Assembly (NCBI RefSeq): GCF_008086165.1 | Contig: NZ_VSKL01000002.1 | Span: 1-64,000 of the forward strand | Source: Algorimicrobium algoritergicola | Lineage (GTDB): Bacteria; Bacteroidota; Bacteroidia; Flavobacteriales; Flavobacteriaceae | Length of the DNA stretch: 64,000 bases | Direction of reading: 5' to 3' | In this document: in pieces, positions 1 to 64,000 of the stretch | Numbering within the stretch: the first letter of the stretch is position 1 | Layout of the letters: each line of letters begins with the position of its first letter | The notes under the pieces: generated by a model | What the model saw: only the letters and a program-made list of their open reading frames with translations | Databases searched by the model: none | Told to the model about the DNA's origin: nothing | Made by a program: the position numbers and the translations under genes

Positions 1-912
1 AAGTCCAAGTCACGACTGTTGTTCCTTGTACTGTAATCGGTAAAGTTGCATCGTTAGTAACGGTAACAGTTCCACCACAATTATCAGTAGCAGTAGGAGC
101 AGTTAAGGATGTAACCGAACATTCAGCAGTAACATCAGCAAGCGAAGCAGCATCAGCAACAGGAGCTGTATTATCGGTGATTATGACATTTTGCGTTTGC
201 GTAGATGCATTACTAATCACATCTGTATAAGTCCACGTAACAACAGTTGTTCCCTGCGTTGTTATCGGTAAAGTTGCATCGTTAGTAACGGTAACAGTTC
301 CACCACAATTATCAGTAGCAGTAGGAGCAGTTAAGGATGTAACCGAACATTCAGCAGTAACATCAGCAAGCGAAGCCACATCAGCAACAGGAGGTGTAAC
401 ATCATCAATAATAATATTTTGCGTTTGCGTAGAAGTGTTTCCATTCCCATCATTATAAGTCCAAGTAAGGACTGTAGTACCTTGGGTAGAAATCGGTAAA
501 GAAGCATCGTTAGTAACGGTAACAGTTCCACCACAATTATCAGTAGCAGTAGGAGCAGTTAAGGATGTAACCGAACATTCAGCTGTAACATCAGCAAGTG
601 TTGCTATATCAGCTACAGGCGCTGTGTTGTCTGTGATTATTACATTTTGAACAACATCTATGTCGTTTCCATGCCCGTCATCAAAATTCCAAGTAATAGT
701 ATAAATTCCTTGTGTATTATACGTTAACGGGTCAGTGGTTGTACCTGTAATAGTTCCCGCACAGGCATCCGTAGTTGTTGGCGCTGCAGCTGTTACAGAA
801 CATTCATCTGTTAAATCGGCAAGGGTTGGTGTTAAAGGATTAATCACATCTTTCGCTGTCAATACAACAGTCTCAACATCCGTGTTACCAGAATCATCTG
901 TTGCCGTAACCG
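1..912 (-). repeat. Tandem 228-bp coding repeats inside HYR-like gene
   Basis: Four consecutive units begin at 1, 229, 457 and 685, each exactly 228 bp (76 codons). Units at 1 and 229 share a long stretch of identical sequence, while the unit at 685 is clearly diverged. Such recent homogenisation allows change of repeat number by recombination. Confidence 0.85.
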
Positions 913-1525
913 TAACATTAATTGTCTGATTATGAACCGCAGATATTACAAAACCAGCAATCGGGTTTTGGGTAACGGAAGCGACATCACAATTATCTGT
1001 AGCCGTTCCTAAAACATTTGGAATGGTGATTTCACAACTAGCATCTAAATTAACATTTCTATCTATACCTGGTGTTAAAACAGGGTCTTCATTATCTAAA
1101 ACGGTAACAACAAAACTACAAATTTGCCCGGTAGGCATATTTACAGCATCGCGTTCTTCATAGGTTACGGTAGTAGGACCATCTGGAAAGGTATCACCAA
1201 TTCCAAGAGCTGACGTTAATACCATAGATCCGCCACTTAAATCTGTTGCAGGCATGGTATACGTAACAACTGCACCACAAGTGCCGGGATCTACATTTAC
1301 TGAAAAATCTGTTGGACAGTAAGTGATAGCACGACTAGCTGAACTTTCTCTAAAAGATTCTTCAAAATCCGGTCGCAACGACACATGCTCATTTAGCGGA
1401 TTACTGAAAAAAGTAACCTGATTAGTATTTGCAGAATAATGATCTGAACTAATTGGTTTAGAAAAACCTTGAATACTAATAGTAAGAACAATTAGTAATA
1501 ACGAGTAAAAAGTAATTTTTTTCAT
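1..1525 (-). CDS. HYR/Ig-like repeat secreted protein, N-terminal part (runs off left edge)
   Basis: The reading frame is open from an ATG at 1525 down to base 2 (508 codons visible) with no stop, so the C-terminus lies outside the window. It starts with a signal peptide (MKKITFYSLLLIVLTISIQG), then a linker, an HYR-type domain (CPTDFSVNVDPGTCGAVVTY near residue 70), a second beta domain with LDNEDPVLTPG, then 76-residue repeats with the pattern TAECSVTSLTAPTATDNCGG. At DNA level the last units repeat with an exact 228-bp period (1, 229, 457, 685), and the first two are almost identical. HYR and Ig-like repeats are typical of extracellular flavobacterial adhesins that end in a T9SS sorting domain; that end is not visible. 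Likely a cell-surface or secreted adhesion protein (inference). Confidence 0.85.
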   Translation of the reverse strand, partial: MKKITFYSLLLIVLTISIQGFSKPISSDHYSANTNQVTFFSNPLNEHVSLRPDFEESFRESSASRAITYCPTDFSVNVDPGTCGAVVTYTMPATDLSGGSMVLTSALGIGDTFPDGPTTVTYEERDAVNMPTGQICSFVVTVLDNEDPVLTPGIDRNVNLDASCEITIPNVLGTATDNCDVASVTQNPIAGFVISAVHNQTINVTVTATDDSGNTDVETVVLTAKDVINPLTPTLADLTDECSVTAAAPTTTDACAGTITGTTTDPLTYNTQGIYTITWNFDDGHGNDIDVVQNVIITDNTAPVADIATLADVTAECSVTSLTAPTATDNCGGTVTVTNDASLPISTQGTTVLTWTYNDGNGNTSTQTQNIIIDDVTPPVADVASLADVTAECSVTSLTAPTATDNCGGTVTVTNDATLPITTQGTTVVTWTYTDVISNASTQTQNVIITDNTAPVADAASLADVTAECSVTSLTAPTATDNCGGTVTVTNDATLPITVQGTTVVTWT

Positions 1526-1991
1526 AATAGCGGTTAATTTTTTAATAATAAACTGTCAGAAATTTCTTAAAATCGGTTTTAAATAAAGACGCGATTAGAA
1601 ACTACTTAAATCTGCTATTATTAATTATGTAAACTGAGGGAGCCCAAAAATAACCTATGGAAATGCGGTCTAGAAATTTATTCGGTAAACGGTTAATATA
1701 CTCTTTGTATTTAATTAAACTATAGTAAACGACTCACTTTTTGATGTAAAACGCAGTATATCAAGTATTTCCGGATAATGAAATTTAATTGATGTTTTAC
1801 TATTGATGAAGTGAAAAGTTTTAGTCGAGTAACGTTATGATAAATCCGATGAAATGCAATTTGCTTTTTAAGTGGTTGATTTAAATCTTAAATTTGTGTA
1901 TCAAAATTAATATTTCTTCTTTTAAAAAAAACGTTCCGAAGGTTTGTAACTCCTCCGGAACGCCTTATAAATTAATTATAAAATAAACGTT
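1526..1991. other. Intergenic region, 466 bp
   Basis: No convincing gene on either strand. The only clear structure is the terminator hairpin at 1929-1964; the part next to 1525 must hold the promoter of the HYR gene, but no clean TTG/TAnnTTTG pair was identified. Confidence 0.6.
1925..1964 (-). terminator. Rho-independent terminator of the DoxDA-like gene
   Basis: On the minus strand a stem GCGTTCCGGAGG/CCTTCGGAACG (one mismatch) with a short loop is followed directly by a run of eight T. It lies just downstream of the stop of the gene at 1992-3005. Confidence 0.85.
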
Positions 1992-3005
1992 TTAATTCAC
2001 ATTAATTTCCCAAGTTAACCCGCTAATATCTGTCAGTTTTAAAATATGACTGCTATTCGGGTTGTAATCGGTATCATTTAAAGATATTGAAATATCGGCT
2101 TTTGCACCCAATGGAATAATCAGACTATGAACACCAGGTTTTATTTTCGCCACATAATGATTACTAATTTGATCTGTTGGAAAACGTGATAAATCAGTTC
2201 CATTTAAAGACATGATTGTTTTTCCATTCGAATCCATTAATTCCATACCTATTAAAAAGGATCCATATACATCCACACCTTCCACACGATATACTTGAAA
2301 TTCCAAAGTATTATTAGAAATGGTAGCCTGGCTTAACTCTAATTTTGGTTTTATGGATTTATTATGAAGCGTTCCAAAAACACCGCCATGAAAATACTGA
2401 TTGGTAAATAGTGTTAATGAAAAAATAGCTAAAGCACCAAACAGAACAATCGGTTTTAAATTTTTAATCGGCAAAATACCTGAGCCTAAAAAGCCAAACC
2501 ATTTGGTTCGTGTAAATACATAGTTTTTATCCATTAGTAATTTATCTAATGAATAATGGCCACTACCGCTTAAAAATAAGGTAAACCCGGTGGCAATACC
2601 TAGTACACCAATCTGCCATTCGTCTAAACAGGTGGTGCCAATCCATCCTGAACCGAGCAAAATACCCATGGCTAAAAAGAAGACCCCAATACTCATGAGT
2701 CGCGTGAAAAGACCTAGAATAATTAGGAGACCAACAATACCTTCTATGATGGTGAAAATAACCATGGCCCACCATAAAGCATCTGGATTTAACACCAAAT
2801 ATTCAATTATGGGTTTAATACCTAATGCGTTGGGAAGAAAATGATTGAATTTTTCGCCTATATAGCCCGCTTCATCAGGGTTTAACTTATTTGCTAATGC
2901 TACGCGGCGCCAAAAGGCTGAAAAGTAGGTCCATCCTACTACTAGGCGGATGGCTAATGTAAAAAGTCCAGCCGTGTTATACGACTGATTTGAAAATTGT
3001 TTCAT
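1992..3005 (-). CDS. DoxDA-like fused thiosulfate:quinone oxidoreductase small-subunit protein
   Basis: 337 residues. Residues 1-170 form a DoxX/DoxD-type membrane domain with four hydrophobic segments and the usual motif GWTYFSAFWRR near the N-terminus; residues about 190-337 match the DoxA part, beginning with one more membrane segment and the motif FHGGVFGTLHNKS. Known family: TQO small subunits DoxD and DoxA are separate in Acidianus, where they oxidise thiosulfate and reduce quinone, and are fused in several bacteria including Bacteroidota. The reaction is not proven here, because many DoxX-type proteins have other roles. A 129-residue secreted protein lies 38 bp upstream on the same strand and may be cotranscribed. 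A strong terminator follows. Confidence 0.7.
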   Translation of the reverse strand: MKQFSNQSYNTAGLFTLAIRLVVGWTYFSAFWRRVALANKLNPDEAGYIGEKFNHFLPNALGIKPIIEYLVLNPDALWWAMVIFTIIEGIVGLLIILGLFTRLMSIGVFFLAMGILLGSGWIGTTCLDEWQIGVLGIATGFTLFLSGSGHYSLDKLLMDKNYVFTRTKWFGFLGSGILPIKNLKPIVLFGALAIFSLTLFTNQYFHGGVFGTLHNKSIKPKLELSQATISNNTLEFQVYRVEGVDVYGSFLIGMELMDSNGKTIMSLNGTDLSRFPTDQISNHYVAKIKPGVHSLIIPLGAKADISISLNDTDYNPNSSHILKLTDISGLTWEINVN

Positions 3006-3043
3006 GTAAAATGTATATAAATGTTAAAAAAAATATGAGACTA

Positions 3044-3433
3044 TTAAGCGTAAGTTGCTGCAGTATCTAATTTTAAACATTGATATAATATGTAGAATGG
3101 CGGACTAACACCAGATGTTTTTTTGCTGTATTTTACGCCAATACGTGGTTGTACACTAGGCGATAAATCCGCGAAATTAATAGAGGGTTTAGTCGCTATT
3201 AATTTTAAAGTTTGAAGTTCTGTTGTTTTTACTACTTGAAATCCATCTACAGTTGCTAATTGGCAGATTTCAGAAAAATGAGTAGCAATTGTTTTGTGGG
3301 CAGGACGTTGAAAATCGATTTCTAGAGTTCCTAAAAATGTCTCTTTAGCCGAACATGGACTTAAAGCGAACAAAATGGCAAGCATTGAAAAAATGCGTGA
3401 CAACTTATTAGAATATGGATTTTTTTTAATCAT
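3044..3433 (-). CDS. Small secreted protein of unknown function upstream of doxDA-like gene
   Basis: 129 residues with an N-terminal hydrophobic signal (LSRIFSMLAILFALSPCSA) and a short mature part containing two cysteines far apart (SEICQLA and LYQCLKL). No family recognised. It ends 38 bp before the DoxDA-like gene on the same strand, so the two probably form an operon. A perfect 17-bp palindrome (3477-3493) lies 44 bp upstream of the start, between this gene and the divergent GEVED gene. Confidence 0.55.
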   Translation of the reverse strand: MIKKNPYSNKLSRIFSMLAILFALSPCSAKETFLGTLEIDFQRPAHKTIATHFSEICQLATVDGFQVVKTTELQTLKLIATKPSINFADLSPSVQPRIGVKYSKKTSGVSPPFYILYQCLKLDTAATYA

Positions 3434-3476
3434 GAGATTTGCGAAACTATTCGTTTTTTAATCAGAAATAAAAACA

Positions 3477-3493
3477 TTAACAAATTTTGTTAA
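3477..3493. promoter_or_regulatory. Perfect palindrome between divergent genes (possible operator)
   Basis: The sequence TTAACAAA-T-TTTGTTAA is a perfect 8+1+8 palindrome in the 125-bp gap between the divergently transcribed genes ending at 3433 and starting at 3559. There is no T-tract, so a dimeric regulator site is more likely than a terminator. The protein that binds is unknown. Confidence 0.4.
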
Positions 3494-3558
3494 AAGGATT
3501 GATATCCCATGTTCCGTTTAATTTTACTAACTTGGTTTGAAATCAAATTTTAAAACTT

Positions 3559-4884
3559 ATGAAAAAAATTACTTTAGTGCTTTTTTTACTATCCCTTGGT
3601 ATGCAAGCGCAAACGTTTCCAAGCCCGTATTGCGAAATTACAGATGCTACAGATGTTATCGTTGAAGAAATAGCATCCGTAGATTTTGGCGGAACTACAA
3701 TAACAAATACGGATGTGGCTTCTGTATTAATTAACGAAACTGCAACGGTTGTAGCGGTAACGCAAGAAGACACATACACCATGGAAGTAACTGGTAATAC
3801 CTATGGGCCTTTTGACACCGATATTGTTGCGTTCATAGATTGGAACCAAAATGAGGTGTTAGATGACGCTGGTGAAATATATGAAATAGGAACACTGACT
3901 AATACGGACGGAACCGATGGGATATCCGTAACTTTTGATATTGTTATTCCAACCGATGCTGTTCTAGGTGAAACACGAATCAGACTTACTAAAACATATA
4001 ATGATTCTGATTCCCCGGCAGAAATTAATCCCTGTGGTATTGAGTTTGATGCATTCGGTCAAGGTATTTATCCAGGTTATGGTCAAGCATTAGATTTTAC
4101 CTTGCTAGTTGAGGCAGCAGTTGTGTTGCCATTTCCGAATCCGTATTGTGAAATTACCGATGCTGGTGCTGTTTCTGTTGAAGAAATTACGACCGTAAAT
4201 TTTGATGGAACGAGCATTACAAATTTAGATATAGAATCGGCTTTAGTAGATGAAACCGCTACAGTTGTTAATATAGCTGCTGGCGAAACCTATGCTTTGC
4301 AAGTCACTGGAAACACGTATGGCCCTTTTGATACGGATATTGTTGCATTCATAGATTGGAACCAAAATGATATTTTAGATGATGCTGGTGAAATATACGA
4401 AATAGGAACACTAATCAATACCGATGGAACCGATGGCGTTAGCGTCAGTATGGATATTCTGGTGCCAACAGATGCTGTTTTAGGTGAAACACGAATAAGA
4501 ATTACAAAAACATATACCGATTCAGACTCTCCAGCGGAAATAAATCCATGTGGAATTGAATTTGATGCATTCGGTCAAGGCATTTATCCTGGATACGGAC
4601 AAGCACTGGATTTTACATTAAATATAGCTCCTTTAAGTACGGATAGGTTTGAAGTAAATGCGCTTTCTGTTTATCCGATTCCAACAAAAGACTTTTTGAA
4701 TATTAGTTATAAATCTACCATTCAAGGCGTAACTATTTTCAATATGTTGGGTCAGGAAGTTTATGCTCAAAATACGGCAGCATCTACATTGCAATTGCAG
4801 GTTTCCGAATTAGCAACGGGTCCATATCTTGTAAAATTACAAACAGAAGTTGGTACACATACTTTTAGATTTTTAAAACACTAA
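3559..4884 (+). CDS. Secreted protein with two GEVED domains and T9SS type A sorting domain
   Basis: 441 residues. Signal peptide MKKITLVLFLLSLGMQAQ, then two near-identical repeats of about 165 residues (roughly 20-185 and 190-360), each starting with FPxPYCEITDA and holding the GEVED signature AFIDWNQNxxxDDAGEIYE. The last 75 residues (SVYPIPTKDF ... GPYLVKLQTEVGTHTFRF) are a T9SS type A (Por) sorting domain, so the protein is exported through the type IX system. GEVED domains are common in Bacteroidota exoproteins; a binding role is likely but not shown. A terminator follows at 4916. Confidence 0.85.
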   Translation: MKKITLVLFLLSLGMQAQTFPSPYCEITDATDVIVEEIASVDFGGTTITNTDVASVLINETATVVAVTQEDTYTMEVTGNTYGPFDTDIVAFIDWNQNEVLDDAGEIYEIGTLTNTDGTDGISVTFDIVIPTDAVLGETRIRLTKTYNDSDSPAEINPCGIEFDAFGQGIYPGYGQALDFTLLVEAAVVLPFPNPYCEITDAGAVSVEEITTVNFDGTSITNLDIESALVDETATVVNIAAGETYALQVTGNTYGPFDTDIVAFIDWNQNDILDDAGEIYEIGTLINTDGTDGVSVSMDILVPTDAVLGETRIRITKTYTDSDSPAEINPCGIEFDAFGQGIYPGYGQALDFTLNIAPLSTDRFEVNALSVYPIPTKDFLNISYKSTIQGVTIFNMLGQEVYAQNTAASTLQLQVSELATGPYLVKLQTEVGTHTFRFLKH

Positions 4885-4915
4885 CAAGTTTAATTTCTAA
4901 ATAGCCATAAACAAT

Positions 4916-4950
4916 AACTGAACAGGATTTATTTTCTTGTTCAGTTTTTG
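4916..4950 (+). terminator. Rho-independent terminator
   Basis: Stem AACTGAACA/TGTTCAGTT followed by a T-rich run, 32 bp after the stop of the GEVED-domain gene. Confidence 0.75.
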
Positions 4951-5044
4951 TTTTTAGTAATTTCAGTTCACTTTTTATTTTTTACAGTCAAAAAACGCTT
5001 TAGCCTGATTAGAGAATAAAAACAAAAAATTTTAACTTTACCAC

Positions 5045-6571
5045 ATGGCTATACTCGGAAATATTATCAAAGGTATTATTGAAATTAAAGACACATTTAC
5101 GCCGGAATTGAATCCGGTGGAAGCTCAAAAAGAGGTGTTGAAAAATTTACTTACTCAAGCGGAAAATACAGAATTTGGAAAGCATTATAAGTTTGAATCT
5201 ATTTTAGATTCGGATGATCTTGCAAAAGCATTTTCTGATACAGTTCCGTATTTCGATTATAATAAAATTCAAAAAGAATGGTGGTATCGCTATCAAAATG
5301 GGGAAGACCATATAACTTGGCCAGGCCACCCGAACTATTTTGCTTTAAGTTCAGGCACAACAGGAAAAAGTAGTAAGCGTATTCCTGTAACGGATGAAAT
5401 GATTGACGCTATAAAACAAGCAGGTATCAATCAAGTATTCGCGTTAAGTAATTTTGATTTTGAAGCCGATTTTTTCGAAAAGGAAATCATGATGCTGGGG
5501 AGTTCTACAGATTTGCAAGAAAACAAAGATCATTTAGAAGGCGAAATCAGTGGAATAACAGCCAGTAATATTCCGTTTTGGTTCCGTGGTTATTATAAGC
5601 CAGGGGAAGATATTGCTAAAATTGAAGATTGGGATGAGCGCGTGCAGCGAATTGCCGACAATGCTAAAAATTGGGACATTGGCGCCATTAGTGGCATTCC
5701 ATCATGGATAGAACTCATGTTGGAAAAAGTGATTGCGCAACATAACTTAAAGCATATTCATGAAATTTGGCCAAACCTAGAAGTTTACACGTCTGGAGGT
5801 GTGGCTTTTAGTCCGTATGAAAAGAGTTTTAATGCGTTAATGGGACATCCTATTACGGTTATTGATACCTATTTAGCGTCTGAAGGTTTTATGGCGTTTC
5901 AAGCCAGACCAGAAACAGATGCTATGCAATTGGTTACTGATAATGGTATTTATTTTGAGTTTGTGCCTATGAAACCAGAATATATTAATGAAGATGGCTC
6001 TTTGGTTCCTGACGCACCTTCTATAACGTTAGCACATGTGCAAACCAATCAAGATTATGTTTTAATAATCAGTACTGTAAGTGGTGCTTGGCGTTACGAA
6101 ATTGGTGATACTATTGAATTTACAAATGTAGAACGCGCCGAAATAAAAATTACAGGTCGCACCAAATTTTTTCTGAACACGGTTGGATCGCAATTATCGG
6201 TGAATAAAATGGATGATGCCATGCAGCAATTAGAACAAAAATTCAACACTAAAATTCCTGAATATACTATTTGTGCGCAACGTGGCGCTGATGATGAATT
6301 TTATCATAGCTGGTATATTGGGAGTGAAGATTCATTGAATTCTGATGAAGTGGCCGAAGCTTTAGATGGTTTTTTAAAGACCGCCAATAAGAATTATAAA
6401 GTGGCGCGTGGAAAAGCTTTAAAAGGTGTAAAAGTGCAACTCATTCCGCCAGCTGTTTTTCATGAATGGAGTGCTGCCAACAAGAAAAAAGGTGGCCAAG
6501 TAAAAATGGAACGTGTTATGAAAGAAGATAAATTTCAGGATTGGGAAGCCTTTGTTACTTCACAGAAGTAG
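5045..6571 (+). CDS. GH3-family (auxin-responsive GH3-like) acyl-adenylating enzyme
   Basis: 508 residues, full length for the family. The adenylate-forming motif LSSGTTGKSSKRIP is at residues 101-114; further family features are LEVYTSGGVAFSPYE, YLASEGFMA, WRYEIGDTIEF and ITGRTKFF. Plant GH3 enzymes (JAR1 and IAA-amido synthetases) activate a carboxylic acid with ATP and join it to an amino acid. Bacteroidota homologs are widespread, and their substrate is generally unknown. The cytosolic location follows from the lack of a signal peptide. It stands alone between a terminator and a convergent metallopeptidase gene, which it overlaps by 17 bp at the 3' end. Confidence 0.85.
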   Translation: MAILGNIIKGIIEIKDTFTPELNPVEAQKEVLKNLLTQAENTEFGKHYKFESILDSDDLAKAFSDTVPYFDYNKIQKEWWYRYQNGEDHITWPGHPNYFALSSGTTGKSSKRIPVTDEMIDAIKQAGINQVFALSNFDFEADFFEKEIMMLGSSTDLQENKDHLEGEISGITASNIPFWFRGYYKPGEDIAKIEDWDERVQRIADNAKNWDIGAISGIPSWIELMLEKVIAQHNLKHIHEIWPNLEVYTSGGVAFSPYEKSFNALMGHPITVIDTYLASEGFMAFQARPETDAMQLVTDNGIYFEFVPMKPEYINEDGSLVPDAPSITLAHVQTNQDYVLIISTVSGAWRYEIGDTIEFTNVERAEIKITGRTKFFLNTVGSQLSVNKMDDAMQQLEQKFNTKIPEYTICAQRGADDEFYHSWYIGSEDSLNSDEVAEALDGFLKTANKNYKVARGKALKGVKVQLIPPAVFHEWSAANKKKGGQVKMERVMKEDKFQDWEAFVTSQK

Positions 6572-7178
6572 CCTCATCGGGAACCACGCCATCGCGTTCG
6601 TTTACAATATCCATGATTTCTTCGGGCGAAAGATAAAATTTTTCGATTCGTAATTTATAGGAAGGTGTAATATCGGCATTGTTCAAAATAAAATCTTTTG
6701 TTTTCAGAATATACGATTCCATACCGTGAGCAACAGCAAAGGTATCAGCAGCACGTTCGGCCTCAATAATATGATTTTCGGAAAGCAAGTACTTAACACC
6801 AAACCAAATAAGATTCAGATTGCTTCGGTCTTGATAATCCATTATATGACCGAGTTCATGACCTATCCAACCAATTAAAATATCCGATGGTATATCTTTA
6901 GTCGAAAACTCTTTATCTGAAATTTTAAATCGTTCACTAATTAAAATTACATAGTCTCGATATTCTCTCGGTTTAAAAAAACTTCCAAATTTAGGCTGTG
7001 CCTGCATGGTCGATTTTTTAATATTCTTTTTAAACTTTATCTCAATCCCAACATCCCGTAAAGTTGGATAAAAATCCAAAGCAGCTTTTGTTTCGTTTTC
7101 TATAGATTTAGGAATTATTTTTTGAGCGTAAGTGTTTAGTGTTGTCATAAATAGTATTAAAAGTATAATGGGTTTCAT
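6555..7178 (-). CDS. Secreted or periplasmic zinc metallopeptidase-like protein
   Basis: 207 residues with signal peptide MKPIILLILFMTTLNTYAQK. A gluzincin-type motif HELGH sits at residues 107-111 and a likely third ligand in EAERAAD at 139-145, arranged as in M48-like small peptidases. No membrane segment after the signal, so it probably acts in the periplasm or outside. Convergent with the GH3 gene (17-bp overlap). The specific family and substrate are not clear. Confidence 0.7.
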   Translation of the reverse strand: MKPIILLILFMTTLNTYAQKIIPKSIENETKAALDFYPTLRDVGIEIKFKKNIKKSTMQAQPKFGSFFKPREYRDYVILISERFKISDKEFSTKDIPSDILIGWIGHELGHIMDYQDRSNLNLIWFGVKYLLSENHIIEAERAADTFAVAHGMESYILKTKDFILNNADITPSYKLRIEKFYLSPEEIMDIVNERDGVVPDEATSVK

Positions 7179-7594
7179 AGCGTTTTTAGTATAACGAATA
7201 ATTTATAAATTGGTAAGGCATTTAAATAAATAGCTATCCAAAATCTTAAAAATTCGTGATTTCCATTTTAGAAGTTTTATCCAGACGAATACATATAAAT
7301 TGCGTCTTTTTTTCTGTGACGCCATAAATGGATTGTGTGAACACAAGTTACGGGGTTTTGATTGTTTTTTTAAACTGATTAGATGCTAATCTTGACCCAA
7401 ATGAATAATTAGGTATTGATTTTCGAATATTCTGGAAAATGCTGTGTTTATTAGGTGAATAACAGATGGTTCATCAATCTTATATCTTTTAAATTCGTAT
7501 TAAGCTTTTTCTATTCAGTATGAAACCCTATTTTTAGTGACGGTTTTAATTAGATAATTTTCGATGTCTTTAATCTTACATAAATCAACCAGTC
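7179..7594. other. Intergenic region, 416 bp, upstream of sdhCAB
   Basis: Divergent spacer holding the promoters of the metallopeptidase gene and of the sdh operon. I see no RNA gene, repeat or clear operator in it. Confidence 0.5.
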
Positions 7595-8254
7595 ATGAGT
7601 CTGTTTATAAAAAAAAGTATCATTGCCACAACAGGAGTATTTCTTTGTGTTTTTCTGATGGTTCATTTGTCGGCAAATATACTCTTGTTATTTCCGGAAG
7701 CAACGGCTAGAAGCCTATACAATGCGTATTCGACCACTTTAAGAGAAAGCACACTTATTATGATTGTGGCTTATTTACTGTATCTATCTATTGTTTTTCA
7801 TGTTATTTATGCTGGCATAATCACCTATAAAAACCGTCGTGCAAAAAATGATCGTTATATCATTAATCATAAACATGAAACCAGTAGTTGGGCTTCTCAA
7901 AATATGGGCGTTTTAGGGGTGCTTATTTTAATTTTTATGGGTGTTCATCTGGTTAATTTTTGGGCACGCGTTAAATTGGGAATAGGCGAGGACGTAGGAA
8001 CAGATATAGCCGGAAATATAGATGTTTACGAAGTTACCTTTGCCTTATTTCATAATATCTATTACGTGCTTTTCTACACAATTTTAATGATTCCACTAGG
8101 ATTTCATTTGCATCATGGCCTTAAATCAGCTTTTAAAACCTTGGGATTTTATCATGAAAAAGGACTTCAAGTATTGGCTAAAATTGCACTTATTTATGCC
8201 ATTATTGTTAGCGTAGGTTTTGGGATCATACCAATAATCGTTTATTTCAAATAG
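7595..8254 (+). CDS. sdhC: Succinate dehydrogenase cytochrome b subunit (B-type)
   Basis: 219 residues with five hydrophobic segments, as in the single di-haem membrane anchor of B-type succinate:quinone oxidoreductases. Conserved histidines lie in the segments ([40 protein letters not shown]). It binds haem b and quinone and anchors SdhA and SdhB to the inner membrane. First gene of a tight operon: sdhA begins 7 bp after its stop. Confidence 0.9.
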
Positions 8255-8261
8255 TAAGTAT

Positions 8262-10172
8262 ATGACATTAGATTCAAAAATTCCAGAAGGCAGGCTAGAA
8301 GATAAGTGGAAAAACTATCAAGCAAAATCGCACTTAATCAATCCAGCCAATAAAAAGAAACTCAATATTATGGTTGTGGGTTCTGGATTATCAGGCGCTG
8401 GAGCAGCAGCTACGTTGGCCGAACTTGGGTATCAGGTGCAATGTTTTTGTTATCAGGACTCTGCAAGACGGGCACATTCTGTAGCCGCTCAAGGTGGCAT
8501 AAATGCAGCCAAAAATTACCAGCATGATGGGGATAGTGTTTGGCGTATGTTTCATGATACGTTAAAAGGTGGCGACTTCCGTTCGCGCGAAGCCAACACC
8601 TATCGATTGGCTGAATTATCAGCACCCTTAATAGATCATTTTGTGCAGCAAGGTGTTCCGTTTGCACGCGAGTATGGTGGTGTTTTGGCTAATAGAAGTT
8701 TTGGTGGCGTGCAAGTACAGCGTACGTTTTATGCACGCGGACAAACTGGGCAGCAGCTGGTTTTGGCGGCTTATTCGCAATTATCTAAAATGATTCGCGC
8801 CAAAAAAGTGGACATGCTACCAAGGCATGAAGTATTGGACCTAGTTGTTATTAATGGAAAAGCAAAAGGCGTCGTTGCGCGCGATTTAGAAACTGGTGCT
8901 ATTAAACGATTTGCTGCTGATGCCGTTGTACTAGCCACAGGTGGTTATTCCCGTGTTTTCAGATTGTCTACTTTGGCCATAGGTTGCAACGGAAGTGCTA
9001 TTTGGAAGGCTCATAAACGCGGTGCCTTTTTTGCTGCACCTAGTTTTACACAAATTCATCCCACTGCTTTACCACAAACTAGTAATGCGCAATCAAAATT
9101 GACTTTAATGTCTGAATCCCTTCGTAATGATGGTCGGATTTGGGTGCCTAAAAACAAGGACGATTCTAGAAAGCCTCAAGACATTCTCGAAGAAGAGCGC
9201 GATTATTACCTAGAAAGGCGCTATCCGAGTTTTGGAAATTTAGCACCTAGAGATATTGCTTCGCGAGCAGCAAAAGAACGCATAGATGCTGGTCATGGTG
9301 TTGGCCAATTGAAAAATGCCGTGTATTTAGATTTTAAGCATGCTATTGCAAAAATGGGAAAGGATGCCATTACCGATAAATATGGGAATTTGTTTACCAT
9401 GTATGAAAAAATAACAGGAATTAACGCCTATCATGAGCCGATGAAAATTTCGCCAGCAGCCCATTTTTCCATGGGTGGACTTTGGGTAGATTATGAGTTA
9501 ATGACCACTATTCCGGGTTTATATGCTATAGGTGAATGTAATTATTCCGATCATGGAGCCAATCGCCTGGGCGCGAATTCGCTTCTTCAAACTAGTATTG
9601 ACGGGTATTTTATTTTACCGAATACCATTAATAATTATTTAGAAGGCGAATTACAAGCGGAACATCCTAGCATAGAACATCCTGAATTTGCCAAAGTAGA
9701 GGAGGACGTTCAGAGACAAATTCAAAAAATATTACATATAAATGGCAGTCGAACTTCGGATGATTTTCATCGCGAGTTGGGAAAAGTTATGTGGCAAGAA
9801 TGTGCTATGAGTCGGAATAAAGTGGGATTAGAAAACGCCATTACTCAAATAAAACAAATTAAAGTCGCTTTTTGGAATGATGTCAAAGTTACTGGAAGCG
9901 CAAATGAAATGAATCCTGAATTGGAAAAAGCGCTGCGTTTGGCCGATTTTATGGAGTTAGCCATTCTGATGTGTACAGATGCGCTTCAACGAAACGAATC
10001 TTGTGGCGCTCATTTTCGGGAAGAATACCAAACTGAAGAAGGCGAAGCCAAACGAAATGATGCGGATTATGCCTACGTTTCTGTATGGGAATATCAAGAA
10101 GCAGATTTTAAGCTACATAAAGAAATTTTGGAATTTGAATATATTCAGCCAACGGTAAGAAGTTATAAATAA
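8262..10172 (+). CDS. sdhA: Succinate dehydrogenase / fumarate reductase flavoprotein subunit
   Basis: 636 residues. The FAD-binding glycine motif [20 protein letters not shown] is at residues 37-56, the histidine for covalent FAD in RRAHS (His72), substrate-binding IHPTALP in mid-protein, and the catalytic region SMGGLWVDY ... [11 protein letters not shown] further on. Oxidises succinate to fumarate, or the reverse, in the cytosolic head. From memory it is about 30 residues shorter than the usual flavobacterial SdhA (near 670), and the usual RLGASAL is RLGANSL here, so it may be a second, divergent copy. 7 bp after sdhC, 7 bp before sdhB. Confidence 0.9.
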
Positions 10173-10179
10173 TAACCAG

Positions 10180-10923
10180 ATGAAAGTAACCTTTAAAATA
10201 TGGAGACAAGATCATTCTGATGCTCAAGGATCTCTAAAAGCATATATTGTTGATGGATTATCGGAAGATATGTCCTTTTTAGAAGCCTTGGATTATCTGA
10301 ATGAAACCCTTGTTTTAAAAAATGAAAAAGTCATTGCTTTTGAGTCCGATTGTCGGGAAGGTATTTGCGGACAATGTGGTGTGTTTATTAATGGTAGAGC
10401 ACACGGACCGCATGATCATATAACGACCTGCCAATTGCATATGCGTAGTTTTAAAGATGGGGATACCATTGTTGTAGAACCCTGGCGCGCAGCTGCTTTT
10501 CCGGTTATTAAAGATTTAGTAGTTAATAGAACGGCCTTTGATAGAATTATGGAACAAGGCGCTTTTATAACGGCAAAAACGGGTACTGCCGCCGAAGCTA
10601 ATGCCATTCTCATATCCAAAGATGTGGCGGATTCGGCTATGGATGTGGCTGCTTGCATAGGTTGTGGTGCTTGCGTGGCAACGTGCAAAAATGCATCTGC
10701 TGCCTTATTTACATCTGCAAAAATAAATCACCTCAATAAATTACCGCAAGGTCAACCGGAAGCACATAAACGGTTGTTGGATATGACAGCCCAAATGGAA
10801 TTAGAAAATTTTGGGAGCTGTACGTTTACGGCCGCTTGTGAGGTGGAATGTCCAGCCGAAATTTCTATACGTAGTATTGCAGAAATGAATGCACGCTATA
10901 TAAAGGCGAAATTATTTGGGTAA
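10180..10923 (+). CDS. sdhB: Succinate dehydrogenase / fumarate reductase iron-sulfur subunit
   Basis: 247 residues. Cysteines 58, 63, 66 and 84 (SDCREGICGQCG ... TTC) fit the [2Fe-2S] centre; CIGCGACVATCK (159-169) and GSCTFTAAC ... EVEC (214-224) fit the [4Fe-4S] and [3Fe-4S] centres. It passes electrons from SdhA to the quinone site in SdhC. Last gene of the sdhCAB operon; no clear terminator follows. Confidence 0.92.
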   Translation: MKVTFKIWRQDHSDAQGSLKAYIVDGLSEDMSFLEALDYLNETLVLKNEKVIAFESDCREGICGQCGVFINGRAHGPHDHITTCQLHMRSFKDGDTIVVEPWRAAAFPVIKDLVVNRTAFDRIMEQGAFITAKTGTAAEANAILISKDVADSAMDVAACIGCGACVATCKNASAALFTSAKINHLNKLPQGQPEAHKRLLDMTAQMELENFGSCTFTAACEVECPAEISIRSIAEMNARYIKAKLFG

Positions 10924-11231
10924 AGGACGCGTAAATACAGCGTATTCTCTTATTAACTAAAATACTCTAGTACAGCGGTTTTCTTATTACGTGGTTGTTT
11001 TAAATGATTAGAATTACCGTATCTATTGACAGATGTCTATAAAATCGATATATTAGTCTTTTATTATTAATTTGAGTTTATTTTAAAACCTCTTTACGTG
11101 TATTTGCCTAATAAATTTTATGGTTTAAATTTAAAATCTCTTTGTAGATTATACCATGAAACTTATGATTTTTATCATAGGAAAAGCGCGTTAGAAGCTT
11201 TAACTTATCGCATTAATTTATGATATAATTT
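10924..11231. other. Intergenic region, 308 bp, upstream of usp genes
   Basis: AT-rich spacer. The one structure worth marking is the CRP/FNR-like palindrome at 11164-11179; no hairpin terminator for sdhCAB was found. Confidence 0.5.
11164..11179. promoter_or_regulatory. CRP/FNR-family-like operator upstream of usp genes
   Basis: The perfect palindrome TATGAT-TTTT-ATCATA contains the FNR/CRP-type core TGAT-N4-ATCA. It ends 52 bp before the ATG of the first universal stress gene. In many bacteria Usp genes are controlled by oxygen- or redox-responsive CRP/FNR regulators, so this is a good candidate site; the regulator is not in the window. Confidence 0.5.
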
Positions 11232-12059
11232 ATGAGAAAACACATACTATTACCAACCGATTTTTCTGATAATGCTTGGATTGCAGCTTTATATGCCTTT
11301 AAACTGTATGAGGCGGAAACGTGTACATTTTATTTTTTACATTCGTCTATAATAAAGGGGTCTACTAAATCTAGCATGTCTAGTAAACTAACACGTGTTA
11401 TGACCGAAAATGCTAAAAACGGTCTAGCAGAGGTTAAAGCAAAAGCAGAACAGAATCATGCCAATGCCAACCATCAATTTGAAACTATTTTAAGTGCTTA
11501 TGATCTCAAAGATTCATTAGAATCCATCATAAAAAAGCAAAAAATTGATATGCTTATAATGGGAACCAAAGGCGCCACAAAAGCAGAAGAAATTATTTTC
11601 GGAAGTAATACGGTAAGTATTATTCAAAGTGTGAAGGATTGTCCCGTTTTAGCGATTCCAGATGAATTTAAATTTGAAAAACCAGAAAAGATTGCGTTTC
11701 CAACAGATTTTAATCGCAGCTATGGTGATGAATTGCAGCCATTAAAAGAGTTGGCCAGCCTGTTTGATTCTAAAATTGAAATTGTTCATATTAATAAAGA
11801 TCATGACATTTCAGAAGCACAGGATTACAATTTGGATCAACTTAAAGCATCTTTAAAAAATATTACGCACAATTTTCATTCTATGCCTAAAGAAGGAAAT
11901 AAAGAACGCGGTATAACCGATTTTATAGAGCAATTTGATATTAATATGTTAGTTATGATAAACTATCCACATAGTTTTATTGAAAGCTTTATGAAAGAAC
12001 CTATTATTAAAAAATTAGGCTTTAAATCCAGTATTCCATTTTTAGTTATTCCTGGTTAA
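11232..12059 (+). CDS. Universal stress protein, two Usp domains
   Basis: 275 residues, two UspA-type domains in tandem. The first opens with ILLPTDFSDNAW and keeps the nucleotide-binding signature MGTKGATKAEE-x4-GSNT near residues 110-127; the second (from KIAFPTDFNRSY) lacks that glycine motif and is degenerate. Cytosolic, probably ATP-binding stress factor. A paralog follows 73 bp downstream, and an FNR-like palindrome lies upstream. Confidence 0.88.
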   Translation: MRKHILLPTDFSDNAWIAALYAFKLYEAETCTFYFLHSSIIKGSTKSSMSSKLTRVMTENAKNGLAEVKAKAEQNHANANHQFETILSAYDLKDSLESIIKKQKIDMLIMGTKGATKAEEIIFGSNTVSIIQSVKDCPVLAIPDEFKFEKPEKIAFPTDFNRSYGDELQPLKELASLFDSKIEIVHINKDHDISEAQDYNLDQLKASLKNITHNFHSMPKEGNKERGITDFIEQFDINMLVMINYPHSFIESFMKEPIIKKLGFKSSIPFLVIPG

Positions 12060-12132
12060 AACAGATTTTAATGAACCCATATAAAAAGGTGTCGCTTTAA
12101 TAATACCGACAATCACTTAATGAATTTTACTT

Positions 12133-12969
12133 ATGAGACATCACATTTTATTACCTACTGATTTTTCAGATAATGCCTGGAGTGCAGCTTTGTATGCTTT
12201 AAATTTATATGCTAGCGAGCCGTGTACATTTTATTTTTCACACGCTTGGACGTTTTTAAATTCTGGAGCACGATCACATATTCCGCAAAGTGCAATAGAG
12301 CCCGTTCAAAATAAATTAAAGAAAAAATTGATGGCGCTTAAAGATCATGCAATACTGGAAAGTAAAGATCGCGATCATACCTTTGAAACTATTTTTAGTG
12401 AAGGTTCTGTATTGGATTGTATGGAAGTTGCTGTTAAAAAACATAATATACGATTAGTTGTTATGGGTACCAAAGGTGCTACAGGCGCTCAAGAGTTTTT
12501 ATATGGTAGTAATACGGTTACAGTCATGAATAAAATGAGACATTGTCCTGTTTTGTTAATTCCAGGTAATTTTGAATATGTGAAACCAAATAATATGGTT
12601 TTCCCCACAAAATTTAATCGCTTTTATGGCGAAGAGTTAAAATTTATTAAAGAAATAGCAGATTTACATGGGTCTAAAATTGAGATTGTTCATATTAACA
12701 AAAAGGATAAACTTGAAGACACACAGCTTGAAAATGTTGACATGCTAAAGACCTATTTCAAGAACTATGATATTAATTTTAATTGGCTTACCGAATCTGG
12801 AAAAAAGGAACAAATTATAACCCGTTTTATAAAGGAAAACAAGAGTAATATTCTTACCATGATTAATTTTGAGCATAGCTTTGTTGAAAAATTAATTAAG
12901 GAGCCTGTTATTAAAAAAATGGGCTATCATTCTATAATTCCATTTCTGGTTATACCACGTGTGGACTAG
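12133..12969 (+). CDS. Universal stress protein, two Usp domains (tandem paralog)
   Basis: 278 residues, a tandem duplicate of the preceding gene with the same layout: ILLPTDFSDNAW at the start, nucleotide-binding motif MGTKGATGAQE-x4-GSNT in the first domain, and a second, degenerate domain beginning near MVFPTKFNRFYG. The two proteins share clear similarity throughout, for example at the end (EPVIKKMGYHSIIPFLVIP versus EPIIKKLGFKSSIPFLVIP). Probably cotranscribed with its neighbour. Confidence 0.88.
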   Translation: MRHHILLPTDFSDNAWSAALYALNLYASEPCTFYFSHAWTFLNSGARSHIPQSAIEPVQNKLKKKLMALKDHAILESKDRDHTFETIFSEGSVLDCMEVAVKKHNIRLVVMGTKGATGAQEFLYGSNTVTVMNKMRHCPVLLIPGNFEYVKPNNMVFPTKFNRFYGEELKFIKEIADLHGSKIEIVHINKKDKLEDTQLENVDMLKTYFKNYDINFNWLTESGKKEQIITRFIKENKSNILTMINFEHSFVEKLIKEPVIKKMGYHSIIPFLVIPRVD

Positions 12970-13289
12970 AAACGCTTATTAAACGATGTTGAATTTTGTG
13001 GATACAACTTGTATCAAATAGTTGGTTATATAAAAACGTATGGCGAAAAGATGGCATGCATTTACAAAAGTGATTTAAAAGAATCTTAGAAAAGAATGTG
13101 CACAAAACAAGGTGTCATTTGTAAAATATGACACCTAAATTAAACTAATTTTTATGGCACTTCATAAACAGAAAACATGTCCTATTGGAAACGATTTATA
13201 GCTATATAAATGAACTTGCTTATGAATGTGATTAATTCGTTATATCAAATCGGTGTAGGCTTTAAGCTTATAGATTTAACACCTACTGC
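12970..13289. other. Intergenic region, 320 bp
   Basis: AT-rich spacer between the usp pair and the histidine kinase gene. It contains one perfect inverted repeat (13110-13136) and no supported gene. Confidence 0.5.
13110..13136. repeat. Perfect 9-bp inverted repeat (hairpin or operator)
   Basis: AGGTGTCAT ... ATGACACCT with a 9-nt loop. No T-tract follows on the + strand, so it is either a weak transcription end for the usp pair or a binding site ahead of the kinase gene. Confidence 0.45.
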
Positions 13290-14951
13290 ATGATCAACAA
13301 GCAATTATTCCATTTCTTTTTTATACTAGGCTTTCTAATTCTTAATGCCGTACCATGCTATGCATTTCAGCAAAAAACGAAAGACAGTGCTGATTATTTT
13401 AGAAAAAAGGTAAAGAATCCGCGAGACAAGGATGATTTAATACAGGCTTTTGAATTTTACAACAAAACGAAAGAGCAAAATTTGAAAAAGTCTCATGTTA
13501 CGCATGCCATTTACAATTTGCGACAAATAGCAATTATTCAATATAAATTGGGTTTCTTTTATGATAGCGAAGATTCGTCCATTGAAGCTTTAAGCTTGCT
13601 GGATAATATGAAAGTAGATTCTACGACCACTGAAAGTCGTATTGGAATTTACAACCAGCTGGGTAAAATATATCGTCAATTATTGGACTATGATAAAGCC
13701 ATTACTTATTATCGAAAGGCGTTAGAATTAGTTACAGAACAACAACATCAAATTAAACTTAAAAATAATATTGGATTTACGCTTATAAAATCAGGGAATT
13801 GGAAACTGGCACTTACAGAATTTGAAAACCTCTATAATTCGTTGGCAGAAGTTGAGGATTCCACAGAAAAAGCGCGTATTCTCAATAATTATGGAATAGT
13901 TAAGGGGAAACTCAAGCAACCAGATGCCTTGACTTACTTAACACAAGGTCTTGCTATGCGTGAAGCTTTGAAAAATGGAAGTGAAGTAATTGGAAGTTTC
14001 AATGATTTATCCAAGTATTACTCGGATACAGGTGATACCATTATAGCAGAAACATACGCAAGAAAAGCTTTCGCTTTGGCCAAAGAAACGAATAATTCTA
14101 ATATTATTTCAGAGACATTGGATTTGGTAATTGGTTTAAAAAGCGATTCAGAAGTACAACTGTATAAACAGATTAGTGATGGTATAGAAGAAAATAATCT
14201 ATTAACCGAAGGAAAATATACCTCCAAAAAATATGATTTATTTAAACAGGAAAAAATTGCCAGTGCTAATTTACTTCAAGCTGAAAAGCAGAAAAACTTA
14301 AAGTTAATTTACGGATACACAGCCATTCTTATTATCGTATTGGGTTTTATTTGGTTTTTAATAACGCGGCATCGGCACAAAAAACAAAAACAATTGGAGG
14401 TTTATAATACCGAACTCCGGATTTCTAAAAAAGTACATGATGAGGTGGCTAATGATGTGTATCATCTAATGAATAAATTGCAGCAATCCACCATGAGTCG
14501 TGATGGTATTTTAGATGATTTAGAAGCTGTTTATGAAAAAACTAGAGATATTTCTAGAGAATATCATGAAATTGATGTCACAAATAATTATCAAGAACTC
14601 CTTAAAGATTTAATATCAAACTATCAAAATTCGGATACGAATATCATTATAAAAGGCATTTCAAAAATAAACTGGGAAACCGTATCCGTGAATAAAAAAG
14701 TAGCTATGTATAGGGTCATTCAAGAATTAATGACCAACATGAAAAAACATAGCGCTGCAAAAATAGTTGTTTTGGACTTCACTAAAAACGGTCAAAAAGT
14801 GCATATTCAATATTCGGATAATGGTGTTGGATGTAGCATAGAAAAACAAAATGGTTTGCAAAATGCGGAAAACCGTATAGATACTTTAAATGGTTCTATT
14901 ACTTTTAAGTCTCAAATTAACCAAGGCTTCAGTGCTTTTATTAAAGTTTAA
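13290..14951 (+). CDS. TPR-containing sensor histidine kinase
   Basis: 553 residues. Signal segment at 5-25, tetratricopeptide-like helices from about 60 to 280 (periplasmic), one membrane span at 340-359, then a coiled region and the kinase core. His383 in KKVHDEVANDVYHLM is the likely phospho-acceptor of a HisKA_3-type dimerisation domain; the ATPase has the N-box RVIQELMTNMKKHS (476-488), G1 DNGVG (510-514) and G2 NGLQNAENRI (521-530). This LuxR-associated kinase type is common in Flavobacteriia. The response regulator gene starts one base after its stop, so the two form a two-component system. The signal is unknown. Confidence 0.88.
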   Translation: MINKQLFHFFFILGFLILNAVPCYAFQQKTKDSADYFRKKVKNPRDKDDLIQAFEFYNKTKEQNLKKSHVTHAIYNLRQIAIIQYKLGFFYDSEDSSIEALSLLDNMKVDSTTTESRIGIYNQLGKIYRQLLDYDKAITYYRKALELVTEQQHQIKLKNNIGFTLIKSGNWKLALTEFENLYNSLAEVEDSTEKARILNNYGIVKGKLKQPDALTYLTQGLAMREALKNGSEVIGSFNDLSKYYSDTGDTIIAETYARKAFALAKETNNSNIISETLDLVIGLKSDSEVQLYKQISDGIEENNLLTEGKYTSKKYDLFKQEKIASANLLQAEKQKNLKLIYGYTAILIIVLGFIWFLITRHRHKKQKQLEVYNTELRISKKVHDEVANDVYHLMNKLQQSTMSRDGILDDLEAVYEKTRDISREYHEIDVTNNYQELLKDLISNYQNSDTNIIIKGISKINWETVSVNKKVAMYRVIQELMTNMKKHSAAKIVVLDFTKNGQKVHIQYSDNGVGCSIEKQNGLQNAENRIDTLNGSITFKSQINQGFSAFIKV

Positions 14952-14952
14952 G

Positions 14953-15618
14953 ATGTTTAAAAAAGTTATAGTTTCAGACGATTTAATTAGTATTAATTTA
15001 GGGATGTTAACCATTCTGGATACGTTGAAAATCACCAATGTCACGTCCGTTCAGTACTGTGATGATGCGTATTTGCGGATTCAAAGTGCCAGCTTAAGTG
15101 AGGAGCCTTACGATTTATTGATAACAGATTTATCGTTTAAAAAAGATCATAGAGATCAAAAATATGCATCAGGTGAAGACTTAATAAAAGCGTTGCATAC
15201 CAGTTTTCCAGAGTTAAAAATTATTGTTTACTCCATTGAAGATAGGGCTCAAACCGTCAAGCGCCTGATAAATGAGTATGGTGTAAAAGGGTATGTATGC
15301 AAGGGCAGACGCGGACTTTTTGAATTGAACGAAGCCATAAATGCGGTTTCTAATAACGAACGCTATGTTTCAGGAATTGTTTCGCAAGCGTTGAGTAAAA
15401 AGTCTGATTTAGAAATTGATGATTATGATATTTTCTTGTTAAAGCAATTGTCTTTAGGTTTATCACAGGAGCAAATCAGTCAGCAATATAAGGCAAAAGG
15501 CATGTCGCCAAGTAGTTTGAGTTCCATTGAAAAACGACTTAATAAACTCCGCATTCAATTTAAAGCAAAAAATGCCATTCATTTAGTGGCTATTGTTAAA
15601 GATTTAGGGCTTATTTAA
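14953..15618 (+). CDS. Response regulator, receiver plus C-terminal helix-turn-helix
   Basis: 221 residues when started at the ATG at 14953, one base after the kinase stop; a longer reading from 14890 would overlap the kinase gene by 62 bp and lacks sense. The receiver domain has acidic Asp9-Asp10 (VSDD), the likely phosphorylated Asp59 (LLITDLS) and Lys117 (YVCKG). The C-terminal part (from about 150) has the length and helix pattern of a NarL/LuxR-type domain but weak sequence conservation. Partner of the upstream TPR kinase. Confidence 0.85.
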   Translation: MFKKVIVSDDLISINLGMLTILDTLKITNVTSVQYCDDAYLRIQSASLSEEPYDLLITDLSFKKDHRDQKYASGEDLIKALHTSFPELKIIVYSIEDRAQTVKRLINEYGVKGYVCKGRRGLFELNEAINAVSNNERYVSGIVSQALSKKSDLEIDDYDIFLLKQLSLGLSQEQISQQYKAKGMSPSSLSSIEKRLNKLRIQFKAKNAIHLVAIVKDLGLI

Positions 15619-15710
15619 AAAATTCATGTCATTACGGAAAACAGTAAGGATATATAATAAAAGCATCTTATGTTTGCTTTGCTATTTATTGAGATAAAAA
15701 CAGGGGAGTT

Positions 15711-15745
15711 TTTTAAGCGCACAGATTCTGTGCGCTTTTTTCGTT
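15711..15745 (+). terminator. Rho-independent terminator after the two-component operon
   Basis: Perfect stem AAGCGCACAG-ATT-CTGTGCGCTT (15715-15737) followed by TTTT. It can also act on the other strand for the convergent gene at 15846-16556, since a run of A precedes it. Confidence 0.88.
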
Positions 15746-15845
15746 TGGTATCAGTTTTAAATTTTTTTTGGAAGAATGTGTTATTTTATTTGGTTAATTT
15801 GAAGGATAGAAAATACCATTTTGTTCAATTTTATGTTTCTTATTC

Positions 15846-16556
15846 TTAATCCGATTTATAAGTATCACAAATGTATTTATTAATCATATGCTTTGTAATT
15901 TTCTTTAAGGTTTTACCCGTTCCAGGGTGTAGGCCTAATGACGTAAAAAACTCTAATGTACCATCTTGATTCTTCCCATACCATAAATTTTCTATGCCAT
16001 CCTCTTTGAAAAATTTAGTTTGACAATCAGGATTTACTTTTCGGAAGTTCTCAATACGGTCTTGATCATATAATTTAAGAATACCTTCTTTTAATAATTT
16101 CGCATTAAAATCAGCTGCAACATAATGATCAGTTTCCCAAAGCATCCATTTTTGCTTTGTAACCGAATTGTAGATTATAAATGTAGTAGTTACTGCAAGT
16201 AGTAAAATAATAACAATTTTATGTTTTTGAAAGAATGATTTACTATTGACCGAGTGGTTCGATTTTACTTTTGGTAATTGTTCATTTATAAAGTCAATAT
16301 AATGGTCAAATCCTAAATAGTGACATAGTCCATTAATGACTTTTATCTGTTTTACCTCAATATCTTCTGTTTCATTTTTAAGGGCATTGGTATAGTAATC
16401 TCTAAATGTCCGTTCTCCTAGCGAGAATCCTTCCTTTTCTTGAATATACCATGAAAGCTCTTCAGCTATCTTGACCGCAGAAGGGTTTTGAATACCTTGT
16501 TTAATGAGTTCATTCCGCGCTTTTTCGAAGGCTTTAATTAGTAATTCTTTATGCAT
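15846..16556 (-). CDS. Membrane protein with N-terminal helical (regulator-like) domain, unknown function
   Basis: 236 residues. Residues 1-95 are soluble and helical (FEKARNELIKQGIQNPSAVKIAEELS, then FSLGERTFRDYY), resembling small DNA-binding or protein-contact domains. A single membrane span lies near 112-130 (IVIILLLAVTTTFIIYN), followed by an outside domain with two cysteines (NPDCQT and NKYICDTY). I do not recognise a named family. A symmetric cluster of TTGGAAA sites lies upstream. Confidence 0.55.
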   Translation of the reverse strand: MHKELLIKAFEKARNELIKQGIQNPSAVKIAEELSWYIQEKEGFSLGERTFRDYYTNALKNETEDIEVKQIKVINGLCHYLGFDHYIDFINEQLPKVKSNHSVNSKSFFQKHKIVIILLLAVTTTFIIYNSVTKQKWMLWETDHYVAADFNAKLLKEGILKLYDQDRIENFRKVNPDCQTKFFKEDGIENLWYGKNQDGTLEFFTSLGLHPGTGKTLKKITKHMINKYICDTYKSD

Positions 16557-16916
16557 TTAGAAGGTGTTTTAGGGAATAAAGTTACATAATTATTCATTGG
16601 AAATTTGTTGGAAATGGATTTCCTAAATCTTTCCAATAGACATCCATTGTATTTCCAACCCAAACAAATCAGTTTCCTTTCATTTGACTTATGATTGATT
16701 GATGCCTAATCGCATAGGCTTGCGAAAATCAATCTAAGTGGAGTTTTAAAGATGGGTTATGTGCCTATGAGAAGTAATCATGTCATCTGTCTTTAACTCC
16801 ATACTTCTCAAGCGAGAATGACGTCTTCTCGCACAATAGCGCGTATTGCTGAATAGTCAATTTCCAATGAAATAGGTGGACAGCCATACGATTGTTCAAT
16901 TTTAATTTAAAATCAA
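16557..16916. other. Intergenic region, 360 bp, with operator-like and hairpin motifs
   Basis: Divergent spacer between the membrane-protein gene and a mini-lipoprotein gene. It holds four TTGGAAA/TTTCCAA heptamers in 62 bp (16597-16658), one more at 16861, a 9-bp inverted repeat TGAGAAGTA/TACTTCTCA (16768-16810), and a hairpin GCGAGAA/TTCTCGC (16812-16832). Confidence 0.6.
16597..16658. promoter_or_regulatory. Cluster of TTGGAAA heptamers in both orientations
   Basis: TTGGAAA occurs at 16597 and 16608, its reverse complement TTTCCAA at 16630 and 16652, giving a symmetric array upstream of the minus-strand gene starting at 16556. A further TTTCCAA is at 16861 near the divergent lipoprotein gene. 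Likely regulator sites; the regulator is unknown. Confidence 0.45.
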
Positions 16917-17087
16917 ATGAAAAAAGTATATCTAATACTGTTTATGCTTGCCATGAATATGGCATTCTATTCCTGTACACCAACCAGTGTAGCAGATGAA
17001 ACAAGTGCTCAAGCAACGGATTGTTGTGGCAATGAAGGCGATATTCCGCCGCCACCACCGCCGCCGCCGCCAGGAGATGATGATTAG
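16917..17087 (+). CDS. Proline-tailed mini-lipoprotein, 56 residues
   Basis: ATG at 16917, TAG at 17085-17087. The product has a lipoprotein signal ending in AFYSC (lipid-attached Cys20), a short Thr/Ser-rich spacer, a CCGNEGD motif, nine consecutive prolines and the tail GDDD. The start fits a signal peptide exactly, and a strong hairpin with a run of T follows, so it is probably a real gene. No known family. The proline run and acidic tail suggest an extended surface or periplasmic tether. Confidence 0.65.
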   Translation: MKKVYLILFMLAMNMAFYSCTPTSVADETSAQATDCCGNEGDIPPPPPPPPPGDDD

Positions 17088-17116
17088 GTTGTGATTTCAT
17101 TTTAGTCATGTTAAAG

Positions 17117-17158
17117 AAAAGAGAATTGTATTCAGAAATGAATGATTCTCTTTTTTTT
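17117..17158 (+). terminator. Rho-independent terminator of the mini-lipoprotein gene
   Basis: Stem AAAAGAGAAT/ATTCTCTTTT with an internal paired TTCA/TGAA-like loop, followed by a run of T; 29 bp after the stop. Confidence 0.75.
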
Positions 17159-17165
17159 AGTTTGG

Positions 17166-17181
17166 TTACGGGATACCGTAA
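17166..17181. promoter_or_regulatory. TTACGG-type palindrome, copy near 17.2 kb
   Basis: TTACGGGATACCGTAA, a near-perfect 16-mer of the same kind as those found in the cassette promoter modules at 41.7, 44.2, 47.7 and 57.1 kb, but without the rest of the module. It lies between the mini-lipoprotein terminator and the large adhesin gene. Confidence 0.5.
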
Positions 17182-17328
17182 GGTGATTTCATTTGCAAAA
17201 TATATATTTGTTTGTTTTGGCTAAAAATCAATTAGATACCGACTTACAAATTTTTATTAGTTAATTATTAAAATGTGTAGTCTAACTTTTTTAAGGGAAA
17301 AGTGTTTCATAAAATTAATTAATAAGAT

Positions 17329-20300
17329 ATGAGAAGTAGTAAATATATTTATTCTGGAATTGTTTTTTTTATAATAATTACTTCTTCAATAGCTTTTAAT
17401 ACAATTAATGTATTTAACAAATCTACGAATGCGGATCCAATAGTTAGTTTTACATTTAATAACAATAATACATGTTCTGGACAAAGTATTTCTTTTACAT
17501 CAACCGTTACGGGTGATAATCCTTTTACTTATTCATGGGATTTTGGAGATGGAATTATTTCTACACTAGCAAACCCTAGTCATGTCTTTCAAGCAGAAGG
17601 TTGCGGTGGAACACAAAATTTTACAGTAACGCTTACAGTTACAGACGCTAATGGATTAACAAGTACTGATTCAGAAATAGTTACTGTGAAGGAAAAACCA
17701 AATATTAGTTTTGTTGATACTAATCCAGGTGTTGCTGGACCTTTCAATAATTGTGGCAATACAAGTGTTAGTTCCGAATTTTTAGTTGAAGTTGGTAATA
17801 ACTCGATTTCATCGTCATGTGTTAATTCATATAGTATTAATTGGGGTGATGGAACTGCAACTGAAAATAATATTAATTTCCCTATCTCTCATAATTATGT
17901 GGGTTTTGGTACTTATAATATGAGCATTACGGCTAATGGTGCTAATGGTTGTTCTAATACTAAAACTTATATTGTTAAGAATGCAACTAATCCTTCGGGA
18001 GGAATTTCTGGACCAGGAAACACTCAAAATTTATGTGCTCCAACCGCCGAAATTCAATTTGAAATAACAAATTGGGGTACAAATACCTCTGATACAACTT
18101 ATGAAATAGATTATGGTGATGGAAGTACTGTTACTTATTCTCAAACAGAGTTAGTAAGCTCATCCTTTTATAATGCAACCAATCCTTCAAGTTCATTGCC
18201 GTTTCCTATCCTTCCACATTCTTATACCCAATCTAGTTGCCCTAATGAATTTGTAGCTCGATTATGGATAAGAAATGCTTGCTCTCCCAACCCAAATCCA
18301 GCAACACTTCCAAACATATTAATAATTATAAGTCCAGAAGCACGGTTTTTAGCTCCAGATGTCAGCTGTATAGATACTGCTGTAGAATTCATAAATACGA
18401 CCGAAGCAGGTTATGGGTTTAATTGTTCATCAGATGTTAATTTTATTTGGGATTTCGGGGATGGTACGACTACTGTTTTAACTACTGGTTATGAAACTGT
18501 AAATCATACTTTTTCAACTCCTGGAACTTATACAGTAACTCTTACTGGAGATAATTTTTCTTGTGACGAATCAATATACACACAAGATATATGTATTGAA
18601 ATACCTATAGCTCCTGAATTTACATCAAATGATACTGAAGGCTGCGCACCATTCACCACTATTTTCAATAACACTACAAGTATTTCTAATCAATGCGGTA
18701 CGCCAACTTTTGAGTGGTTAATTAATTATACAGCAGGTTTTTGTGGGACATCCAATGGCGCTAATTTTATTAATGGAACCAATGCGAATTCTGAAAACCC
18801 TGTAATTGAGTTTACGAATGCAGGAACCTATGAGATTATTCTGCAAGGAACTAATTCTTGCGGAACAACTTCCAGCATACCTCAAGAAATATTTGTAACG
18901 GCGCCTCCACAAGTCGAAATCAATGCTATTACTGATTTTTGTGATTCGTCAGCCGTTGTGTCGCCAACAGCTAATGTAAACAGTTGCAGTCCAGATAGCG
19001 GAACCTATAACTGGAGTATTAATATAGGAACATCGCCCACAGATTGGGAATTTACTAATGGTACCAATCAAAATTCAGAATCGCCAGAGATTAGCTTTTA
19101 TACATTTAACACGTATGTTTTAAGTCTTGAAGTATCTACTGCTTGTGGAACAATAACAGATACCGAAGAATTTGTAATTTCTCCTGTTCCTACTATTGCA
19201 AACACTGTTTTAGACCAAACGCTTTGCTCTGGATCAAGTACGGATAATATTATTCTCGCTTCTGATGATTCAAATACAACCTATGAATGGGTGGGGACAT
19301 CTCCAACGGGGAATGTTACAGGTGTCATTACGTCAGGTAATTCCGATAACATTCCAGCGCATATTTTGACTTTAAGTGGTGGTACTGTAGGAACTGTAAT
19401 TTATACGGTAACACCCTATTTAGTGAGCGATTGTCCTGGAGATCCAGTGCAATTTACGATAACAGTAAATGCTGGCCCTTCTATTACTACACAGCCTAAT
19501 GGCGGAACATATTGTATTGATGGCGTTGCTAATGTATTAACCTTTACATTGTCTAGCAATACAACAGGAACACCAACTTATCAATGGTATTATAACGATT
19601 CAGGTATAGATGATCCAACAGATCCAAATACCACAGCCGTTTCTAGTCCAGAAGGAACACAAGCTGATTATCAACCACCAACCGATGCATTGGGAACGCT
19701 TTATTATTTTTGTATTGTCAATTTAGGAGGGACAGGCAGTTGTAGTGAAATTGCCTCAATACCAGTTTCTATAACCATTACACCCAATATTGTTATTAGT
19801 AATGAAACACCTTTAAATCAAATTATTTGTTCAGGCGCAACTGCGGCAGATTTAAGTTTTACTGGTAATAACGGTGGTGCAGGATCCATTATTTATAATT
19901 GGTTTGTTTCTAATGATACTATAATAGACGGAACAGATACACCAGTCGGAACAAATAGCACTATTTTTTCACCAGGTATTTTAAATACTCCAGGAATCTA
20001 TTACTATTATGTTACTATTGATGTTGATGAAAGTTTAGGATGTTCAGATGTTTCGAGTCAAATTTTCAGCATTGAAGTTGTTGAAGATCCTGAAGTTGTC
20101 CTTACACCCACAGATCAAAATATTTGTACCAATGTGACTGCAGACTTATTAATAGCGCAAGTATCTGGCGGTATTGATTTAACAGGGGATGGCACTATAA
20201 ACAATGATGATTATACATTTCAATGGTATTTAAATGGCGCTCCCGTTTCTGAAGTTAATGATGCTGATGCTGATGTGAGTACTTTTAATCATGACAGTTC

Positions 20301-23190
20301 ATTGCCAGCAGGCATTTATAATTATTATTGTGAAATTAGCCAACCCAATACTTTAAATTGTAATGGTACTAGTAATACTGTAACCATTACGGTTAATGTT
20401 GGTCCATCTATTGATTCTCAACCATTAGCTGCCGAATATTGTTTAGGTGATACTATAGATAATCTGGAGGTTATTATTAATAATACTGTTGGTGTTCCAG
20501 ATTATCAGTGGTACTCTAATGACACAAATGATACAGATACTCCAAATCCGATAGGCACCAACTCAAGTACATTAGTAATTCCCAATACAACGGTTGGAAC
20601 ATTTTATTATTACTGTGTCATCACTTCTTCCGCTGGAGGTTGTGGCGAATTAACAACACAAATTGTTCAAATTACTATTAATCAAGTACCAGAAATTAGT
20701 GATTACGCGGCATTAATTTGTAGTGATAATGTATTCTCAATTATTCCAGATACTACAAATGGAGATATTGTGCCATTAAACACAACTTATACTTGGCCTG
20801 CGCCAATCGTAAATCCCGCAGGAGCCATTAATGGAGCAGTTGAACAGTTAATACCAACTACAACAATCTCACAGGTTTTAGAAAATACAACTGTTAATCC
20901 TGCAACCGCAACATATACCATAACACCTCAATCGGGTGATTGTATCGGAAATACGTTTGAGGTCGTCATTACTGTTAATCCATCTATATCAGTTGCAGCA
21001 ACACCAAATAATAACTCCTGTTTTGAATCCAACGATGCATCTATAGAAATTAGTATTACAGGAGGTGTCCCATTCTCAGGTGGCAGTCCATATCTGATAA
21101 ACTGGAGTGGACCTAATGGATTTACTAGTACGGATGAAGATATTTTTAATCTTGAAATAGGAACTTACACATTGGACATTTTAGACGATGGTGGTTGTCC
21201 TTATTCAGAAATATTTGTGATTACAGAGCCAGACGAATTAGTTTTTGATTCCATTAATTTTGATCCTGAAACAATATCTTGCTTTGGCGCTAATGATGGT
21301 AGTATCGATATTAATATCATAGGAGGTACAGAGCCTTACGCATATAATTGGACATTGAATGGACAACCTTTTTCAACTGACGAAGACCTTACCGATTTGG
21401 GGCCAGGAAATTATGAGATTTCTATAATGGATGCCAATAATTGTGGTCCTATTATAGAAAGCTTTTCTGTGGTTGAACCACCTTTATTAGTGCTTTCTCC
21501 AATCGAACAAACAAATGTGCTTTGTTTTGGCGATTCAACTGGCGCTATAAATATAGATGTTGTTGGTGGAAGACCTGGTTATACTTTTGCTTGGACAGGA
21601 CCTAACGGATTTGTTAGTAACCTCCAAAATATTGATGCTTTAACAGCAGGGAATTACACGGTTGTAGTTACAGATAATTCAGGCTGTTTTGATTCGTTAG
21701 ATTTCATAATAACTCAAAATGATGAAATTATTATCAGTGTTACAACAACAGAGATTGAATGTTATGGAGATAATGATGCATCGATTACCATAAACAATAT
21801 TTCGGGAGGTATTCCTCCTTACGATATTGCATGGAGTAATTTTGGAACAGGAATGTCGCAAATCAATTTATCAGCAGGAATTTATACGATTACCATTACA
21901 GATGCTATAAATTGTATCAAAGCTTTTCCTATTGAGATAGAAGAGGCTCCACTATTTTTAATAGATCCTGTAGTGACCCAAATGTCTTGTTCTGGAGAAA
22001 ATGACGCAAGCATCATTCTCAATTTTCAAGGAGGTATAGATCCTGTTACTGTAGTTTGGGATGATGACAGTACCGCTGGAGTTGAAAGAAATAATTTACC
22101 GCCAGGAACGTACTCGGTTACAATAACGGATGGAACACCATGTGTTATTCAGGACTCCTTTACCATATTTAATATTTTACCATTACAATTATCTGCTAAT
22201 ATTACAAATGCGCTTGATTGTGATGATACGAATAGTGGTGCCATTAATTTACTAATTGCAGGAGGAACACCTCCTTTTAATATAGCATGGTCTAACGGAG
22301 CCGTTACGGAAGATTTAAATAATATTCCACCAAACACCTATTACGTAACTGTTACTGATGCCAATGGTTGTCAAATAGAAGATAGTTGGGATGTTTCTCG
22401 ATTTGAACCATTAATGTTGGAGGTAGACGTTCAGTCAGAAGTTGATTGTGAAGCACAAACCGTTGATCAAACATTTGTAGCTTTGGCAAGTGGAGGCGTA
22501 CCACCATTTCAGTTTAATTGGTCAAGCGGAACGGTTAGTGGTTTAAATAATGAAATTATGACCACGGATATTAATGGGCTTGTTGTTTTAGAAGTGATAG
22601 ATAGTCAGGGCTGTAGTACCAATTATAATGTTAATGTAGATATTCCCGTTTTAGGTAATCCTGGTTTTGAAACAACGTCTTTTGGTTATAGTAACTATGG
22701 CATTTTTGCCATTCAAGATCCTATTCAATTCACCAATACAGCTACAGGTGATTATGTAAGTATTTTATGGGATTTTGGTGATGGAAATTTTTCAGCTGAA
22801 GAAAATCCAATACACACCTATTTACAAGTCGGAAATTATGTCGTCACTCAAACTGTAACGTATCCATTTGGTTGTACATACACGCAAATAATTACTTTGA
22901 TTGTAGAAAAAGGGTATAAACTTATCATGCCTGATGCTTTTACACCGAATGATGATGGACTAAATGATTTTTTCGGTCCAGAGCACATAGGGCTTAAAAA
23001 ATTAGAGCTCAATGTTTATGATACATGGGGAAGTCTTATTTATTCCGAATCAGGTGATGATTTAGAAGGATGGGATGGTAAGATTAAAAATGAAGAAGCC
23101 GAAAACGGAAATTACTATTACACCTTTAGAGCGCGTACATTTTATGATGATATAATTGAAAAGAAAGGTCCATTTGTATTTATTAAATAA
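17329..23190 (+). CDS. Giant SprB-like adhesin with PKD domains, SprB repeats and T9SS type B sorting domain
   Basis: 1953 residues. N-terminal hydrophobic signal (YIYSGIVFFIIITSSIAF). PKD-type domains are marked by SWDFGDG (about 75), FIWDFGDG (about 375) and ILWDFGDG (about 1815). Mid-protein beta domains are followed by six or seven SprB repeats between about 1225 and 1770, each starting with a Cys plus an acidic DASI/GSI motif and ending in TDxxGC. The last 90 residues (KLIMPDAFTPNDDGLNDFF ... GPFVFIK) are the gliding-motility-associated CHU_C domain, the T9SS type B signal. SprB of Flavobacterium johnsoniae is the mobile gliding adhesin. The PorP/SprF-like gene 8 bp downstream supports T9SS export of this protein; whether the cell glides cannot be told. 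Confidence 0.92.
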   Translation: MRSSKYIYSGIVFFIIITSSIAFNTINVFNKSTNADPIVSFTFNNNNTCSGQSISFTSTVTGDNPFTYSWDFGDGIISTLANPSHVFQAEGCGGTQNFTVTLTVTDANGLTSTDSEIVTVKEKPNISFVDTNPGVAGPFNNCGNTSVSSEFLVEVGNNSISSSCVNSYSINWGDGTATENNINFPISHNYVGFGTYNMSITANGANGCSNTKTYIVKNATNPSGGISGPGNTQNLCAPTAEIQFEITNWGTNTSDTTYEIDYGDGSTVTYSQTELVSSSFYNATNPSSSLPFPILPHSYTQSSCPNEFVARLWIRNACSPNPNPATLPNILIIISPEARFLAPDVSCIDTAVEFINTTEAGYGFNCSSDVNFIWDFGDGTTTVLTTGYETVNHTFSTPGTYTVTLTGDNFSCDESIYTQDICIEIPIAPEFTSNDTEGCAPFTTIFNNTTSISNQCGTPTFEWLINYTAGFCGTSNGANFINGTNANSENPVIEFTNAGTYEIILQGTNSCGTTSSIPQEIFVTAPPQVEINAITDFCDSSAVVSPTANVNSCSPDSGTYNWSINIGTSPTDWEFTNGTNQNSESPEISFYTFNTYVLSLEVSTACGTITDTEEFVISPVPTIANTVLDQTLCSGSSTDNIILASDDSNTTYEWVGTSPTGNVTGVITSGNSDNIPAHILTLSGGTVGTVIYTVTPYLVSDCPGDPVQFTITVNAGPSITTQPNGGTYCIDGVANVLTFTLSSNTTGTPTYQWYYNDSGIDDPTDPNTTAVSSPEGTQADYQPPTDALGTLYYFCIVNLGGTGSCSEIASIPVSITITPNIVISNETPLNQIICSGATAADLSFTGNNGGAGSIIYNWFVSNDTIIDGTDTPVGTNSTIFSPGILNTPGIYYYYVTIDVDESLGCSDVSSQIFSIEVVEDPEVVLTPTDQNICTNVTADLLIAQVSGGIDLTGDGTINNDDYTFQWYLNGAPVSEVNDADADVSTFNHDSSLPAGIYNYYCEISQPNTLNCNGTSNTVTITVNVGPSIDSQPLAAEYCLGDTIDNLEVIINNTVGVPDYQWYSNDTNDTDTPNPIGTNSSTLVIPNTTVGTFYYYCVITSSAGGCGELTTQIVQITINQVPEISDYAALICSDNVFSIIPDTTNGDIVPLNTTYTWPAPIVNPAGAINGAVEQLIPTTTISQVLENTTVNPATATYTITPQSGDCIGNTFEVVITVNPSISVAATPNNNSCFESNDASIEISITGGVPFSGGSPYLINWSGPNGFTSTDEDIFNLEIGTYTLDILDDGGCPYSEIFVITEPDELVFDSINFDPETISCFGANDGSIDINIIGGTEPYAYNWTLNGQPFSTDEDLTDLGPGNYEISIMDANNCGPIIESFSVVEPPLLVLSPIEQTNVLCFGDSTGAINIDVVGGRPGYTFAWTGPNGFVSNLQNIDALTAGNYTVVVTDNSGCFDSLDFIITQNDEIIISVTTTEIECYGDNDASITINNISGGIPPYDIAWSNFGTGMSQINLSAGIYTITITDAINCIKAFPIEIEEAPLFLIDPVVTQMSCSGENDASIILNFQGGIDPVTVVWDDDSTAGVERNNLPPGTYSVTITDGTPCVIQDSFTIFNILPLQLSANITNALDCDDTNSGAINLLIAGGTPPFNIAWSNGAVTEDLNNIPPNTYYVTVTDANGCQIEDSWDVSRFEPLMLEVDVQSEVDCEAQTVDQTFVALASGGVPPFQFNWSSGTVSGLNNEIMTTDINGLVVLEVIDSQGCSTNYNVNVDIPVLGNPGFETTSFGYSNYGIFAIQDPIQFTNTATGDYVSILWDFGDGNFSAEENPIHTYLQVGNYVVTQTVTYPFGCTYTQIITLIVEKGYKLIMPDAFTPNDDGLNDFFGPEHIGLKKLELNVYDTWGSLIYSESGDDLEGWDGKIKNEEAENGNYYYTFRARTFYDDIIEKKGPFVFIK

Positions 23191-23198
23191 AAGCTAGA

Positions 23199-24200
23199 AT
23201 GAAATTTAAAATAATACTCTTTATAGTTTGTGTTCTTTCTGTTTATTCAGCAAAGGCACAAGACCCCATTTTCTCACAAGCTAATTATATTCAGGAAACT
23301 TTAAATCCAGGATTTGCTGGATTTGAAGATAATGGCAGAACGTATGCTGGCTTTTTAAGCCGCTTGCAATGGCCAAATTTAGACTTGAAACTAACAACCC
23401 AATATGCGTTTGCTAGTCAATCCTTCGATTATGGTCCAAGGCTAGGTTTTGGTCTTGGAGTTAATGCTGTTTGGCAATACGAGTCCTTTAATAATTATAG
23501 TTATTATCAGGTAAATGTAAATTATGCCCAACGTGTTAACTTAAATAGTGGTTGGTTTTTCAGACCAGGATTAGAGGTTGGAGTTGGTAACAAAAGCAAT
23601 AGTTTTAGAAATCTAACTTTAGCTGATCAAATTAATATTAATACAGGATTTATTAACCCAGTTTCTGTAGATCCTTTAAGAAATAATAGCAGCAATCCTT
23701 ATTTTTTAGACTTTTCAGCTGGTGTTGTTTTTGAAAAAGAAGAGTTTAATGGAACAACGTATTGGTTTGGAGCGTCTGTAAAACACCTTAACAGACCCAA
23801 TATCTCTTTTGTTGAAGGAGAAAAGGTGCCTTTAAGTATATTTTACTCCATACATGGTAATTATCGTTTCCCTTTTTTAAGGGATAATAGTGTTATGATG
23901 ACGGTTAACTATATGCAGCAAAGTGAATATAACAGATTAGATATTGGTTCCTTATTTCAAGTGCGGCAACTTCTTTTAGGTATTACTGCTGCTACAAATC
24001 CTGCTAAAAACGATAATAATAGCCACATGTTAACCTCTGTCAATGCCTTTCTTGGATTAGAACTTTCTGAATTTAGATTTGGTTTTTCCTATGATATGAA
24101 TACCTCAAAAATAGGAAATACCAACGGCGTTTATGAATTTTCATTAACCTACCTTTCCAGATGTCGTAGTTGCAATACAGATAGGAGTAGAAAGCGTTAA
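23199..24200 (+). CDS. PorP/SprF family type IX secretion system membrane protein
   Basis: 333 residues. Signal peptide MKFKIILFIVCVLSVYSAKAQ, family start QDPIFSQANYIQETLNPGFAG, then alternating beta strands of an outer-membrane barrel. Known role: SprF is needed for surface exposure of SprB, and PorP/SprF paralogs usually sit next to the CHU_C-type adhesin they serve, as here (8 bp gap). The C-terminus ends with a short Cys-rich basic tail (SRCRSCNTDRSRKR), which is unusual. Confidence 0.92.
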   Translation: MKFKIILFIVCVLSVYSAKAQDPIFSQANYIQETLNPGFAGFEDNGRTYAGFLSRLQWPNLDLKLTTQYAFASQSFDYGPRLGFGLGVNAVWQYESFNNYSYYQVNVNYAQRVNLNSGWFFRPGLEVGVGNKSNSFRNLTLADQININTGFINPVSVDPLRNNSSNPYFLDFSAGVVFEKEEFNGTTYWFGASVKHLNRPNISFVEGEKVPLSIFYSIHGNYRFPFLRDNSVMMTVNYMQQSEYNRLDIGSLFQVRQLLLGITAATNPAKNDNNSHMLTSVNAFLGLELSEFRFGFSYDMNTSKIGNTNGVYEFSLTYLSRCRSCNTDRSRKR

Positions 24201-24275
24201 TAGGAATATATTCAAACCATAAATCAGGCTTTTAAAACTTATAACGAAACCCGATTTCACCAAATTACCGTAAAA

Positions 24276-25178
24276 ATGTCAAGTTCTTATAAAAGAAATA
24301 TAAATGAAAGTATGCGCAACGGGTTGACATTTTTTACGACCCTAATTTTAGTGTTGTTTTCTTGTACCTTAAACTATGCTCAAGACAAAAACGCCGAAGG
24401 TTCAAATAAAAGAAGTATTCATATAGCCTCCTGGAACATCCAAGACCTAGGCCAATCCAAAAACACCGAAGAAATAGCTTTTATGGCAAATGTGTTGAAA
24501 GGTTATGATCTGGTGCTCATCCAAGAAGTCGTAGCCAAACATCCTGCCGGAGCGCAAAAAGTGGCCCAGTTAGCTGATGAATTGAATAGAAGAGGTGCAA
24601 AATGGGATTATCGGATTAGTGATCCTACTAAAAGCCCATCTGTTTACATGAGTGAGCGCTATGCCTTTTTATGGAAAACCAGTAAAATAGATATAGTAGG
24701 AAGAGCGTATTTGGATAAAGAATTAGAAACAAAAGTATATAGAGAACCTTATATCGGAAAGTTTAAATTAAAAAATGGCAATGAAGAACTTTATATAGTC
24801 AATTTTCATTCTAGAAAGCATGACGACAGTCCTGAATTGGAAATACAGTATTTTAAAGACTATCCAAACCGACTAAACTCAAATAACATTATTATTGCTG
24901 GCGACTTCAATTTAAATGAAAATCATCCCGTTTGGAATGATTTATATAATCTAGGCTTTAAAGCCGCATTAAATAATAAAAAAACAACCCTAAAACGCAG
25001 CTGCAAGTCAGGGGGATATTTAAGCCATGCTATTGATAATATGTATGTTTCAAACGGATTTTCAGTAGTAAATTCAGGCGTAATCGATTATATTGAAACC
25101 TGTAATAATTTAGAAGCTGCTCGCAAAATATCTGATCATTTGCCTGTGTTTTTACAAACGACTATTAAAACCAATTAA
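24276..25178 (+). CDS. Secreted endonuclease/exonuclease/phosphatase-family protein (DNase I-like)
   Basis: 300 residues from ATG 24276; an internal ATG at 24312 gives a better signal peptide (MRNGLTFFTTLILVLFSCTL). Conserved motifs: ASWNIQD, VLIQEV (catalytic Glu), NFHSRKHDD, IIIAGDFNLNE (Asp and Asn) and SDHLPV (catalytic His), in the order of the DNase I-like metal-dependent fold. Probably an exported nuclease for nutrition or DNA uptake or turnover. Five bases before a Cys-rich small secreted protein, hence cotranscribed. Confidence 0.85.
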   Translation: MSSSYKRNINESMRNGLTFFTTLILVLFSCTLNYAQDKNAEGSNKRSIHIASWNIQDLGQSKNTEEIAFMANVLKGYDLVLIQEVVAKHPAGAQKVAQLADELNRRGAKWDYRISDPTKSPSVYMSERYAFLWKTSKIDIVGRAYLDKELETKVYREPYIGKFKLKNGNEELYIVNFHSRKHDDSPELEIQYFKDYPNRLNSNNIIIAGDFNLNENHPVWNDLYNLGFKAALNNKKTTLKRSCKSGGYLSHAIDNMYVSNGFSVVNSGVIDYIETCNNLEAARKISDHLPVFLQTTIKTN

Positions 25179-25183
25179 TCACT

Positions 25184-25417
25184 ATGAAATTAACTAATAA
25201 AATTCTTTTAGGATTCTCGTTCAGTTTGTTAATGCTCTCCACAACGTCCTTTAATGCGTCAGATTCTAATGTATATCTCTGCCAAGGTAAATACAGCAAA
25301 AAATACCATTTATCAAAAACCTGTCGTGGGCTTTCTAATTGCAAAGCAGCTATAGTAAAAACGACATTAAGTGATGCCAAGCAAAAAAGCAAAACACTTT
25401 GTGGTTGGGAGGATTAG
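25184..25417 (+). CDS. Small secreted Cys/His-rich protein paired with the nuclease
   Basis: 77 residues: signal peptide MKLTNKILLGFSFSLLMLSTTSF, then VYLCQGKYSKKYH-x4-CRGLSNC ... TLCGW. The pattern KYH-x4-C-x-GL-x2-C with a closing C is like the small putative metal-binding modules that often accompany bacterial nucleases. Starts 5 bp after the nuclease stop. Function unknown; a metal-binding accessory domain is the most likely reading. Confidence 0.7.
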   Translation: MKLTNKILLGFSFSLLMLSTTSFNASDSNVYLCQGKYSKKYHLSKTCRGLSNCKAAIVKTTLSDAKQKSKTLCGWED

Positions 25418-25529
25418 ATTCTGTAATTAACAACAAGTATTTCATAAGCCCGAAGTATTGGTGAAAGAAACACTAAAAAATCAGAAGACTTTGTTACTGT
25501 GTTTGTAAATAAATGCTAGGGTATAAATA

Positions 25530-25562
25530 AATAAAAGGGCAGAAAAATTACTAACTGCCCGT
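25530..25562 (-). terminator. Rho-independent terminator (minus strand)
   Basis: Stem GGGCAGTTAG/AATTACT-type with core GGGCAG/CTGCCC (25537-25560); on the minus strand it is followed by TTTTATTTATTTA. Lies just after the stop of the 117-residue lipoprotein gene. Confidence 0.75.
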
Positions 25563-25568
25563 GTACTA

Positions 25569-25922
25569 TTATTTAAATTCAATAATTTCCGCTGAAATGG
25601 TAGCACTAATTCTTTTTTTTGTTTCTATAATATCCACAGATACGTTAACAAGAGTTCTACTTCCTACTAATTCTACGCCAGCTGCTTTAGCATTAGCTAG
25701 CATATTGGCTTTAGCTTGAGAAATAATCCCTTCTTTATTCGTAATATTCCCAGTTACAATTTTTTCTGTAGCCATACCTTTAAAACTGCCTAAAACAGTA
25801 AAGTTTGCGCTGGATAAAATAGTCTGTGTTTGGTTTATTTGATTAAAACCTCCATGGTGAAGACTTGATCTACATGATGCAAACAAACTAACAACAGCTA
25901 AACATAAAATAATTTTTTTCAT
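25569..25922 (-). CDS. Small lipoprotein, putative DUF6567-like
   Basis: 117 residues. Lipoprotein signal with SLFASC (Cys17), then a mature domain of about 100 residues: strand FTVLGSFKGMATEKIV, helix KEGIISQAKANMLANAKAAG, strands RTLVNVSVDIIE and RISATISAEIIEF. This alpha/beta pattern is typical of small Bacteroidota lipoproteins of the DUF6567 kind (family name from memory, not certain). Monocistronic, with its own terminator. Confidence 0.65.
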   Translation of the reverse strand: MKKIILCLAVVSLFASCRSSLHHGGFNQINQTQTILSSANFTVLGSFKGMATEKIVTGNITNKEGIISQAKANMLANAKAAGVELVGSRTLVNVSVDIIETKKRISATISAEIIEFK

Positions 25923-26103
25923 TTAATAATATTTGAATTTTCACCTACTTCAATTTTATGGTCTCATTCGGCATATTCCGACCTGATATTCCGTTTTATA
26001 AAATGTTGATGTTTCATATTTATTTAAATAAAAGATATAAATACCTGAAACTTAAAAATCAAAATCCGGAATTGGTTGATAATTCCGGATGAATAATTTA
26101 ATT

Positions 26104-26271
26104 TTAGCCTTGCCATGTATGACTGCACTTCTGACAACTTGTAGGGTTTCTGTCAGCCAATAAGGCTAAAAGACCTAATGGAAAGAAACATATAGCGACA
26201 ATAATTTGCCAGCCTTTATATCCTCCTTTTTTTGTTAATTCGCCACATTTTGGGCACGATAAATTTGCCAT
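26104..26271 (-). CDS. Membrane mini-protein with zinc-ribbon ends, 55 residues
   Basis: ATG at 26271, stop at 26104. Two CxxC pairs (SCPKCGE at the start, SCQKCSHTW at the end) flank one hydrophobic segment (WQIIVAICFFPLGLLALLA). The layout is like small LITAF-type zinc-ribbon membrane proteins. It precedes the DUF2752 gene's 3' end by 16 bp on the same strand, so the two are likely cotranscribed; association of zinc-ribbon mini-proteins with DUF2752 proteins is common in Bacteroidota. Confidence 0.65.
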   Translation of the reverse strand: MANLSCPKCGELTKKGGYKGWQIIVAICFFPLGLLALLADRNPTSCQKCSHTWQG

Positions 26272-26287
26272 TTTTTAATTGTTTTAG

Positions 26288-26728
26288 TTAATAGTTAGTA
26301 AATAATGTTATAATCCAGTTTATTAGTATTGTAGTCAGGATTGCGAGACTAAAGTATTTTGAAATGCTATTTACAGTCTTTGTTTTTGCTATTTTTAAAA
26401 GGGAAATTAATCTTAAGGGAAGTTGACTTATAAAGAAAAGAGCGACTAAAAGACTGGTTTTGTTAAATGTATATGCCTGATAAAAATTTCCGCCTGATAT
26501 TTCGCAAAATGCTCTTGTTGTACCGCAAACTGGACATTCAATACCTGTAAGTTTATCAATTAAGCAAAAATGTGGGATTTGGCTTAAAATTGGAAGTAGT
26601 ACATTGCCAAAAAAGGCGAAAAATATAATTATTAAAATATTGCTTAATAAAATATTATAATCATTTTGTTTATAATAGTCATCAGTCAAGTTTATAATCA
26701 AGAATTTGGGAATTATTGCAATTTCCAT
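26288..26728 (-). CDS. DUF2752 membrane protein
   Basis: 146 residues, three to four hydrophobic segments. The DUF2752 signature is present: GIECPVCGTTRAFCEISGGN followed by the A-x-N-type motif (YQAYTFNKTSLLV). Function of the family is unknown. The start at 26728 gives an odd polar first 15 residues; a later start is possible. Confidence 0.75.
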   Translation of the reverse strand: MEIAIIPKFLIINLTDDYYKQNDYNILLSNILIIIFFAFFGNVLLPILSQIPHFCLIDKLTGIECPVCGTTRAFCEISGGNFYQAYTFNKTSLLVALFFISQLPLRLISLLKIAKTKTVNSISKYFSLAILTTILINWIITLFTNY

Positions 26729-27063
26729 TTTATCTTTTTAGTAAGTAATTTTAATTTTTCTCTATTTATTTTACTGATTATTGCTTTAAATTGAGTTTCA
26801 CAATATTGCAGTAATACGTTTGTTTTATCTTGGAGTTAAAAGTATAATCTATTACCAAGATTTCTATACGGTAAACCGTAAAGCGGAAAAAAGTAGCATC
26901 TCATTTTATTGGCTTACGGGAATCAGTAAGAAAAAGTATCCTAGAATTTTTAAATTTGATACATCACGATTTACAACTTGTTATAATTGTTAGTAAAAGA
27001 CAATAGTGATTAGCTTAAACTTAATATTAATACTATTTTTAAGCTCTTAATTGAAAAACCAAC
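26729..27063. other. Divergent intergenic region, 335 bp, upstream of hsd operon
   Basis: Contains two TTACGG-type palindromes (26866-26881 and 26914-26929) and a candidate -7 element TAAATTTG at 26951-26958 reading toward hsdM, but no good TTG at the usual distance. No gene seen. Confidence 0.5.
26866..26929. promoter_or_regulatory. Pair of TTACGG-type palindromes upstream of the restriction operon
   Basis: ATACGGTAAACCGTAA (26866-26881) and TTACGGGAATCAGTAA (26914-26929), spaced 48 bp start to start, both variants of the TTACGGnTATCCGTAA element seen in other accessory promoters of this window. The second lies immediately upstream of a TAAATTTG box. Confidence 0.5.
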
Positions 27064-28644
27064 ATGACCCATCAAAATATAAAGCAACTTGAAACCGAAC
27101 TTTGGGATGCAGCGGACGATTTAAGAGCAAACTCTAAACTAACAGCAGCCGAGTACAAAGACCCATTATTAGGTTTAGTATTACTGCGCTTTGCACAAAA
27201 TCGTTTTGAAGACGCTAAAATAGATGTAGAAAAAAAACTTCCTATAAACCCACGAACAGGTAAAAAGCGCGAAGCCAATAAAGGCGATTATGCAGGCGAA
27301 GGTGCTATGTTCTTGCCTGAAAAAGCCAAGTACGATTATTTAGCAGATTTACCAGAAGGCGAAAACATAGCCGAAGCTATTAACAATGCCATGAAGCTTA
27401 TTGAAGCCGAATATCCAGATTTAGAAGGTATTCTACCAAAAAGCTACCAAGAGTTTGATGATAAACTATTGCGAGATTTAGTACGTGTCTTTAATAAAGA
27501 CGCCGTAAAACATGCTAAAGGCGATGTGTTTGGTCGTATTTACGAGTTTTTCTTAATGAAATTCTCTATGCAAGGAGCAGGCGCACAAGAAGGCGGCGAG
27601 TTTTTTACACCACCATCTTTAGTAAACCTCATTGTAAACTTTATACAACCCAATCATGGTATTGTACATGATCCCGCTTGTGGTTCTGGTGGTATGTTTG
27701 TGCAAACCGCTCATTTTGTAGAAAACCACGAACATAAAAAAGTAAACGAAACCATAAGAGTTTATGGTACAGAACTAAAAAGCAACAACACACGTTTAGC
27801 CAAAATGAACCTTGCCATTCATGGTATAGAAGGTAAAATTATAGAAGCTAATAGTTTTTACACCAATCCACACCACTTAACAGGAAAGTGCGATTTCGTA
27901 ATGGCGAACCCACCATTTAATGTCGATAAAATTGATGCGAAAAATAAGTTTTTAGCAGATGACGATCGTTTACCATTTGGTCCACCATTAACAGGAAAGG
28001 GAACCATCAGTAATGGGAATTATTTATGGATGCAGTATTTTCATTCTTATTTAAATGAAACAGGTAGAGCAGGTTTTGTCATGGCAAGTTCTGCAACCGA
28101 TGCTGGAAATGCCGAAAAACTCATACGCCAAAAATTAATTGAATCTGGCGATGTAGAATGCATTGTTGCCATTAGCAATAACTTTTTTTACACACGTAGT
28201 TTACCTTGTCACGTTTGGTTTTTTAACAAAGGAAAAAAAGCAGAAAACAAAGACAAAGTCTTAATGATAGATGCACGTAACACCTTTAACAAAGTAAGCA
28301 CAACCATTAATGACTTTAGCGACGAACATTTAGAAGGTTTAACCGCTTTAATGAATGCCTTTAGAGGGAACGATTTAGGTGTAAGCAAAGACAATGCTTG
28401 GTTTCATGAACACTTTCCAAAAGGAACCTACCAAGACGTAGAAGGTTTATGTAAAATAGCCACTATTCAAGAAATAGCAGAGCAAGATTATAGCCTAACA
28501 CCAGGACGTTACGTTGGTGTGAAGATTGATATTGATATGGATTTTGACTATAAGACACGTATGACAGAAATTCATACCGAATTAGCACAACTAAATACCG
28601 AAGCCAATAGTTTAATGGAGCAAATACAAGCTGTGAAATTATGA
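27064..28644 (+). CDS. hsdM: Type I restriction-modification system, adenine methyltransferase subunit
   Basis: 526 residues. N-terminal HsdM_N helical domain (1-150), then the N6-adenine methyltransferase core with motif I DPACGSGG (203-210) and catalytic NPPF (282-285). With HsdS it methylates the recognition site; with HsdR it forms the restriction complex. First gene of a six-gene operon; its stop overlaps the hsdS start (ATGA). Confidence 0.95.
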   Translation: MTHQNIKQLETELWDAADDLRANSKLTAAEYKDPLLGLVLLRFAQNRFEDAKIDVEKKLPINPRTGKKREANKGDYAGEGAMFLPEKAKYDYLADLPEGENIAEAINNAMKLIEAEYPDLEGILPKSYQEFDDKLLRDLVRVFNKDAVKHAKGDVFGRIYEFFLMKFSMQGAGAQEGGEFFTPPSLVNLIVNFIQPNHGIVHDPACGSGGMFVQTAHFVENHEHKKVNETIRVYGTELKSNNTRLAKMNLAIHGIEGKIIEANSFYTNPHHLTGKCDFVMANPPFNVDKIDAKNKFLADDDRLPFGPPLTGKGTISNGNYLWMQYFHSYLNETGRAGFVMASSATDAGNAEKLIRQKLIESGDVECIVAISNNFFYTRSLPCHVWFFNKGKKAENKDKVLMIDARNTFNKVSTTINDFSDEHLEGLTALMNAFRGNDLGVSKDNAWFHEHFPKGTYQDVEGLCKIATIQEIAEQDYSLTPGRYVGVKIDIDMDFDYKTRMTEIHTELAQLNTEANSLMEQIQAVKL

Positions 28645-29945
28645 TGGAAGGTTGGAAAGAAGTCAAACTAAATAAACTTACCAAAGTAATTAATGGTTTT
28701 GCTTTTAAATCAAAAGACTTTAGTGATTTAGGTGAAATACCAATTATCAAAATTAAAAGTTTAAAAAATGAAATTCTTATAATAGATGAAAGTGCTAAAG
28801 TTTCTAGTTCTTTTCTTGAGTTGAACAAAAAGTATCATATCAATAAAAATGATATTGTAATTGCATTAACGGGCTCACATATAACGCAGCCGGCATCTGC
28901 TGTAGGTCGTGTAGCAAAATCAAGGCTAAATGAAACACTCTTGTTAAATCAAAGAGTTGGTAAGTTTAAGGTTAATGAAGAAATATGCGACCACGACTTT
29001 TTATTTTATTTTTTGAATTCAGAATATTTCTTTGAAAATATTGGTTTAAGAGCAAGGGGTGGTTCTAATCAAGCAAATATTAGCGGTGGCGATGTTTTAA
29101 GCATTAAAATCAATCTTCCACCACTAAATACCCAACGCAAAATAGCAACCATTTTAACTTCTTATGATGATTTAATAGAAAACAACCTAAAACGCATAAA
29201 ATTATTAGAAGAACAAGCACAACAAACCTATGAAGAGTGGTTTGTGCGTTTTAAGTTTCCTGGTTATGAGGATGTGGCGTTTGATGAGGAAAGTGGTTTG
29301 CCTGTTGGTTGGGAGAAAGTGAAGTTGGTTGAATGTGCTAATTTAGTTATGGGTACAAGTCCTAAATCAGAATTCTATAATAATGAAGAAATTGGATTAC
29401 CATTTCATCAAGGAGTTAAGGATTATGGTTTTAGATTTCCAACAAATTCTTCGTGGTCGACACAAGGAAAAAGATTAGCAGAAGAAGATTTTATTTTGTT
29501 TAGTGTACGCGCACCTGTTGGAAGACTTAATGTAGCAATAGAGAAATTAATTATTGGTCGTGGTTTGGCTTCAATCAACCATAAAAGAGGTTGGAACAGT
29601 TTTCTTTTATATCAACTTCAGAATATTTTTTATGAAGATAATTTAATGGGTGGAGGAGCAATTTACAATTCCGTGACTAAAAAAGATGTTGAAAGAATTG
29701 ACATAATTCAGGCTTCAGAAAAAATTAATATAAAGTTCAATGATTTTGCTTCCAATATTGATAAACAAATTAAAAACTTAACTAAACAAAACCAATATTT
29801 AAAAGAAGCGCGCGATATTTTGTTACCACGTTTGATGAGTGGGATGATAGACCCTTCGGCAAGCTCAGGGCAGGTTGTTGATGGGTTGGAGGTAAATGCA
29901 GGTTTGGGTATAATTGCGGAAGAGAGTGTTAATTATGGAAAATAA
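28641..29945 (+). CDS. hsdS: Type I restriction-modification system, specificity subunit
   Basis: 434 residues with two target-recognition domains (about 1-160 and 225-385) and two conserved helical spacers (NTQRKIATILTSYDDLIENN and KQNQYLKEARDILLPRLMSG), the usual HsdS layout. The TRDs fix a bipartite DNA target that cannot be predicted by eye. After the second spacer the last 24 residues begin with DPSASSGQ, encoded by a palindromic CCCTTCGGCAAGCTCAGGG element (29852-29870), so the tail is probably a later addition by a repeat insertion. Four-base overlap with hsdM. Confidence 0.92.
   Translation: MMEGWKEVKLNKLTKVINGFAFKSKDFSDLGEIPIIKIKSLKNEILIIDESAKVSSSFLELNKKYHINKNDIVIALTGSHITQPASAVGRVAKSRLNETLLLNQRVGKFKVNEEICDHDFLFYFLNSEYFFENIGLRARGGSNQANISGGDVLSIKINLPPLNTQRKIATILTSYDDLIENNLKRIKLLEEQAQQTYEEWFVRFKFPGYEDVAFDEESGLPVGWEKVKLVECANLVMGTSPKSEFYNNEEIGLPFHQGVKDYGFRFPTNSSWSTQGKRLAEEDFILFSVRAPVGRLNVAIEKLIIGRGLASINHKRGWNSFLLYQLQNIFYEDNLMGGGAIYNSVTKKDVERIDIIQASEKINIKFNDFASNIDKQIKNLTKQNQYLKEARDILLPRLMSGMIDPSASSGQVVDGLEVNAGLGIIAEESVNYGK
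29852..29870. repeat. Dispersed palindromic CCTTCGnCAAGCTCAGG-type repeat inside hsdS
   Basis: CCCTTCGGCAAGCTCAGGG has complementary ends (CCCT.../...AGGG with inner CTTCGG/..AAGCTC) and matches the well-known small palindromic repeat found between genes in many bacterial genomes. Here it is read through in frame near the 3' end of hsdS. Confidence 0.6.
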
Positions 29946-30005
29946 AAACAAAACGGAGTAGCCGAAAACCGAGTATAGTAGGCAGTTCTTTAATAAATCG
30001 ATAAT

Positions 30006-30236
30006 ATGGCTTTAAATGTGTATCAGTGCAAAAATTGCAGCATTGCAATTCAAAAAGATTCAACTCCAAGTACTCTTGGGTGTTCGGTAAAAAGTTTTCA
30101 CTCATGGTCTAAACTTGGTGAAGTTGGCACTACAAATTATAGTTGCAAAAAATGCGGTACATTGGTGCAAACCAAGAATACTCCAAGCACATTAGGTTGC
30201 TCTCAAGCTTCCTTTCATTCTTGGACAAAACTTTGA
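30006..30236 (+). CDS. Tandem zinc-ribbon mini-protein inside the hsd operon
   Basis: 76 residues made of two copies of one 35-residue unit: C-x2-C, 15 residues containing TPSTLGC, then FHSW. Each unit offers C, C, C, H as zinc ligands. No signal peptide. It lies 60 bp after hsdS and 15 bp before the first DUF262 gene, on the same strand, so it is most likely part of the defence operon. Function unknown; nucleic-acid or protein contact is plausible. Confidence 0.65.
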   Translation: MALNVYQCKNCSIAIQKDSTPSTLGCSVKSFHSWSKLGEVGTTNYSCKKCGTLVQTKNTPSTLGCSQASFHSWTKL

Positions 30237-30251
30237 TAAAAAATAATTTAA

Positions 30252-32165
30252 ATGAATAATACGATTACACTTTATTCAATTAACGAGCTATTAGAAAAGC
30301 AATTTTATATTCCTGCCTATCAAAGGGGATATCGTTGGAATAAACGGCAGGTTGAAGATTTACTGAATGATATTTATACGTTTTCAGTGAAACAACATAA
30401 AATGGATGGTGAGTTTTATTGTCTGCAACCTATTGTTGTAAAAAAGTATCAGTTAGAAGATAACGAGAAAAACATTAAAGCAACTTGGGAAGTTGTAGAT
30501 GGTCAACAACGCTTAACAACGCTTCGTATTTTACTGTTGTATTTAGTGAGAGAACACCTTAATGGACAAGCTTTGGAAAAAGAATATGGCAAAGCTTTGT
30601 ACACCATAGAATACCAAACGAGAGAAGAAATTTCAGCCTTTTTAGATGAAATACCAATTGGTAATCGTGATAATATAGATTCGTATCATATTTCTAAAGC
30701 TTACGAATATGTCAATAATTGGTTTGATAAGCAAGAAAAACCGCGTTCTGCCAGAGAGTCTATTTTAAACACTTTAGTCCACGATTACAATGATAAAACT
30801 AACTTCAATGGTGTACTTCAAGTTATTTGGTATCAAATAAATAAAGACGAAAATGCTATTGATACGTTTATACGTATTAATCTAGGCAAAATATCCTTAA
30901 CAAATTCAGAACTTATTAAAGCCTTGTTTTTACAAGAGCGCTTTTATGGAACCAATAAAGATGAAAACGAAAATGAAATAGCAAAGCTTAGGCAGTTAGA
31001 GATTGCTAATGATTGGGATAGAATAGAAAACACGTTACAGGATGATGACTTTTGGTGGTTTTTAAACGAATCTGAAAATAAAATCCCAGCGAGAATAGAA
31101 TTTATTTTTGATTTAATATGCGAGGTTGAAAAAAAACAAGATGCTGATTTAATTAAAGAAATTGGTACTGATAGGTATGCTACTTTTAGATTCTTCTATC
31201 AAAAATTAGAGAACACTAAAAATTTTGAATCTTTAAATGATACTTGGAAAATTGTTAAAGATTACTTTTTAACGTTTCAAGAGTGGTATAGCAATCCTGT
31301 TTTATATCATTATATCGGCTTTTTAATTGCTTCAGGAGAATCTCTTGTCAATATAAAATTATATACAGAAAAGGATTTTGAAACATTAGCTATTTTACAA
31401 ACTAAAGATGATATTGAAACATCATTAAAAAAGAGAATTAAAAAACAATTTGAACATCTTAAATGGAAATCTATTCAAAATGAACCGCCGTTTTTAGACT
31501 TATCGTTTAGTGATAAAAACAAAAAAACGATCCGAGAAGTATTGTTACTTTTTAATCTACAATACATGATACAGCAGAGTAAATTTAGGATTGTATTAAC
31601 CAAGTTTCCGTTTAAAGCGTTTAAAGATATTATAGATGAAAATGGAAACCATACAAGCTGGGATGTGGAACATATAGATTCTTTTAATACGAATGGCCTT
31701 AAAAATGAAAAAACAAAGGTAGAGTGGCTTGAAACAGCACTAATTGATATAAAGATAGAAGATGAAGACTTATATAATCAAATAAATACCTTCATAAAGA
31801 ATCCAAAATCTGGCGTCAGTTTTGATGAGATTTATAGTAAAATTATTGCATTAGTAGGCGAGTCTGAAAATGATGAAGAAGTTAAAAATAACATTGGCAA
31901 CCTTACTTTATTAGATGCAGGTACTAATAGAGGCTACGGGAATGCTTTATTCCCTACTAAAAGAAGAAAAATAATAGAGAAAGATACTTTAGGCGTTTTT
32001 ATTCCTATTTGCACAAAAAATTTATTTTTAAAATATTTTGATACCAAAGGAACTTCGCGAACACAATGGTCTTCAGAGGACATTACAACTTACAGAGTTG
32101 TTATAGAAGATACATTAACGGAATTTTTACCAGTAAAACCTCAAATTGTAAGCAGTAATGAATAA
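30252..32165 (+). CDS. DUF262/DUF1524 (GmrSD-like) protein embedded in type I R-M operon
   Basis: 637 residues. N-terminal DUF262 domain with FYIPAYQRGYRW (18-29) and DGQQRLTT (83-90), the DGQQR motif of this nucleotide-using family; C-terminal part with SWDVEHIDSF near 475 and NNIGNLTLLD ... NRGYGNALFPTKRR near 560-580, fitting the His-Me (HNH-like) DUF1524 nuclease. GmrSD enzymes of this kind are type IV restriction factors that cleave modified phage DNA. DUF262 genes (such as rloF) are known as inserts in hsd loci. Overlaps the next gene by 8 bp. Confidence 0.82.
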   Translation: MNNTITLYSINELLEKQFYIPAYQRGYRWNKRQVEDLLNDIYTFSVKQHKMDGEFYCLQPIVVKKYQLEDNEKNIKATWEVVDGQQRLTTLRILLLYLVREHLNGQALEKEYGKALYTIEYQTREEISAFLDEIPIGNRDNIDSYHISKAYEYVNNWFDKQEKPRSARESILNTLVHDYNDKTNFNGVLQVIWYQINKDENAIDTFIRINLGKISLTNSELIKALFLQERFYGTNKDENENEIAKLRQLEIANDWDRIENTLQDDDFWWFLNESENKIPARIEFIFDLICEVEKKQDADLIKEIGTDRYATFRFFYQKLENTKNFESLNDTWKIVKDYFLTFQEWYSNPVLYHYIGFLIASGESLVNIKLYTEKDFETLAILQTKDDIETSLKKRIKKQFEHLKWKSIQNEPPFLDLSFSDKNKKTIREVLLLFNLQYMIQQSKFRIVLTKFPFKAFKDIIDENGNHTSWDVEHIDSFNTNGLKNEKTKVEWLETALIDIKIEDEDLYNQINTFIKNPKSGVSFDEIYSKIIALVGESENDEEVKNNIGNLTLLDAGTNRGYGNALFPTKRRKIIEKDTLGVFIPICTKNLFLKYFDTKGTSRTQWSSEDITTYRVVIEDTLTEFLPVKPQIVSSNE

Positions 32166-34611
32166 GTATAATTTTTTAAACTTGTTATCCGAAACTATTA
32201 TCATAGAAAGTTTAGCTGAAGATAAAGTGTATGCTTTTGATGGTATTCAAATCCCAATGATCCAAAGAGATTATGCACATGGACGCGAAGGAGCAAGTGA
32301 GATACGAAAACGGTTTTTGAACTCAATTTTTGAAGCTTTAGATAAAAATAAAGCTCTAGAGCTCGATTTTATTTATGGGTCGATTAAGCAATTAGATGAT
32401 AAGGATTATTTTATACCACTAGATGGCCAGCAACGTTTAACAACTTTGTTTTTATTGTATTGGTATATTGGGAATAGAGAGTTAGATGCAGAGCAGAGTT
32501 TAGAGCTTAACAATAAACTTAAAAACTTTACCTATGCAACAAGAGCAACTGCTCGAGGTTTTTGCAACAAGTTGTGTGAAATAAATTTAAGTTTTAAGCA
32601 AAGACCCAGCGATGAAATTAGGAATTCAACTTGGTATTTTGCAATTTTTGAAAAAGACCCAACAGTTAAGTCTATGCTAGTGATGTTGGATACTATTCAT
32701 GAAAAATATCAATTAAGCAATGAGGCTTTATTTTCAAATTTATCAAATTTAACATTTTATATACTTCCTTTGGATGGTTTTGAACTGTCTGATGAATTGT
32801 ATATAAAAATGAATGCAAGAGGGAAGCAACTATCAGATTATGAAAATTTTAAAGCAGATTTAATAAATTGGCTTAAAGATGATAAAAACCCAGATAGTTC
32901 TAAATATCAAGAAATGGTGCATCATCATAAGCAAGATATGCCATATTATTTAAGGTTTGCCACAAAATTAGATACAGATTGGACTAATATCTTTTGGGAA
33001 TTATGTGTGGTAGAATTAGATAGTAATGAAGATAAAAATAATGATGAAGGTGAAAACAACGATGAAAATAAAGCTATTGTAGACCCCTATTTTCAAAGGT
33101 TTTGGAATAGATATTTGCTAAATGCTTTTATAGTTAAGAATAAAGAAATTAACACTATTGAAAAAACAGCCTTTTTTATTAAGTTTTATGGCAAGGAAGG
33201 TGAAGACGCTTCAATGTCTTATGATAATTTTGATTTGCATCAATCGATATTTAAACAACAGAGTGTAATTAAAGAATCAGAAAAAGTGTTAGATGCACTT
33301 TCTAAAAATTATAGTAACCTTAAAGATTGTATATACCCTTCATGGAGCAAAGAAGATAATTGGAGTTTATTTACTGAAGTAATAAATCAACGTCAGCGTA
33401 TTTTATTTTATGGAATTACCATATATCTCGAAAAAAACGAATTCAATATTGATAAATTTAAGAATTGGATGCGTGTGGTTTGGAATATTATTATAGATCC
33501 TGATATTAGAACTATTCCTAATATGATTAATGCCATGAGATTAGTACATAAACTTTCAAATGGTTCAGATAACATCTATCAATACTTAATTGAAGATGAA
33601 GTTATAGACATAATTGATAATTCAACCCTTAAATCTCAATTATTAGAAGAAAGATTAAAATCTCAATTAATTTTATCGAATGATAAGTGGGAGCAAGAAA
33701 TAATAAAAGCAGAGAGCCATTCAATGTTTACTGGTAATATTGGTTTTTTGATAAACGACAGTATTACTATATCAGAATTCAAATCTAAATTTGAAATAGC
33801 GAAAACTCTTTTTAATAGTAGTGGATCTAATAATGAGTATTATAAAGAGCATCTCATCATGCGTTCTGTCTTAAGTCAAATTAAGAAATGGTCAACTTTA
33901 CAGGGCTTTGATTTTGCAGATGCACATTTCAATTGGCAATTTTTACTCAGAAAAAAAGATTGGATTGGAGAAATAATTAATAGTTATTCTACATATGAAT
34001 CAACAGAGAAGCTTAAAGAATATTTAGAGGAATTAGTTAGCTTAGATTCTAGTATAGAAAGCTGGAGTGACGAAGAAGAAGCCGCTTTAAGAGCTAAAAA
34101 TGCGCATAGAAGTTTTTATTACAATGGTAAGTTTCATACTTGGTTACAAAATAGTAAAGCTATAAGTTCTAAATGGTGGGAATATCATTTCTATGTGCAC
34201 AGACCCAGAAGTCATAATGATTGGGTAATGATTGATGTTAAAAGAAATGATATAGTTAGTCGTTTAATAGAAGATTATGATTTTGAAACAGATCAAGATT
34301 GTAATGGAACTAATTACTATGCAGGTTTTAAAATTGAGTTGTATAAAATTTATGAAGATTATACTTTAGAGGTAATATTGGATAGTTATGGGGATTTAAA
34401 AATAGGATTTTCAAGAGCTAAAAAAGATTTTAAAGAAGAGTTTGATATTATTGATGAAGACATCGAAAACGATATTTTTTATATTAAAGAATATGATTAT
34501 GATGACGTCATTACTGATGAAGATGTGACAAACTTCATGTTTACAATTAAAGATGAAATATTTTCTGAAACTAATGACAAAAGTGTTTTTTATAAAATTA
34601 AGAATCTATGA
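32158..34611 (+). CDS. Second DUF262-domain protein in the operon
   Basis: 817 residues. DUF262 motifs IPMIQRDYAHGR (32-43), FIYGSIK and LDGQQRLTTLFLL (88-100), then MNARGKQLSDYENFKADL, which is typical of the family. The long C-terminal half has no HNH motif that I can see; it ends in an acidic region with many Asp and Tyr. Overlaps the first DUF262 gene (8 bp) and hsdR (4 bp), which implies coupled translation and a joint function. Confidence 0.8.
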   Translation: MNKYNFLNLLSETIIIESLAEDKVYAFDGIQIPMIQRDYAHGREGASEIRKRFLNSIFEALDKNKALELDFIYGSIKQLDDKDYFIPLDGQQRLTTLFLLYWYIGNRELDAEQSLELNNKLKNFTYATRATARGFCNKLCEINLSFKQRPSDEIRNSTWYFAIFEKDPTVKSMLVMLDTIHEKYQLSNEALFSNLSNLTFYILPLDGFELSDELYIKMNARGKQLSDYENFKADLINWLKDDKNPDSSKYQEMVHHHKQDMPYYLRFATKLDTDWTNIFWELCVVELDSNEDKNNDEGENNDENKAIVDPYFQRFWNRYLLNAFIVKNKEINTIEKTAFFIKFYGKEGEDASMSYDNFDLHQSIFKQQSVIKESEKVLDALSKNYSNLKDCIYPSWSKEDNWSLFTEVINQRQRILFYGITIYLEKNEFNIDKFKNWMRVVWNIIIDPDIRTIPNMINAMRLVHKLSNGSDNIYQYLIEDEVIDIIDNSTLKSQLLEERLKSQLILSNDKWEQEIIKAESHSMFTGNIGFLINDSITISEFKSKFEIAKTLFNSSGSNNEYYKEHLIMRSVLSQIKKWSTLQGFDFADAHFNWQFLLRKKDWIGEIINSYSTYESTEKLKEYLEELVSLDSSIESWSDEEEAALRAKNAHRSFYYNGKFHTWLQNSKAISSKWWEYHFYVHRPRSHNDWVMIDVKRNDIVSRLIEDYDFETDQDCNGTNYYAGFKIELYKIYEDYTLEVILDSYGDLKIGFSRAKKDFKEEFDIIDEDIENDIFYIKEYDYDDVITDEDVTNFMFTIKDEIFSETNDKSVFYKIKNL

Positions 34612-37600
34612 GCTACGAATATTCAGAAGACGGTTTAATAGAATTGGCAACCCAAGAGGTTTTAGAAGAATTGGGTTGGTCTGTGGTTTCCGCATGGAAA
34701 AAAGAATCTTTTGGAGAAAAAGGTTTATTAGGTAGAGAAGATAAAAGCGAGGTGGTATTAACACGTTATTTACTGCAAGCGCTTAAAAAATTAAACCCAA
34801 ACCATCCAGAATTAGCCTATCAGCAAGCTGTTGATAGAATCACACAAAACGTAGCAGACCAAACTTTGGGCAGCATCAATAAAGAAAAAAGTGACTTACT
34901 TAAAAATGGGGTTCCTGTTAGTTATACCAATGATGAAGGCGAGCTTATAAAAACCAAGCTCAGCGTTTTCAATTTTAATAAGTATAAAGACAATCACTTT
35001 TTGGCAGTACGCCAATTAGAAGTTTTAGGAGAGCTCTATTTAAGACGACCAGATGTTATTGGTTTTGTAAACGGCATTCCGCTTGTGTTTTTTGAGTTGA
35101 AAGCCCACCATCAAGATTTACGTCATGCGTATTCAGATAATTTAAAGGATTATAAAGACACCATTCCACAGGTTTTTCATAACAATGCATTTGTCATTTT
35201 AAGTAATGGTATGGATGCCAAAGTAGGAACCATTACCAGCCCATACAAGTATTTTCTAGACTGGAAACGTATTGAAGAAGCTGAAGAGGGCGAAGTCAGT
35301 TTAGATACCATGCTTCGAGGTACTTGTGATAAAAAGCGCTTGATGGATATTTTTGAGAACTTCTTATTATTTGACGATTCTCATGGCGATGTGGTGAAAT
35401 TAATGGCTAAAAACCACCAATATATTGGCGTTAACAAAGTCATTGGAAATGTAAACAATATTGAAGATTTAGAAGGGAAGTTGGGTGTGTTTTGGCATAC
35501 GCAAGGTTCTGGAAAATCATATTCCATGGTGTTTTTGTGCGAGAAGATTCACAGAAAGTTAGGGGGTTCATACACGTTTTTAATTGCTGTAGATAGAACG
35601 GAGTTGGAAAATCAGTTATATGATACCTTCTCTGGGGTTGGTGTGGTTAATGATAAAAATGTGATTGCCGGAAAGAAGAAAGGCATGACAGGCCGTGAGC
35701 ATTTACGGGAGTTATTAGCTGAAAATCACCGCTATGTCTTTACGTTGATTCATAAATTCTCTATAGTCCCGAAATTAGAAAGTGAATATCCTTTAATTAC
35801 GAATCGTAAAAACGTGATCGTTATTAGTGATGAAGCGCATAGAACCCAATCAGGAACTTACGCGCGAAATATGCGTTTTCATGGTTTACCAAATGCGTCT
35901 TATTTAGGATTTACGGGAACACCCATTATTAAAGAAGAGGAGGAGTTAACTAAAAATATTTTTGGTGAATATGTGTCGGTTTACGATTTTAAGCGTGCTA
36001 TTGAAGATGAAGCCACTCTGCCGCTGCGTTATTTAAATCGTGGTGAAAAGCTGGACATTACCAATCCCGAATTGGACGAGAAAATGGCTGACGTTTTTGA
36101 AAATGAAGATTTGGACGATGACCAAAAGAAGAAATTAGAATATTTATTTAGTAGGGATTATCCTGTTTTAACAGCGCAAGCACGATTAGATGCTATTGCT
36201 AAAGATTTGGTTTGGCATTTTAACGAACGTGGGTATCAAGGTAAAGCTATGTATGTGGCTCTGGATAAACCAACGGCTGTAAGAATGTATCAGCTTATTA
36301 TGAAATATTGGCCTGACTATTTACAAGAATTGGAAACGCGTATTAAAAACGCCGAGGACCAACAAGAAGCGCAGGAGTTAAGGCGCAAGTATAATAAGGT
36401 TAAGGAAACCGAAGTTTGTGTGGTAGTAAGTAGCGAGCAAAATGAAGTAGATAAATTCAAAAAAATGAATTTAGATATTGAAGTGCATCGCCGAAAAATT
36501 GTAGAACGGAATTTAGAAAAGGAATTTAAAGATGAAGAAAATCCATTCCGTTTAGCCATTGTTTGTGCCATGTGGATTACAGGTTTTGACGCACCTTGTG
36601 TTTCTACCGTATATCTTGATAAACCAATAAAAGGGCATACATTAATGCAAACCATAGCAAGAGCAAATCGTGTGTATGACGATGAAAAGGAAAATGGTTT
36701 AATTGTAGATTATGGTAATGTTTATAAACAATTGGAACACGCATATTCTATTTATGGCGAAGGTGGTAAATCTGGAGGGAAAGGAAAACCAACAGGAAGT
36801 CCTGTAGAGCCTTTAAAAAATGTTGAGGTAGAATTGAAACAAGCTATTCAAGATGTCAAAGCCTATTTAAAGGAATTGAATTTTTCACTTCAAGAATTGA
36901 AAGACGCAAAACCTATGTCCAAAATAGCTAAAATTAAGGATGCTGTGGATTCTGTTTGTTTAAATGAAACCACCAGAACCACCTTTGAAATGATGGCTCG
37001 TAATGTGTTTAGAAAATATAAAGCTTTGTTTCCTTCCGACACCTTAAAGAAACACGTGTCAGATTTTAATGCTATTGAAGCCATTTACACGGCATTGAAT
37101 CAGAATGTCAAGGCTGCTGATGTCACACAAATTATCATGGACTTACAAGCCATCGTAAGTGATAGCATTATTATTCAAGATTCAGGTGTTAAAGAACCAC
37201 AGGATGATGTTTATGTCGATTTATCATCATTAGATTTTGATAAGCTACGTGCAGCTTTCGCAAAAACACCACGCAAAAATACGTTGGTTTTTAATTTACA
37301 AAATGCGATTGAACAGCGTTTAGAACAGATGCTAAAGGAAAATCCGCTACGTATTGAATTTTACGACCGTTACAAAGAAATCATAGATGTATACAATAAT
37401 GGGAAAAACTTGGAGGACACCATAAAAGCTTTTAATAATCTAAATACTTTTATTCAAGATTTATCATTTGAAGAACAACGTGTGGTACGTGAGGAATTAA
37501 ACGACCAAGAAACACTTGCTATTTTTGATTTGCTAAAAGAGGGTAAAGAATTGTCCACTAAAGAACTAAAAGCTGTTAAGAAAGTTGCTTCTAAAACCTT

Positions 37601-37817
37601 GGAGGCTTTAAAGTCTGAAAAACTTAAGATTGATAATTGGCGTGACAGTAGACAAATAAAAGCACAAGTTAAAAGTGCTATTTATGATAATCTGTTATAC
37701 TTGCCACAAGACTTTTATTCCGATGAAGAAGTAGGCATCAAAACAGCCAATGTGTATCAACATATTTATTCTAATTATTATGGTGGAGGGAAGAGTGTTT
37801 ATGCCCAAGCTGTTTAA
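34608..37817 (+). CDS. hsdR: Type I restriction-modification system, endonuclease/translocase subunit
   Basis: 1069 residues. N-terminal nuclease with Asp149 and FELK (Glu163, Lys165); translocase with Walker A HTQGSGKS (297-304), DEAH box ISDEAH (406-411), LGFTGTP and motif VI QTIARANRVY; helical C-terminal domain binding HsdM. Cuts unmodified DNA at a distance after ATP-driven translocation. The ATG overlaps the upstream stop by 4 bp. Last gene of the six-gene operon; it converges with the lipoprotein gene at 37843 with only 25 bp between. Confidence 0.95.
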   Translation: MSYEYSEDGLIELATQEVLEELGWSVVSAWKKESFGEKGLLGREDKSEVVLTRYLLQALKKLNPNHPELAYQQAVDRITQNVADQTLGSINKEKSDLLKNGVPVSYTNDEGELIKTKLSVFNFNKYKDNHFLAVRQLEVLGELYLRRPDVIGFVNGIPLVFFELKAHHQDLRHAYSDNLKDYKDTIPQVFHNNAFVILSNGMDAKVGTITSPYKYFLDWKRIEEAEEGEVSLDTMLRGTCDKKRLMDIFENFLLFDDSHGDVVKLMAKNHQYIGVNKVIGNVNNIEDLEGKLGVFWHTQGSGKSYSMVFLCEKIHRKLGGSYTFLIAVDRTELENQLYDTFSGVGVVNDKNVIAGKKKGMTGREHLRELLAENHRYVFTLIHKFSIVPKLESEYPLITNRKNVIVISDEAHRTQSGTYARNMRFHGLPNASYLGFTGTPIIKEEEELTKNIFGEYVSVYDFKRAIEDEATLPLRYLNRGEKLDITNPELDEKMADVFENEDLDDDQKKKLEYLFSRDYPVLTAQARLDAIAKDLVWHFNERGYQGKAMYVALDKPTAVRMYQLIMKYWPDYLQELETRIKNAEDQQEAQELRRKYNKVKETEVCVVVSSEQNEVDKFKKMNLDIEVHRRKIVERNLEKEFKDEENPFRLAIVCAMWITGFDAPCVSTVYLDKPIKGHTLMQTIARANRVYDDEKENGLIVDYGNVYKQLEHAYSIYGEGGKSGGKGKPTGSPVEPLKNVEVELKQAIQDVKAYLKELNFSLQELKDAKPMSKIAKIKDAVDSVCLNETTRTTFEMMARNVFRKYKALFPSDTLKKHVSDFNAIEAIYTALNQNVKAADVTQIIMDLQAIVSDSIIIQDSGVKEPQDDVYVDLSSLDFDKLRAAFAKTPRKNTLVFNLQNAIEQRLEQMLKENPLRIEFYDRYKEIIDVYNNGKNLEDTIKAFNNLNTFIQDLSFEEQRVVREELNDQETLAIFDLLKEGKELSTKELKAVKKVASKTLEALKSEKLKIDNWRDSRQIKAQVKSAIYDNLLYLPQDFYSDEEVGIKTANVYQHIYSNYYGGGKSVYAQAV

Positions 37818-37842
37818 TAAACATCAAGCGATTTTTTAAGTT

Positions 37843-38397
37843 CTAATATCCATACTTCCCTTTCTTTCTTAAAAATGAAGAAACTGAATATGTAGAGATT
37901 GCTTTGTAAACTTCTGAACTCATTTGGGTCTTTCCGTTATATTCGAAATTCATTGTCTCATTATCATAACCGACTATTCTAATTAACTCATTCATTTCAG
38001 TAGTTGTGCTATGTATCTGAAAACCATATTCATCAAGAAAATTTATAGAAAGACCACCTCCACTATATTTTTCTCTTAAATCATTCAGCCCTTCAATTTC
38101 CATTTTGAAATATAAAATATCTCCCCTATAGACGGCTGTTAAATTAGAGCTTGCACCTTTCTTAACATAGTCAAGGCCAATTTCTCCATAGTTTTTAAGT
38201 TTAGGGTTTAATACCGTGGATTTTGTAATAGTGTCCGTTTTTAAATTACCAAGTTCTGTGATTTCATTGTCAATTATACGGAATACTTTTTCCTGATGGA
38301 CAAAAGTGTTTTGGCCAACTTGAGTCGTTTTAGTTGTAGTATCTCCACATGAGGTCAATAATGCAATTACAGAAAATCCTAAAATTAAATTTTTCAT
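37843..38397 (-). CDS. Lipoprotein of unknown function
   Basis: 184 residues. Lipoprotein signal IALLTSC (Cys17). The mature part is a beta-rich domain (NLTAVYRGDILYFKMEIEGL, ... SINFLDEYGFQI, ... TMNFEYNGKTQMS) with an EYxF region and a short basic tail; no family recognised. It is the last gene of a minus-strand group of five (37843-40002) with gaps of 3-32 bp. Confidence 0.55.
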   Translation of the reverse strand: MKNLILGFSVIALLTSCGDTTTKTTQVGQNTFVHQEKVFRIIDNEITELGNLKTDTITKSTVLNPKLKNYGEIGLDYVKKGASSNLTAVYRGDILYFKMEIEGLNDLREKYSGGGLSINFLDEYGFQIHSTTTEMNELIRIVGYDNETMNFEYNGKTQMSSEVYKAISTYSVSSFLRKKGKYGY

Positions 38398-38429
38398 AAC
38401 AACTTGTTTTTAGTATGTGTTTATTACTA

Positions 38430-38636
38430 TTATTTATCGTTTATTTCCAGATTTTCATCCCACTTCATAACTGGTTTCATACAATGAATCCAAATCATTG
38501 CTATAATTGGTGATACAAACCCAAAAAAGCCCCAGCCTCCTGTGCTACGGTTAAGTTCTTTTGCTTTGTTTACACAAACAAGTACTCCAACAATTCTTAA
38601 AATTAGGATTACTATTACTACGCCTCCTTGTTCCAT
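38430..38636 (-). CDS. Small membrane protein
   Basis: 68 residues with two hydrophobic segments (GGVVIVILILRIVGVLVCV and WGFFGFVSPIIAMIWIHCM) around a short polar turn (NKAKELNRSTGG). No family recognised. Sits 7 bp after the J-domain-like gene on the same strand. Confidence 0.55.
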   Translation of the reverse strand: MEQGGVVIVILILRIVGVLVCVNKAKELNRSTGGWGFFGFVSPIIAMIWIHCMKPVMKWDENLEINDK

Positions 38637-38643
38637 TCTTATG

Positions 38644-39072
38644 TTATTTAAGGTTAATGTTTAGTTCTGTTATAGCTCTTTGTTTTAGTTCTGTTAAATT
38701 TTTGAAATCTCTTTTGTTTTTAGAAATCTCTTGAAAAATTTCTTCTGCGATGTTTTGCTTGTCTGAATTAATAAAACGGTCCGGATGACAGGTTCTGCTC
38801 AATTCTTTGTATAAATCTTTTGAACTATTAATACTATTCATAAGATTGTCCATATCGATATCAGATTTTTTTGCATTCCGAATTTTATCTTTTGATAAAT
38901 CTGCAAATTTCAGACTCTTCTGTTTCTTTTTTATTGTTATAATTAAGAATGCAATAATAATTAGTTCTGCTAATGCTATCCAGAACCATATTGAAAGAGA
39001 ATTTGAATCACTATTGGATATTGTTTCCGTTACCACATGATCCGTTTTTAACTGTAAAAAGATATTTCTCAT
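38644..39072 (-). CDS. Membrane-anchored J-domain-like mini-protein
   Basis: 142 residues. One membrane span (SIWFWIALAELIIIAFLIITI, about 27-47), then a cytosolic part with LYKELSRTCHPDRF (88-100) followed by a helix FQEISKNKRDFKNLTELK. The HPD tripeptide at 96-98 with its flanking helices is the hallmark of DnaJ-type J domains, here with helix I shortened. It may recruit DnaK to the membrane (inference). Confidence 0.6.
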   Translation of the reverse strand: MRNIFLQLKTDHVVTETISNSDSNSLSIWFWIALAELIIIAFLIITIKKKQKSLKFADLSKDKIRNAKKSDIDMDNLMNSINSSKDLYKELSRTCHPDRFINSDKQNIAEEIFQEISKNKRDFKNLTELKQRAITELNINLK

Positions 39073-39078
39073 AAAAAA

Positions 39079-39474
39079 TTAGTTTATAAACCCTCCAATA
39101 TTAGCGTGGTCTTTTAATGCCCATTTAGTTCCGTTGTAACCTTGATTTGCATGAACTTCTAGAGTGTCCCAACCAAGAGATATCATTTTTCTAGTCAGAG
39201 ATTCGTTGTCCAAAACAACTCTACCAATTTCTATTAATTCACTTTTTTCGAGCACTCGTCCAGACAGTGCCTTTATTCTGAATCCGCCGCCTCTCCATTT
39301 TGAAAACGCGTGTTTGTAATTACTATCTCCTTTTGTGATTTTTGCTTCCAGAAGTGTGGGGGCAATTCCAGCAATAAATGAATTTTTTGCTGCTCTATTG
39401 AAATCTTTTACTAATCTGTATCGTTCAGCCATTTCTCCGAACCATTCAGTTACTTCCATTATTTTATGCCACAT
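39079..39474 (-). CDS. Conserved hypothetical protein
   Basis: 131 residues, no signal peptide or membrane span. Helical start (WFGEMAERYRLVKDFNRAAKNSFIAG is the longest helix), then a mixed part with FRIKALSGRVLEKSELIEIG and a glycine- and Asn-rich end. No family recognised. Three bases after the SHOCT-domain gene and six before the J-domain-like gene, so part of the same operon. Confidence 0.55.
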   Translation of the reverse strand: MWHKIMEVTEWFGEMAERYRLVKDFNRAAKNSFIAGIAPTLLEAKITKGDSNYKHAFSKWRGGGFRIKALSGRVLEKSELIEIGRVVLDNESLTRKMISLGWDTLEVHANQGYNGTKWALKDHANIGGFIN

Positions 39475-39477
39475 AAT

Positions 39478-40002
39478 TTATTTATTATTTTCTAAAATTA
39501 TTTTCTTTTCGGCATCATATTCTTCTTGGGTTAAAACGCCTTCATCCAATAGACCTTTTATTTTCGATAACTTGTCGTATTTGTCTGAGCTTGCTTGGAC
39601 TGCGGTATTTTGATCAACACAGTTTTCGACTTCACATGTTGAAATGGCATTTTCGATATCTAATATGTAATTTGTTATATTCCCTCCGCCTACGGTAAAA
39701 TAGACGCCTTTATATCTTTTGTAGTTATACTTAATGATTTTTTTTACGGTTACAATTAGCCCAGCGTTACCTGCACCAAGTCGGTTTTGCTCTGGATTTG
39801 TGGAAACTGCCCAGCCACCAATATTAACATAAACAAATTTCCCATTAGTATCAGAACCGCGCCCAAGCTTAATCTCATCATCTACTTTATAGGTTATTCC
39901 ATTTGACGCTGTGTACGCTTCTAATTTCTCTTGCTTTTTTTGTGCATTTGATAAATTGAAGGCAAAAAGTGCTGTAAAAAGTAATATTGAAATCTTTTTC
40001 AT
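39478..40002 (-). CDS. Secreted protein with C-terminal SHOCT domain
   Basis: 174 residues. Signal peptide MKKISILLFTALFAFNLSNAQ, a beta-rich middle part (VDDEIKLGRGSDTNGKFVYV, YKGVYFTVGGG), and at 141-172 a SHOCT module (YDKLSKIKGLLDEGVLTQEEY), a short helical hairpin common at the ends of membrane or exported proteins. First gene of the five-gene minus-strand group; a lone TTACGG palindrome lies 120 bp upstream. Confidence 0.65.
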   Translation of the reverse strand: MKKISILLFTALFAFNLSNAQKKQEKLEAYTASNGITYKVDDEIKLGRGSDTNGKFVYVNIGGWAVSTNPEQNRLGAGNAGLIVTVKKIIKYNYKRYKGVYFTVGGGNITNYILDIENAISTCEVENCVDQNTAVQASSDKYDKLSKIKGLLDEGVLTQEEYDAEKKIILENNK

Positions 40003-40121
40003 TTTATTTGTTTTTAGGCTATAACTATTCTTTTATTATTTTGAATTTCTGTTGTTACGGAATTCAATTTATAGTTAGTTTCAACTTAAGTGTGAAATTA
40101 GTATGAAATAATGATTTCTCA

Positions 40122-40137
40122 TTACGGTTATCCGTAA
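40122..40137. promoter_or_regulatory. TTACGG-type palindrome upstream of the 39.5-40.0 kb operon
   Basis: TTACGGTTATCCGTAA, a 16-mer with 7-bp arms and a 2-bp centre, 120 bp upstream of the SHOCT-domain gene. The surrounding bases do not match the longer modules A-D, so the palindrome itself looks like the conserved functional part. Confidence 0.55.
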
Positions 40138-40195
40138 AGTGTTGAAAAATAGTATTTTGTTCGTTGGAAGTTTGAAGTAAGAGCATGATCCCAGG

Positions 40196-40222
40196 AAATT
40201 AAAAAAGCCCTAAAAAGGGCTT
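40196..40222 (-). terminator. Rho-independent terminator (minus strand)
   Basis: Stem AAGCCC/GGGCTT with a 6-nt A-rich loop (40205-40222), followed on the minus strand by TTTTTTAATTT. It ends the minus-strand unit 40288-41444. Confidence 0.8.
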
Positions 40223-40287
40223 AAATGTGTATTGTTTAAAAATTTTTAGAGCGTTGTGCAACGGTTTCTAGTGTTAGGTTGCATTTT

Positions 40288-40611
40288 TTATTTTTCATAA
40301 GTTTTTCCATCAGTCGACCATAAATACAAAGTCTCGGAATAACTAAATCTAAAAATTTCTTTTTCCATTATTGGTTCAGCAAGTTTACCAATTAAAATTC
40401 CACGTCCTAAAAGACTAACTCCTGCACCAGATTTTTCTAAAATTCCATCGGCGGAAGCTATAAAAGGTAAATTCAGTCCTGTTCTGAAATATACTATCGA
40501 GGTTCCTTCTGGAATTGCTCCCATTGGATGAATAATAAAAATTCCACAAAAGAATCGGAATAAAAGTCCTAAAATAATAAATGGGATAAGTATTTTTAAA
40601 AATCTTTTCAT
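40288..40611 (-). CDS. Small membrane-anchored protein
   Basis: 107 residues. N-terminal membrane span (RFLKILIPFIILGLLFRFFCGIFII in parts, about 3-27), then PEGTSIVYFRTGLNLPFIASADG and a short outside or inside domain ending in LYLWSTDGKTYEK. No family recognised. Follows the larger lipoprotein gene by 2 bp and is followed by a terminator. Confidence 0.5.
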   Translation of the reverse strand: MKRFLKILIPFIILGLLFRFFCGIFIIHPMGAIPEGTSIVYFRTGLNLPFIASADGILEKSGAGVSLLGRGILIGKLAEPIMEKEIFRFSYSETLYLWSTDGKTYEK

Positions 40612-40613
40612 AT

Positions 40614-41444
40614 TTATAAGTATATTTTTCCTCCCATTGCCTCAAAAGCATCTATAACATTTCGTAAGGCTTGTTTTTGGGATGAATTAATAGTTTTGTC
40701 TTTATAATATTGCTTTCCAATAAATCTAATTTTTACATCTTTTCCATTAGAAACTGCATTCATTATTTCCATTTCTTTTTTGGTTACAGCTCTATCTAAC
40801 CATTCCCAAATTCCGCCAGAACCATTGTCAGTTTCTATTTCTCCATATTTTTCTTCAGCAATTTCATAAGTAATTCCGTCAACTTTGATTACATATCTTT
40901 CTATGAATAACCAATCGTCTGCTGCGTATTGTATTCTTAATCTTAAAAATGGGCTGCCAGTGTTCGACTTTCCGAAATATCCAAAAAATCCGTTGTAGTC
41001 ATTATATTGAGGTGAAGATTTGTCTCGATACCAAGTTATTTCGTTCATATCGTCATATTTCTTTCTCATATTTTTTGTTGCACTGGCAAGTCGTTTTTCC
41101 TCTTCCTTTTTTCTTGCGATTTCTTCTTTCTTTTTGAGTTCAGCTAATTTTTCTATTTCTGAATCAATCTTGGTAAGAAGTTTTTTACCTTTTTCTGCTT
41201 CTGTAGAAACAGGATATTTTTGAATTAAATTATTTAATTCGCTCTTGCTTTTGCTAAAATCTTTTTGCTCAAAATATAAATTTGCTCTTCCAAAAAGTTT
41301 GTCAGCTCCGTTTTTACATTCGTCAATTTCTTTTTTTAATGTTTCGATTTCAGAATTTAATTTATCAACTTCGGATTGAGGAATTCCGCAACTATTTAAA
41401 ATAGTAATTAACAAAATTAAAGTCAGTTTTGTAATTTTATTCAT
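40614..41444 (-). CDS. Lipoprotein with coiled coil and TPR-like helices
   Basis: 276 residues. Lipoprotein signal ITILNSC (Cys19); coiled coil VDKLNSEIETLKKEIDEC; a TPR-like helical pair with YFEQKDFSKSKSELNNLIQKYP; a charged Lys/Glu helix (about 100-130); then a C-terminal beta domain with WLFIERYVIKVDGITYEI and KDVKIRFIGKQYYKD. The last part resembles C-terminal domains found behind long Glu/Lys-rich helices in phage-linked or stress proteins; function unknown. Part of cassette A. Confidence 0.6.
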   Translation of the reverse strand: MNKITKLTLILLITILNSCGIPQSEVDKLNSEIETLKKEIDECKNGADKLFGRANLYFEQKDFSKSKSELNNLIQKYPVSTEAEKGKKLLTKIDSEIEKLAELKKKEEIARKKEEEKRLASATKNMRKKYDDMNEITWYRDKSSPQYNDYNGFFGYFGKSNTGSPFLRLRIQYAADDWLFIERYVIKVDGITYEIAEEKYGEIETDNGSGGIWEWLDRAVTKKEMEIMNAVSNGKDVKIRFIGKQYYKDKTINSSQKQALRNVIDAFEAMGGKIYL

Positions 41445-41479
41445 ATTCTCGATTTGTTTTTCAAATGAAACCTAACAAT

Positions 41480-41720
41480 GTGTATCCAAAATGGTATACA
41501 TATAGCCACAATCTACTAGCCCCATATACTTTCCACATTTCAATCTCACAATATTGAAACTAAAAGTCATCCAAAAAACACGTAAAACCAACTAATTTTC
41601 AGGGCATTATTAAGTTTAGAGTAAATATAATGAAACTCGTTTTATATAAATTACGGGTATCCGTAACAGGGTAATAAAACTATTTAATTTCCGAATTATT
41701 TGTATTGCTATATGCAGATA
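41480..41720 (-). repeat. Conserved upstream module, copy A
   Basis: Aligns on the minus strand with the regions upstream of the genes at 42674, 46787 and 56623. Shared blocks are TTTTAGTTTC-A/T-ATATTG, a stretch around ACGTGTTTTTTGGATGAC, CTGAAAATTAGTTG, and the palindrome TTACGGGTATCCGTAA (41651-41666). The block ATATTG plus a following A/T-rich box resembles a TTG/TAnnTTTG promoter. Confidence 0.65.
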
Positions 41721-41782
41721 CTTACAGAATTTACCCGGTAAAAAATTAATTCAATTTTATTTTTGCAACAATACTTTGTTGT

Positions 41783-42280
41783 CTATAGTGCTTTTTCACA
41801 TAATCTTTCCAATAAATTCTTTTCCGATTCATTTATCAATTCCGAACGTTCGATTCTTTTTGATTTAGAAATGTGATTTCCTTTGTATGGATTCAATAGT
41901 TCATAACTGTTTGTGTCTATTTTTTTCTGAACAATTCTATTCAGTTCTCTTTCTAATTCGTTGGTTTTTTGTCTGCTTTTAATTCTACTTTCTTGATTCA
42001 ATTCATATTCTCCGAAATGACAGTAGAAATATTCATAATTATAATCTTCCGTTTTTCCAATTCTATTCCGAATTTGAGAATGAATTTTATTATGAGAAAA
42101 ATGATTTCCTACTCTTGATATCACAGGATTACAACCGTCTCGATTGTCTCCAACTTTACCAACATATATTTTCTTTAAACCATTTTCGCTTATTGGTGTT
42201 GCAATGAATAAGTAAACTGCCCATTCTCTTTTTGTTGAATGTCCTGATATTTTAAAACTTCCTATTTCCATTATTTTCAA
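41783..42280 (-). CDS. GIY-YIG-like nuclease domain protein (tentative)
   Basis: 165 residues. The order WAVYLFI ... KKIYVGKVGDN ... ISRVGNHFSHNKIHSQIRNRI ... YEYFYCHF fits the strand-turn-strand, conserved Arg and His of GIY-YIG domains, although GIY is replaced by VYL and YIG by YVG. The C-terminal part is a charged helix followed by NPYKGNHISKSK. Its 5' end abuts the tRNA-like structure at 42285-42403 (4 bp), which is of interest since such nucleases are often mobile. Confidence 0.45.
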   Translation of the reverse strand: MKIMEIGSFKISGHSTKREWAVYLFIATPISENGLKKIYVGKVGDNRDGCNPVISRVGNHFSHNKIHSQIRNRIGKTEDYNYEYFYCHFGEYELNQESRIKSRQKTNELERELNRIVQKKIDTNSYELLNPYKGNHISKSKRIERSELINESEKNLLERLCEKAL

Positions 42281-42284
42281 AATT

Positions 42285-42403
42285 TGGTGGAGAAGGGAGG
42301 ATTCGAACCTCCCTACGCACTTCGTCTTGGAATTCGGTTAACAAGTAAACTATTGAAATCTATACTTTATAATCAGAGGAATAAGACCGACTCTTTTCTC
42401 CAC
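42285..42403 (-). other. tRNA-like structure, degenerate or unusual
   Basis: On the minus strand, GTGGAGAA (from 42403) pairs with TTCTCCAC near the other end; the T-arm is canonical (GGAGG-TTCGAAT-CCTCC), followed by CTTCTCC-A-CCA, so CCA is encoded. A D-arm can be drawn (AGAG ... CTCT with GG in the loop) and a variable-arm-like TTC/GAA hairpin exists. The middle, however, is about 25 nt too long and no perfect anticodon arm forms; the best loop is TTGTTAA with two mismatched stem pairs. The genuine tRNA-Met of this window lacks CCA, so this one is probably foreign, or a decayed tRNA serving as an attachment site. Confidence 0.45.
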
Positions 42404-42604
42404 TAGTGCTAATCCCACAACCATACTTTTAATAAAATTTATAAATTTTTCCTTTACAGTACTTTTCTTAATCTGTTCTATTTTTATCATAATCATTGTT
42501 TTTAAGGTTTTTATTAATTCAATTGGATTAATAGTCTGTACAACTCTGATTAAGAGTATAGTAAAATCAATAGACTTGGTAACTTTGAATACCAAAATTT
42601 TCAT
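42350..42604 (-). CDS. Doubtful small ORF overlapping the tRNA-like structure
   Basis: 84 codons with hydrophobic/basic content (DFTILLIRVVQTINPIEL, KKSTVKEKFINFIKSMVVG). It overlaps the 5' half of the tRNA-like structure by 54 bp and has no recognised family. Either a small accessory protein or chance; kept only because the stretch holds nothing else. Confidence 0.25.
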   Translation of the reverse strand: MKILVFKVTKSIDFTILLIRVVQTINPIELIKTLKTMIMIKIEQIKKSTVKEKFINFIKSMVVGLALVEKRVGLIPLIIKYRFQ

Positions 42605-42654
42605 CTCTTAACGAGACTGTATTTTCAATGAACGATTTTTTTTTAGCATTATAG

Positions 42655-44048
42655 CCAATGTTGGCAGCTGCCGTTATTCTTTTTCTACCGTTTCAGGTGT
42701 TATAACATCCTTATTTTCTTCCTTAAAGAATTTCGACTGTGCTTTGAATTCTTTGTATTCAGCTGTTTCTCTATATTCTCTAAGTATTGGAAATTCTTCT
42801 AAACGTTCAATGTTTGTTTGATTAGTTTCGAGGACAATTTGTAAAATATTAATTAATTTTTCTGTTTCACCACGTAATGCAAATAAACCCAATTGAAAAA
42901 TCTCCTTTTTATCAGAATAGTCAGCTTTATTAATTTCCTTTTCAATTGATTTGTAATCGTCTGTTTCTTTTTTACATAACCAATAATTAATTTGAGCAAT
43001 AACTTTATCTACTGGGTTTATTTGAGAGTCATTAATTGAGAAATAACAAAGCCCTTCGCAAATATCCCATCTTGAATGAAGTAAGTTTTCATATACTATT
43101 TCTCCAAGTATTTCTCCTCTTTTTTCATCTTCAGGATTTAGTTTTTTCCAAAGTTCGGCACCTATTAAAATAAATGCCTTTTGCAATTGACAAATTGAAT
43201 TTTCTAGATAATTTTTGTCCACTTCAAGTTGATCACCAACGTCAATATTTTTTCTTAAACTCTCTTTAACTTTTGATATATAGATTGAATTGACAACACC
43301 TCCATTGTGAACAAACAAATTTCGTCTTTGATATATTTCAATAAGTTCATCCATAACTGGTTTAAGATATCCAAGACCTAGACCAATTTCTTCTTTTAGA
43401 AGGCTAGCCCAACTTTCAAAGTTTCCTCTTAGGACTTCATCTATTTTAACATCAATAAGATATTTTTCCGCATCATCGACTGAACTAAACGTTTTTAAAT
43501 CTTTTAAAGTCAAAGTCCTTTTTTGAACACCTGCTGATTCAGGGTGTTCATCATAATAATAGTGTAGAATTTGTGAGAAAAACCATTCTACGTTGCTAAG
43601 TAGTGAGATTAAAGAGTTAGTATAGAGTAAATTAATGTGTTTATTTACTATTTTAGAGTTTGAAATATGGTCTACAATTTTATCGTTGTTGGATTTTATT
43701 TTTATTGAGAAAGATTTAACCTTATTGTCATCAGTTTTGTCTTTTACAATCAAAACTTCTGTTTCCTCCGAATATTTAGTATCAATCTGACTTTGGATTT
43801 TTTCTTGCATTTCTACAAGTTTATCTCTTTCCTCACCTTCCATATCTGTTTGTTCGGTCAATACTTCTTTCAACATTGCAGAAAGAACTAACGGTCTAAC
43901 GTGTTGGTCGTGTTCTTCAACTTTATCATTAAGGAAAGGCTCTATTAATTCCACAAAGTCTCTTAGTCCAATTAGACTTTCATTAAAATCAACTATATGT
44001 TTATCTAGCATTTGCTTAGTGTTTTTTTAGGTTGCTGCCAACAATTGG
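42655..44048. repeat. Cassette B: matched 14/15-bp inverted repeats around the HEPN-motif gene
   Basis: CCAATGTTGGCAGC at 42655-42668, 6 bp past the stop, and GCTGCCAACAATTGG at 44034-44048, 23 bp upstream of the start codon; reverse complements except for one extra base. They enclose exactly one gene (42674-44011). Module B follows upstream. Confidence 0.65.
42674..44011 (-). CDS. HEPN-motif protein, putative RNA-targeting accessory factor
   Basis: 445 residues, no signal peptide. The motif YQRRNLFVHNGGVVN (228-241) gives R-N-x3-H (Arg230, Asn231, His235), the catalytic motif of HEPN-type RNases, in the form seen in MAE_28990/RiboL-PSP-like HEPN proteins. The N-terminal part (1-110) is helical and acidic, the C-terminal part (about 320-430) a helical repeat with GLFALRGETEKLINILQ. 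Such proteins are frequent in defence islands. It is the only gene within cassette B. Confidence 0.55.
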   Translation of the reverse strand: MLDKHIVDFNESLIGLRDFVELIEPFLNDKVEEHDQHVRPLVLSAMLKEVLTEQTDMEGEERDKLVEMQEKIQSQIDTKYSEETEVLIVKDKTDDNKVKSFSIKIKSNNDKIVDHISNSKIVNKHINLLYTNSLISLLSNVEWFFSQILHYYYDEHPESAGVQKRTLTLKDLKTFSSVDDAEKYLIDVKIDEVLRGNFESWASLLKEEIGLGLGYLKPVMDELIEIYQRRNLFVHNGGVVNSIYISKVKESLRKNIDVGDQLEVDKNYLENSICQLQKAFILIGAELWKKLNPEDEKRGEILGEIVYENLLHSRWDICEGLCYFSINDSQINPVDKVIAQINYWLCKKETDDYKSIEKEINKADYSDKKEIFQLGLFALRGETEKLINILQIVLETNQTNIERLEEFPILREYRETAEYKEFKAQSKFFKEENKDVITPETVEKE

Positions 44049-44049
44049 A

Positions 44050-44280
44050 TACAGACAATTGTCTATATCTCCATTATGAAAATATAACGTATTTAGACCC
44101 AAATTAGGAATACGTAGAACTACGTAGTTTTCTGTGTGTCAATAAGTTTTGGGTAAAAATAGGGGAGGGAGGTCTATAAACATTACGGATATCCGTAATA
44201 GGGGAATAAAAAGTGTAAAGGAGTTTGCTCTTAAATCTTGGAAATCGTGGTGTGGCCTCTAGTAGCAATACATTCAGGGT
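44050..44280 (-). repeat. Conserved upstream module, copy B
   Basis: Contains the most symmetric palindrome TTACGGATATCCGTAA (44183-44198), preceded (plus-strand reading) by AATACGTAGAACTACGTAG and followed by GGGGAATAAAAAGTG and CCTCTAGTAGCAA, blocks also present in copies A, C and D. Its first 60 bp are more diverged. Confidence 0.6.
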
Positions 44281-44325
44281 GTAAATAGGTATTGGAAGCG
44301 CGCGTTAAAGCAGATTCTTTTTTTA

Positions 44326-44550
44326 TTATTCTTCTGCTTTGGGGAGTTTTAAGTCCTTGTACACTTCCTTTAATAAGTCTCCTGGATCCACATCTATAGC
44401 TAAAGCAATTAAATACAGTTCATCAGCACGGAGCTTTGTTGTTGCATTTGAACTCAATTGAGAAAGTCTAGCTTGACTAATTCCAGTGCGTCTTGAAACC
44501 ATAGCTCTATTCACTGATTTTTTTGTCAGATACAATCCAAGTGATGTCAT
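44326..44550 (-). CDS. XRE-family helix-turn-helix regulator
   Basis: 74 residues, essentially one Cro/C1-type domain: VNRAMVSRRTGISQARLSQLS (recognition helices), then LRADELYLIALAIDVDPGDLL, the usual end of helices 4 and 5. Small regulators of this type govern neighbouring accessory genes; the divergent HEPN operon 152 bp away (44703) is the natural candidate. Confidence 0.8.
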   Translation of the reverse strand: MTSLGLYLTKKSVNRAMVSRRTGISQARLSQLSSNATTKLRADELYLIALAIDVDPGDLLKEVYKDLKLPKAEE

Positions 44551-44702
44551 AAATATTCCGAATTTTAATAGATAAATATACTTTTAATATAGAAAAATGT
44601 AGAGTTTCTAAACTTTTATTTGGAATTTAATTAGATTATATATAGATTTGTTTAGAATTACTAAAGAATTATTAAGAAAAGTAACATTCTAAATTAACGA
44701 AT

Positions 44703-45869
44703 ATGGACAACGCAACCCAGACAACCCAGAGCCAGATTATAGCCAAACTAGTAGCGCTTTTAGACGTAAAATATATTTACGAGTCAGACACCCTGTTGGC
44801 AGGTAGCAACAAACCGTTACTAATTGTGGTGCTTTCAGAGTCCTGTTCGGCTTTAACACAAAAGTTATCGGCCATGGTTGCCAAAATATGTCAGGAAGAA
44901 ACCGCTATGCTATACCGGATATTCCCATTGGACTATGCCGAGGAACAACTTATAGCGGACAACCTATTTTTTGTGTATCACTGCAGCTGGGATAAACTAA
45001 TTTATCAAAGTCCCCAGGCCGAACCGGATCGGTTTCAGGAATACCAAATCCCCCAAAACACACCCAACAACCTACAAGCAAGCTTTAAAAAAGAAGGCCA
45101 AAAACTAGCGGGCTTTTTAGAGGGGGCCACTTTTTTTATGGACAACCATCAGTTGTCCCATGCGGCCTATATGCTGCACCAGTACATTGAACTGTGGTTT
45201 CGGTTTGCAGCGCTTATTACCATGGGCAAGGCGCGTAAAAGCCATCGTATAAAAGAACTGCAAACCTATATCAAGGACTTTGGGCCAGACCTCGGAAATC
45301 TGTTTGATACGGAAATAGAGGAGGAGCACAGCTTGTTACAGCTGTTGGATGCGGCTTATATAACGGCGCGCTATGAAAACCACTATCATATTAATTCGGA
45401 ACAGCTCCAACGGATCCTGGAGAAAGCCAAAGCCCTAGAAGCCATGGTAACCCGTATATATACAACCCTATGGGAGGCCTGTACAAATCCCCTAACAAAT
45501 CCAAAAGAACGTCGGGAACCCCATGCGTCATGCCCGCCACCAAATGCCACCGAAAAGGCTGATTTTATACAATCGTTATCCGAACGGGATTTTCCCAGCT
45601 TAAAACCCCATCGGGTAAGAACCGGTTTGTACACCATGGAACTGCTTACAGAAGGCTATTTGGATACCGCCTACATGATAGCCAATCTGGTAAAAGTCTG
45701 TTTACTGGCTATGGAATCCGACTACTGTGGGACGCGGTACATTCCCGATCCAGAATTTAATATTAAAGAAGTGTTGGGGTATATCCTGGATATGATACCC
45801 TATACCGAAATGGAGATGCTAGACACCATCAGAGATGAAGCTTTAAAAACAGCCATAGACGACCAATAA
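44703..45869 (+). CDS. Nucleotidyltransferase-like / HEPN-domain protein with C-terminal repeat domain
   Basis: 388 residues. N-terminal part (1-110) has the outline of a degenerate MNT-type domain (KPLLIVVLSESCS). Residues about 135-250 are a HEPN domain (LSHAAYMLHQYIELWFRFA ... AYITARYENHY). The last 80 residues form a domain (LLTEGYLDTAYMIANLVKVC ... MIPYTEMEMLD) that recurs in the next two small genes. Higher GC and different codon use than the neighbours suggest transfer. Eight-base gap to the next gene. Confidence 0.7.
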   Translation: MDNATQTTQSQIIAKLVALLDVKYIYESDTLLAGSNKPLLIVVLSESCSALTQKLSAMVAKICQEETAMLYRIFPLDYAEEQLIADNLFFVYHCSWDKLIYQSPQAEPDRFQEYQIPQNTPNNLQASFKKEGQKLAGFLEGATFFMDNHQLSHAAYMLHQYIELWFRFAALITMGKARKSHRIKELQTYIKDFGPDLGNLFDTEIEEEHSLLQLLDAAYITARYENHYHINSEQLQRILEKAKALEAMVTRIYTTLWEACTNPLTNPKERREPHASCPPPNATEKADFIQSLSERDFPSLKPHRVRTGLYTMELLTEGYLDTAYMIANLVKVCLLAMESDYCGTRYIPDPEFNIKEVLGYILDMIPYTEMEMLDTIRDEALKTAIDDQ

Positions 45870-45876
45870 AAAAGCC

Positions 45877-46215
45877 ATGACAGATACAAACAAATTACAA
45901 GCTATCCGGGAGCACCTCCAAAACCTCTCGGGCCTCCGAGAAGAACCTTTTGGAAATAGAATCAGAAAAACCGTGGGGTTTGAAGTGTTGGACCAGGCGG
46001 ACATGACCAATTCCATATCAGCCCTTTTGGAAGTCTGTTATTATGCGCTGGATGGCCATGGCAGTTTTGTGGAATCCAAGCATCCCCATAAAACGCCTAT
46101 AGCTAGTGTAACCAAAGTTATTGAGATGGTCATTGACCTCTTGCCTCACGACCAAATGTATGGATTGGATAACATTACCGAAATACTAGCGGATGGGGCT
46201 AGCAAAAAAGCCTAA
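45877..46215 (+). CDS. Small protein carrying the same C-terminal domain (operon gene 2)
   Basis: 112 residues, no signal. Residues about 30-105 (FEVLDQADMTNSISALLEVC ... DLLPHDQMYGLDNI) match the C-terminal domain of the HEPN protein upstream: a hydrophobic helix with VC, a loop with several prolines or His, then a helix ending in LLP-x2-(E/Q)M-x2-LD-x-I. Function unknown. Cotranscribed with its neighbours. Confidence 0.6.
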   Translation: MTDTNKLQAIREHLQNLSGLREEPFGNRIRKTVGFEVLDQADMTNSISALLEVCYYALDGHGSFVESKHPHKTPIASVTKVIEMVIDLLPHDQMYGLDNITEILADGASKKA

Positions 46216-46269
46216 AAGGATAACAGGGTGTCATAACATGTATGAACCACCAATTAAATTGCAAGCCAG

Positions 46270-46593
46270 ATGAAAGCAAAAAAAAAGAAACTCAAAGCCC
46301 TCTTGAAATCAGCCAAGCAGCACTTGGACACTTTAGAACCGTCTGATATTCAAAAACAGCAATTTAAAGCCAAGTATTTGCAGTTTGAAGGGTATCAAGA
46401 TGTGTTTATAACCATAGAAGCCTTAATTAATGTGAGTATTTTGGCCACGCAAGGTGATGTGTATGCACCGCCACGCATAAAAAATCATGGAAGCGACATT
46501 CGGAAAACTTTGGAGCTGGCACAAAAACTCTTGCCGTTTGAGGAAGGCGCATTCCTGGATGAGGTGAATGCCTTATTAAACCAAGAAAAGTAG
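46270..46593 (+). CDS. Small protein carrying the same domain (operon gene 3)
   Basis: 107 residues. A basic start (MKAKKKKLKALLKSAKQH), then FEGYQDVFITIEALINVSIL ... KLLPFEEGAFLDEV, the same 75-residue domain as in the two genes before. It lies 54 bp after gene 2. Function unknown; the three genes look like one system built from one domain. Confidence 0.6.
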   Translation: MKAKKKKLKALLKSAKQHLDTLEPSDIQKQQFKAKYLQFEGYQDVFITIEALINVSILATQGDVYAPPRIKNHGSDIRKTLELAQKLLPFEEGAFLDEVNALLNQEK

Positions 46594-46737
46594 GTGTAGG
46601 GCGGGTGTTCTAAATAAATAAGTAACACAACGGCTATAGCATTTACAGTCTAAATACATTTTCTGATATCAGGATGTAGTGATTACGAAATTTATAGAGG
46701 TATTTTAGTGACATGGAAGTATGGCTTTACTGCTTGC

Positions 46738-46758
46738 TTATCGGGAGGCCCGATTTTG
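46738..46758 (+). terminator. Possible terminator after the HEPN operon
   Basis: ATCGGG-AGG-CCCGAT (46740-46754) followed by TTT. The stem is short and 146 bp from the last stop; it is also near the 3' end of the convergent map gene. Confidence 0.4.
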
Positions 46759-46786
46759 ACTCCGTTACTTGGTTGTACCCAGGTAT

Positions 46787-47551
46787 TTAATCCCAAATGG
46801 CATTCGATTCGGTTAATATAAGTGGATGTTTATCCGTTATAAGTATGGTATGCTCGTGTTGGGTGACGTATCCACCTTTGTTACCGACTAATGTCCAACC
46901 ATCATTCAATTCTACAGCAACAGTTGAACTTGTTGAGATAAAAGTTTCTATGGCTACTGTTGTATTTTTTTTGAATCGCTCTCTGTTACTTGTAACGCTG
47001 TAGTTTAAAATATTTTCTGGCGCTTCGTGTAAACTTCTACCAACGCCGTGACCAGCCAAGTTTTTAATGACTTTAAATCCTGATTTTTTTGCTTCCGTTT
47101 CTATTATATAGCCAATATCAGAAATTCTCACACCACCTTTGATATGGTTTATGGCTTTGCGTAATATATTTTTAGAAGCATCTACAAGCGGTTGGTGATT
47201 ATGGATGTCTTTACCTAGAACAAAAGAGCCACCATTGTCAGACCAAAAACCGTTAAGCTCCGCTGAAACATCAATATTGATTAAATCGCCTTCTTGCAAT
47301 ATTTTTTTCTCGGATGGTATTCCGTGTGCGGCTTCTTTATTGATACTAATACACGTATAACCAGGAAATCCATACGTTTCATAGGGTGCTGATTTAGCCC
47401 CATAACGCTTCAAAATGTCTCCTCCATAGGCATCTAGTTCTTTTGTAGATATGCCAACTTTAGCATATTCTCTCATTAATTTTAGTGTAGTTCCAACAAC
47501 GTCACTAATCTTTTTCATTCCAATTAATTCGTCTTCTTTTGTTATCGACAT
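46787..47551 (-). CDS. map: Methionine aminopeptidase type I, accessory copy
   Basis: 254 residues. All MetAP metal ligands are present: Asp94 (NIDVSAEL), Asp105 (WSDNGG), His168 (GHGVG), Glu202 (AIETF) and Glu233 (QHEHTILIT), with His76 in AAHGIP. It removes the first methionine of new proteins. It stands alone in an accessory region with a conserved upstream module and away from translation genes, so it is likely a second, horizontally acquired copy, possibly giving resistance to MetAP inhibitors or acting in a defence setting (inference). Confidence 0.9.
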   Translation of the reverse strand: MSITKEDELIGMKKISDVVGTTLKLMREYAKVGISTKELDAYGGDILKRYGAKSAPYETYGFPGYTCISINKEAAHGIPSEKKILQEGDLINIDVSAELNGFWSDNGGSFVLGKDIHNHQPLVDASKNILRKAINHIKGGVRISDIGYIIETEAKKSGFKVIKNLAGHGVGRSLHEAPENILNYSVTSNRERFKKNTTVAIETFISTSSTVAVELNDGWTLVGNKGGYVTQHEHTILITDKHPLILTESNAIWD

Positions 47552-47574
47552 GTTATTTTCTTTAATTGCTTACA

Positions 47575-47905
47575 ACGGTTGGTATAAGTCATGGTTTGTA
47601 TATAGACACCACAAATATAATCACATTTTAATCTTCAATATAGAAACTAAAAGTAACTTAAAAAATAATAGCACGAATAAATTTTCAGCGCATAAATAGT
47701 TTAGGTAAAAATAGAAAAGCGCGTTTTAAAAAAATTAGGGTTATCCGCATCAGTTACCATAAAATCTCTTTAATTTTGCTAGTTTCTGTATCAAAATAGG
47801 TTTTTTTACATAAGGGTTAGACGGTAAGTTTTTAACGGTATGATACGGTTTTAGTGAACCTTTTAATTGAATAATATCCCCTCTAGTAGCATAAATGACT
47901 TCTTT
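47575..47905 (-). repeat. Conserved upstream module, copy C (long form)
   Basis: Covers the region upstream of map. Read on the minus strand it has TTTTAGTTTCTATATTG, then TATATTTGTGGTGTCTATATAC, which fits a TTG/TAnnTTTG promoter; the palindrome is degenerate here (TTAGGGTTATCCGCAT, 47735-47750). It can be aligned with copy D over about 330 bp, including the far block GGGTTAG ... GTATGATACGG ... TTTTAATTG ... ATATCC. Confidence 0.65.
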
Positions 47906-48070
47906 AAAATGGCGCTTTTACAACTAAAAGCGCGATTTTTTAAATTAACCAAATACCGGTTGTGAGATACATTTAGAAGCAAACCACCAAAACGGCGTAC
48001 TATAAAACACATTTTTAACAGCCAATCCCAGCAATATGTTTTAACTTTATGAAAATTAAAACATAAAATC

Positions 48071-49543
48071 ATGAAACAACTACTACTCAATTTTTTAGTA
48101 CTTATCGGTGGTGTTGGAATAATTTCCGCTCAAGTTTATACCACACCAGATACAGGAACAACCTTTACTTTAGAGGATCTGGTGGCGGCAAGTCCGGCTA
48201 CCATTTCGGTAACAGGCACCACTTATACCTTGGTGGATGATTTGATAATTTCCACAACAGATACCTTTCTTATAAATTCCGATGTGACATTGGAACTAGC
48301 AGCCGATATCCGCATCACCGTTTTTGGCACCTTTAACGTCAATGCAGATGGTGTGACTTTTACGGCCATAGACCCAGCAGCTCCTTACGAGGGTTTTCGC
48401 TTTGAAGAGTTCTCCGATATCAACATTCAAAACAGCACCATTCAATATGGCGGCGGCTTACGTGTGCTTACCGAAACGTTTACAATTAACAATTGTCTGA
48501 TTACTAATAACGTGTCAGGTGTTGCAACCGGTGGCGTTATTGCGCTTTCGCGAGGTATGCCACAAATCACCAACAACACGATTACCTTTAATCAAACGCC
48601 AGCTATAAGCTCGGGTGCTAATAGTGCCGTATCACCGTATATTTTTAATAATTATATGGAAGGGAATAATCAAGCAAATTCCAACCGCCCTCAAATTAAC
48701 ATGGGGACGACAAGGACTGCAGAACCCATTCAAATTATTCAAAATACCATTAAAGGCGATCGTACTTTGGATATGGTAGGTGGTATTGCCGTGTCGAACT
48801 TCGTTGGAGGTACCATAAATGCCATAATCGATGACAATAGCATTACCGATAACCGATATGGTCTGACCATTGTTGGAAACAATGCCTTTGCTTACGTCAG
48901 AAATAATAGGATTGAAGACAATGATACACAAGGAAGCCCCAACGTGGGTGGAAGTGGTATTTCGTTAAATACGTCTTCGGGCGGTATGGAAGTCATTGCT
49001 AGTGGGAATCAAATTCGTCGAAACCTCTGGGGAATAACGGTTATTGGAGAAGCGTCTATTAACTTGGGTGATGGCGCAGCAAATGTAGGCCAAAATGTCT
49101 TTTCTGAAAATGGAAACGGTGGCATAACTTACGCACTTTATAACAATACACCCAACGCATTAATGGCCATGAATAATTGTTGGGATGAAACCAATGCGCC
49201 AAACACCCTTGCTGATGCCGAAGCCGTAATCGTGCATCAAAGCGATAATGCGACATTAGGATTAGTAAGCTTTGACCCCGTAGATTGTGGCTTTTTAAGT
49301 ATAGACGATCACCAATTGAAGGCCGTAACCATGTATCCGAATCCTACAAACGGACAACTAAATATATCCCATAATACGGCTTTTAAACACATGAAAATAT
49401 ACAGTATAGATGGAAAATTAATCATGCAGAAAACACTTCAAATGGGTGCGAATAATATGTTCTTGAATTTGAATGCTGGTTTGTATATTTTAGAATTAAC
49501 AGGCGTGAATGCGAAGGCCACCAAAAAGCTAGTAGTTAAATAA
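48071..49543 (+). CDS. Secreted right-handed beta-helix protein with T9SS type A sorting domain
   Basis: 490 residues. Signal peptide (LLLNFLVLIGGVGIISAQ), then many short strand-turn units with Asn ladders (INIQNSTIQYGGGL, FTINNCLITNN, PQITNNTITFNQ, AFAYVRNNRIEDND), typical of parallel beta-helix (pectate-lyase-like) proteins. The last 80 residues (VTMYPNPTNGQLNIS ... GLYILELTGVNAKATKKLVVK in parts) are a T9SS type A sorting domain. No obvious catalytic residues; may be an adhesin or polysaccharide-binding protein. A strong terminator follows. Confidence 0.85.
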   Translation: MKQLLLNFLVLIGGVGIISAQVYTTPDTGTTFTLEDLVAASPATISVTGTTYTLVDDLIISTTDTFLINSDVTLELAADIRITVFGTFNVNADGVTFTAIDPAAPYEGFRFEEFSDINIQNSTIQYGGGLRVLTETFTINNCLITNNVSGVATGGVIALSRGMPQITNNTITFNQTPAISSGANSAVSPYIFNNYMEGNNQANSNRPQINMGTTRTAEPIQIIQNTIKGDRTLDMVGGIAVSNFVGGTINAIIDDNSITDNRYGLTIVGNNAFAYVRNNRIEDNDTQGSPNVGGSGISLNTSSGGMEVIASGNQIRRNLWGITVIGEASINLGDGAANVGQNVFSENGNGGITYALYNNTPNALMAMNNCWDETNAPNTLADAEAVIVHQSDNATLGLVSFDPVDCGFLSIDDHQLKAVTMYPNPTNGQLNISHNTAFKHMKIYSIDGKLIMQKTLQMGANNMFLNLNAGLYILELTGVNAKATKKLVVK

Positions 49544-49561
49544 TTTGGAATGCTGTAATAG

Positions 49562-49598
49562 TGAAAAGCGCCACCTGAAGTGTGGCGCTTTTTTTTAT
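49562..49598 (+). terminator. Rho-independent terminator
   Basis: Stem AAGCGCCAC/GTGGCGCTT with a 7-nt loop (49566-49590) followed by eight T. It lies between the convergent beta-helix and NUDIX genes and can serve both. Confidence 0.9.
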
Positions 49599-49621
49599 AT
49601 TTTAAAGAACACGCTCGAATC

Positions 49622-50215
49622 CTAAAGAGCTTGAAACGCTTTGTTTCCGTACATGGTATGCCCCAAAAACCACTGAATCCCAATAATAGTTTTAGCATCG
49701 CGAAATTGATTGTTTTTGACGTGTTTATGGACCTCTATAACGGGCATTTTCACCAATTGAATAGCCTCTTTTTCAGTTGTCATACCGCCACCTTTAAAAA
49801 CTTTATCGGATGAATTCACTTCGGCATAGTAAAGAAAAATGCGTTCAGAACTTCCGACAGGCGAAACAAAAAACGAACTGATAAAGTCTAGCCCGTTTAG
49901 CTTATAACCAATTTCTTCTTCAACCTCCATTTTCACACGGTGTTCTGGTTCCTCATGAGTTTCTATAGAGCCGGCTGTGAGCTCAAGTATCCAGCCAGCC
50001 CGTTCTTTAATAGTGAGATATCTAAATTGCTTGGTAAACAGTAAGGAGTCTGTGTCTTTTTCATACAAAACAATGGCAACGGAATCGCCCCGTTCAAAAC
50101 AAAACCGATCCTCTTCAATGCTGCCTGAATTAAACAGATCATGTTTAATTCTAGCCTTTTTGATTTGGAAGACATGATCAAATACAAGGCGTTCGTGAAG
50201 TAGTCGGTATTTCAT
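49622..50215 (-). CDS. NUDIX hydrolase (ADP-ribose/GDP-mannose pyrophosphatase type), paralog 1
   Basis: 197 residues. The Nudix box lies at 82-104 (GSIETHEEPEHRVKMEVEEEIGY), in which the usual REXXEE reads MEVEEE; the domain before it (VAIVLYEKDTDSLLFTKQFR) is typical of the NudK/ADP-ribose pyrophosphatase branch. Cytosolic. A very similar gene lies at 57388-57966; the two copies bracket the retroelement remnant. In this one the last 15 residues differ. Confidence 0.85.
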   Translation of the reverse strand: MKYRLLHERLVFDHVFQIKKARIKHDLFNSGSIEEDRFCFERGDSVAIVLYEKDTDSLLFTKQFRYLTIKERAGWILELTAGSIETHEEPEHRVKMEVEEEIGYKLNGLDFISSFFVSPVGSSERIFLYYAEVNSSDKVFKGGGMTTEKEAIQLVKMPVIEVHKHVKNNQFRDAKTIIGIQWFLGHTMYGNKAFQAL

Positions 50216-50224
50216 TGGTGGCCT

Positions 50225-50413
50225 TCAGCGTTGGCTATTCATTGGCATTTTAACATATTCTAATGGGATTTTTTCTTGCTCTAATCTCCAGTTGTTTTTG
50301 TTAATTTTATTGTAGATAATCATTTCTATTTCATTCAAATGTAATTGACTATTTACATTGGATACTATTCCATTATCATTTTCAAAGAATTTATCAAAAG
50401 TACTTGCGTTCAT
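50225..50413 (-). pseudogene. Truncated 3' end of an unrecognised gene
   Basis: The reading frame ending at 50225 (NASTFDKFFENDNGIV ... LEYVKMPMNSQR) is cut at about 50410, where an hsdM fragment in the opposite direction begins, so the longer frame to 50509 is a chimera. After its stop comes AGCCAACGCTGAAGG, like the left inverted repeats of the other cassettes; its partner upstream of the gene is lost with the 5' part. Confidence 0.5.
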
Positions 50414-50672
50414 AAGAGCATATGGTACAGAGCTTAAAAGTAACAACACACGTTTGGCTAAAATGAACTTGGCTATACATGGAATAGAAGGTGAAATTAT
50501 AGAAGCCAACAGCTTTTAAACCAATCCGTACAACCTAACAGGAAGGTGCGATTTCGTGATGGCAAATCCACCATTTAATGTCGATAAAATAGATGCCAAA
50601 AATAAGTTTTTAGCGGATAACGATAGACTACCATTTGGGCCACCATTAACAGGAAAAGGCACCATAGAAGAC
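50410..50672 (+). pseudogene. hsdM fragment joined to a DGR target-gene fragment
   Basis: This stretch matches codons about 231-318 of the intact hsdM at 27064 (for example YGTELKSNNTRLAKMNLAIHG, then [15 protein letters not shown]) at roughly 85 percent by eye, including an in-frame stop near 50517. It ends within CACCATAG, a short stretch shared by hsdM and by the target genes (GCCATAG), after which the DUF1566 sequence starts. Looks like an illegitimate junction by micro-homology. Confidence 0.75.
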
Positions 50673-51069
50673 CAAAGCACAGGGTTACAATGTTATAATG
50701 GGGCTTAATAGCTACGGGAGCAACAGGTACTGCATTAGGTACAGGAATAAACAATACAGCTGCTATTATTACAGCGCAAGGTCCAACTGAAACAGATTAT
50801 GCCGCAGGTTTAGCAAAGGCATATATCGGACGCGGTTTTACTGATTGGTTCTTGCCCAGTAAGGATGAATTAAACCAATGTATGTAAATAAAACAGCTGT
50901 TGATGCTACAGCAACTGCTAATGGAGGTGCTATTTTTAATACTTATGCCTTCAGGAGTTCTACAGAGTTCGATCAATCTTTCGCACGGGGGAAGAATTTT
51001 TCCAATGGTATTCCGATCCTCAAGGAAAAGTTGATCGCAAGCGCCATTCGTCCTATTCGCGCTTTTTAG
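50669..51069 (+). pseudogene. Truncated DGR target gene, 3' end with variable region (VR0)
   Basis: Matches the C-terminal part of the target proteins at 51765 and 53522: GATGTALGTGINNTAAIITAQG ... FTDWFLPSKDEL, then a frame break at the MYVNKTAVDATATANGG motif, then a divergent variable end with SSTEFDQSF and a final IRPIRAF. No start codon or N-terminal part. The variable end differs from both intact copies. Confidence 0.75.
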
Positions 51070-51281
51070 TTATTAAAATACATATTTTAAATAATAATCA
51101 AAATACTGATTATAAGCACTTTATGTTTGTTTTTTGATTTTGTCCATGTTTTTGTCCATGTTAAATACCCACTTTTAAGCACCATGTTTGATACTTTTAG
51201 TAAATACTATTTAAATTAATAGGTATCTCTCGAGATTAAAATAATATTTACCAACATACGAACCCAACAAAATATAATTCT

Positions 51282-51752
51282 ATGAAAAAAACAACACTAA
51301 TAGCCTGTCTATTCTTTGCTACACAATTAATGTACTCACAAAAAGCCATTCCAGCCTCCGGAGGCAATGCCACAGGCAGTGGTGGTTCATCCAGTTATAC
51401 TGTTGGGCAATTGGTATATACCACCAATACAGGAAGTGGTACCCTAACCCAAGGTGTGCAACAAAGTATCGAGCTCTTTACCTTAAGTAACCCCGAACTG
51501 ACCACCGTAAATTTAACTGCTGTTACCTATCCTAATCCCACTTCAGATTATGTGGTATTAGCCATAAGCGATGCCAAACTAACAGATTTAAGCTATGCTT
51601 TATTCGATTTACAAGGCAGAGCAGTTGTAAAAGGATCTGTATCTCAAGAACGTAGTAAAATAGGCATGCAGAATTTAGCATCAGGGACGTATATCCTTAA
51701 AGTAAACCAAAACAACCAAGCATTAAAAACGTTTAAAATTATAAAAAAATAA
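51282..51752 (+). CDS. T9SS type A sorting-domain protein, DGR unit 1
   Basis: 156 residues. Signal peptide (LIACLFFATQLMYSQ), a short GGNATGSGGSSSYTVGQ segment with GTLTQGVQQSIE, then a T9SS type A sorting domain (VTYPNPTSDYVVL ... GTYILKVNQNNQALKTFKI). Found in front of the target gene in both complete units; 12 bp gap to it. It may carry the target or act in export (inference). Confidence 0.8.
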   Translation: MKKTTLIACLFFATQLMYSQKAIPASGGNATGSGGSSSYTVGQLVYTTNTGSGTLTQGVQQSIELFTLSNPELTTVNLTAVTYPNPTSDYVVLAISDAKLTDLSYALFDLQGRAVVKGSVSQERSKIGMQNLASGTYILKVNQNNQALKTFKIIKK

Positions 51753-51764
51753 CATTTACCTATT

Positions 51765-52826
51765 ATGAAGAATTTATACACATTTTTAGTAGCAGTATTG
51801 CTAACGGCAACAACCTTTGCCCAAACGCCAGAGAAAATGAGTTACCAAGCGGTTGTAAGAGACAGTGGTGATGCTTTAGTAACCAGCCAAGCAGTAGGCA
51901 TGCAAATAAGCATTTTGCAAACTACAGCTACAGGAACAGCAGTTTACGTAGAAACGCAAACACCAACCACCAATGTTAACGGATTACTGACCTTAGAAAT
52001 AGGAACAGGTGCTGTTGTAAGCGGTGATTTCACGACTATAGATTGGTCTGCAGACAGCTATTTTATAAAAACAGAAACCGATCCAACAGGAGGTGCCAGT
52101 TACACCATTACAGGTACGAGCCAGTTATTAAGTGTGCCGTATGCCTTGCATGCAAAAACGGCTGAAAGCGTAACCGAAACGCAAACTTTGGAAGATGTTG
52201 CAACTTTAGGAAACCTAGCAAATACACAATTAAAAAACGTAACCGACCCAACCGATGCTCAAGATGCAACAACTAAAGCTTATGTAGATAATTTAATAGC
52301 AACACTAGAAGCTAGAATTACAACTTTAGAGACACAACCAGCAACAGTAGGCGACTTTAGAGATGGTGGCGTAGTATTTTGGGTAGACCCAACAGATAAT
52401 AGGCATGGGTTAGTTTGTGCTATTCAAGACCAAGGTGGAGGGATAAAATGGTATAACGAGGCTTACATAGCTACGGGAGCAACAGGTACTGCAATAGGTA
52501 CCGGAACAACAAATACAGCAACCATAATTTCAGCACAAGGTGCAGTAGAAACTAATTACGCAGCAGGTTTGGCAAAAGCCTATACGGGTGGTGGTTTTAA
52601 CGATTGGTTTTTACCGAGTAAAGATGAGTTGAATGAAATGTACCTAAATAATGCAGCTGTAAATGCTACAGCAACCGCAAATGCAGGTGCTATTTTTTAT
52701 GGTTACTACTGGAGTTCTACGGAGGGCGATAGCAATAGCGCGTGGGAACAAAATTTCGGCAGTGGTAATCAGGGCACCAACAATAAGGGCTTCGCAACCA
52801 GTGTGCGTGCTGTTCGGGCTTTTTAA
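51765..52826 (+). CDS. DGR target protein 1: secreted protein with DUF1566/Lcl C-terminus
   Basis: 353 residues. Signal peptide ending TATTFAQ; conserved domain EKMSYQAVVRDSG ... LLSVPYALHAKTAES (25-140), a coiled stretch (NLIATLEARITTLE), then a DUF1566/Lcl domain (GDFRDGGVVFWVD ... NDWFLPSKDELNEMYLN) whose end is hypervariable: YYWSSTEGDSNSAWEQNF and a final SVRAVRAF. C-type-lectin-like folds of this kind are the classical targets of diversity-generating retroelements; the variable surface presumably binds a ligand outside the cell. Confidence 0.82.
   Translation: MKNLYTFLVAVLLTATTFAQTPEKMSYQAVVRDSGDALVTSQAVGMQISILQTTATGTAVYVETQTPTTNVNGLLTLEIGTGAVVSGDFTTIDWSADSYFIKTETDPTGGASYTITGTSQLLSVPYALHAKTAESVTETQTLEDVATLGNLANTQLKNVTDPTDAQDATTKAYVDNLIATLEARITTLETQPATVGDFRDGGVVFWVDPTDNRHGLVCAIQDQGGGIKWYNEAYIATGATGTAIGTGTTNTATIISAQGAVETNYAAGLAKAYTGGGFNDWFLPSKDELNEMYLNNAAVNATATANAGAIFYGYYWSSTEGDSNSAWEQNFGSGNQGTNNKGFATSVRAVRAF
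52698..52823 (+). other. Variable region VR1 of target 1
   Basis: Compared with VR2, invariant words TGGAGTTCTACGGAG, GGTAAT, AAGGGC and GTGCGTGC are separated by codons that differ in positions 1 and 2 but keep the third base (GGC/GTC, AGC/GCC, AGC/CTC, GGC/ACC, AAC/GGC, ACC/CTC). This is what adenine-directed mutagenesis of AAC/AAT codons gives. A TTAAAATA-CA-TATTTTAA-type inverted repeat follows the stop. Confidence 0.75.
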
Positions 52827-53038
52827 TTATTAAAATACATATTTTAAACAATAATCAAAATAGTGATTATGAGCATTTTATGTTTGTTTTTTAATTTTGT
52901 CCATGTTTTTGTCCATGTTAAATACCCACTTTTAAGCACCATGTTTGATACTTTTAGTAAATACTATTTAAATTAATAGGTATCTCTCGATATTAAAATA
53001 ATATTTACCAACATACGAACCTAACAAAATATAATTCT

Positions 53039-53509
53039 ATGAAAAAAACAATACTAATAGCCTGTCTATTCTTTGCTACACAATTAATGTACTCACAAAA
53101 AGCCATTCCAGCCTCCGGAGGCAATGCCACAGGCAGTGGTGGTTCATTCAGTTATACTGTTGGGCAATTGGTATATACCACCAATACAGGAAGTGGTACC
53201 CTAACCCAAGGTGTGCAACAAAGTATCGAACTTTTTACCTTAAGTAACCTCGAACTGTCCACCGTAAATTTAACTGCTGTTACCTATCCTAATCCTACAT
53301 CAGATTATGTGGTATTAGCCATAAGCGATGCCAAACTAACAGATTTAAGCTATGCTTTATTCGATTTACAAGGCAGAGTAGTTGTAAAAGGATCTGTATC
53401 TCAAGAACGTAGTAAAATAAGCATGGAAAATTTAGCATCAGGTACTTACATTCTTAAGGTAAGCCAAAACAACCAAGCATTAAAAACATTTAAAATTATA
53501 AAAAAATAA
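53039..53509 (+). CDS. T9SS type A sorting-domain protein, DGR unit 2
   Basis: 156 residues, nearly identical to the protein at 51282 (few substitutions such as FSYTVG for SSYTVG and ISMENLA for IGMQNLA). The unit is displaced by exactly 1757 bp from unit 1, including about 215 bp upstream with the direct repeat TTTTGTCCATG, so the pair arose by a recent tandem duplication. Confidence 0.8.
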   Translation: MKKTILIACLFFATQLMYSQKAIPASGGNATGSGGSFSYTVGQLVYTTNTGSGTLTQGVQQSIELFTLSNLELSTVNLTAVTYPNPTSDYVVLAISDAKLTDLSYALFDLQGRVVVKGSVSQERSKISMENLASGTYILKVSQNNQALKTFKIIKK

Positions 53510-53521
53510 CATTAACCTATT

Positions 53522-54832
53522 ATGAAGAATTTATACACCTTTTTAGCAGCAGTATTGCTAACGGCAACAACCTTTGCCCAAACGCCAGAGAAAATGAGCT
53601 ACCAAGCGGTAGTAAGAGACAGTGGCGGTAATTTATTAACCAACCAAGCCGTAGGGATTCAAATAAGTATACTACAAACTACAGCAACGGGAACAGCGGT
53701 TTATGTAGAAACCCAAACGGCAACCACTAATGTTAACGGATTAGTAACCATAGAAATAGGTACAGGGACCATTGTAAGTGGCGGTTTTACAACCATAGAT
53801 TGGTCTGCTTCTAGCTACTTTATAAAAACAGAAACTGATCCATCCGGCGGTTCCAACTATACAATTACAGGTACTAGCCAGTTGTTGAGTGTGCCTTATG
53901 CATTGCATGCTAAAACAGTAGAAAACGGAATTCCTACAGGAGGCCTTGAAGGGCAAGTTTTAACCATAAGCAGTAGTGGTACACCAGTATGGGCAGATCC
54001 TTATGCGGGCACAATTTTTTACGAAGATGCAGATAGCGATGGCTACGGCGATATTAACAGTACGTATGTAGCATTTAGCGCACCTAATGGTTATGTAAGT
54101 AATAATACCGATTGTAATGATACTGATGCTACCATCAATCCAGACACAATTTGGTATTTAGACGCAGATGGCGATAGTTTTGCCATTTCTACAGTAACAC
54201 AATGTGATTCACCAGGAACAGGATATACAACAACAGTAAAACCAGTGGGTGATTGCAATGATGGTGATGCAACAATAAATCCAGGAGTCCCAGAAATAGC
54301 TGGAGACAATATAGATAATAATTGTGATAATCAAATAGATGAAGCAGAAATTGGTCAGTTCATTGAAGGTGGCGTTGTTTTTTGGGTAGACCCAACAGAT
54401 AATACGCATGGCTTAGTTTGTGCCATAGAAAACCAAAGTACAGGGATACAATGGTATAACGGGTCTTACACAACTACGGGAGCAACAGGTACTGCAATAG
54501 GTACTGGAATAACAAATACAGCAACTATAATTTCAGCACAAGGTGCAGTAGAAACTAATTACGCAGCAGGTTTGGCAAAAGCCTATACGGGTGGTGGTTT
54601 TAACGATTGGTTTTTACCGAGTAAAGATGAGTTGAATGAAATGTACCTAAATGAAGCAGCTATAAATGCTTCAGCAACGGCTAATGGAGGTGCTAATTTT
54701 TCTTCTTATTACTTCTGGAGTTCTACGGAGGTCGATGCCAGTCTCGTGTGGAGACAGGATTTCACCAATGGTAATCTGGGCAGCGGCTTTAAGGGCAACA
54801 CACTCGCTGTGCGTGCAGTTCGAGCTTTTTAG
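53522..54832 (+). CDS. DGR target protein 2: DUF1566/Lcl C-terminus with MopE-like calcium-binding repeats
   Basis: 436 residues. Same signal peptide and N-terminal domain as target 1; in the middle a different segment with Asp-rich metal-binding motifs (DADSDGYGD, DCNDTDATINP, DADGDSF, DCNDGDATINP, DNIDNNCDNQIDE), then the DUF1566/Lcl domain and the variable end FWSSTEVDASLVWRQDF ... AVRAVRAF. The mid-part replaces the coiled stretch of target 1, showing modular exchange between a constant signal/N-domain and a constant display domain. Followed by a hairpin and the avd remnant. Confidence 0.82.
   Translation: MKNLYTFLAAVLLTATTFAQTPEKMSYQAVVRDSGGNLLTNQAVGIQISILQTTATGTAVYVETQTATTNVNGLVTIEIGTGTIVSGGFTTIDWSASSYFIKTETDPSGGSNYTITGTSQLLSVPYALHAKTVENGIPTGGLEGQVLTISSSGTPVWADPYAGTIFYEDADSDGYGDINSTYVAFSAPNGYVSNNTDCNDTDATINPDTIWYLDADGDSFAISTVTQCDSPGTGYTTTVKPVGDCNDGDATINPGVPEIAGDNIDNNCDNQIDEAEIGQFIEGGVVFWVDPTDNTHGLVCAIENQSTGIQWYNGSYTTTGATGTAIGTGITNTATIISAQGAVETNYAAGLAKAYTGGGFNDWFLPSKDELNEMYLNEAAINASATANGGANFSSYYFWSSTEVDASLVWRQDFTNGNLGSGFKGNTLAVRAVRAF
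54696..54829 (+). other. Variable region VR2 of target 2
   Basis: Aligned with VR1 codon by codon after TGGAGTTCTACGGAG. Substitutions are almost only in first and second codon positions at sites that read NNC or NNT in both copies. Sixteen bases after the stop a hairpin CCGC-GTAA-GCGG follows, like the hairpins that lie just past the homing site in known DGRs. Confidence 0.75.
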
Positions 54833-54847
54833 TTATTTATAATAGTA

Positions 54848-54859
54848 CCGCGTAAGCGG
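54848..54859 (+). promoter_or_regulatory. Hairpin with GTAA tetraloop after VR2
   Basis: CCGC-GTAA-GCGG, a 4-bp stem with a four-base loop, then ACGGTTTTTATTTTTT. It could be the DGR target hairpin needed for homing or a small terminator; position right after the variable region favours the first or both. Confidence 0.45.
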
Positions 54860-54879
54860 ACGGTTTTTATTTTTTAAAA

Positions 54880-55107
54880 ATGGCACTACATACGGAGTTA
54901 CCGGTTTACAGAGATACTTATAAACTAGTATTATAAATTTATATATGCACCAAAAATTTCCCTAAAGAATACAAGTATAGTTTGGGTAGCGATATGGAGC
55001 GCGATGTATTGGTGCTAATGCGCTGTATTTACAGTGCTAACAGAGCGCAAGAAAAAACAGCATTTTTAAATGAGTTTTTAAATAATTCTGAAATTAAAAT
55101 AGTAAAT
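54880..55107 (+). pseudogene. avd: avd (DGR accessory variability determinant) remnant
   Basis: From ATG 54880 the frame reads ALHTELPVYRDTYKLVL, a stop (TAA at 54934), then IYICTKNFPKEYKYSLGSDM and ERDVLVLMRCIYSANRAQEK, TAFLNEFLNN, the beginning of a Bacteroidota-type Avd (four-helix bundle) protein. Full Avd is about 120 residues and assists the DGR reverse transcriptase; here one nonsense codon is present and the C-terminal 45 or so residues are missing. After about 75 codons the frame runs directly into the start of a third target gene. Confidence 0.75.
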
Positions 55108-55572
55108 ATGAAAAAGATATACACCTTTTTAGCAGCCATATTGCTAACAGCAACCACCTTTGCCCAAACGCCAGAGAAAATGAGCTACCAAGCGGTTGTA
55201 AGAGACAGTGGTGATGCATTAGTGACTAATCAAGCCGTAGGCATGCAAATAAGTATTTTGCAAACTACAGCAACAGGAACAGCAGTTTATGTAGAAACCC
55301 AAACGCCAACCTCTAACGTTAACGGATTAGTGACTGTAGAAATAGGCACAGGATCTGTTGTAAGTGGCCATTTCACGACCATAGATTGGGCTGCAGACAG
55401 CTACTTTATAAAAACAGAAACCGATCCAACTGGAGCTGCCAGTTACACTATTATAGGTATGAGCCAGTTATTAAGTGTGCCTTATGCGTTACATGCAAAA
55501 ACGGCTGAAAGTGTCACAAACGATTTGGTAGACGATGCAGATGCTAACCCTACAAACGAATTGCAAACATAG
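55108..55572 (+). pseudogene. Third DGR target gene copy, N-terminal part only
   Basis: 154 residues from ATG 55108: signal peptide and N-terminal domain as in targets 1 and 2 (EKMSYQAVVRDSGDALVTNQ ... LLSVPYALHAKTAES), then DDADANPTNELQT and a stop. The normal continuation would be a DUF1566 region; instead unrelated fragments follow. A single in-frame reading joins it to the avd remnant upstream, so the deletion took out the template repeat and RT area if these were ever there. Confidence 0.7.
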
Positions 55573-56249
55573 AGCAAGTATTGGTTGTTGGAAATGATGC
55601 CAATGGAAATGACCTTATAAACACAGGGCAAATTGTTAGAGGTACGGGCAACACCAAATACAGAATCTTCGATGGAAATTGCAACGCCATTGCCAGTTGT
55701 TTTTCCTTCAATGACACAAACTGAAGTTGATGCAATAGCAACTCCAGTGGAAGGCATGGTACAGTATAATACGGATGCGAAAAGGTTGCAGATCTATGCC
55801 ATACTAACGGATAAAGCTGAAATATTAAACGAAATTTTTACAGGTTCAGAAATGAGAGGTATTTATTGTATTACCCAATCATTTACATCTCCTATAGCTG
55901 GACAAATTGTGCTATAGAGTTACTCGTAAAAGACGGGAATCGTGGTCCTGGACCTCATGATATTGATTTTTTTGGTAGTATGGGGTATGAACAATTTACA
56001 ATTCCTTCTTATTCAAGTTTTACTTGGTTTACTTTTAAATTAGCGACGCCTAAACCGGTTAATGCAGGGGTACAAACGTTCCTGTCGTTTTGTAATGTAT
56101 GGCAGACCACTTTTGCAACGAATAGTAATTACCTTAATGGTAGTAGTCATGAAGCTTCTGCTTCAACGCCAAATGCACAAGGTGATTTGTTGTTTAGAAT
56201 ACATAGTCAGCCAATTCCTGGATCATGTGGATGGCAGAATATGAATTAA
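55573..56249 (+). pseudogene. Decayed C-terminal part of a target-like secreted protein
   Basis: Three overlapping frames give successive pieces: VVGNDANGNDLINTGQIVRGTGNT, then PLPVVFPSMTQTEVDAIATPVEGMVQYNTDAKRLQIY, then (after a frameshift near 55910) IELLVKDGNRGPGP ... LLFRIHSQPIPGSCGW to 56249. The pieces belong to one original protein with the stop after WQNMN. A strong terminator lies just behind, as expected for an old gene end. Confidence 0.6.
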
Positions 56250-56299
56250 TCCATAGCTCTAAAACATATAATGTTCTTTTATGAAAGCATTTAGAAAAA

Positions 56300-56342
56300 C
56301 AAAACCAACAGTACTTTTATAGTGTACTGTTGGTTTTTTATT
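56300..56342. terminator. Bidirectional Rho-independent terminator
   Basis: Perfect 12-bp stem AACCAACAGTAC/GTACTGTTGGTT with a 9-nt loop (56303-56335), with T-runs on the + side and a run of A on the other. Lies between the decayed target gene and the parE remnant. Confidence 0.85.
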
Positions 56343-56360
56343 GTTGTGTGCCATTTTTTA

Positions 56361-56626
56361 TTACAGTCGTTTTTTAATACCCATTATCTGGTGTAAAATT
56401 CTAACAGTTTCTACAACTTCATTTTCCACGTTTCTGTAAAAAAATCAGATGCGATTTGATTTTAGTTACTCGATAGTTTTTTAGAGTTTGTTCTACGGAT
56501 TTTCCAGTCAGATAATGCGTTACATCTGTCGGCTTGTTCTGTAGAGCATTTGTTAAGCGTATAAATCCATATTTTGTCTAAATCCTCAATCGCTTGTTTA
56601 CTTATTCGGTATGGCTGTTTACTCAA
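56361..56626 (-). pseudogene. ParE-type toxin remnant
   Basis: Minus-strand pieces PYRISKQAIEDLDKIWIYTLN, then (other frame) YRVTKIKSHLIF and ENEVVETVRILHQIMGIKKRL with stop at 56361 are the recognisable blocks of RelE/ParE toxins. Between them at least two frame changes and a missing segment of about 20 codons are present, so no active toxin is made. It overlaps the end of the antitoxin gene by a few bases, as in intact parDE operons. Confidence 0.75.
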
Positions 56627-56862
56627 AAGTGATTGCGATGTAATTCAGTCCGATTTTGTTTTGGGTCAAAATTTTCAATAAAACCACTATTTTCTCCGAC
56701 TTCGAGAGCTTTAATTAAGTCTTTTTCTTTTTTTTCGCATTCCAGCAAACGTAATGCAGAACGAATAACTTCGCTTACCGAACCATATCTACCTGAATTT
56801 ACGTCCTCTCTGATAAAATCCTCAAAATGATTTCCGAGTGATATTGATGTGTTTTTTCCCAT
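56623..56862 (-). CDS. ParD-type antitoxin
   Basis: 79 residues from ATG 56862 (MGKNTSISLGNHFEDFIRED), preferred over the longer reading from 56892, which adds ten residues without family support. A ribbon-helix-helix start (TSISLGNHFEDFI) and GRYGSVSEVIRSALRLLE are the ParD hallmarks, followed by a C-terminal tail that would bind the toxin. Its toxin partner downstream is broken, so the antitoxin is now an orphan. Confidence 0.85.
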   Translation of the reverse strand: MGKNTSISLGNHFEDFIREDVNSGRYGSVSEVIRSALRLLECEKKEKDLIKALEVGENSGFIENFDPKQNRTELHRNHF

Positions 56863-56934
56863 TTTGACTATAATTCCCCTCAAGTATACCAAATCTTGGT
56901 AACGTAGCCAAATGGCACACAGGATAGGGGTTTA

Positions 56935-57265
56935 AGTAAAAGTATGCATATATATGTGCTATATATACACCACAAACCCTTAACATATTGCTATTTCCAA
57001 TATAGAAACTTAAAGGCATTCAAAAAACACATAGAACTACGTAAATTTCTAGTCATTAATACATAGGGATAAATATAAACAAGCTATTTTTATAAATGCT
57101 TCGGATACCCGTAAAGAGACAAAAAGTATAACCAACTTCGCCAGTTACCGTATCAAAACAAGGTGTAGCACCATTGTGGGTTAGGAGCTAAATTGTTGCC
57201 TGTATGATAAGGCTTTAATGGCATTTTAATTGGACGATATCCACTTTAGTTGCACCCTCTTTTGT
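56935..57265 (-). repeat. Conserved upstream module, copy D (long form)
   Basis: Upstream of parD. Shares with copies A-C the blocks TTTCTATATTG, TTTGTGGTGTATATATA, CACATAGAACTACGTAAATTT and the palindrome (CTTCGGATACCCGTAA, 57099-57114), then CCGTATCAAAACAAGG and TGGGTTAGGAGC ... TGTATGATAAGGC ... GATATCCAC, as in copy C. Confidence 0.65.
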
Positions 57266-57387
57266 GGAGCGGGAAAGACTTGTTTTATGGTGTCAGCAGT
57301 AAATTAGCGTTTCTAAATATTCATCCCCACCAAAATTAGGCCCAATTGATGTATATGCTTATCACATACTTGAGGTTGATTTATGAT

Positions 57388-57966
57388 CTATTTAATTTTT
57401 ATACGGTGTTTCCCTAAAAACCACTGAATCCCAATAATAGTTTTAGCATCGCGAACCTGATTATTTTTAAAGAGGATATGAACGTCATTAACGGGCATTT
57501 TTACCAATTGAATATCTTCTTTTTCGGCGATCATACCGCCACCTTTAAAAACTTTATCGGATGAATTTACTTCGGCATAGTAAAGAAAAATGCGTTCAGA
57601 ACTTCCGCCGGGCGAAACAAAAAACGAACTGATAAAGTCCAGTCCATTTACCTGATAACCAATTTCTTCTTCAACTTCCATTTTCACACGCTGCTCTGGG
57701 TCTTCATTACCCTCGAGAGACCCTGCAGTAAGCTCCAGGATCCAACCATCTGATTCCTTAATCGTTGGATAGCGAAATTGTTTGGTAAACAGTAAGGAGT
57801 CTGTGTCTTTTTCATACAAAACAATGGCAACGGAATCGCCCCGTTCAAAACAAAACCGATCCACTTCAATAGTGTCCGAATTAAACAGATCATGTTTTAT
57901 TCTAGCCTTTTTGATTTGGAAGACATTATCATATACAATGCCTTCTTGAAGTAGGTGGTATTTCAT
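57388..57966 (-). CDS. NUDIX hydrolase, paralog 2
   Basis: 192 residues, close homolog of the gene at 49622-50215 (identical runs such as VAIVLYEKDTDSLLFTKQFR and SERIFLYYAEVNSSDKVFKG). Nudix box at 82-104 with the same MEVEEE variant. The C-terminus differs (KHRIKIK). The two copies in the same orientation, 7.8 kb apart, flank the DGR remnant, hsdM fragment and parD cassette. Confidence 0.85.
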   Translation of the reverse strand: MKYHLLQEGIVYDNVFQIKKARIKHDLFNSDTIEVDRFCFERGDSVAIVLYEKDTDSLLFTKQFRYPTIKESDGWILELTAGSLEGNEDPEQRVKMEVEEEIGYQVNGLDFISSFFVSPGGSSERIFLYYAEVNSSDKVFKGGGMIAEKEDIQLVKMPVNDVHILFKNNQVRDAKTIIGIQWFLGKHRIKIK

Positions 57967-58104
57967 GATGTTTAGGTTTTAAAAAGTGTATCGAAATATA
58001 GACATGGTATTTGCCAATTAATTTTTTAAGGAATCGTAAATATAATTCATGTAGTAACAGCCAATATGTTTTCAGGGTAAAGGCGAGAATACGGCTGCCT
58101 ATAA

Positions 58105-58854
58105 TCACCCCAAGCAATCCAAAACACAAGCCCCAACGGAAGCCGGTACATCATAAACCTCGCCGTCAATAACCTCGTAAAAACGCACACCCAAAACCGC
58201 TACGCCAAAATGCATAGGAGCCGTCACCGTATCGGGAACAAGGCTAATAGATGAACTAGTAGTAATGTCAATAAGATAAGTAGGAGAGACATCTAAAGTG
58301 GAATCGCGCGTATCATAATCAAAGTCTAATACCCCTAAAGTAACGCCAATATGCGTGGTCCCTTTTGGTGTTTTAAATAAACGCGGATTAAAATGGCTTA
58401 TTTCTAACTGCTGCGTTGCCCAATTAAAAGAAGCGCTAGCCGTTAATGTTCTTAATAAAGGGGTCTTGGGTGTAAAGTGATACTGTTTAAGCAAGCGCTT
58501 GCCTTTGGCTGTTTGCAAGCCCTGTTTCACAGTTCTTTTGCCGCGTTCGGAAACGGTATCTAATGCTTTAATGTTTAAAAACAATTGCATCATTCGGGAG
58601 TAAAATAACTTACCTTTAATACCACTTAAAAGCGGCGATAAGGCCAAACGAAATTGCTTATTAAGCCGACTACAAGTCCCAAATTCGTTATAATTATCGC
58701 GAACGGGTTGCATACTGGCTTTGGTTTTTATAGCATACCCATCAAACCCACCGCCAGGTTTTCGTTCATAGCCAATACCACGCGCTATGTAATAATTAAC
58801 GTCGCCCAGCGTTCCCGAAATTGTAAAAGGTCCTTTTTGTCGTGCCATGGTCAT
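58105..58854 (-). CDS. Conserved hypothetical protein
   Basis: 249 residues; the ATG at 58848 (MARQKGPFTISGTLGDVNYY) is an equally good start and removes two residues. The opening MARQKG-x3-I-x-GTLGDV and RKPGGGFDGYAIKTK are shared by a family of Bacteroidota proteins of unknown function. The second half is beta-rich with repeated ASASFNWATQQLEISHF-like strands; no signal peptide or membrane span. GC is a little higher than the neighbours. Confidence 0.65.
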   Translation of the reverse strand: MTMARQKGPFTISGTLGDVNYYIARGIGYERKPGGGFDGYAIKTKASMQPVRDNYNEFGTCSRLNKQFRLALSPLLSGIKGKLFYSRMMQLFLNIKALDTVSERGKRTVKQGLQTAKGKRLLKQYHFTPKTPLLRTLTASASFNWATQQLEISHFNPRLFKTPKGTTHIGVTLGVLDFDYDTRDSTLDVSPTYLIDITTSSSISLVPDTVTAPMHFGVAVLGVRFYEVIDGEVYDVPASVGACVLDCLG

Positions 58855-59313
58855 ACTAATATAGTAAATAACAGCTATATAACCAATAGGTATAGCGTAT
58901 CAACCCTATGGATACCCTATACATAACCCCAGTAAACCTTATGGGCGCAAGCAGCTTCACATGAATTGGGATGCTAGTAGGCACATAAATGCTTAGTTAT
59001 GCTGGACAGAGTTTAAAGCTTTTGCCCCTGAAGAAAGTATAGCTAGAAACTTAAAATAAATGACAGTAACCTAAAACAGTAAATCCAGAGGTTTGAATTT
59101 AAACGTCTCAATTTGTGTTTATAGCGGTTGTTTTCAGGTGTTTGGTTGCGCTATTTAGGCTAAAAAAAACGGAGAATTGTTATACCATCGTTTAGTAAGG
59201 TTGTCGTCTGCAGAGTAGATTTTGGGTGTTGAATATTTTTTCTTCAAGGTTGAATCGTATTCACTTTCGTATTCATTTTCAAATTCTCTTGCAAGGTAAT
59301 CAAAAACGGTATG
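58855..59313. other. Intergenic region, about 460 bp
   Basis: No gene, repeat or known RNA identified between the hypothetical gene start and the tRNA terminator. Confidence 0.5.
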
Positions 59314-59347
59314 CATAAAAAAACGGTTTAGCGAAAGCCAAACCGTT
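59314..59347 (-). terminator. Rho-independent terminator of tRNA-Met
   Basis: AACGGTTT-a-GC-GAAA-GC-c-AAACCGTT (59322-59347), followed on the minus strand by a run of seven T; 25 bp after the tRNA end. Confidence 0.85.
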
Positions 59348-59371
59348 GTTTTTCAAGTGATTAAAAAATCG

Positions 59372-59445
59372 TAGCGAGAACGGGGCACGATCCCGTGACC
59401 TCTGGGTTATGAATCCAACGCTCTAACCAACTGAGCTACCTCGCC
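59372..59445 (-). tRNA. tRNA-Met (CAT), elongator type
   Basis: 74 nt on the minus strand. Acceptor GGCGAGG/TCTCGCT with wobble pairs at both ends, D-arm with GGTTA, anticodon loop TTCATAA (anticodon 59409-59411), T-arm ACGGG-ATCGTGC-CCCGT, discriminator A. The genomic bases after it are CGA, so CCA is added after transcription. The sequence is of the elongator, not the initiator, kind. Confidence 0.93.
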
Positions 59446-59622
59446 ATATTCCTGTACAAATAGGAATCTCTTAATTTAAACTGGTTTTCACCAGTTTTTA
59501 AGGCTGCAAATATAACAACTAATTTATTCCGTGCAAATAAAAAGTGACTAAAAATATTTATAAAAAATAGTTTGAGTTTTTAGCAATTAAATGTATATAT
59601 TGAGCGCATAAATTATGTAACT

Positions 59623-60009
59623 ATGAGTGAGAAAGTAAAATTTGAAATGGAGTTTCCAATACAGGCTTCACCTCAATTATTATATCAATATATATCAACA
59701 CCTTCGGGCCTTTCCGAGTGGTTTGCCGAAAACGTAAATTCAAGAGGCGAGCTTTTTAAATTTATCTGGGATGGTTCTGAAGAACAAGCTAATTTAGTCA
59801 GTAAAAAAAGTGGTGAACGTATTAAATTTCGTTGGGCAGCCGATGAAGGGGAACCTTATTTCTTTGAAATTCGTATTCAAGTGGATGAGATTACCAAAGA
59901 TGTTTCTATTATGATTGTCGATTTTGCCGAAGAAGATGAAGTGGATGAAGCAAAGATGCTTTGGGATAACCAAATTTCCGATTTAAAACAAGTATTGGGC
60001 TCCGCTTAA
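59623..60009 (+). CDS. START-like domain protein (AHSA1/Bet v1-type fold)
   Basis: 128 residues, full length for this small Bacteroidota family. MEFPIQASPQLLYQYISTPSGLSEWFAE is the typical start (a strand, then helix with LSEWF), followed by FIWDGSEEQANL, IKFRWA and a C-terminal helix (MLWDNQISDLKQVL). Ligand unknown. Followed by a terminator that ends at the next start codon. Confidence 0.85.
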   Translation: MSEKVKFEMEFPIQASPQLLYQYISTPSGLSEWFAENVNSRGELFKFIWDGSEEQANLVSKKSGERIKFRWAADEGEPYFFEIRIQVDEITKDVSIMIVDFAEEDEVDEAKMLWDNQISDLKQVLGSA

Positions 60010-60030
60010 GGTGGTTTCTATTATAAAACA

Positions 60031-60065
60031 TATCTTTGTCCCGAATAAAATTCGGGACTTTTTTT
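60031..60065 (+). terminator. Terminator touching the next start codon, overlapping a possible promoter
   Basis: Perfect stem GTCCCGAAT-AAA-ATTCGGGAC (60038-60058) then seven T ending at 60065; the ATG of the aminotransferase is at 60066. Immediately before the stem is TATCTTTG (60031-60038), a match to the Bacteroidota -7 box TAnnTTTG. Confidence 0.75.
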
Positions 60066-60911
60066 ATGATCAATTTCAACGGAAATATAACAGATGATAG
60101 CAACGTGATATCTATAAATAATCGTGGTTTTGCCTATGGTGACGCTGTTTTTGAAACCTGTAAATATTCACATGGTAAACTCTTGTTTTGGGAGGATCAT
60201 TATTTTCGTCTGATGGCTTCCATGCGAATCATGCGTATGGAAATCCCTATGAATTTTACTATGGAATTCCTGGAAGCTGAAATTCAGAAAACCCTAACTG
60301 AAAATAAGCTTGCAAACCATACATCGCGTGTTAAATTAACCGTATTTCGAAGTGAAGGTGGTTTGTATAGTCCAACAAGTAAAGAGGTGGGTTTTGTTAT
60401 TGCTGTTAACGCACTAGATGCTGATTTTTATTTAATGAATGATGGGGATTATGAAGTGGATTTGTTTAAAGATTTCTACGTGTCTCCTAGTTTATTATCC
60501 ACCTTAAAAACTAATAATAAAGCGATTAATGTGGTAGGAAGTGTGTATGCTGAAGAAAACAGCTTACAAAACGCGTTGTTGTTGAATACGGATAAAAAAG
60601 TAGTAGAAGCTTTAAACGGGAATTTGTTTTTAGTAAGTGGGAATAGTATTAAAACACCACCACTTTCTGATGGTTGCTTGAAAGGTATTATGCGAAAACA
60701 AATTATGGAGCTTATTGCACAGTTGCCTGATTATAAGTTAGAAGAAACATCTATTTCGCCTTTTGAATTGCAAAAAGCCGATGCGTTATTTATAACCAAT
60801 GTCATAACGGGTATTCAGCCTATTAGTAAATACCGAAAGAAAACTTTTGACAATACGGTTGCCAAAATGTTATTACAAAAATTACAAGTAAAAATTAGAT
60901 TATCTAGTTAA
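60066..60911 (+). CDS. Aminotransferase class IV (branched-chain or D-amino-acid/ADC lyase type)
   Basis: 281 residues. I choose ATG 60066 (MINFNGNITDDSNVIS); the longer frame from 60036 would be encoded by the terminator stem. Family motifs: NNRGFAYGDAVFET, the PLP lysine in LKTNNKAINVVGSVYAEE (the KTNN/K region), EALNGNLFLVSGNSIKTPPLSDGCLKGIMR, FITNVITGIQPI. PLP-dependent; the subtype (branched-chain aminotransferase-like or aminodeoxychorismate lyase-like) is not decided. Overlaps the convergent yqgE by 8 bp. Confidence 0.85.
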   Translation: MINFNGNITDDSNVISINNRGFAYGDAVFETCKYSHGKLLFWEDHYFRLMASMRIMRMEIPMNFTMEFLEAEIQKTLTENKLANHTSRVKLTVFRSEGGLYSPTSKEVGFVIAVNALDADFYLMNDGDYEVDLFKDFYVSPSLLSTLKTNNKAINVVGSVYAEENSLQNALLLNTDKKVVEALNGNLFLVSGNSIKTPPLSDGCLKGIMRKQIMELIAQLPDYKLEETSISPFELQKADALFITNVITGIQPISKYRKKTFDNTVAKMLLQKLQVKIRLSS

Positions 60912-61464
60912 AAGTAGGGTCTTCAGGTGCATTGGACCAAATGGTATAGTCACCACCAAATTCCATCATTTTTTCTTTCCAAAACGTTTCATAGTTTTTT
61001 TCTATAATGTTTTGCTTATAAATATTTTCAGTTACAACCCAGGAATTTGTTTTTAATTCGGCGTTTAATTGATCCGCATCCCAACCCGAGTACCCAAGAA
61101 AAAAGCGAATATTCTTTTCATTTATCTCATTATTGGCAATTAATTCGGCTACTTTATTAAAATCGCCTCCCCAATAAATTCCTAAAGAAATTTCTACACT
61201 ATTCGGAATGAGTTCTGGCACCTTATGTATAAAATAAAGATTATCCTGTTCTACGGGTCCGCCATTATAGACCTTAAAAGTGGCGTCTAATTCGGGAATT
61301 AAATCACTGATAGTGTACTCCAAGGGTTTATTTAAAATAAATCCAATAGAGCCTTCATCCGTATGATCGGCTAAAAGAATGATAGAACGGTTAAAGGAGA
61401 TGTCACCAATTATAGAAGGTTCGGCAATAAGCAAGTTTCCTTTTTTTGGTTGTATTGAAATCAT
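60904..61464 (-). CDS. yqgE: YqgE/AlgH family protein
   Basis: 186 residues. Family motifs: GNLLIAEPSIIGDISFNRSIILLADH at the start, GSIGFILNKPLE, VYNGGPVEQDNLYFIH, LGYSGWDADQLNAELKTNSW. Highly conserved bacterial protein of unclear biochemical function. The length is that of the Bacteroidota form. Confidence 0.92.
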   Translation of the reverse strand: MISIQPKKGNLLIAEPSIIGDISFNRSIILLADHTDEGSIGFILNKPLEYTISDLIPELDATFKVYNGGPVEQDNLYFIHKVPELIPNSVEISLGIYWGGDFNKVAELIANNEINEKNIRFFLGYSGWDADQLNAELKTNSWVVTENIYKQNIIEKNYETFWKEKMMEFGGDYTIWSNAPEDPTFN

Positions 61465-61533
61465 ATAGTGATAGATTTTCTATTATAAATCTAATATTTT
61501 TTTTGTTAATAACAAACAGATGCTACCATTAAT

Positions 61534-61566
61534 AACAAAAAAAGGTCTTCGAAACGAAGACCTTTT
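61534..61566 (-). terminator. Rho-independent terminator of the HU gene
   Basis: Perfect stem AAAGGTCTTCG-TTT-CGAAGACCTTT on the minus strand (61541-61565), followed by TTTTGTT. Confidence 0.88.
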
Positions 61567-61588
61567 ATACTTATTAATTAAGCGATAA

Positions 61589-61861
61589 TTAGTTTACTGC
61601 TCTAGATAAATCTGAACCAGCTTTAAACTTAACTACATTTTTAGCTTTAATTTTAATAGTTTTTCCTGTTTGTGGGTTTCTTCCATCTCTTGCAGCTCTT
61701 TTAGAAACTGACCAAGATCCAAATCCTACTAAAGAAACTCTGTCACCTTTTTGTAAAGCGCCTTCAATTTCAATTAACGCACATTCTAAAGCCTTCTTTG
61801 AAGCTGCTTTAGTAATTCCTGCGTGTTCTGCCATTGCATCGATTAAATCTGTTTTGTTCAT
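61589..61861 (-). CDS. HU family DNA-binding protein
   Basis: 90 residues, full length. MNKTDLIDAMAEHAGITKAASKKAL, the HU signature GFGSWSVSKRAARDGRNPQTGKTIKI (positions about 46-72) with the DNA-binding arm, and KVKFKAGSDLSRAVN-like end. Nucleoid-associated. A very good TTG-N19-TAnnTTTG promoter lies upstream and a strong terminator downstream, so it is monocistronic. Confidence 0.95.
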   Translation of the reverse strand: MNKTDLIDAMAEHAGITKAASKKALECALIEIEGALQKGDRVSLVGFGSWSVSKRAARDGRNPQTGKTIKIKAKNVVKFKAGSDLSRAVN

Positions 61862-61918
61862 AATTTAAAGTTTAATTATTAATAAATTGTTGGTTAAACA
61901 TTTTTGTTAAATCCATTA

Positions 61919-61948
61919 CAAATTTATACGGATTATCGTACCATGCAA
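61919..61948 (-). promoter_or_regulatory. Promoter of the HU gene
   Basis: Minus strand: TTG (61948-61946), 19-nt spacer, TAAATTTG (61926-61919), a perfect fit to the Bacteroidota housekeeping promoter TTG-N19-TAnnTTTG, 58 bp upstream of the start codon. Confidence 0.75.
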
Positions 61949-62052
61949 GTAATAGCAAGGGAAATACCTAAATTTGTTGATAACTTAACCGATTTGTTAA
62001 TAAAGCGAGTGTATTTCATCGGTTTTTTTGAAATATGAGCATTCATAAGGGT

Positions 62053-63003
62053 TTACAGCATTTTGGCTTCATCGTGAAAATTATAGCCATTTAAGAGGTC
62101 ATTTATAGCCATTTTTCGCTTACCTGGTAATTTCAATGCATCAATAAAAATATAACCATCTGTGACGGCCACTTTTAGTGTTTTTTTGCTGGCGATTATT
62201 TGTCCTTTTGAATAGTTATGTTCGGCTATTTCTTTATGAGTTTCGTAAATTTTAATTTCTAATGTTTCTTCATTATTATTTAAATAACACCATGCAGAAG
62301 GATACGGATTTAAACCACGTACCTTATTATGTATAGTTTCTATGGAATCATTCCAATCTATTTTACAATTATCCCGATTTAGTTTGTTGGCTTCTTTTAA
62401 TTCATTGGTATTTGGTTGCGGTGTGGTTTCAACGGTGCCATTTTCAATGCGTTTTAAAGTGTCAATAACTAATTCACTACCTGTATGCATCAACTTATCA
62501 TGTAAGGTGCCTACATGGTCTGTTTCTTCTATGGCAACTGCTTTCTGCATTATCATATCACCTGTATCAATTTTATCATCTATAAAGAAGGTAGAAACAC
62601 CGGTTTCCGTTTCGCCATTTATAATAGCCCAGTTTATTGGTGCAGCACCTCGATAGTTGGGTAATAAGGATGCATGCAAGTTAAAAGTGCCTAAAGCTGG
62701 CATCTGCCAAACGGCTTGCGGTAACATTCTAAATGCTACAACTACTTGAACATGAGCTTGAAGTGCTTGTAGGGTTTCTAAAAAATCAGGATCTTTTAAA
62801 TTGGTAGGTTGTAAAATATGCAAACCTTGCTTTTGTGCGTATTGCTTAACGGCTGACTCGTTAATTTTTCGGCCACGTCCTGCTGGTTTATCAGGAGCGG
62901 TTATTACACCAACTACTTGGTAATTATTGGCAAGTATGGCGTCTAATATGGCAACAGCAAAATCTGGCGTGCCCATAAATACGATGCGTAAGTCGGTTTT
63001 CAT
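62053..63003 (-). CDS. fmt: Methionyl-tRNA formyltransferase
   Basis: 316 residues. Formyl-folate transferase core with Asn108, His110 (FNLHASLLP) and Asp146 (KIDTGDM), the catalytic residues, plus NYRGAAPINWAI; C-terminal OB-like domain (from about 210). Formylates initiator Met-tRNA. The start overlaps the end of recQ by 4 bp. Confidence 0.95.
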   Translation of the reverse strand: MKTDLRIVFMGTPDFAVAILDAILANNYQVVGVITAPDKPAGRGRKINESAVKQYAQKQGLHILQPTNLKDPDFLETLQALQAHVQVVVAFRMLPQAVWQMPALGTFNLHASLLPNYRGAAPINWAIINGETETGVSTFFIDDKIDTGDMIMQKAVAIEETDHVGTLHDKLMHTGSELVIDTLKRIENGTVETTPQPNTNELKEANKLNRDNCKIDWNDSIETIHNKVRGLNPYPSAWCYLNNNEETLEIKIYETHKEIAEHNYSKGQIIASKKTLKVAVTDGYIFIDALKLPGKRKMAINDLLNGYNFHDEAKML

Positions 63004-64000
63004 AAATGAGATAATTTATAGGTATTAATAGTGGTTACTATAATAATATGATGTTCTAATAATAATTTCAGAGCGTTGTGAATGTCTTTCTCTGGGTATC
63101 CTAATGCTTCTGTTAATGTTCTAGATGAGCAGTCCGTTGCTTCTAATTTGGTAATAATGGCGTTTTTTATGGTTTTAAAATCCGCAGGTGCTTTCTTTTT
63201 GTTTTTTCGTTCAACACAAACCGAACAAATTCCACAATCGTTCACATCTTTTTCGCCAAAATAGGTGAGGAGTTGGACACTTTTACAAATGGTATTGTTT
63301 GAAATATATTTTAAAACATCAGATACTTGCTTATGTTTTAACTGGTTCTGCTGATTAATAATATGTGTAATCCTATTGATGGTTTTATCATCTTCACGAG
63401 GTTCTAAAAACGTGACTTGCGCATCGGTTTTAGAAATTTGCAAACTAATAATGTCATCTTTTTCAAGTTTTTCTAAAGCTTGAATTAATTGGTGTTCAGA
63501 TATAGATGCTTTTTCAGCTATTCTCGTGGTATTGACTTTTGTTTCATGTTCAAAAATTCCACCATAACTTCTTAAAATAGATTTGACAATAATATTTAAT
63601 GGCGCATGCTTACTTAAATAGTGAAATAATTGGGTGTTTGAAACGATAAATTGAACACTAGTTTGTTTATTAAATTGCTGACTTAAAGAAATAATACTGG
63701 TTCTATCTAAAGTCTGAATGGCATTGAAGGCTATAAGCGTATTAAAATTATAGGTTTTACAGAAGTGATTGAAATTAAAGTCTTCTACAAAACCAACGCC
63801 TTCACCATAAGAAATTTGAAAATAGTTGCAGAGCTTTCTGTAAACCTGTTTCATGAAATCCACACTTGGAAGTACGTTTAAAAACTGATCTTCTAATTTA
63901 CTTTTGTCGGAATTATTCTTTAAAATAACGGCAAAAGCTTTGTCGCCATTTCTACCAGCACGACCAGCTTCTTGAAAATAACTCTCCAAACTTTCAGGTA
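63000..64000 (-). CDS. recQ: ATP-dependent DNA helicase RecQ, C-terminal part (runs off right edge)
   Basis: Open to the right edge (333 codons visible); the visible part starts within motif VI (SYFQEAGRAGRNGD), so the helicase motor lies outside. Then the RecQ zinc-binding part (CKSVQLLTYFGEKDVNDCG-x-CSVC), whose order is the zinc ligand pattern C ... C-x2-C-x2-C, and winged-helix and HRDC-like pieces. Recombination and repair helicase. TTG near 63989 is an internal codon, not a start. It overlaps fmt by 4 bp. Confidence 0.92.
   Translation of the reverse strand, partial: PESLESYFQEAGRAGRNGDKAFAVILKNNSDKSKLEDQFLNVLPSVDFMKQVYRKLCNYFQISYGEGVGFVEDFNFNHFCKTYNFNTLIAFNAIQTLDRTSIISLSQQFNKQTSVQFIVSNTQLFHYLSKHAPLNIIVKSILRSYGGIFEHETKVNTTRIAEKASISEHQLIQALEKLEKDDIISLQISKTDAQVTFLEPREDDKTINRITHIINQQNQLKHKQVSDVLKYISNNTICKSVQLLTYFGEKDVNDCGICSVCVERKNKKKAPADFKTIKNAIITKLEATDCSSRTLTEALGYPEKDIHNALKLLLEHHIIIVTTINTYKLSHL

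Follow-up and report, generated by a model that had tools for sequence, protein, structure and literature searches.

Probable remains of a diversity-generating retroelement on a genomic island of Algorimicrobium algoritergicola

Introduction

A working diversity-generating retroelement (DGR) rewrites the variable region (VR) at the 3' end of a target gene with cDNA, which an error-prone reverse transcriptase (RT) makes together with Avd from a template repeat (TR), miscopying the adenines. The prototype is the DGR of Bordetella phage BPP-1 (mtd-avd-TR-brt). The window analyzed here, a stretch of 64,000 nucleotides from contig NZ_VSKL01000002.1 of Algorimicrobium algoritergicola, contains a block of genes resembling the target end of such an element, and the question is whether its targets can still vary. 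We conclude that the locus is very probably what is left, after decay, of the target end of a DGR that arrived with an island about 7.7 kb long.

Organization of the locus and the island

The target block lies on the forward strand. Target 1 (50669..51069) is an Lcl-domain fragment, recovered in three pieces by tblastn to the Lcl domain of target 3; it is a pseudogene broken by stops and ends in IRPIRAF. Running into it is a partial N6 DNA methylase gene (50400..50666), which we take to be of the HsdM type; its two pieces match PF02384, one at E=1.2e-5 and the other, at E=0.0082, below the cut-off. Next comes a 156-aa protein with a T9SS sorting domain (51282..51752; TIGR04183, E=5.1e-14, and PF18962), followed by target 2 (51765..52826), an intact ORF of 353 aa ending in SVRAVRAF (Lcl_C, E=2.7e-13). 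The second T9SS unit (53039..53509, also 156 aa; TIGR04183, E=2.1e-14) is a tandem duplicate of the first, 95% identical to it, and precedes target 3 (53522..54832), an intact ORF of 436 aa ending in AVRAVRAF (Lcl_C, E=4e-12) with a central MopE-type metal-binding motif (PF11617). Behind target 3 stand a hairpin (54848..54859) and an avd remnant (54880..55107), and the cut avd is fused to target 4 (55108..55572, where the ORF ends), of which only the N-terminal part is present, with 84% identity to the N-terminus of target 3 over 130 aa.

The three Lcl_C/DUF1566-type C-termini noticed in an earlier sequence-only reading are therefore real, the two intact targets matching Lcl_C. Its description of the targets as T9SS-linked holds in part: each intact target has a T9SS-sorting-domain gene in front of it, but no T9SS domain match was obtained for the target proteins. 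The VRs that it delimited (52698-52823 and 54696-54829) are likewise real but begin slightly early: VR2 occupies about 52704-52823 in target 2 and VR3 about 54710-54829 in target 3, and VR1 lies at about 50947-51066 in target 1.

Sequence comparison places the block on an island about 7.7 kb long, which is absent from the complete congener G003, where the site is empty. Its boundaries are two NUDIX genes on the reverse strand, copy 1 (49622..50215; PF00293) and copy 2 (57388..57966), which form a direct repeat at 7751 bases and are 84% identical; four congeners have one copy each. VR-avd DNA was found in none of five congeners, and the island was probably acquired by transfer. A chromosomal site common with Winogradskyella wichelsiae was considered and rejected, the DNA matches being confined to the target block.

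The variable domain of the targets is C-type-lectin-like according to the Lcl_C match and a structure model (pLDDT 95.7, pTM 0.91). The structure nearest to the model is 8q4e (E=5.4e-9, TM 0.61/0.73), so the predicted fold would be that of the Legionella Lcl C-terminal domain; the C-terminal domain of Bdellovibrio Bd2740 (8oks) appears to have the fold as well, with a weaker match (8oks_B, E=0.085 only). C-type lectins rank after 8q4e, at E 0.1 and above only.

Adenine-restricted variation in the VRs

An independent template was available in the TR of an apparently intact DGR in G192 (L139), a genome from a different genus within the family. Compared with this template, VR2 deviates at 20 of 48 template-A sites and 2 of 72 other sites (p 7e-8), and VR3 at 24/48 and 2/72 (p 5.6e-10). 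Both are thus 3'-end VRs that differ at template adenines, as expected of DGR targets; VR1 is the weaker case, with mismatches at 28/48 A and 17/72 non-A sites. Outside the three VRs, the best site of the window misses 38 of the 72 non-A template positions. VR2 and VR3 differ from each other at 27/48 template-A sites and 3/72 other sites, which bears out the suggestion that the C-termini share constant words and differ at spaced codons. The third base of AAC/AAT codons is kept in 15/15 cases in VR2 and VR3 alike, and differences fall on the three codon positions as 11, 16 and 3 in the VR versus 11, 7 and 14 in the constant part (p 0.004).

The template-fit scan covered the window, L002, L003, L043-L113 and L134 onward (L001, L004-L042 and L114-L133 lay outside it), and its list is enriched for good fits because only sites with <=30% non-A mismatches were listed. 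The table of A and non-A mismatches comprises nine VRs; those requiring gaps (L044, L045, L046, L047, L049, L053 and L054, together with the second VR of L043 and the first two VRs of L050) stand outside it.

Could the C-termini differ by ordinary positive selection and recombination among paralogues, with no DGR ever involved? Lcl-type domains are common across genomes (66 tblastn-confirmed stretches), and most Lcl loci among the matches listed have no avd match alongside; the listing runs to L058 and beyond that takes in loci that have avd or at least two Lcl matches, without L120 and L040-L042 (the window copies). Alignment A2 comprises 45 sequences: the window supplied 2, and 41 of the 71 loci supplied the other 43. 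In addition, dN exceeds dS in the VR (0.36 versus 0.13), which selection would also produce. However, selection is blind to the template adenines of another genus, to which the VR2/VR3 differences are restricted, and it leaves aside the preserved third base of the AAY codons and the avd remnant directly 3' of a target. We give this explanation next to no credence.

A subtler possibility accepts the DGR origin but holds that at least one of VR2 and VR3 was written in another lineage, whole target units or VR ends having arrived, or been reshuffled, through homologous recombination once the machinery was gone. Third-position differences between the two units are mosaic, affecting 41/130 N-terminal codons, 14/112 codons of the constant Lcl part and 11/156 of the T9SS gene, and the island itself was probably transferred. 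On the other hand, this would leave the DGR signature in place and shift only where it arose, and no donor with the same VRs occurs among the loci scanned for template fit. We regard such import as possible, though on balance doubtful.

The avd remnant and the hairpin

The remnant spans residues 1 to about 76 of Avd, carries one in-frame TAA and has lost its 3' end, so that what is present is not the Avd accessory protein of a complete DGR. It matches NF033474 (E=1.4e-8, profile 1-59 of 104, 35 bits against a cut-off of 80) and PF22296 bAvd (E=5.9e-8, 33.6 bits against a cut-off of 40), below both curated cut-offs, as would be expected of a truncated copy, and its residues 1-72 are 88% identical to the intact avd of G192. 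An avd remnant right behind the last intact target, as the sequence alone had suggested, is therefore confirmed. The target-avd order and a truncation at about 55.1 kb also find support, the cut avd running directly into the truncated target 4. The same avd breakpoint occurs in W. wichelsiae (L043), where the adjoining VR is different, which suggests that VRs were rewritten or swapped after the cut in avd.

The hairpin, CCGC-GTAA-GCGG, is a putative homing site, although its stem and loop differ from the phage consensus. The same string stands behind the VRs of G192, L047, L048, L050, L140 and L141, with a variant in L043. Within the window it follows VR3 and is absent behind VR1 and VR2, and these two may therefore be older copies that can no longer be reached.

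Search for RT and template

The assembly consists of 29 contigs and is 99.95% complete. A single RVT_1 match was found in it, at C25:113894; it scores best, though below cut-off, with group II and DRT models and adjoins type I restriction genes (named by eye), so that it was rejected as the missing DGR RT. The same profile does detect the DGR RT of G192, which in turn, used as query, had no match in the genome at E<=1e-15. VR-like DNA was present at only the three window sites at E<=0.001, and at E<=10 only short, chance-like matches were added; the 15-base VR core, allowing 0 mismatches, occurred only in VR2 and VR3. Neither a DGR-type RT nor a template repeat was thus found in the assembly, and the complete element turned up instead in a relative of another genus. 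An Avd-like match at C25:48625 scores 37.5 bits, where the cut-off is 80, and was rejected as a functional avd acting in trans; matches to its model at E<=1 occur in 6/6 genomes of the genus and 6/14 control genomes, none above the cut-off. Among loci L043-L113, an RT regular expression had 2 matches, both in very long frames and judged not to be DGR RTs, and in viral contigs six exact-peptide patterns, which detect close relatives only, had none.

Since the copying machinery was not found in the genome, the adhesin-like variable target genes look fixed, and neither the idea of RT and template working from another place in the genome nor that of targets that still vary finds support. Nevertheless, an assembly in 29 contigs leaves room for an RT on a missing replicon. 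An RT and template that the assembly lacks, located on a plasmid or prophage or in cells of the population with an intact structural variant, might still diversify the targets in trans. VR3 keeps its hairpin and has few non-A mismatches, the differing VR of W. wichelsiae beside the same avd breakpoint fits, and for Thiohalocapsa both trans diversification and the occurrence, at one DGR locus, of structural variants whose RT is intact are reported (PMC10907252). Against this stand the lack of a template, an only RVT_1 match that is not DGR-like, and no RVT_1 match in three Winogradskyella genomes with related targets. We consider continued diversification very unlikely.

Related loci and known systems

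The G192 element has the order target-avd-TR-RT. It resembles the present locus in the VR frame of the target, the hairpin string and avd, and its template agrees with VR2 and VR3 at 70/72 non-A sites each. It differs in having its own intact avd, template and RT, and its target is an ORF of other length with no T9SS or N-terminal match seen beside it. In three Winogradskyella species, one target ends in DNA that in G192 comes after the template, and these junctions suggest recombination between VR and TR. The RVT_1 profile had matches in 7 of 12 genomes; compared with the G192 RT (6 of G405's and 1 of G407's matches being left out of this comparison), those of L147 and L158 are good (49-64%) and those of L143, L150 and L156 reach only 23-24%.

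BPP-1 shares the target-avd order, the C-type-lectin-like variable domain and a hairpin behind the VR, but has TR and RT, neither of which is found here; relative to the hairpin of the homing-site paper PMC3240598, the present stem is shorter and its loop is GTAA rather than GRNA. Treponema denticola isolates without RT and TR keep targets with A-biased VRs, which the authors interpreted as remnants (PMC4891356). The A-biased VR without RT/TR is common to both cases, whereas T. denticola belongs to another phylum and has another target, and an avd remnant, a common breakpoint and resolved island edges are features of the locus described here. The DiGReF set (PMC3521204), with its inactivated DGRs and distal targets, similarly includes RT decay with VRs preserved and duplicated targets served by one RT; there a VR/TR pair is kept, whereas the present assembly lacks both TR and RT. 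Targets left over from DGRs or served in trans are already published, and the present locus is a well-resolved further case.

Proposed history and significance

For the decayed target end that we favor, the ancestor may have been an array of T9SS gene, target, cut avd and target, whose RT and template lay beyond it or acted in trans. VRs would still have been rewritten or exchanged after the avd cut, and tandem duplication of the T9SS-target unit would have separated VR1 and VR2 from the hairpin, so that they would persist as older, fixed copies. The intact target ORFs and the few non-A changes (2/72 each) imply that the loss was recent or that rewriting continued until lately. The targets are presumably frozen now, and the two intact ones may retain a role as invariant binding proteins at the cell surface.

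More tentatively, and with considerable doubt on our part, the VRs might form an archive: each duplication of the T9SS-target unit would put the older copy beyond overwriting because it removes that copy's hairpin, and the copy on the hairpin side would still be rewritten from elsewhere, even after the adjoining avd was cut. A ladder of fixed binding variants, with VR1 as the oldest rung and VR2 and VR3 younger, would then have been built before the machinery was lost, in Winogradskyella via VR-TR recombination.

The locus is a resolved case of DGR death, in which targets persist as open frames and RT, template and avd are lost. An A-biased VR with a piece of avd is accordingly no proof of a live system. 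The Winogradskyella junctions suggest a simple route of loss, recombination between the direct repeats VR and TR, which is checkable in any DGR collection. The surviving VRs can be taken as a record, in which changes at adenines mark retrohoming and other changes mark the time since.

Organization of the block and a template in a relative

The three Lcl-type C-termini claimed in the sequence-only reading are present in the window, where Lcl_C/DUF1566-type domains end target 1 (50669-51069, a pseudogene), target 2 (51765-52826) and target 3 (53522-54832). Targets 2 and 3 are each preceded by a gene of 156 aa with a T9SS sorting domain. Right behind target 3, the last intact target, lies the expected avd remnant (54880-55107), which carries one in-frame TAA and matches positions 1-59 of the 104 of the Avd model with a score under the curated cut-off. 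The start of a fourth target, cut past its N-terminal part, joins this remnant without a gap. Upstream, the reading frame of an N6 DNA methylase gene fragment (50400-50705) continues into the target 1 Lcl fragment.

The avd remnant was used as a query against 397 genomes of the family, and at E<=1e-6 matches were found in six of them, including the own genome. The avd of G192, a Flavobacteriaceae genome of another genus, has no stops and is 88% identical to the window remnant over residues 1-72. It belongs to an apparently intact diversity-generating retroelement (DGR) on the minus strand of locus L139, in which the target ORF spans 10263-12074, avd 9848-10207, the template 9608-9727 and an uninterrupted reverse transcriptase (RT) gene 8368-9579. 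The variable region (VR) of G192 differs from its own template at 15/48 A sites and 0/72 non-A sites. The C-termini in the window had been described as differing at spaced codons, and the mismatches of VR2 (20/48 A, 2/72 non-A; Fisher 7e-8) and VR3 (24/48 A, 2/72 non-A; Fisher 5.6e-10) to the G192 template indeed concentrate at A sites; for VR1 the counts are 28/48 and 17/72 (2e-4). The G192 template fits VR2 and VR3 at 70/72 non-A sites each, and the third base of its AAC/AAT codons is unchanged in 15/15 cases in VR2, 15/15 in VR3 and 11/15 in VR1. Differences between VR2 and VR3 fall on codon positions 1, 2 and 3 in numbers of 11, 16 and 3, against 11, 7 and 14 for the constant region of that Lcl domain (p 0.004) and 14, 12 and 52 in the N-terminus plus T9SS gene (p 7e-8). 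The A-site and codon-position pattern of VR2 and VR3 is the signature of mutagenic retrohoming.

Absence of RT and template from the genome

The own genome assembly (3.54 Mb, 29 contigs, 99.95% complete) contains a single RVT_1 match, a protein of 550 aa. It was rejected as a DGR RT, because the NCBIfam models that it matches best are group II and DRT ones, with scores under the cut-offs of these models. The gene (L002:8112-9764, contig C25, minus strand) lies beside type I restriction genes and possibly encodes a defence RT; the same contig holds an intact Avd-like/four-helix ORF (48625-48930; 37.5 bits to the Avd model, under the cut-off). The G192 RT found no match in the own genome at E<=1e-15, and the RVT_1 profile does recover the G192 RT itself. 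VR-like DNA occurs in the own genome at the three window sites only; loosening the search to E<=10 adds just short stretches, none longer than about 34 bases, and a 15-base core is found with zero mismatches in VR2 and VR3 only. The RT and template noted as absent from the window were not found in the rest of the own assembly either; the relative G192 has both. The proposal that they act from elsewhere in the genome was not borne out, given one non-DGR-like RVT_1 match and no template in the 29 contigs. A neighbouring RT hidden by an assembly gap is excluded, because the locus sits within a 680-kb contig and the genes on either side are conserved in a congener. Location of a DGR RT and template on unassembled replicons is possible.

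A breakpoint common to Winogradskyella wichelsiae

In W. wichelsiae (L043) the order is T9SS gene, target, cut avd and target, and both the place of the avd cut and the junction to the next target are the same as in the window. RVT_1 has no match in the genomes of W. wichelsiae, W. pacifica and W. psychrotolerans. Despite the common breakpoint, the VR beside the cut avd in L043 differs from VR3 at 29/48 A and 8/72 non-A sites, so the two are not both unchanged heirs of one VR. At least one of them has, after the breakpoint arose, been rewritten by machinery elsewhere, or swapped via local recombination. Third-position divergence between L043 and VR3 is lower in the VR (6/40) than in the flank (37/113; p 0.04), which speaks weakly in favour of rewriting, although a slowly changing template would look alike.

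Other remnants and a possible route of loss

In the second target of W. wichelsiae and the targets examined in W. pacifica and W. psychrotolerans, the VR is followed by DNA aligning with the post-template DNA of G192 (L043:10015-10117; L044:10469 on; L045:960 on). The scores are 72, 77 and 61 (best of 1000 shuffles 32, 31 and 30), against 15, 15 and 16 to the post-VR DNA of G192, and the L043 local alignment reaches into the first RT codons. Recombination between VR and template repeat, looping out avd, would leave this junction. Among open-licence papers on DGRs in Flavobacteriaceae and on DGR recombination, deletion and loss, no description of such a deletion or of archived VRs was found in the titles and abstract openings. 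Pairwise, these three VRs differ at 2, 6 and 4 of 120 bases and their flanks at 0, 3 and 3 in about 345 bases (Fisher 0.07, 0.01 and 0.08). Changes with A on one side make up 0/2, 4/6 and 4/4 in the VR; because they are also 3/3 in the flank, past writing and drift are not distinguished for these VRs. Window positions 44-60 kb gave best scores of 23 and 30 to template-side DNA, inside the shuffle range.

In G318 (L140) and G127 (L141), two species of another genus, avd similarity ends past about 53-55 residues, with 98% identity to G192, and RVT_1 has no match in either genome; the cut avd sits behind a similar VR. A G192-like RT was found at E<=1e-15 in 4/397 family genomes. In G076 (L169) and G272 (L170) the DGR RT lies in two frames, which may reflect decay or sequencing error, and A-biased template/variable repeat pairs occur near these RTs.

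Hairpin and duplicated units

A CCGC-GTAA-GCGG hairpin starts 18 bases after the last sense codon of VR3. It is found 33 bases past the VR in G192, L048, L050 (third VR), L140 and L141, and 303 bases past it in L047, with a variant form in L043. The 12-base pattern is absent behind the VRs of L044, L045, L046 and L056 and the second VR of L043; a similar inverted repeat was recognized by eye in L056. In the Winogradskyella locus L047, several copies of a short repeat lie between the VR and a frame-shifted avd (10499-10833). Efficient homing in phage BPP-1 requires an inverted repeat behind the VR, and the phage hairpin examples have 7-10 bp stems and GRNA loops (PMC3240598); by comparison, the VR3 hairpin has a shorter stem and a GTAA loop. 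VR1 and VR2 are flanked 3' by DNA found upstream of the next T9SS unit, without the hairpin. Over 167 bases of constant sequence, 35 sites separate VR1 from VR2 and likewise from VR3, and 5 sites separate VR2 from VR3. That VR1 is the oldest copy would fit its non-A decay (17/72, versus 2/72 in VR2 and in VR3), a measure that does not rank VR2 and VR3; possibly VR1 derives from a different template.

A genomic island and its probable transfer between genera

DNA of the VR-avd type was found in none of five congeners, among them G005, which is 88% complete. The complete congener G003 has the same neighbours around a single NUDIX gene, with no target gene match at the corresponding site. In the window, the remnant lies between two NUDIX copies that are 84% identical. 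A ParD-type antitoxin gene (56623-56892, minus strand; PF03693, E=1e-24) lies within the island, beside a possible ParE-like remnant judged by eye. The protein encoded at 62056-63003, which we take to be methionyl-tRNA formyltransferase, is 93% identical to that of G003, 62% to that of W. wichelsiae and 56% to that of G192. Because avd is 88% identical to that of G192, against 56% for this one housekeeping protein, the comparison favours movement of the element from one genus to another. For W. wichelsiae the identities are 81-82% (N-terminus), 70-72% (Lcl) and 70% (T9SS gene), a smaller excess over 62% than for G192.

Nature of the block and its products

The block is a DGR remnant, a kind already known: leftover targets occur in isolates without RT and template (PMC4891356), and inactivated DGRs (PMC3521204) and diversification of targets in trans (PMC10907252) have been described. 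A survey of the human microbiome found DUF1566 more often than any other Pfam domain in DGR targets (PMC4159848). Modelling of the target 3 Lcl domain gave a pLDDT of 95.7 and a pTM of 0.91, and the best solved match of this domain is the C-terminal domain of Legionella Lcl (8q4e, E 5.4e-9), followed by 4eps (9e-4); Bd2740 and C-type lectins match at E 0.085 and above. At its N-terminus the target is similar to the N-terminal domain of the mosaic adhesive trimer fibres of Bdellovibrio (E about 1e-9, under the cut-off). When targets 2 and 3 are compared, dN/dS stays below 1 outside the VR, with values of 0.10 for the N-terminus, 0.6 for the constant portion of the Lcl domain and 0.2 for the T9SS gene, which indicates that the ORFs were constrained during at least some of their evolution. 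We infer that the targets are likely surface adhesins.
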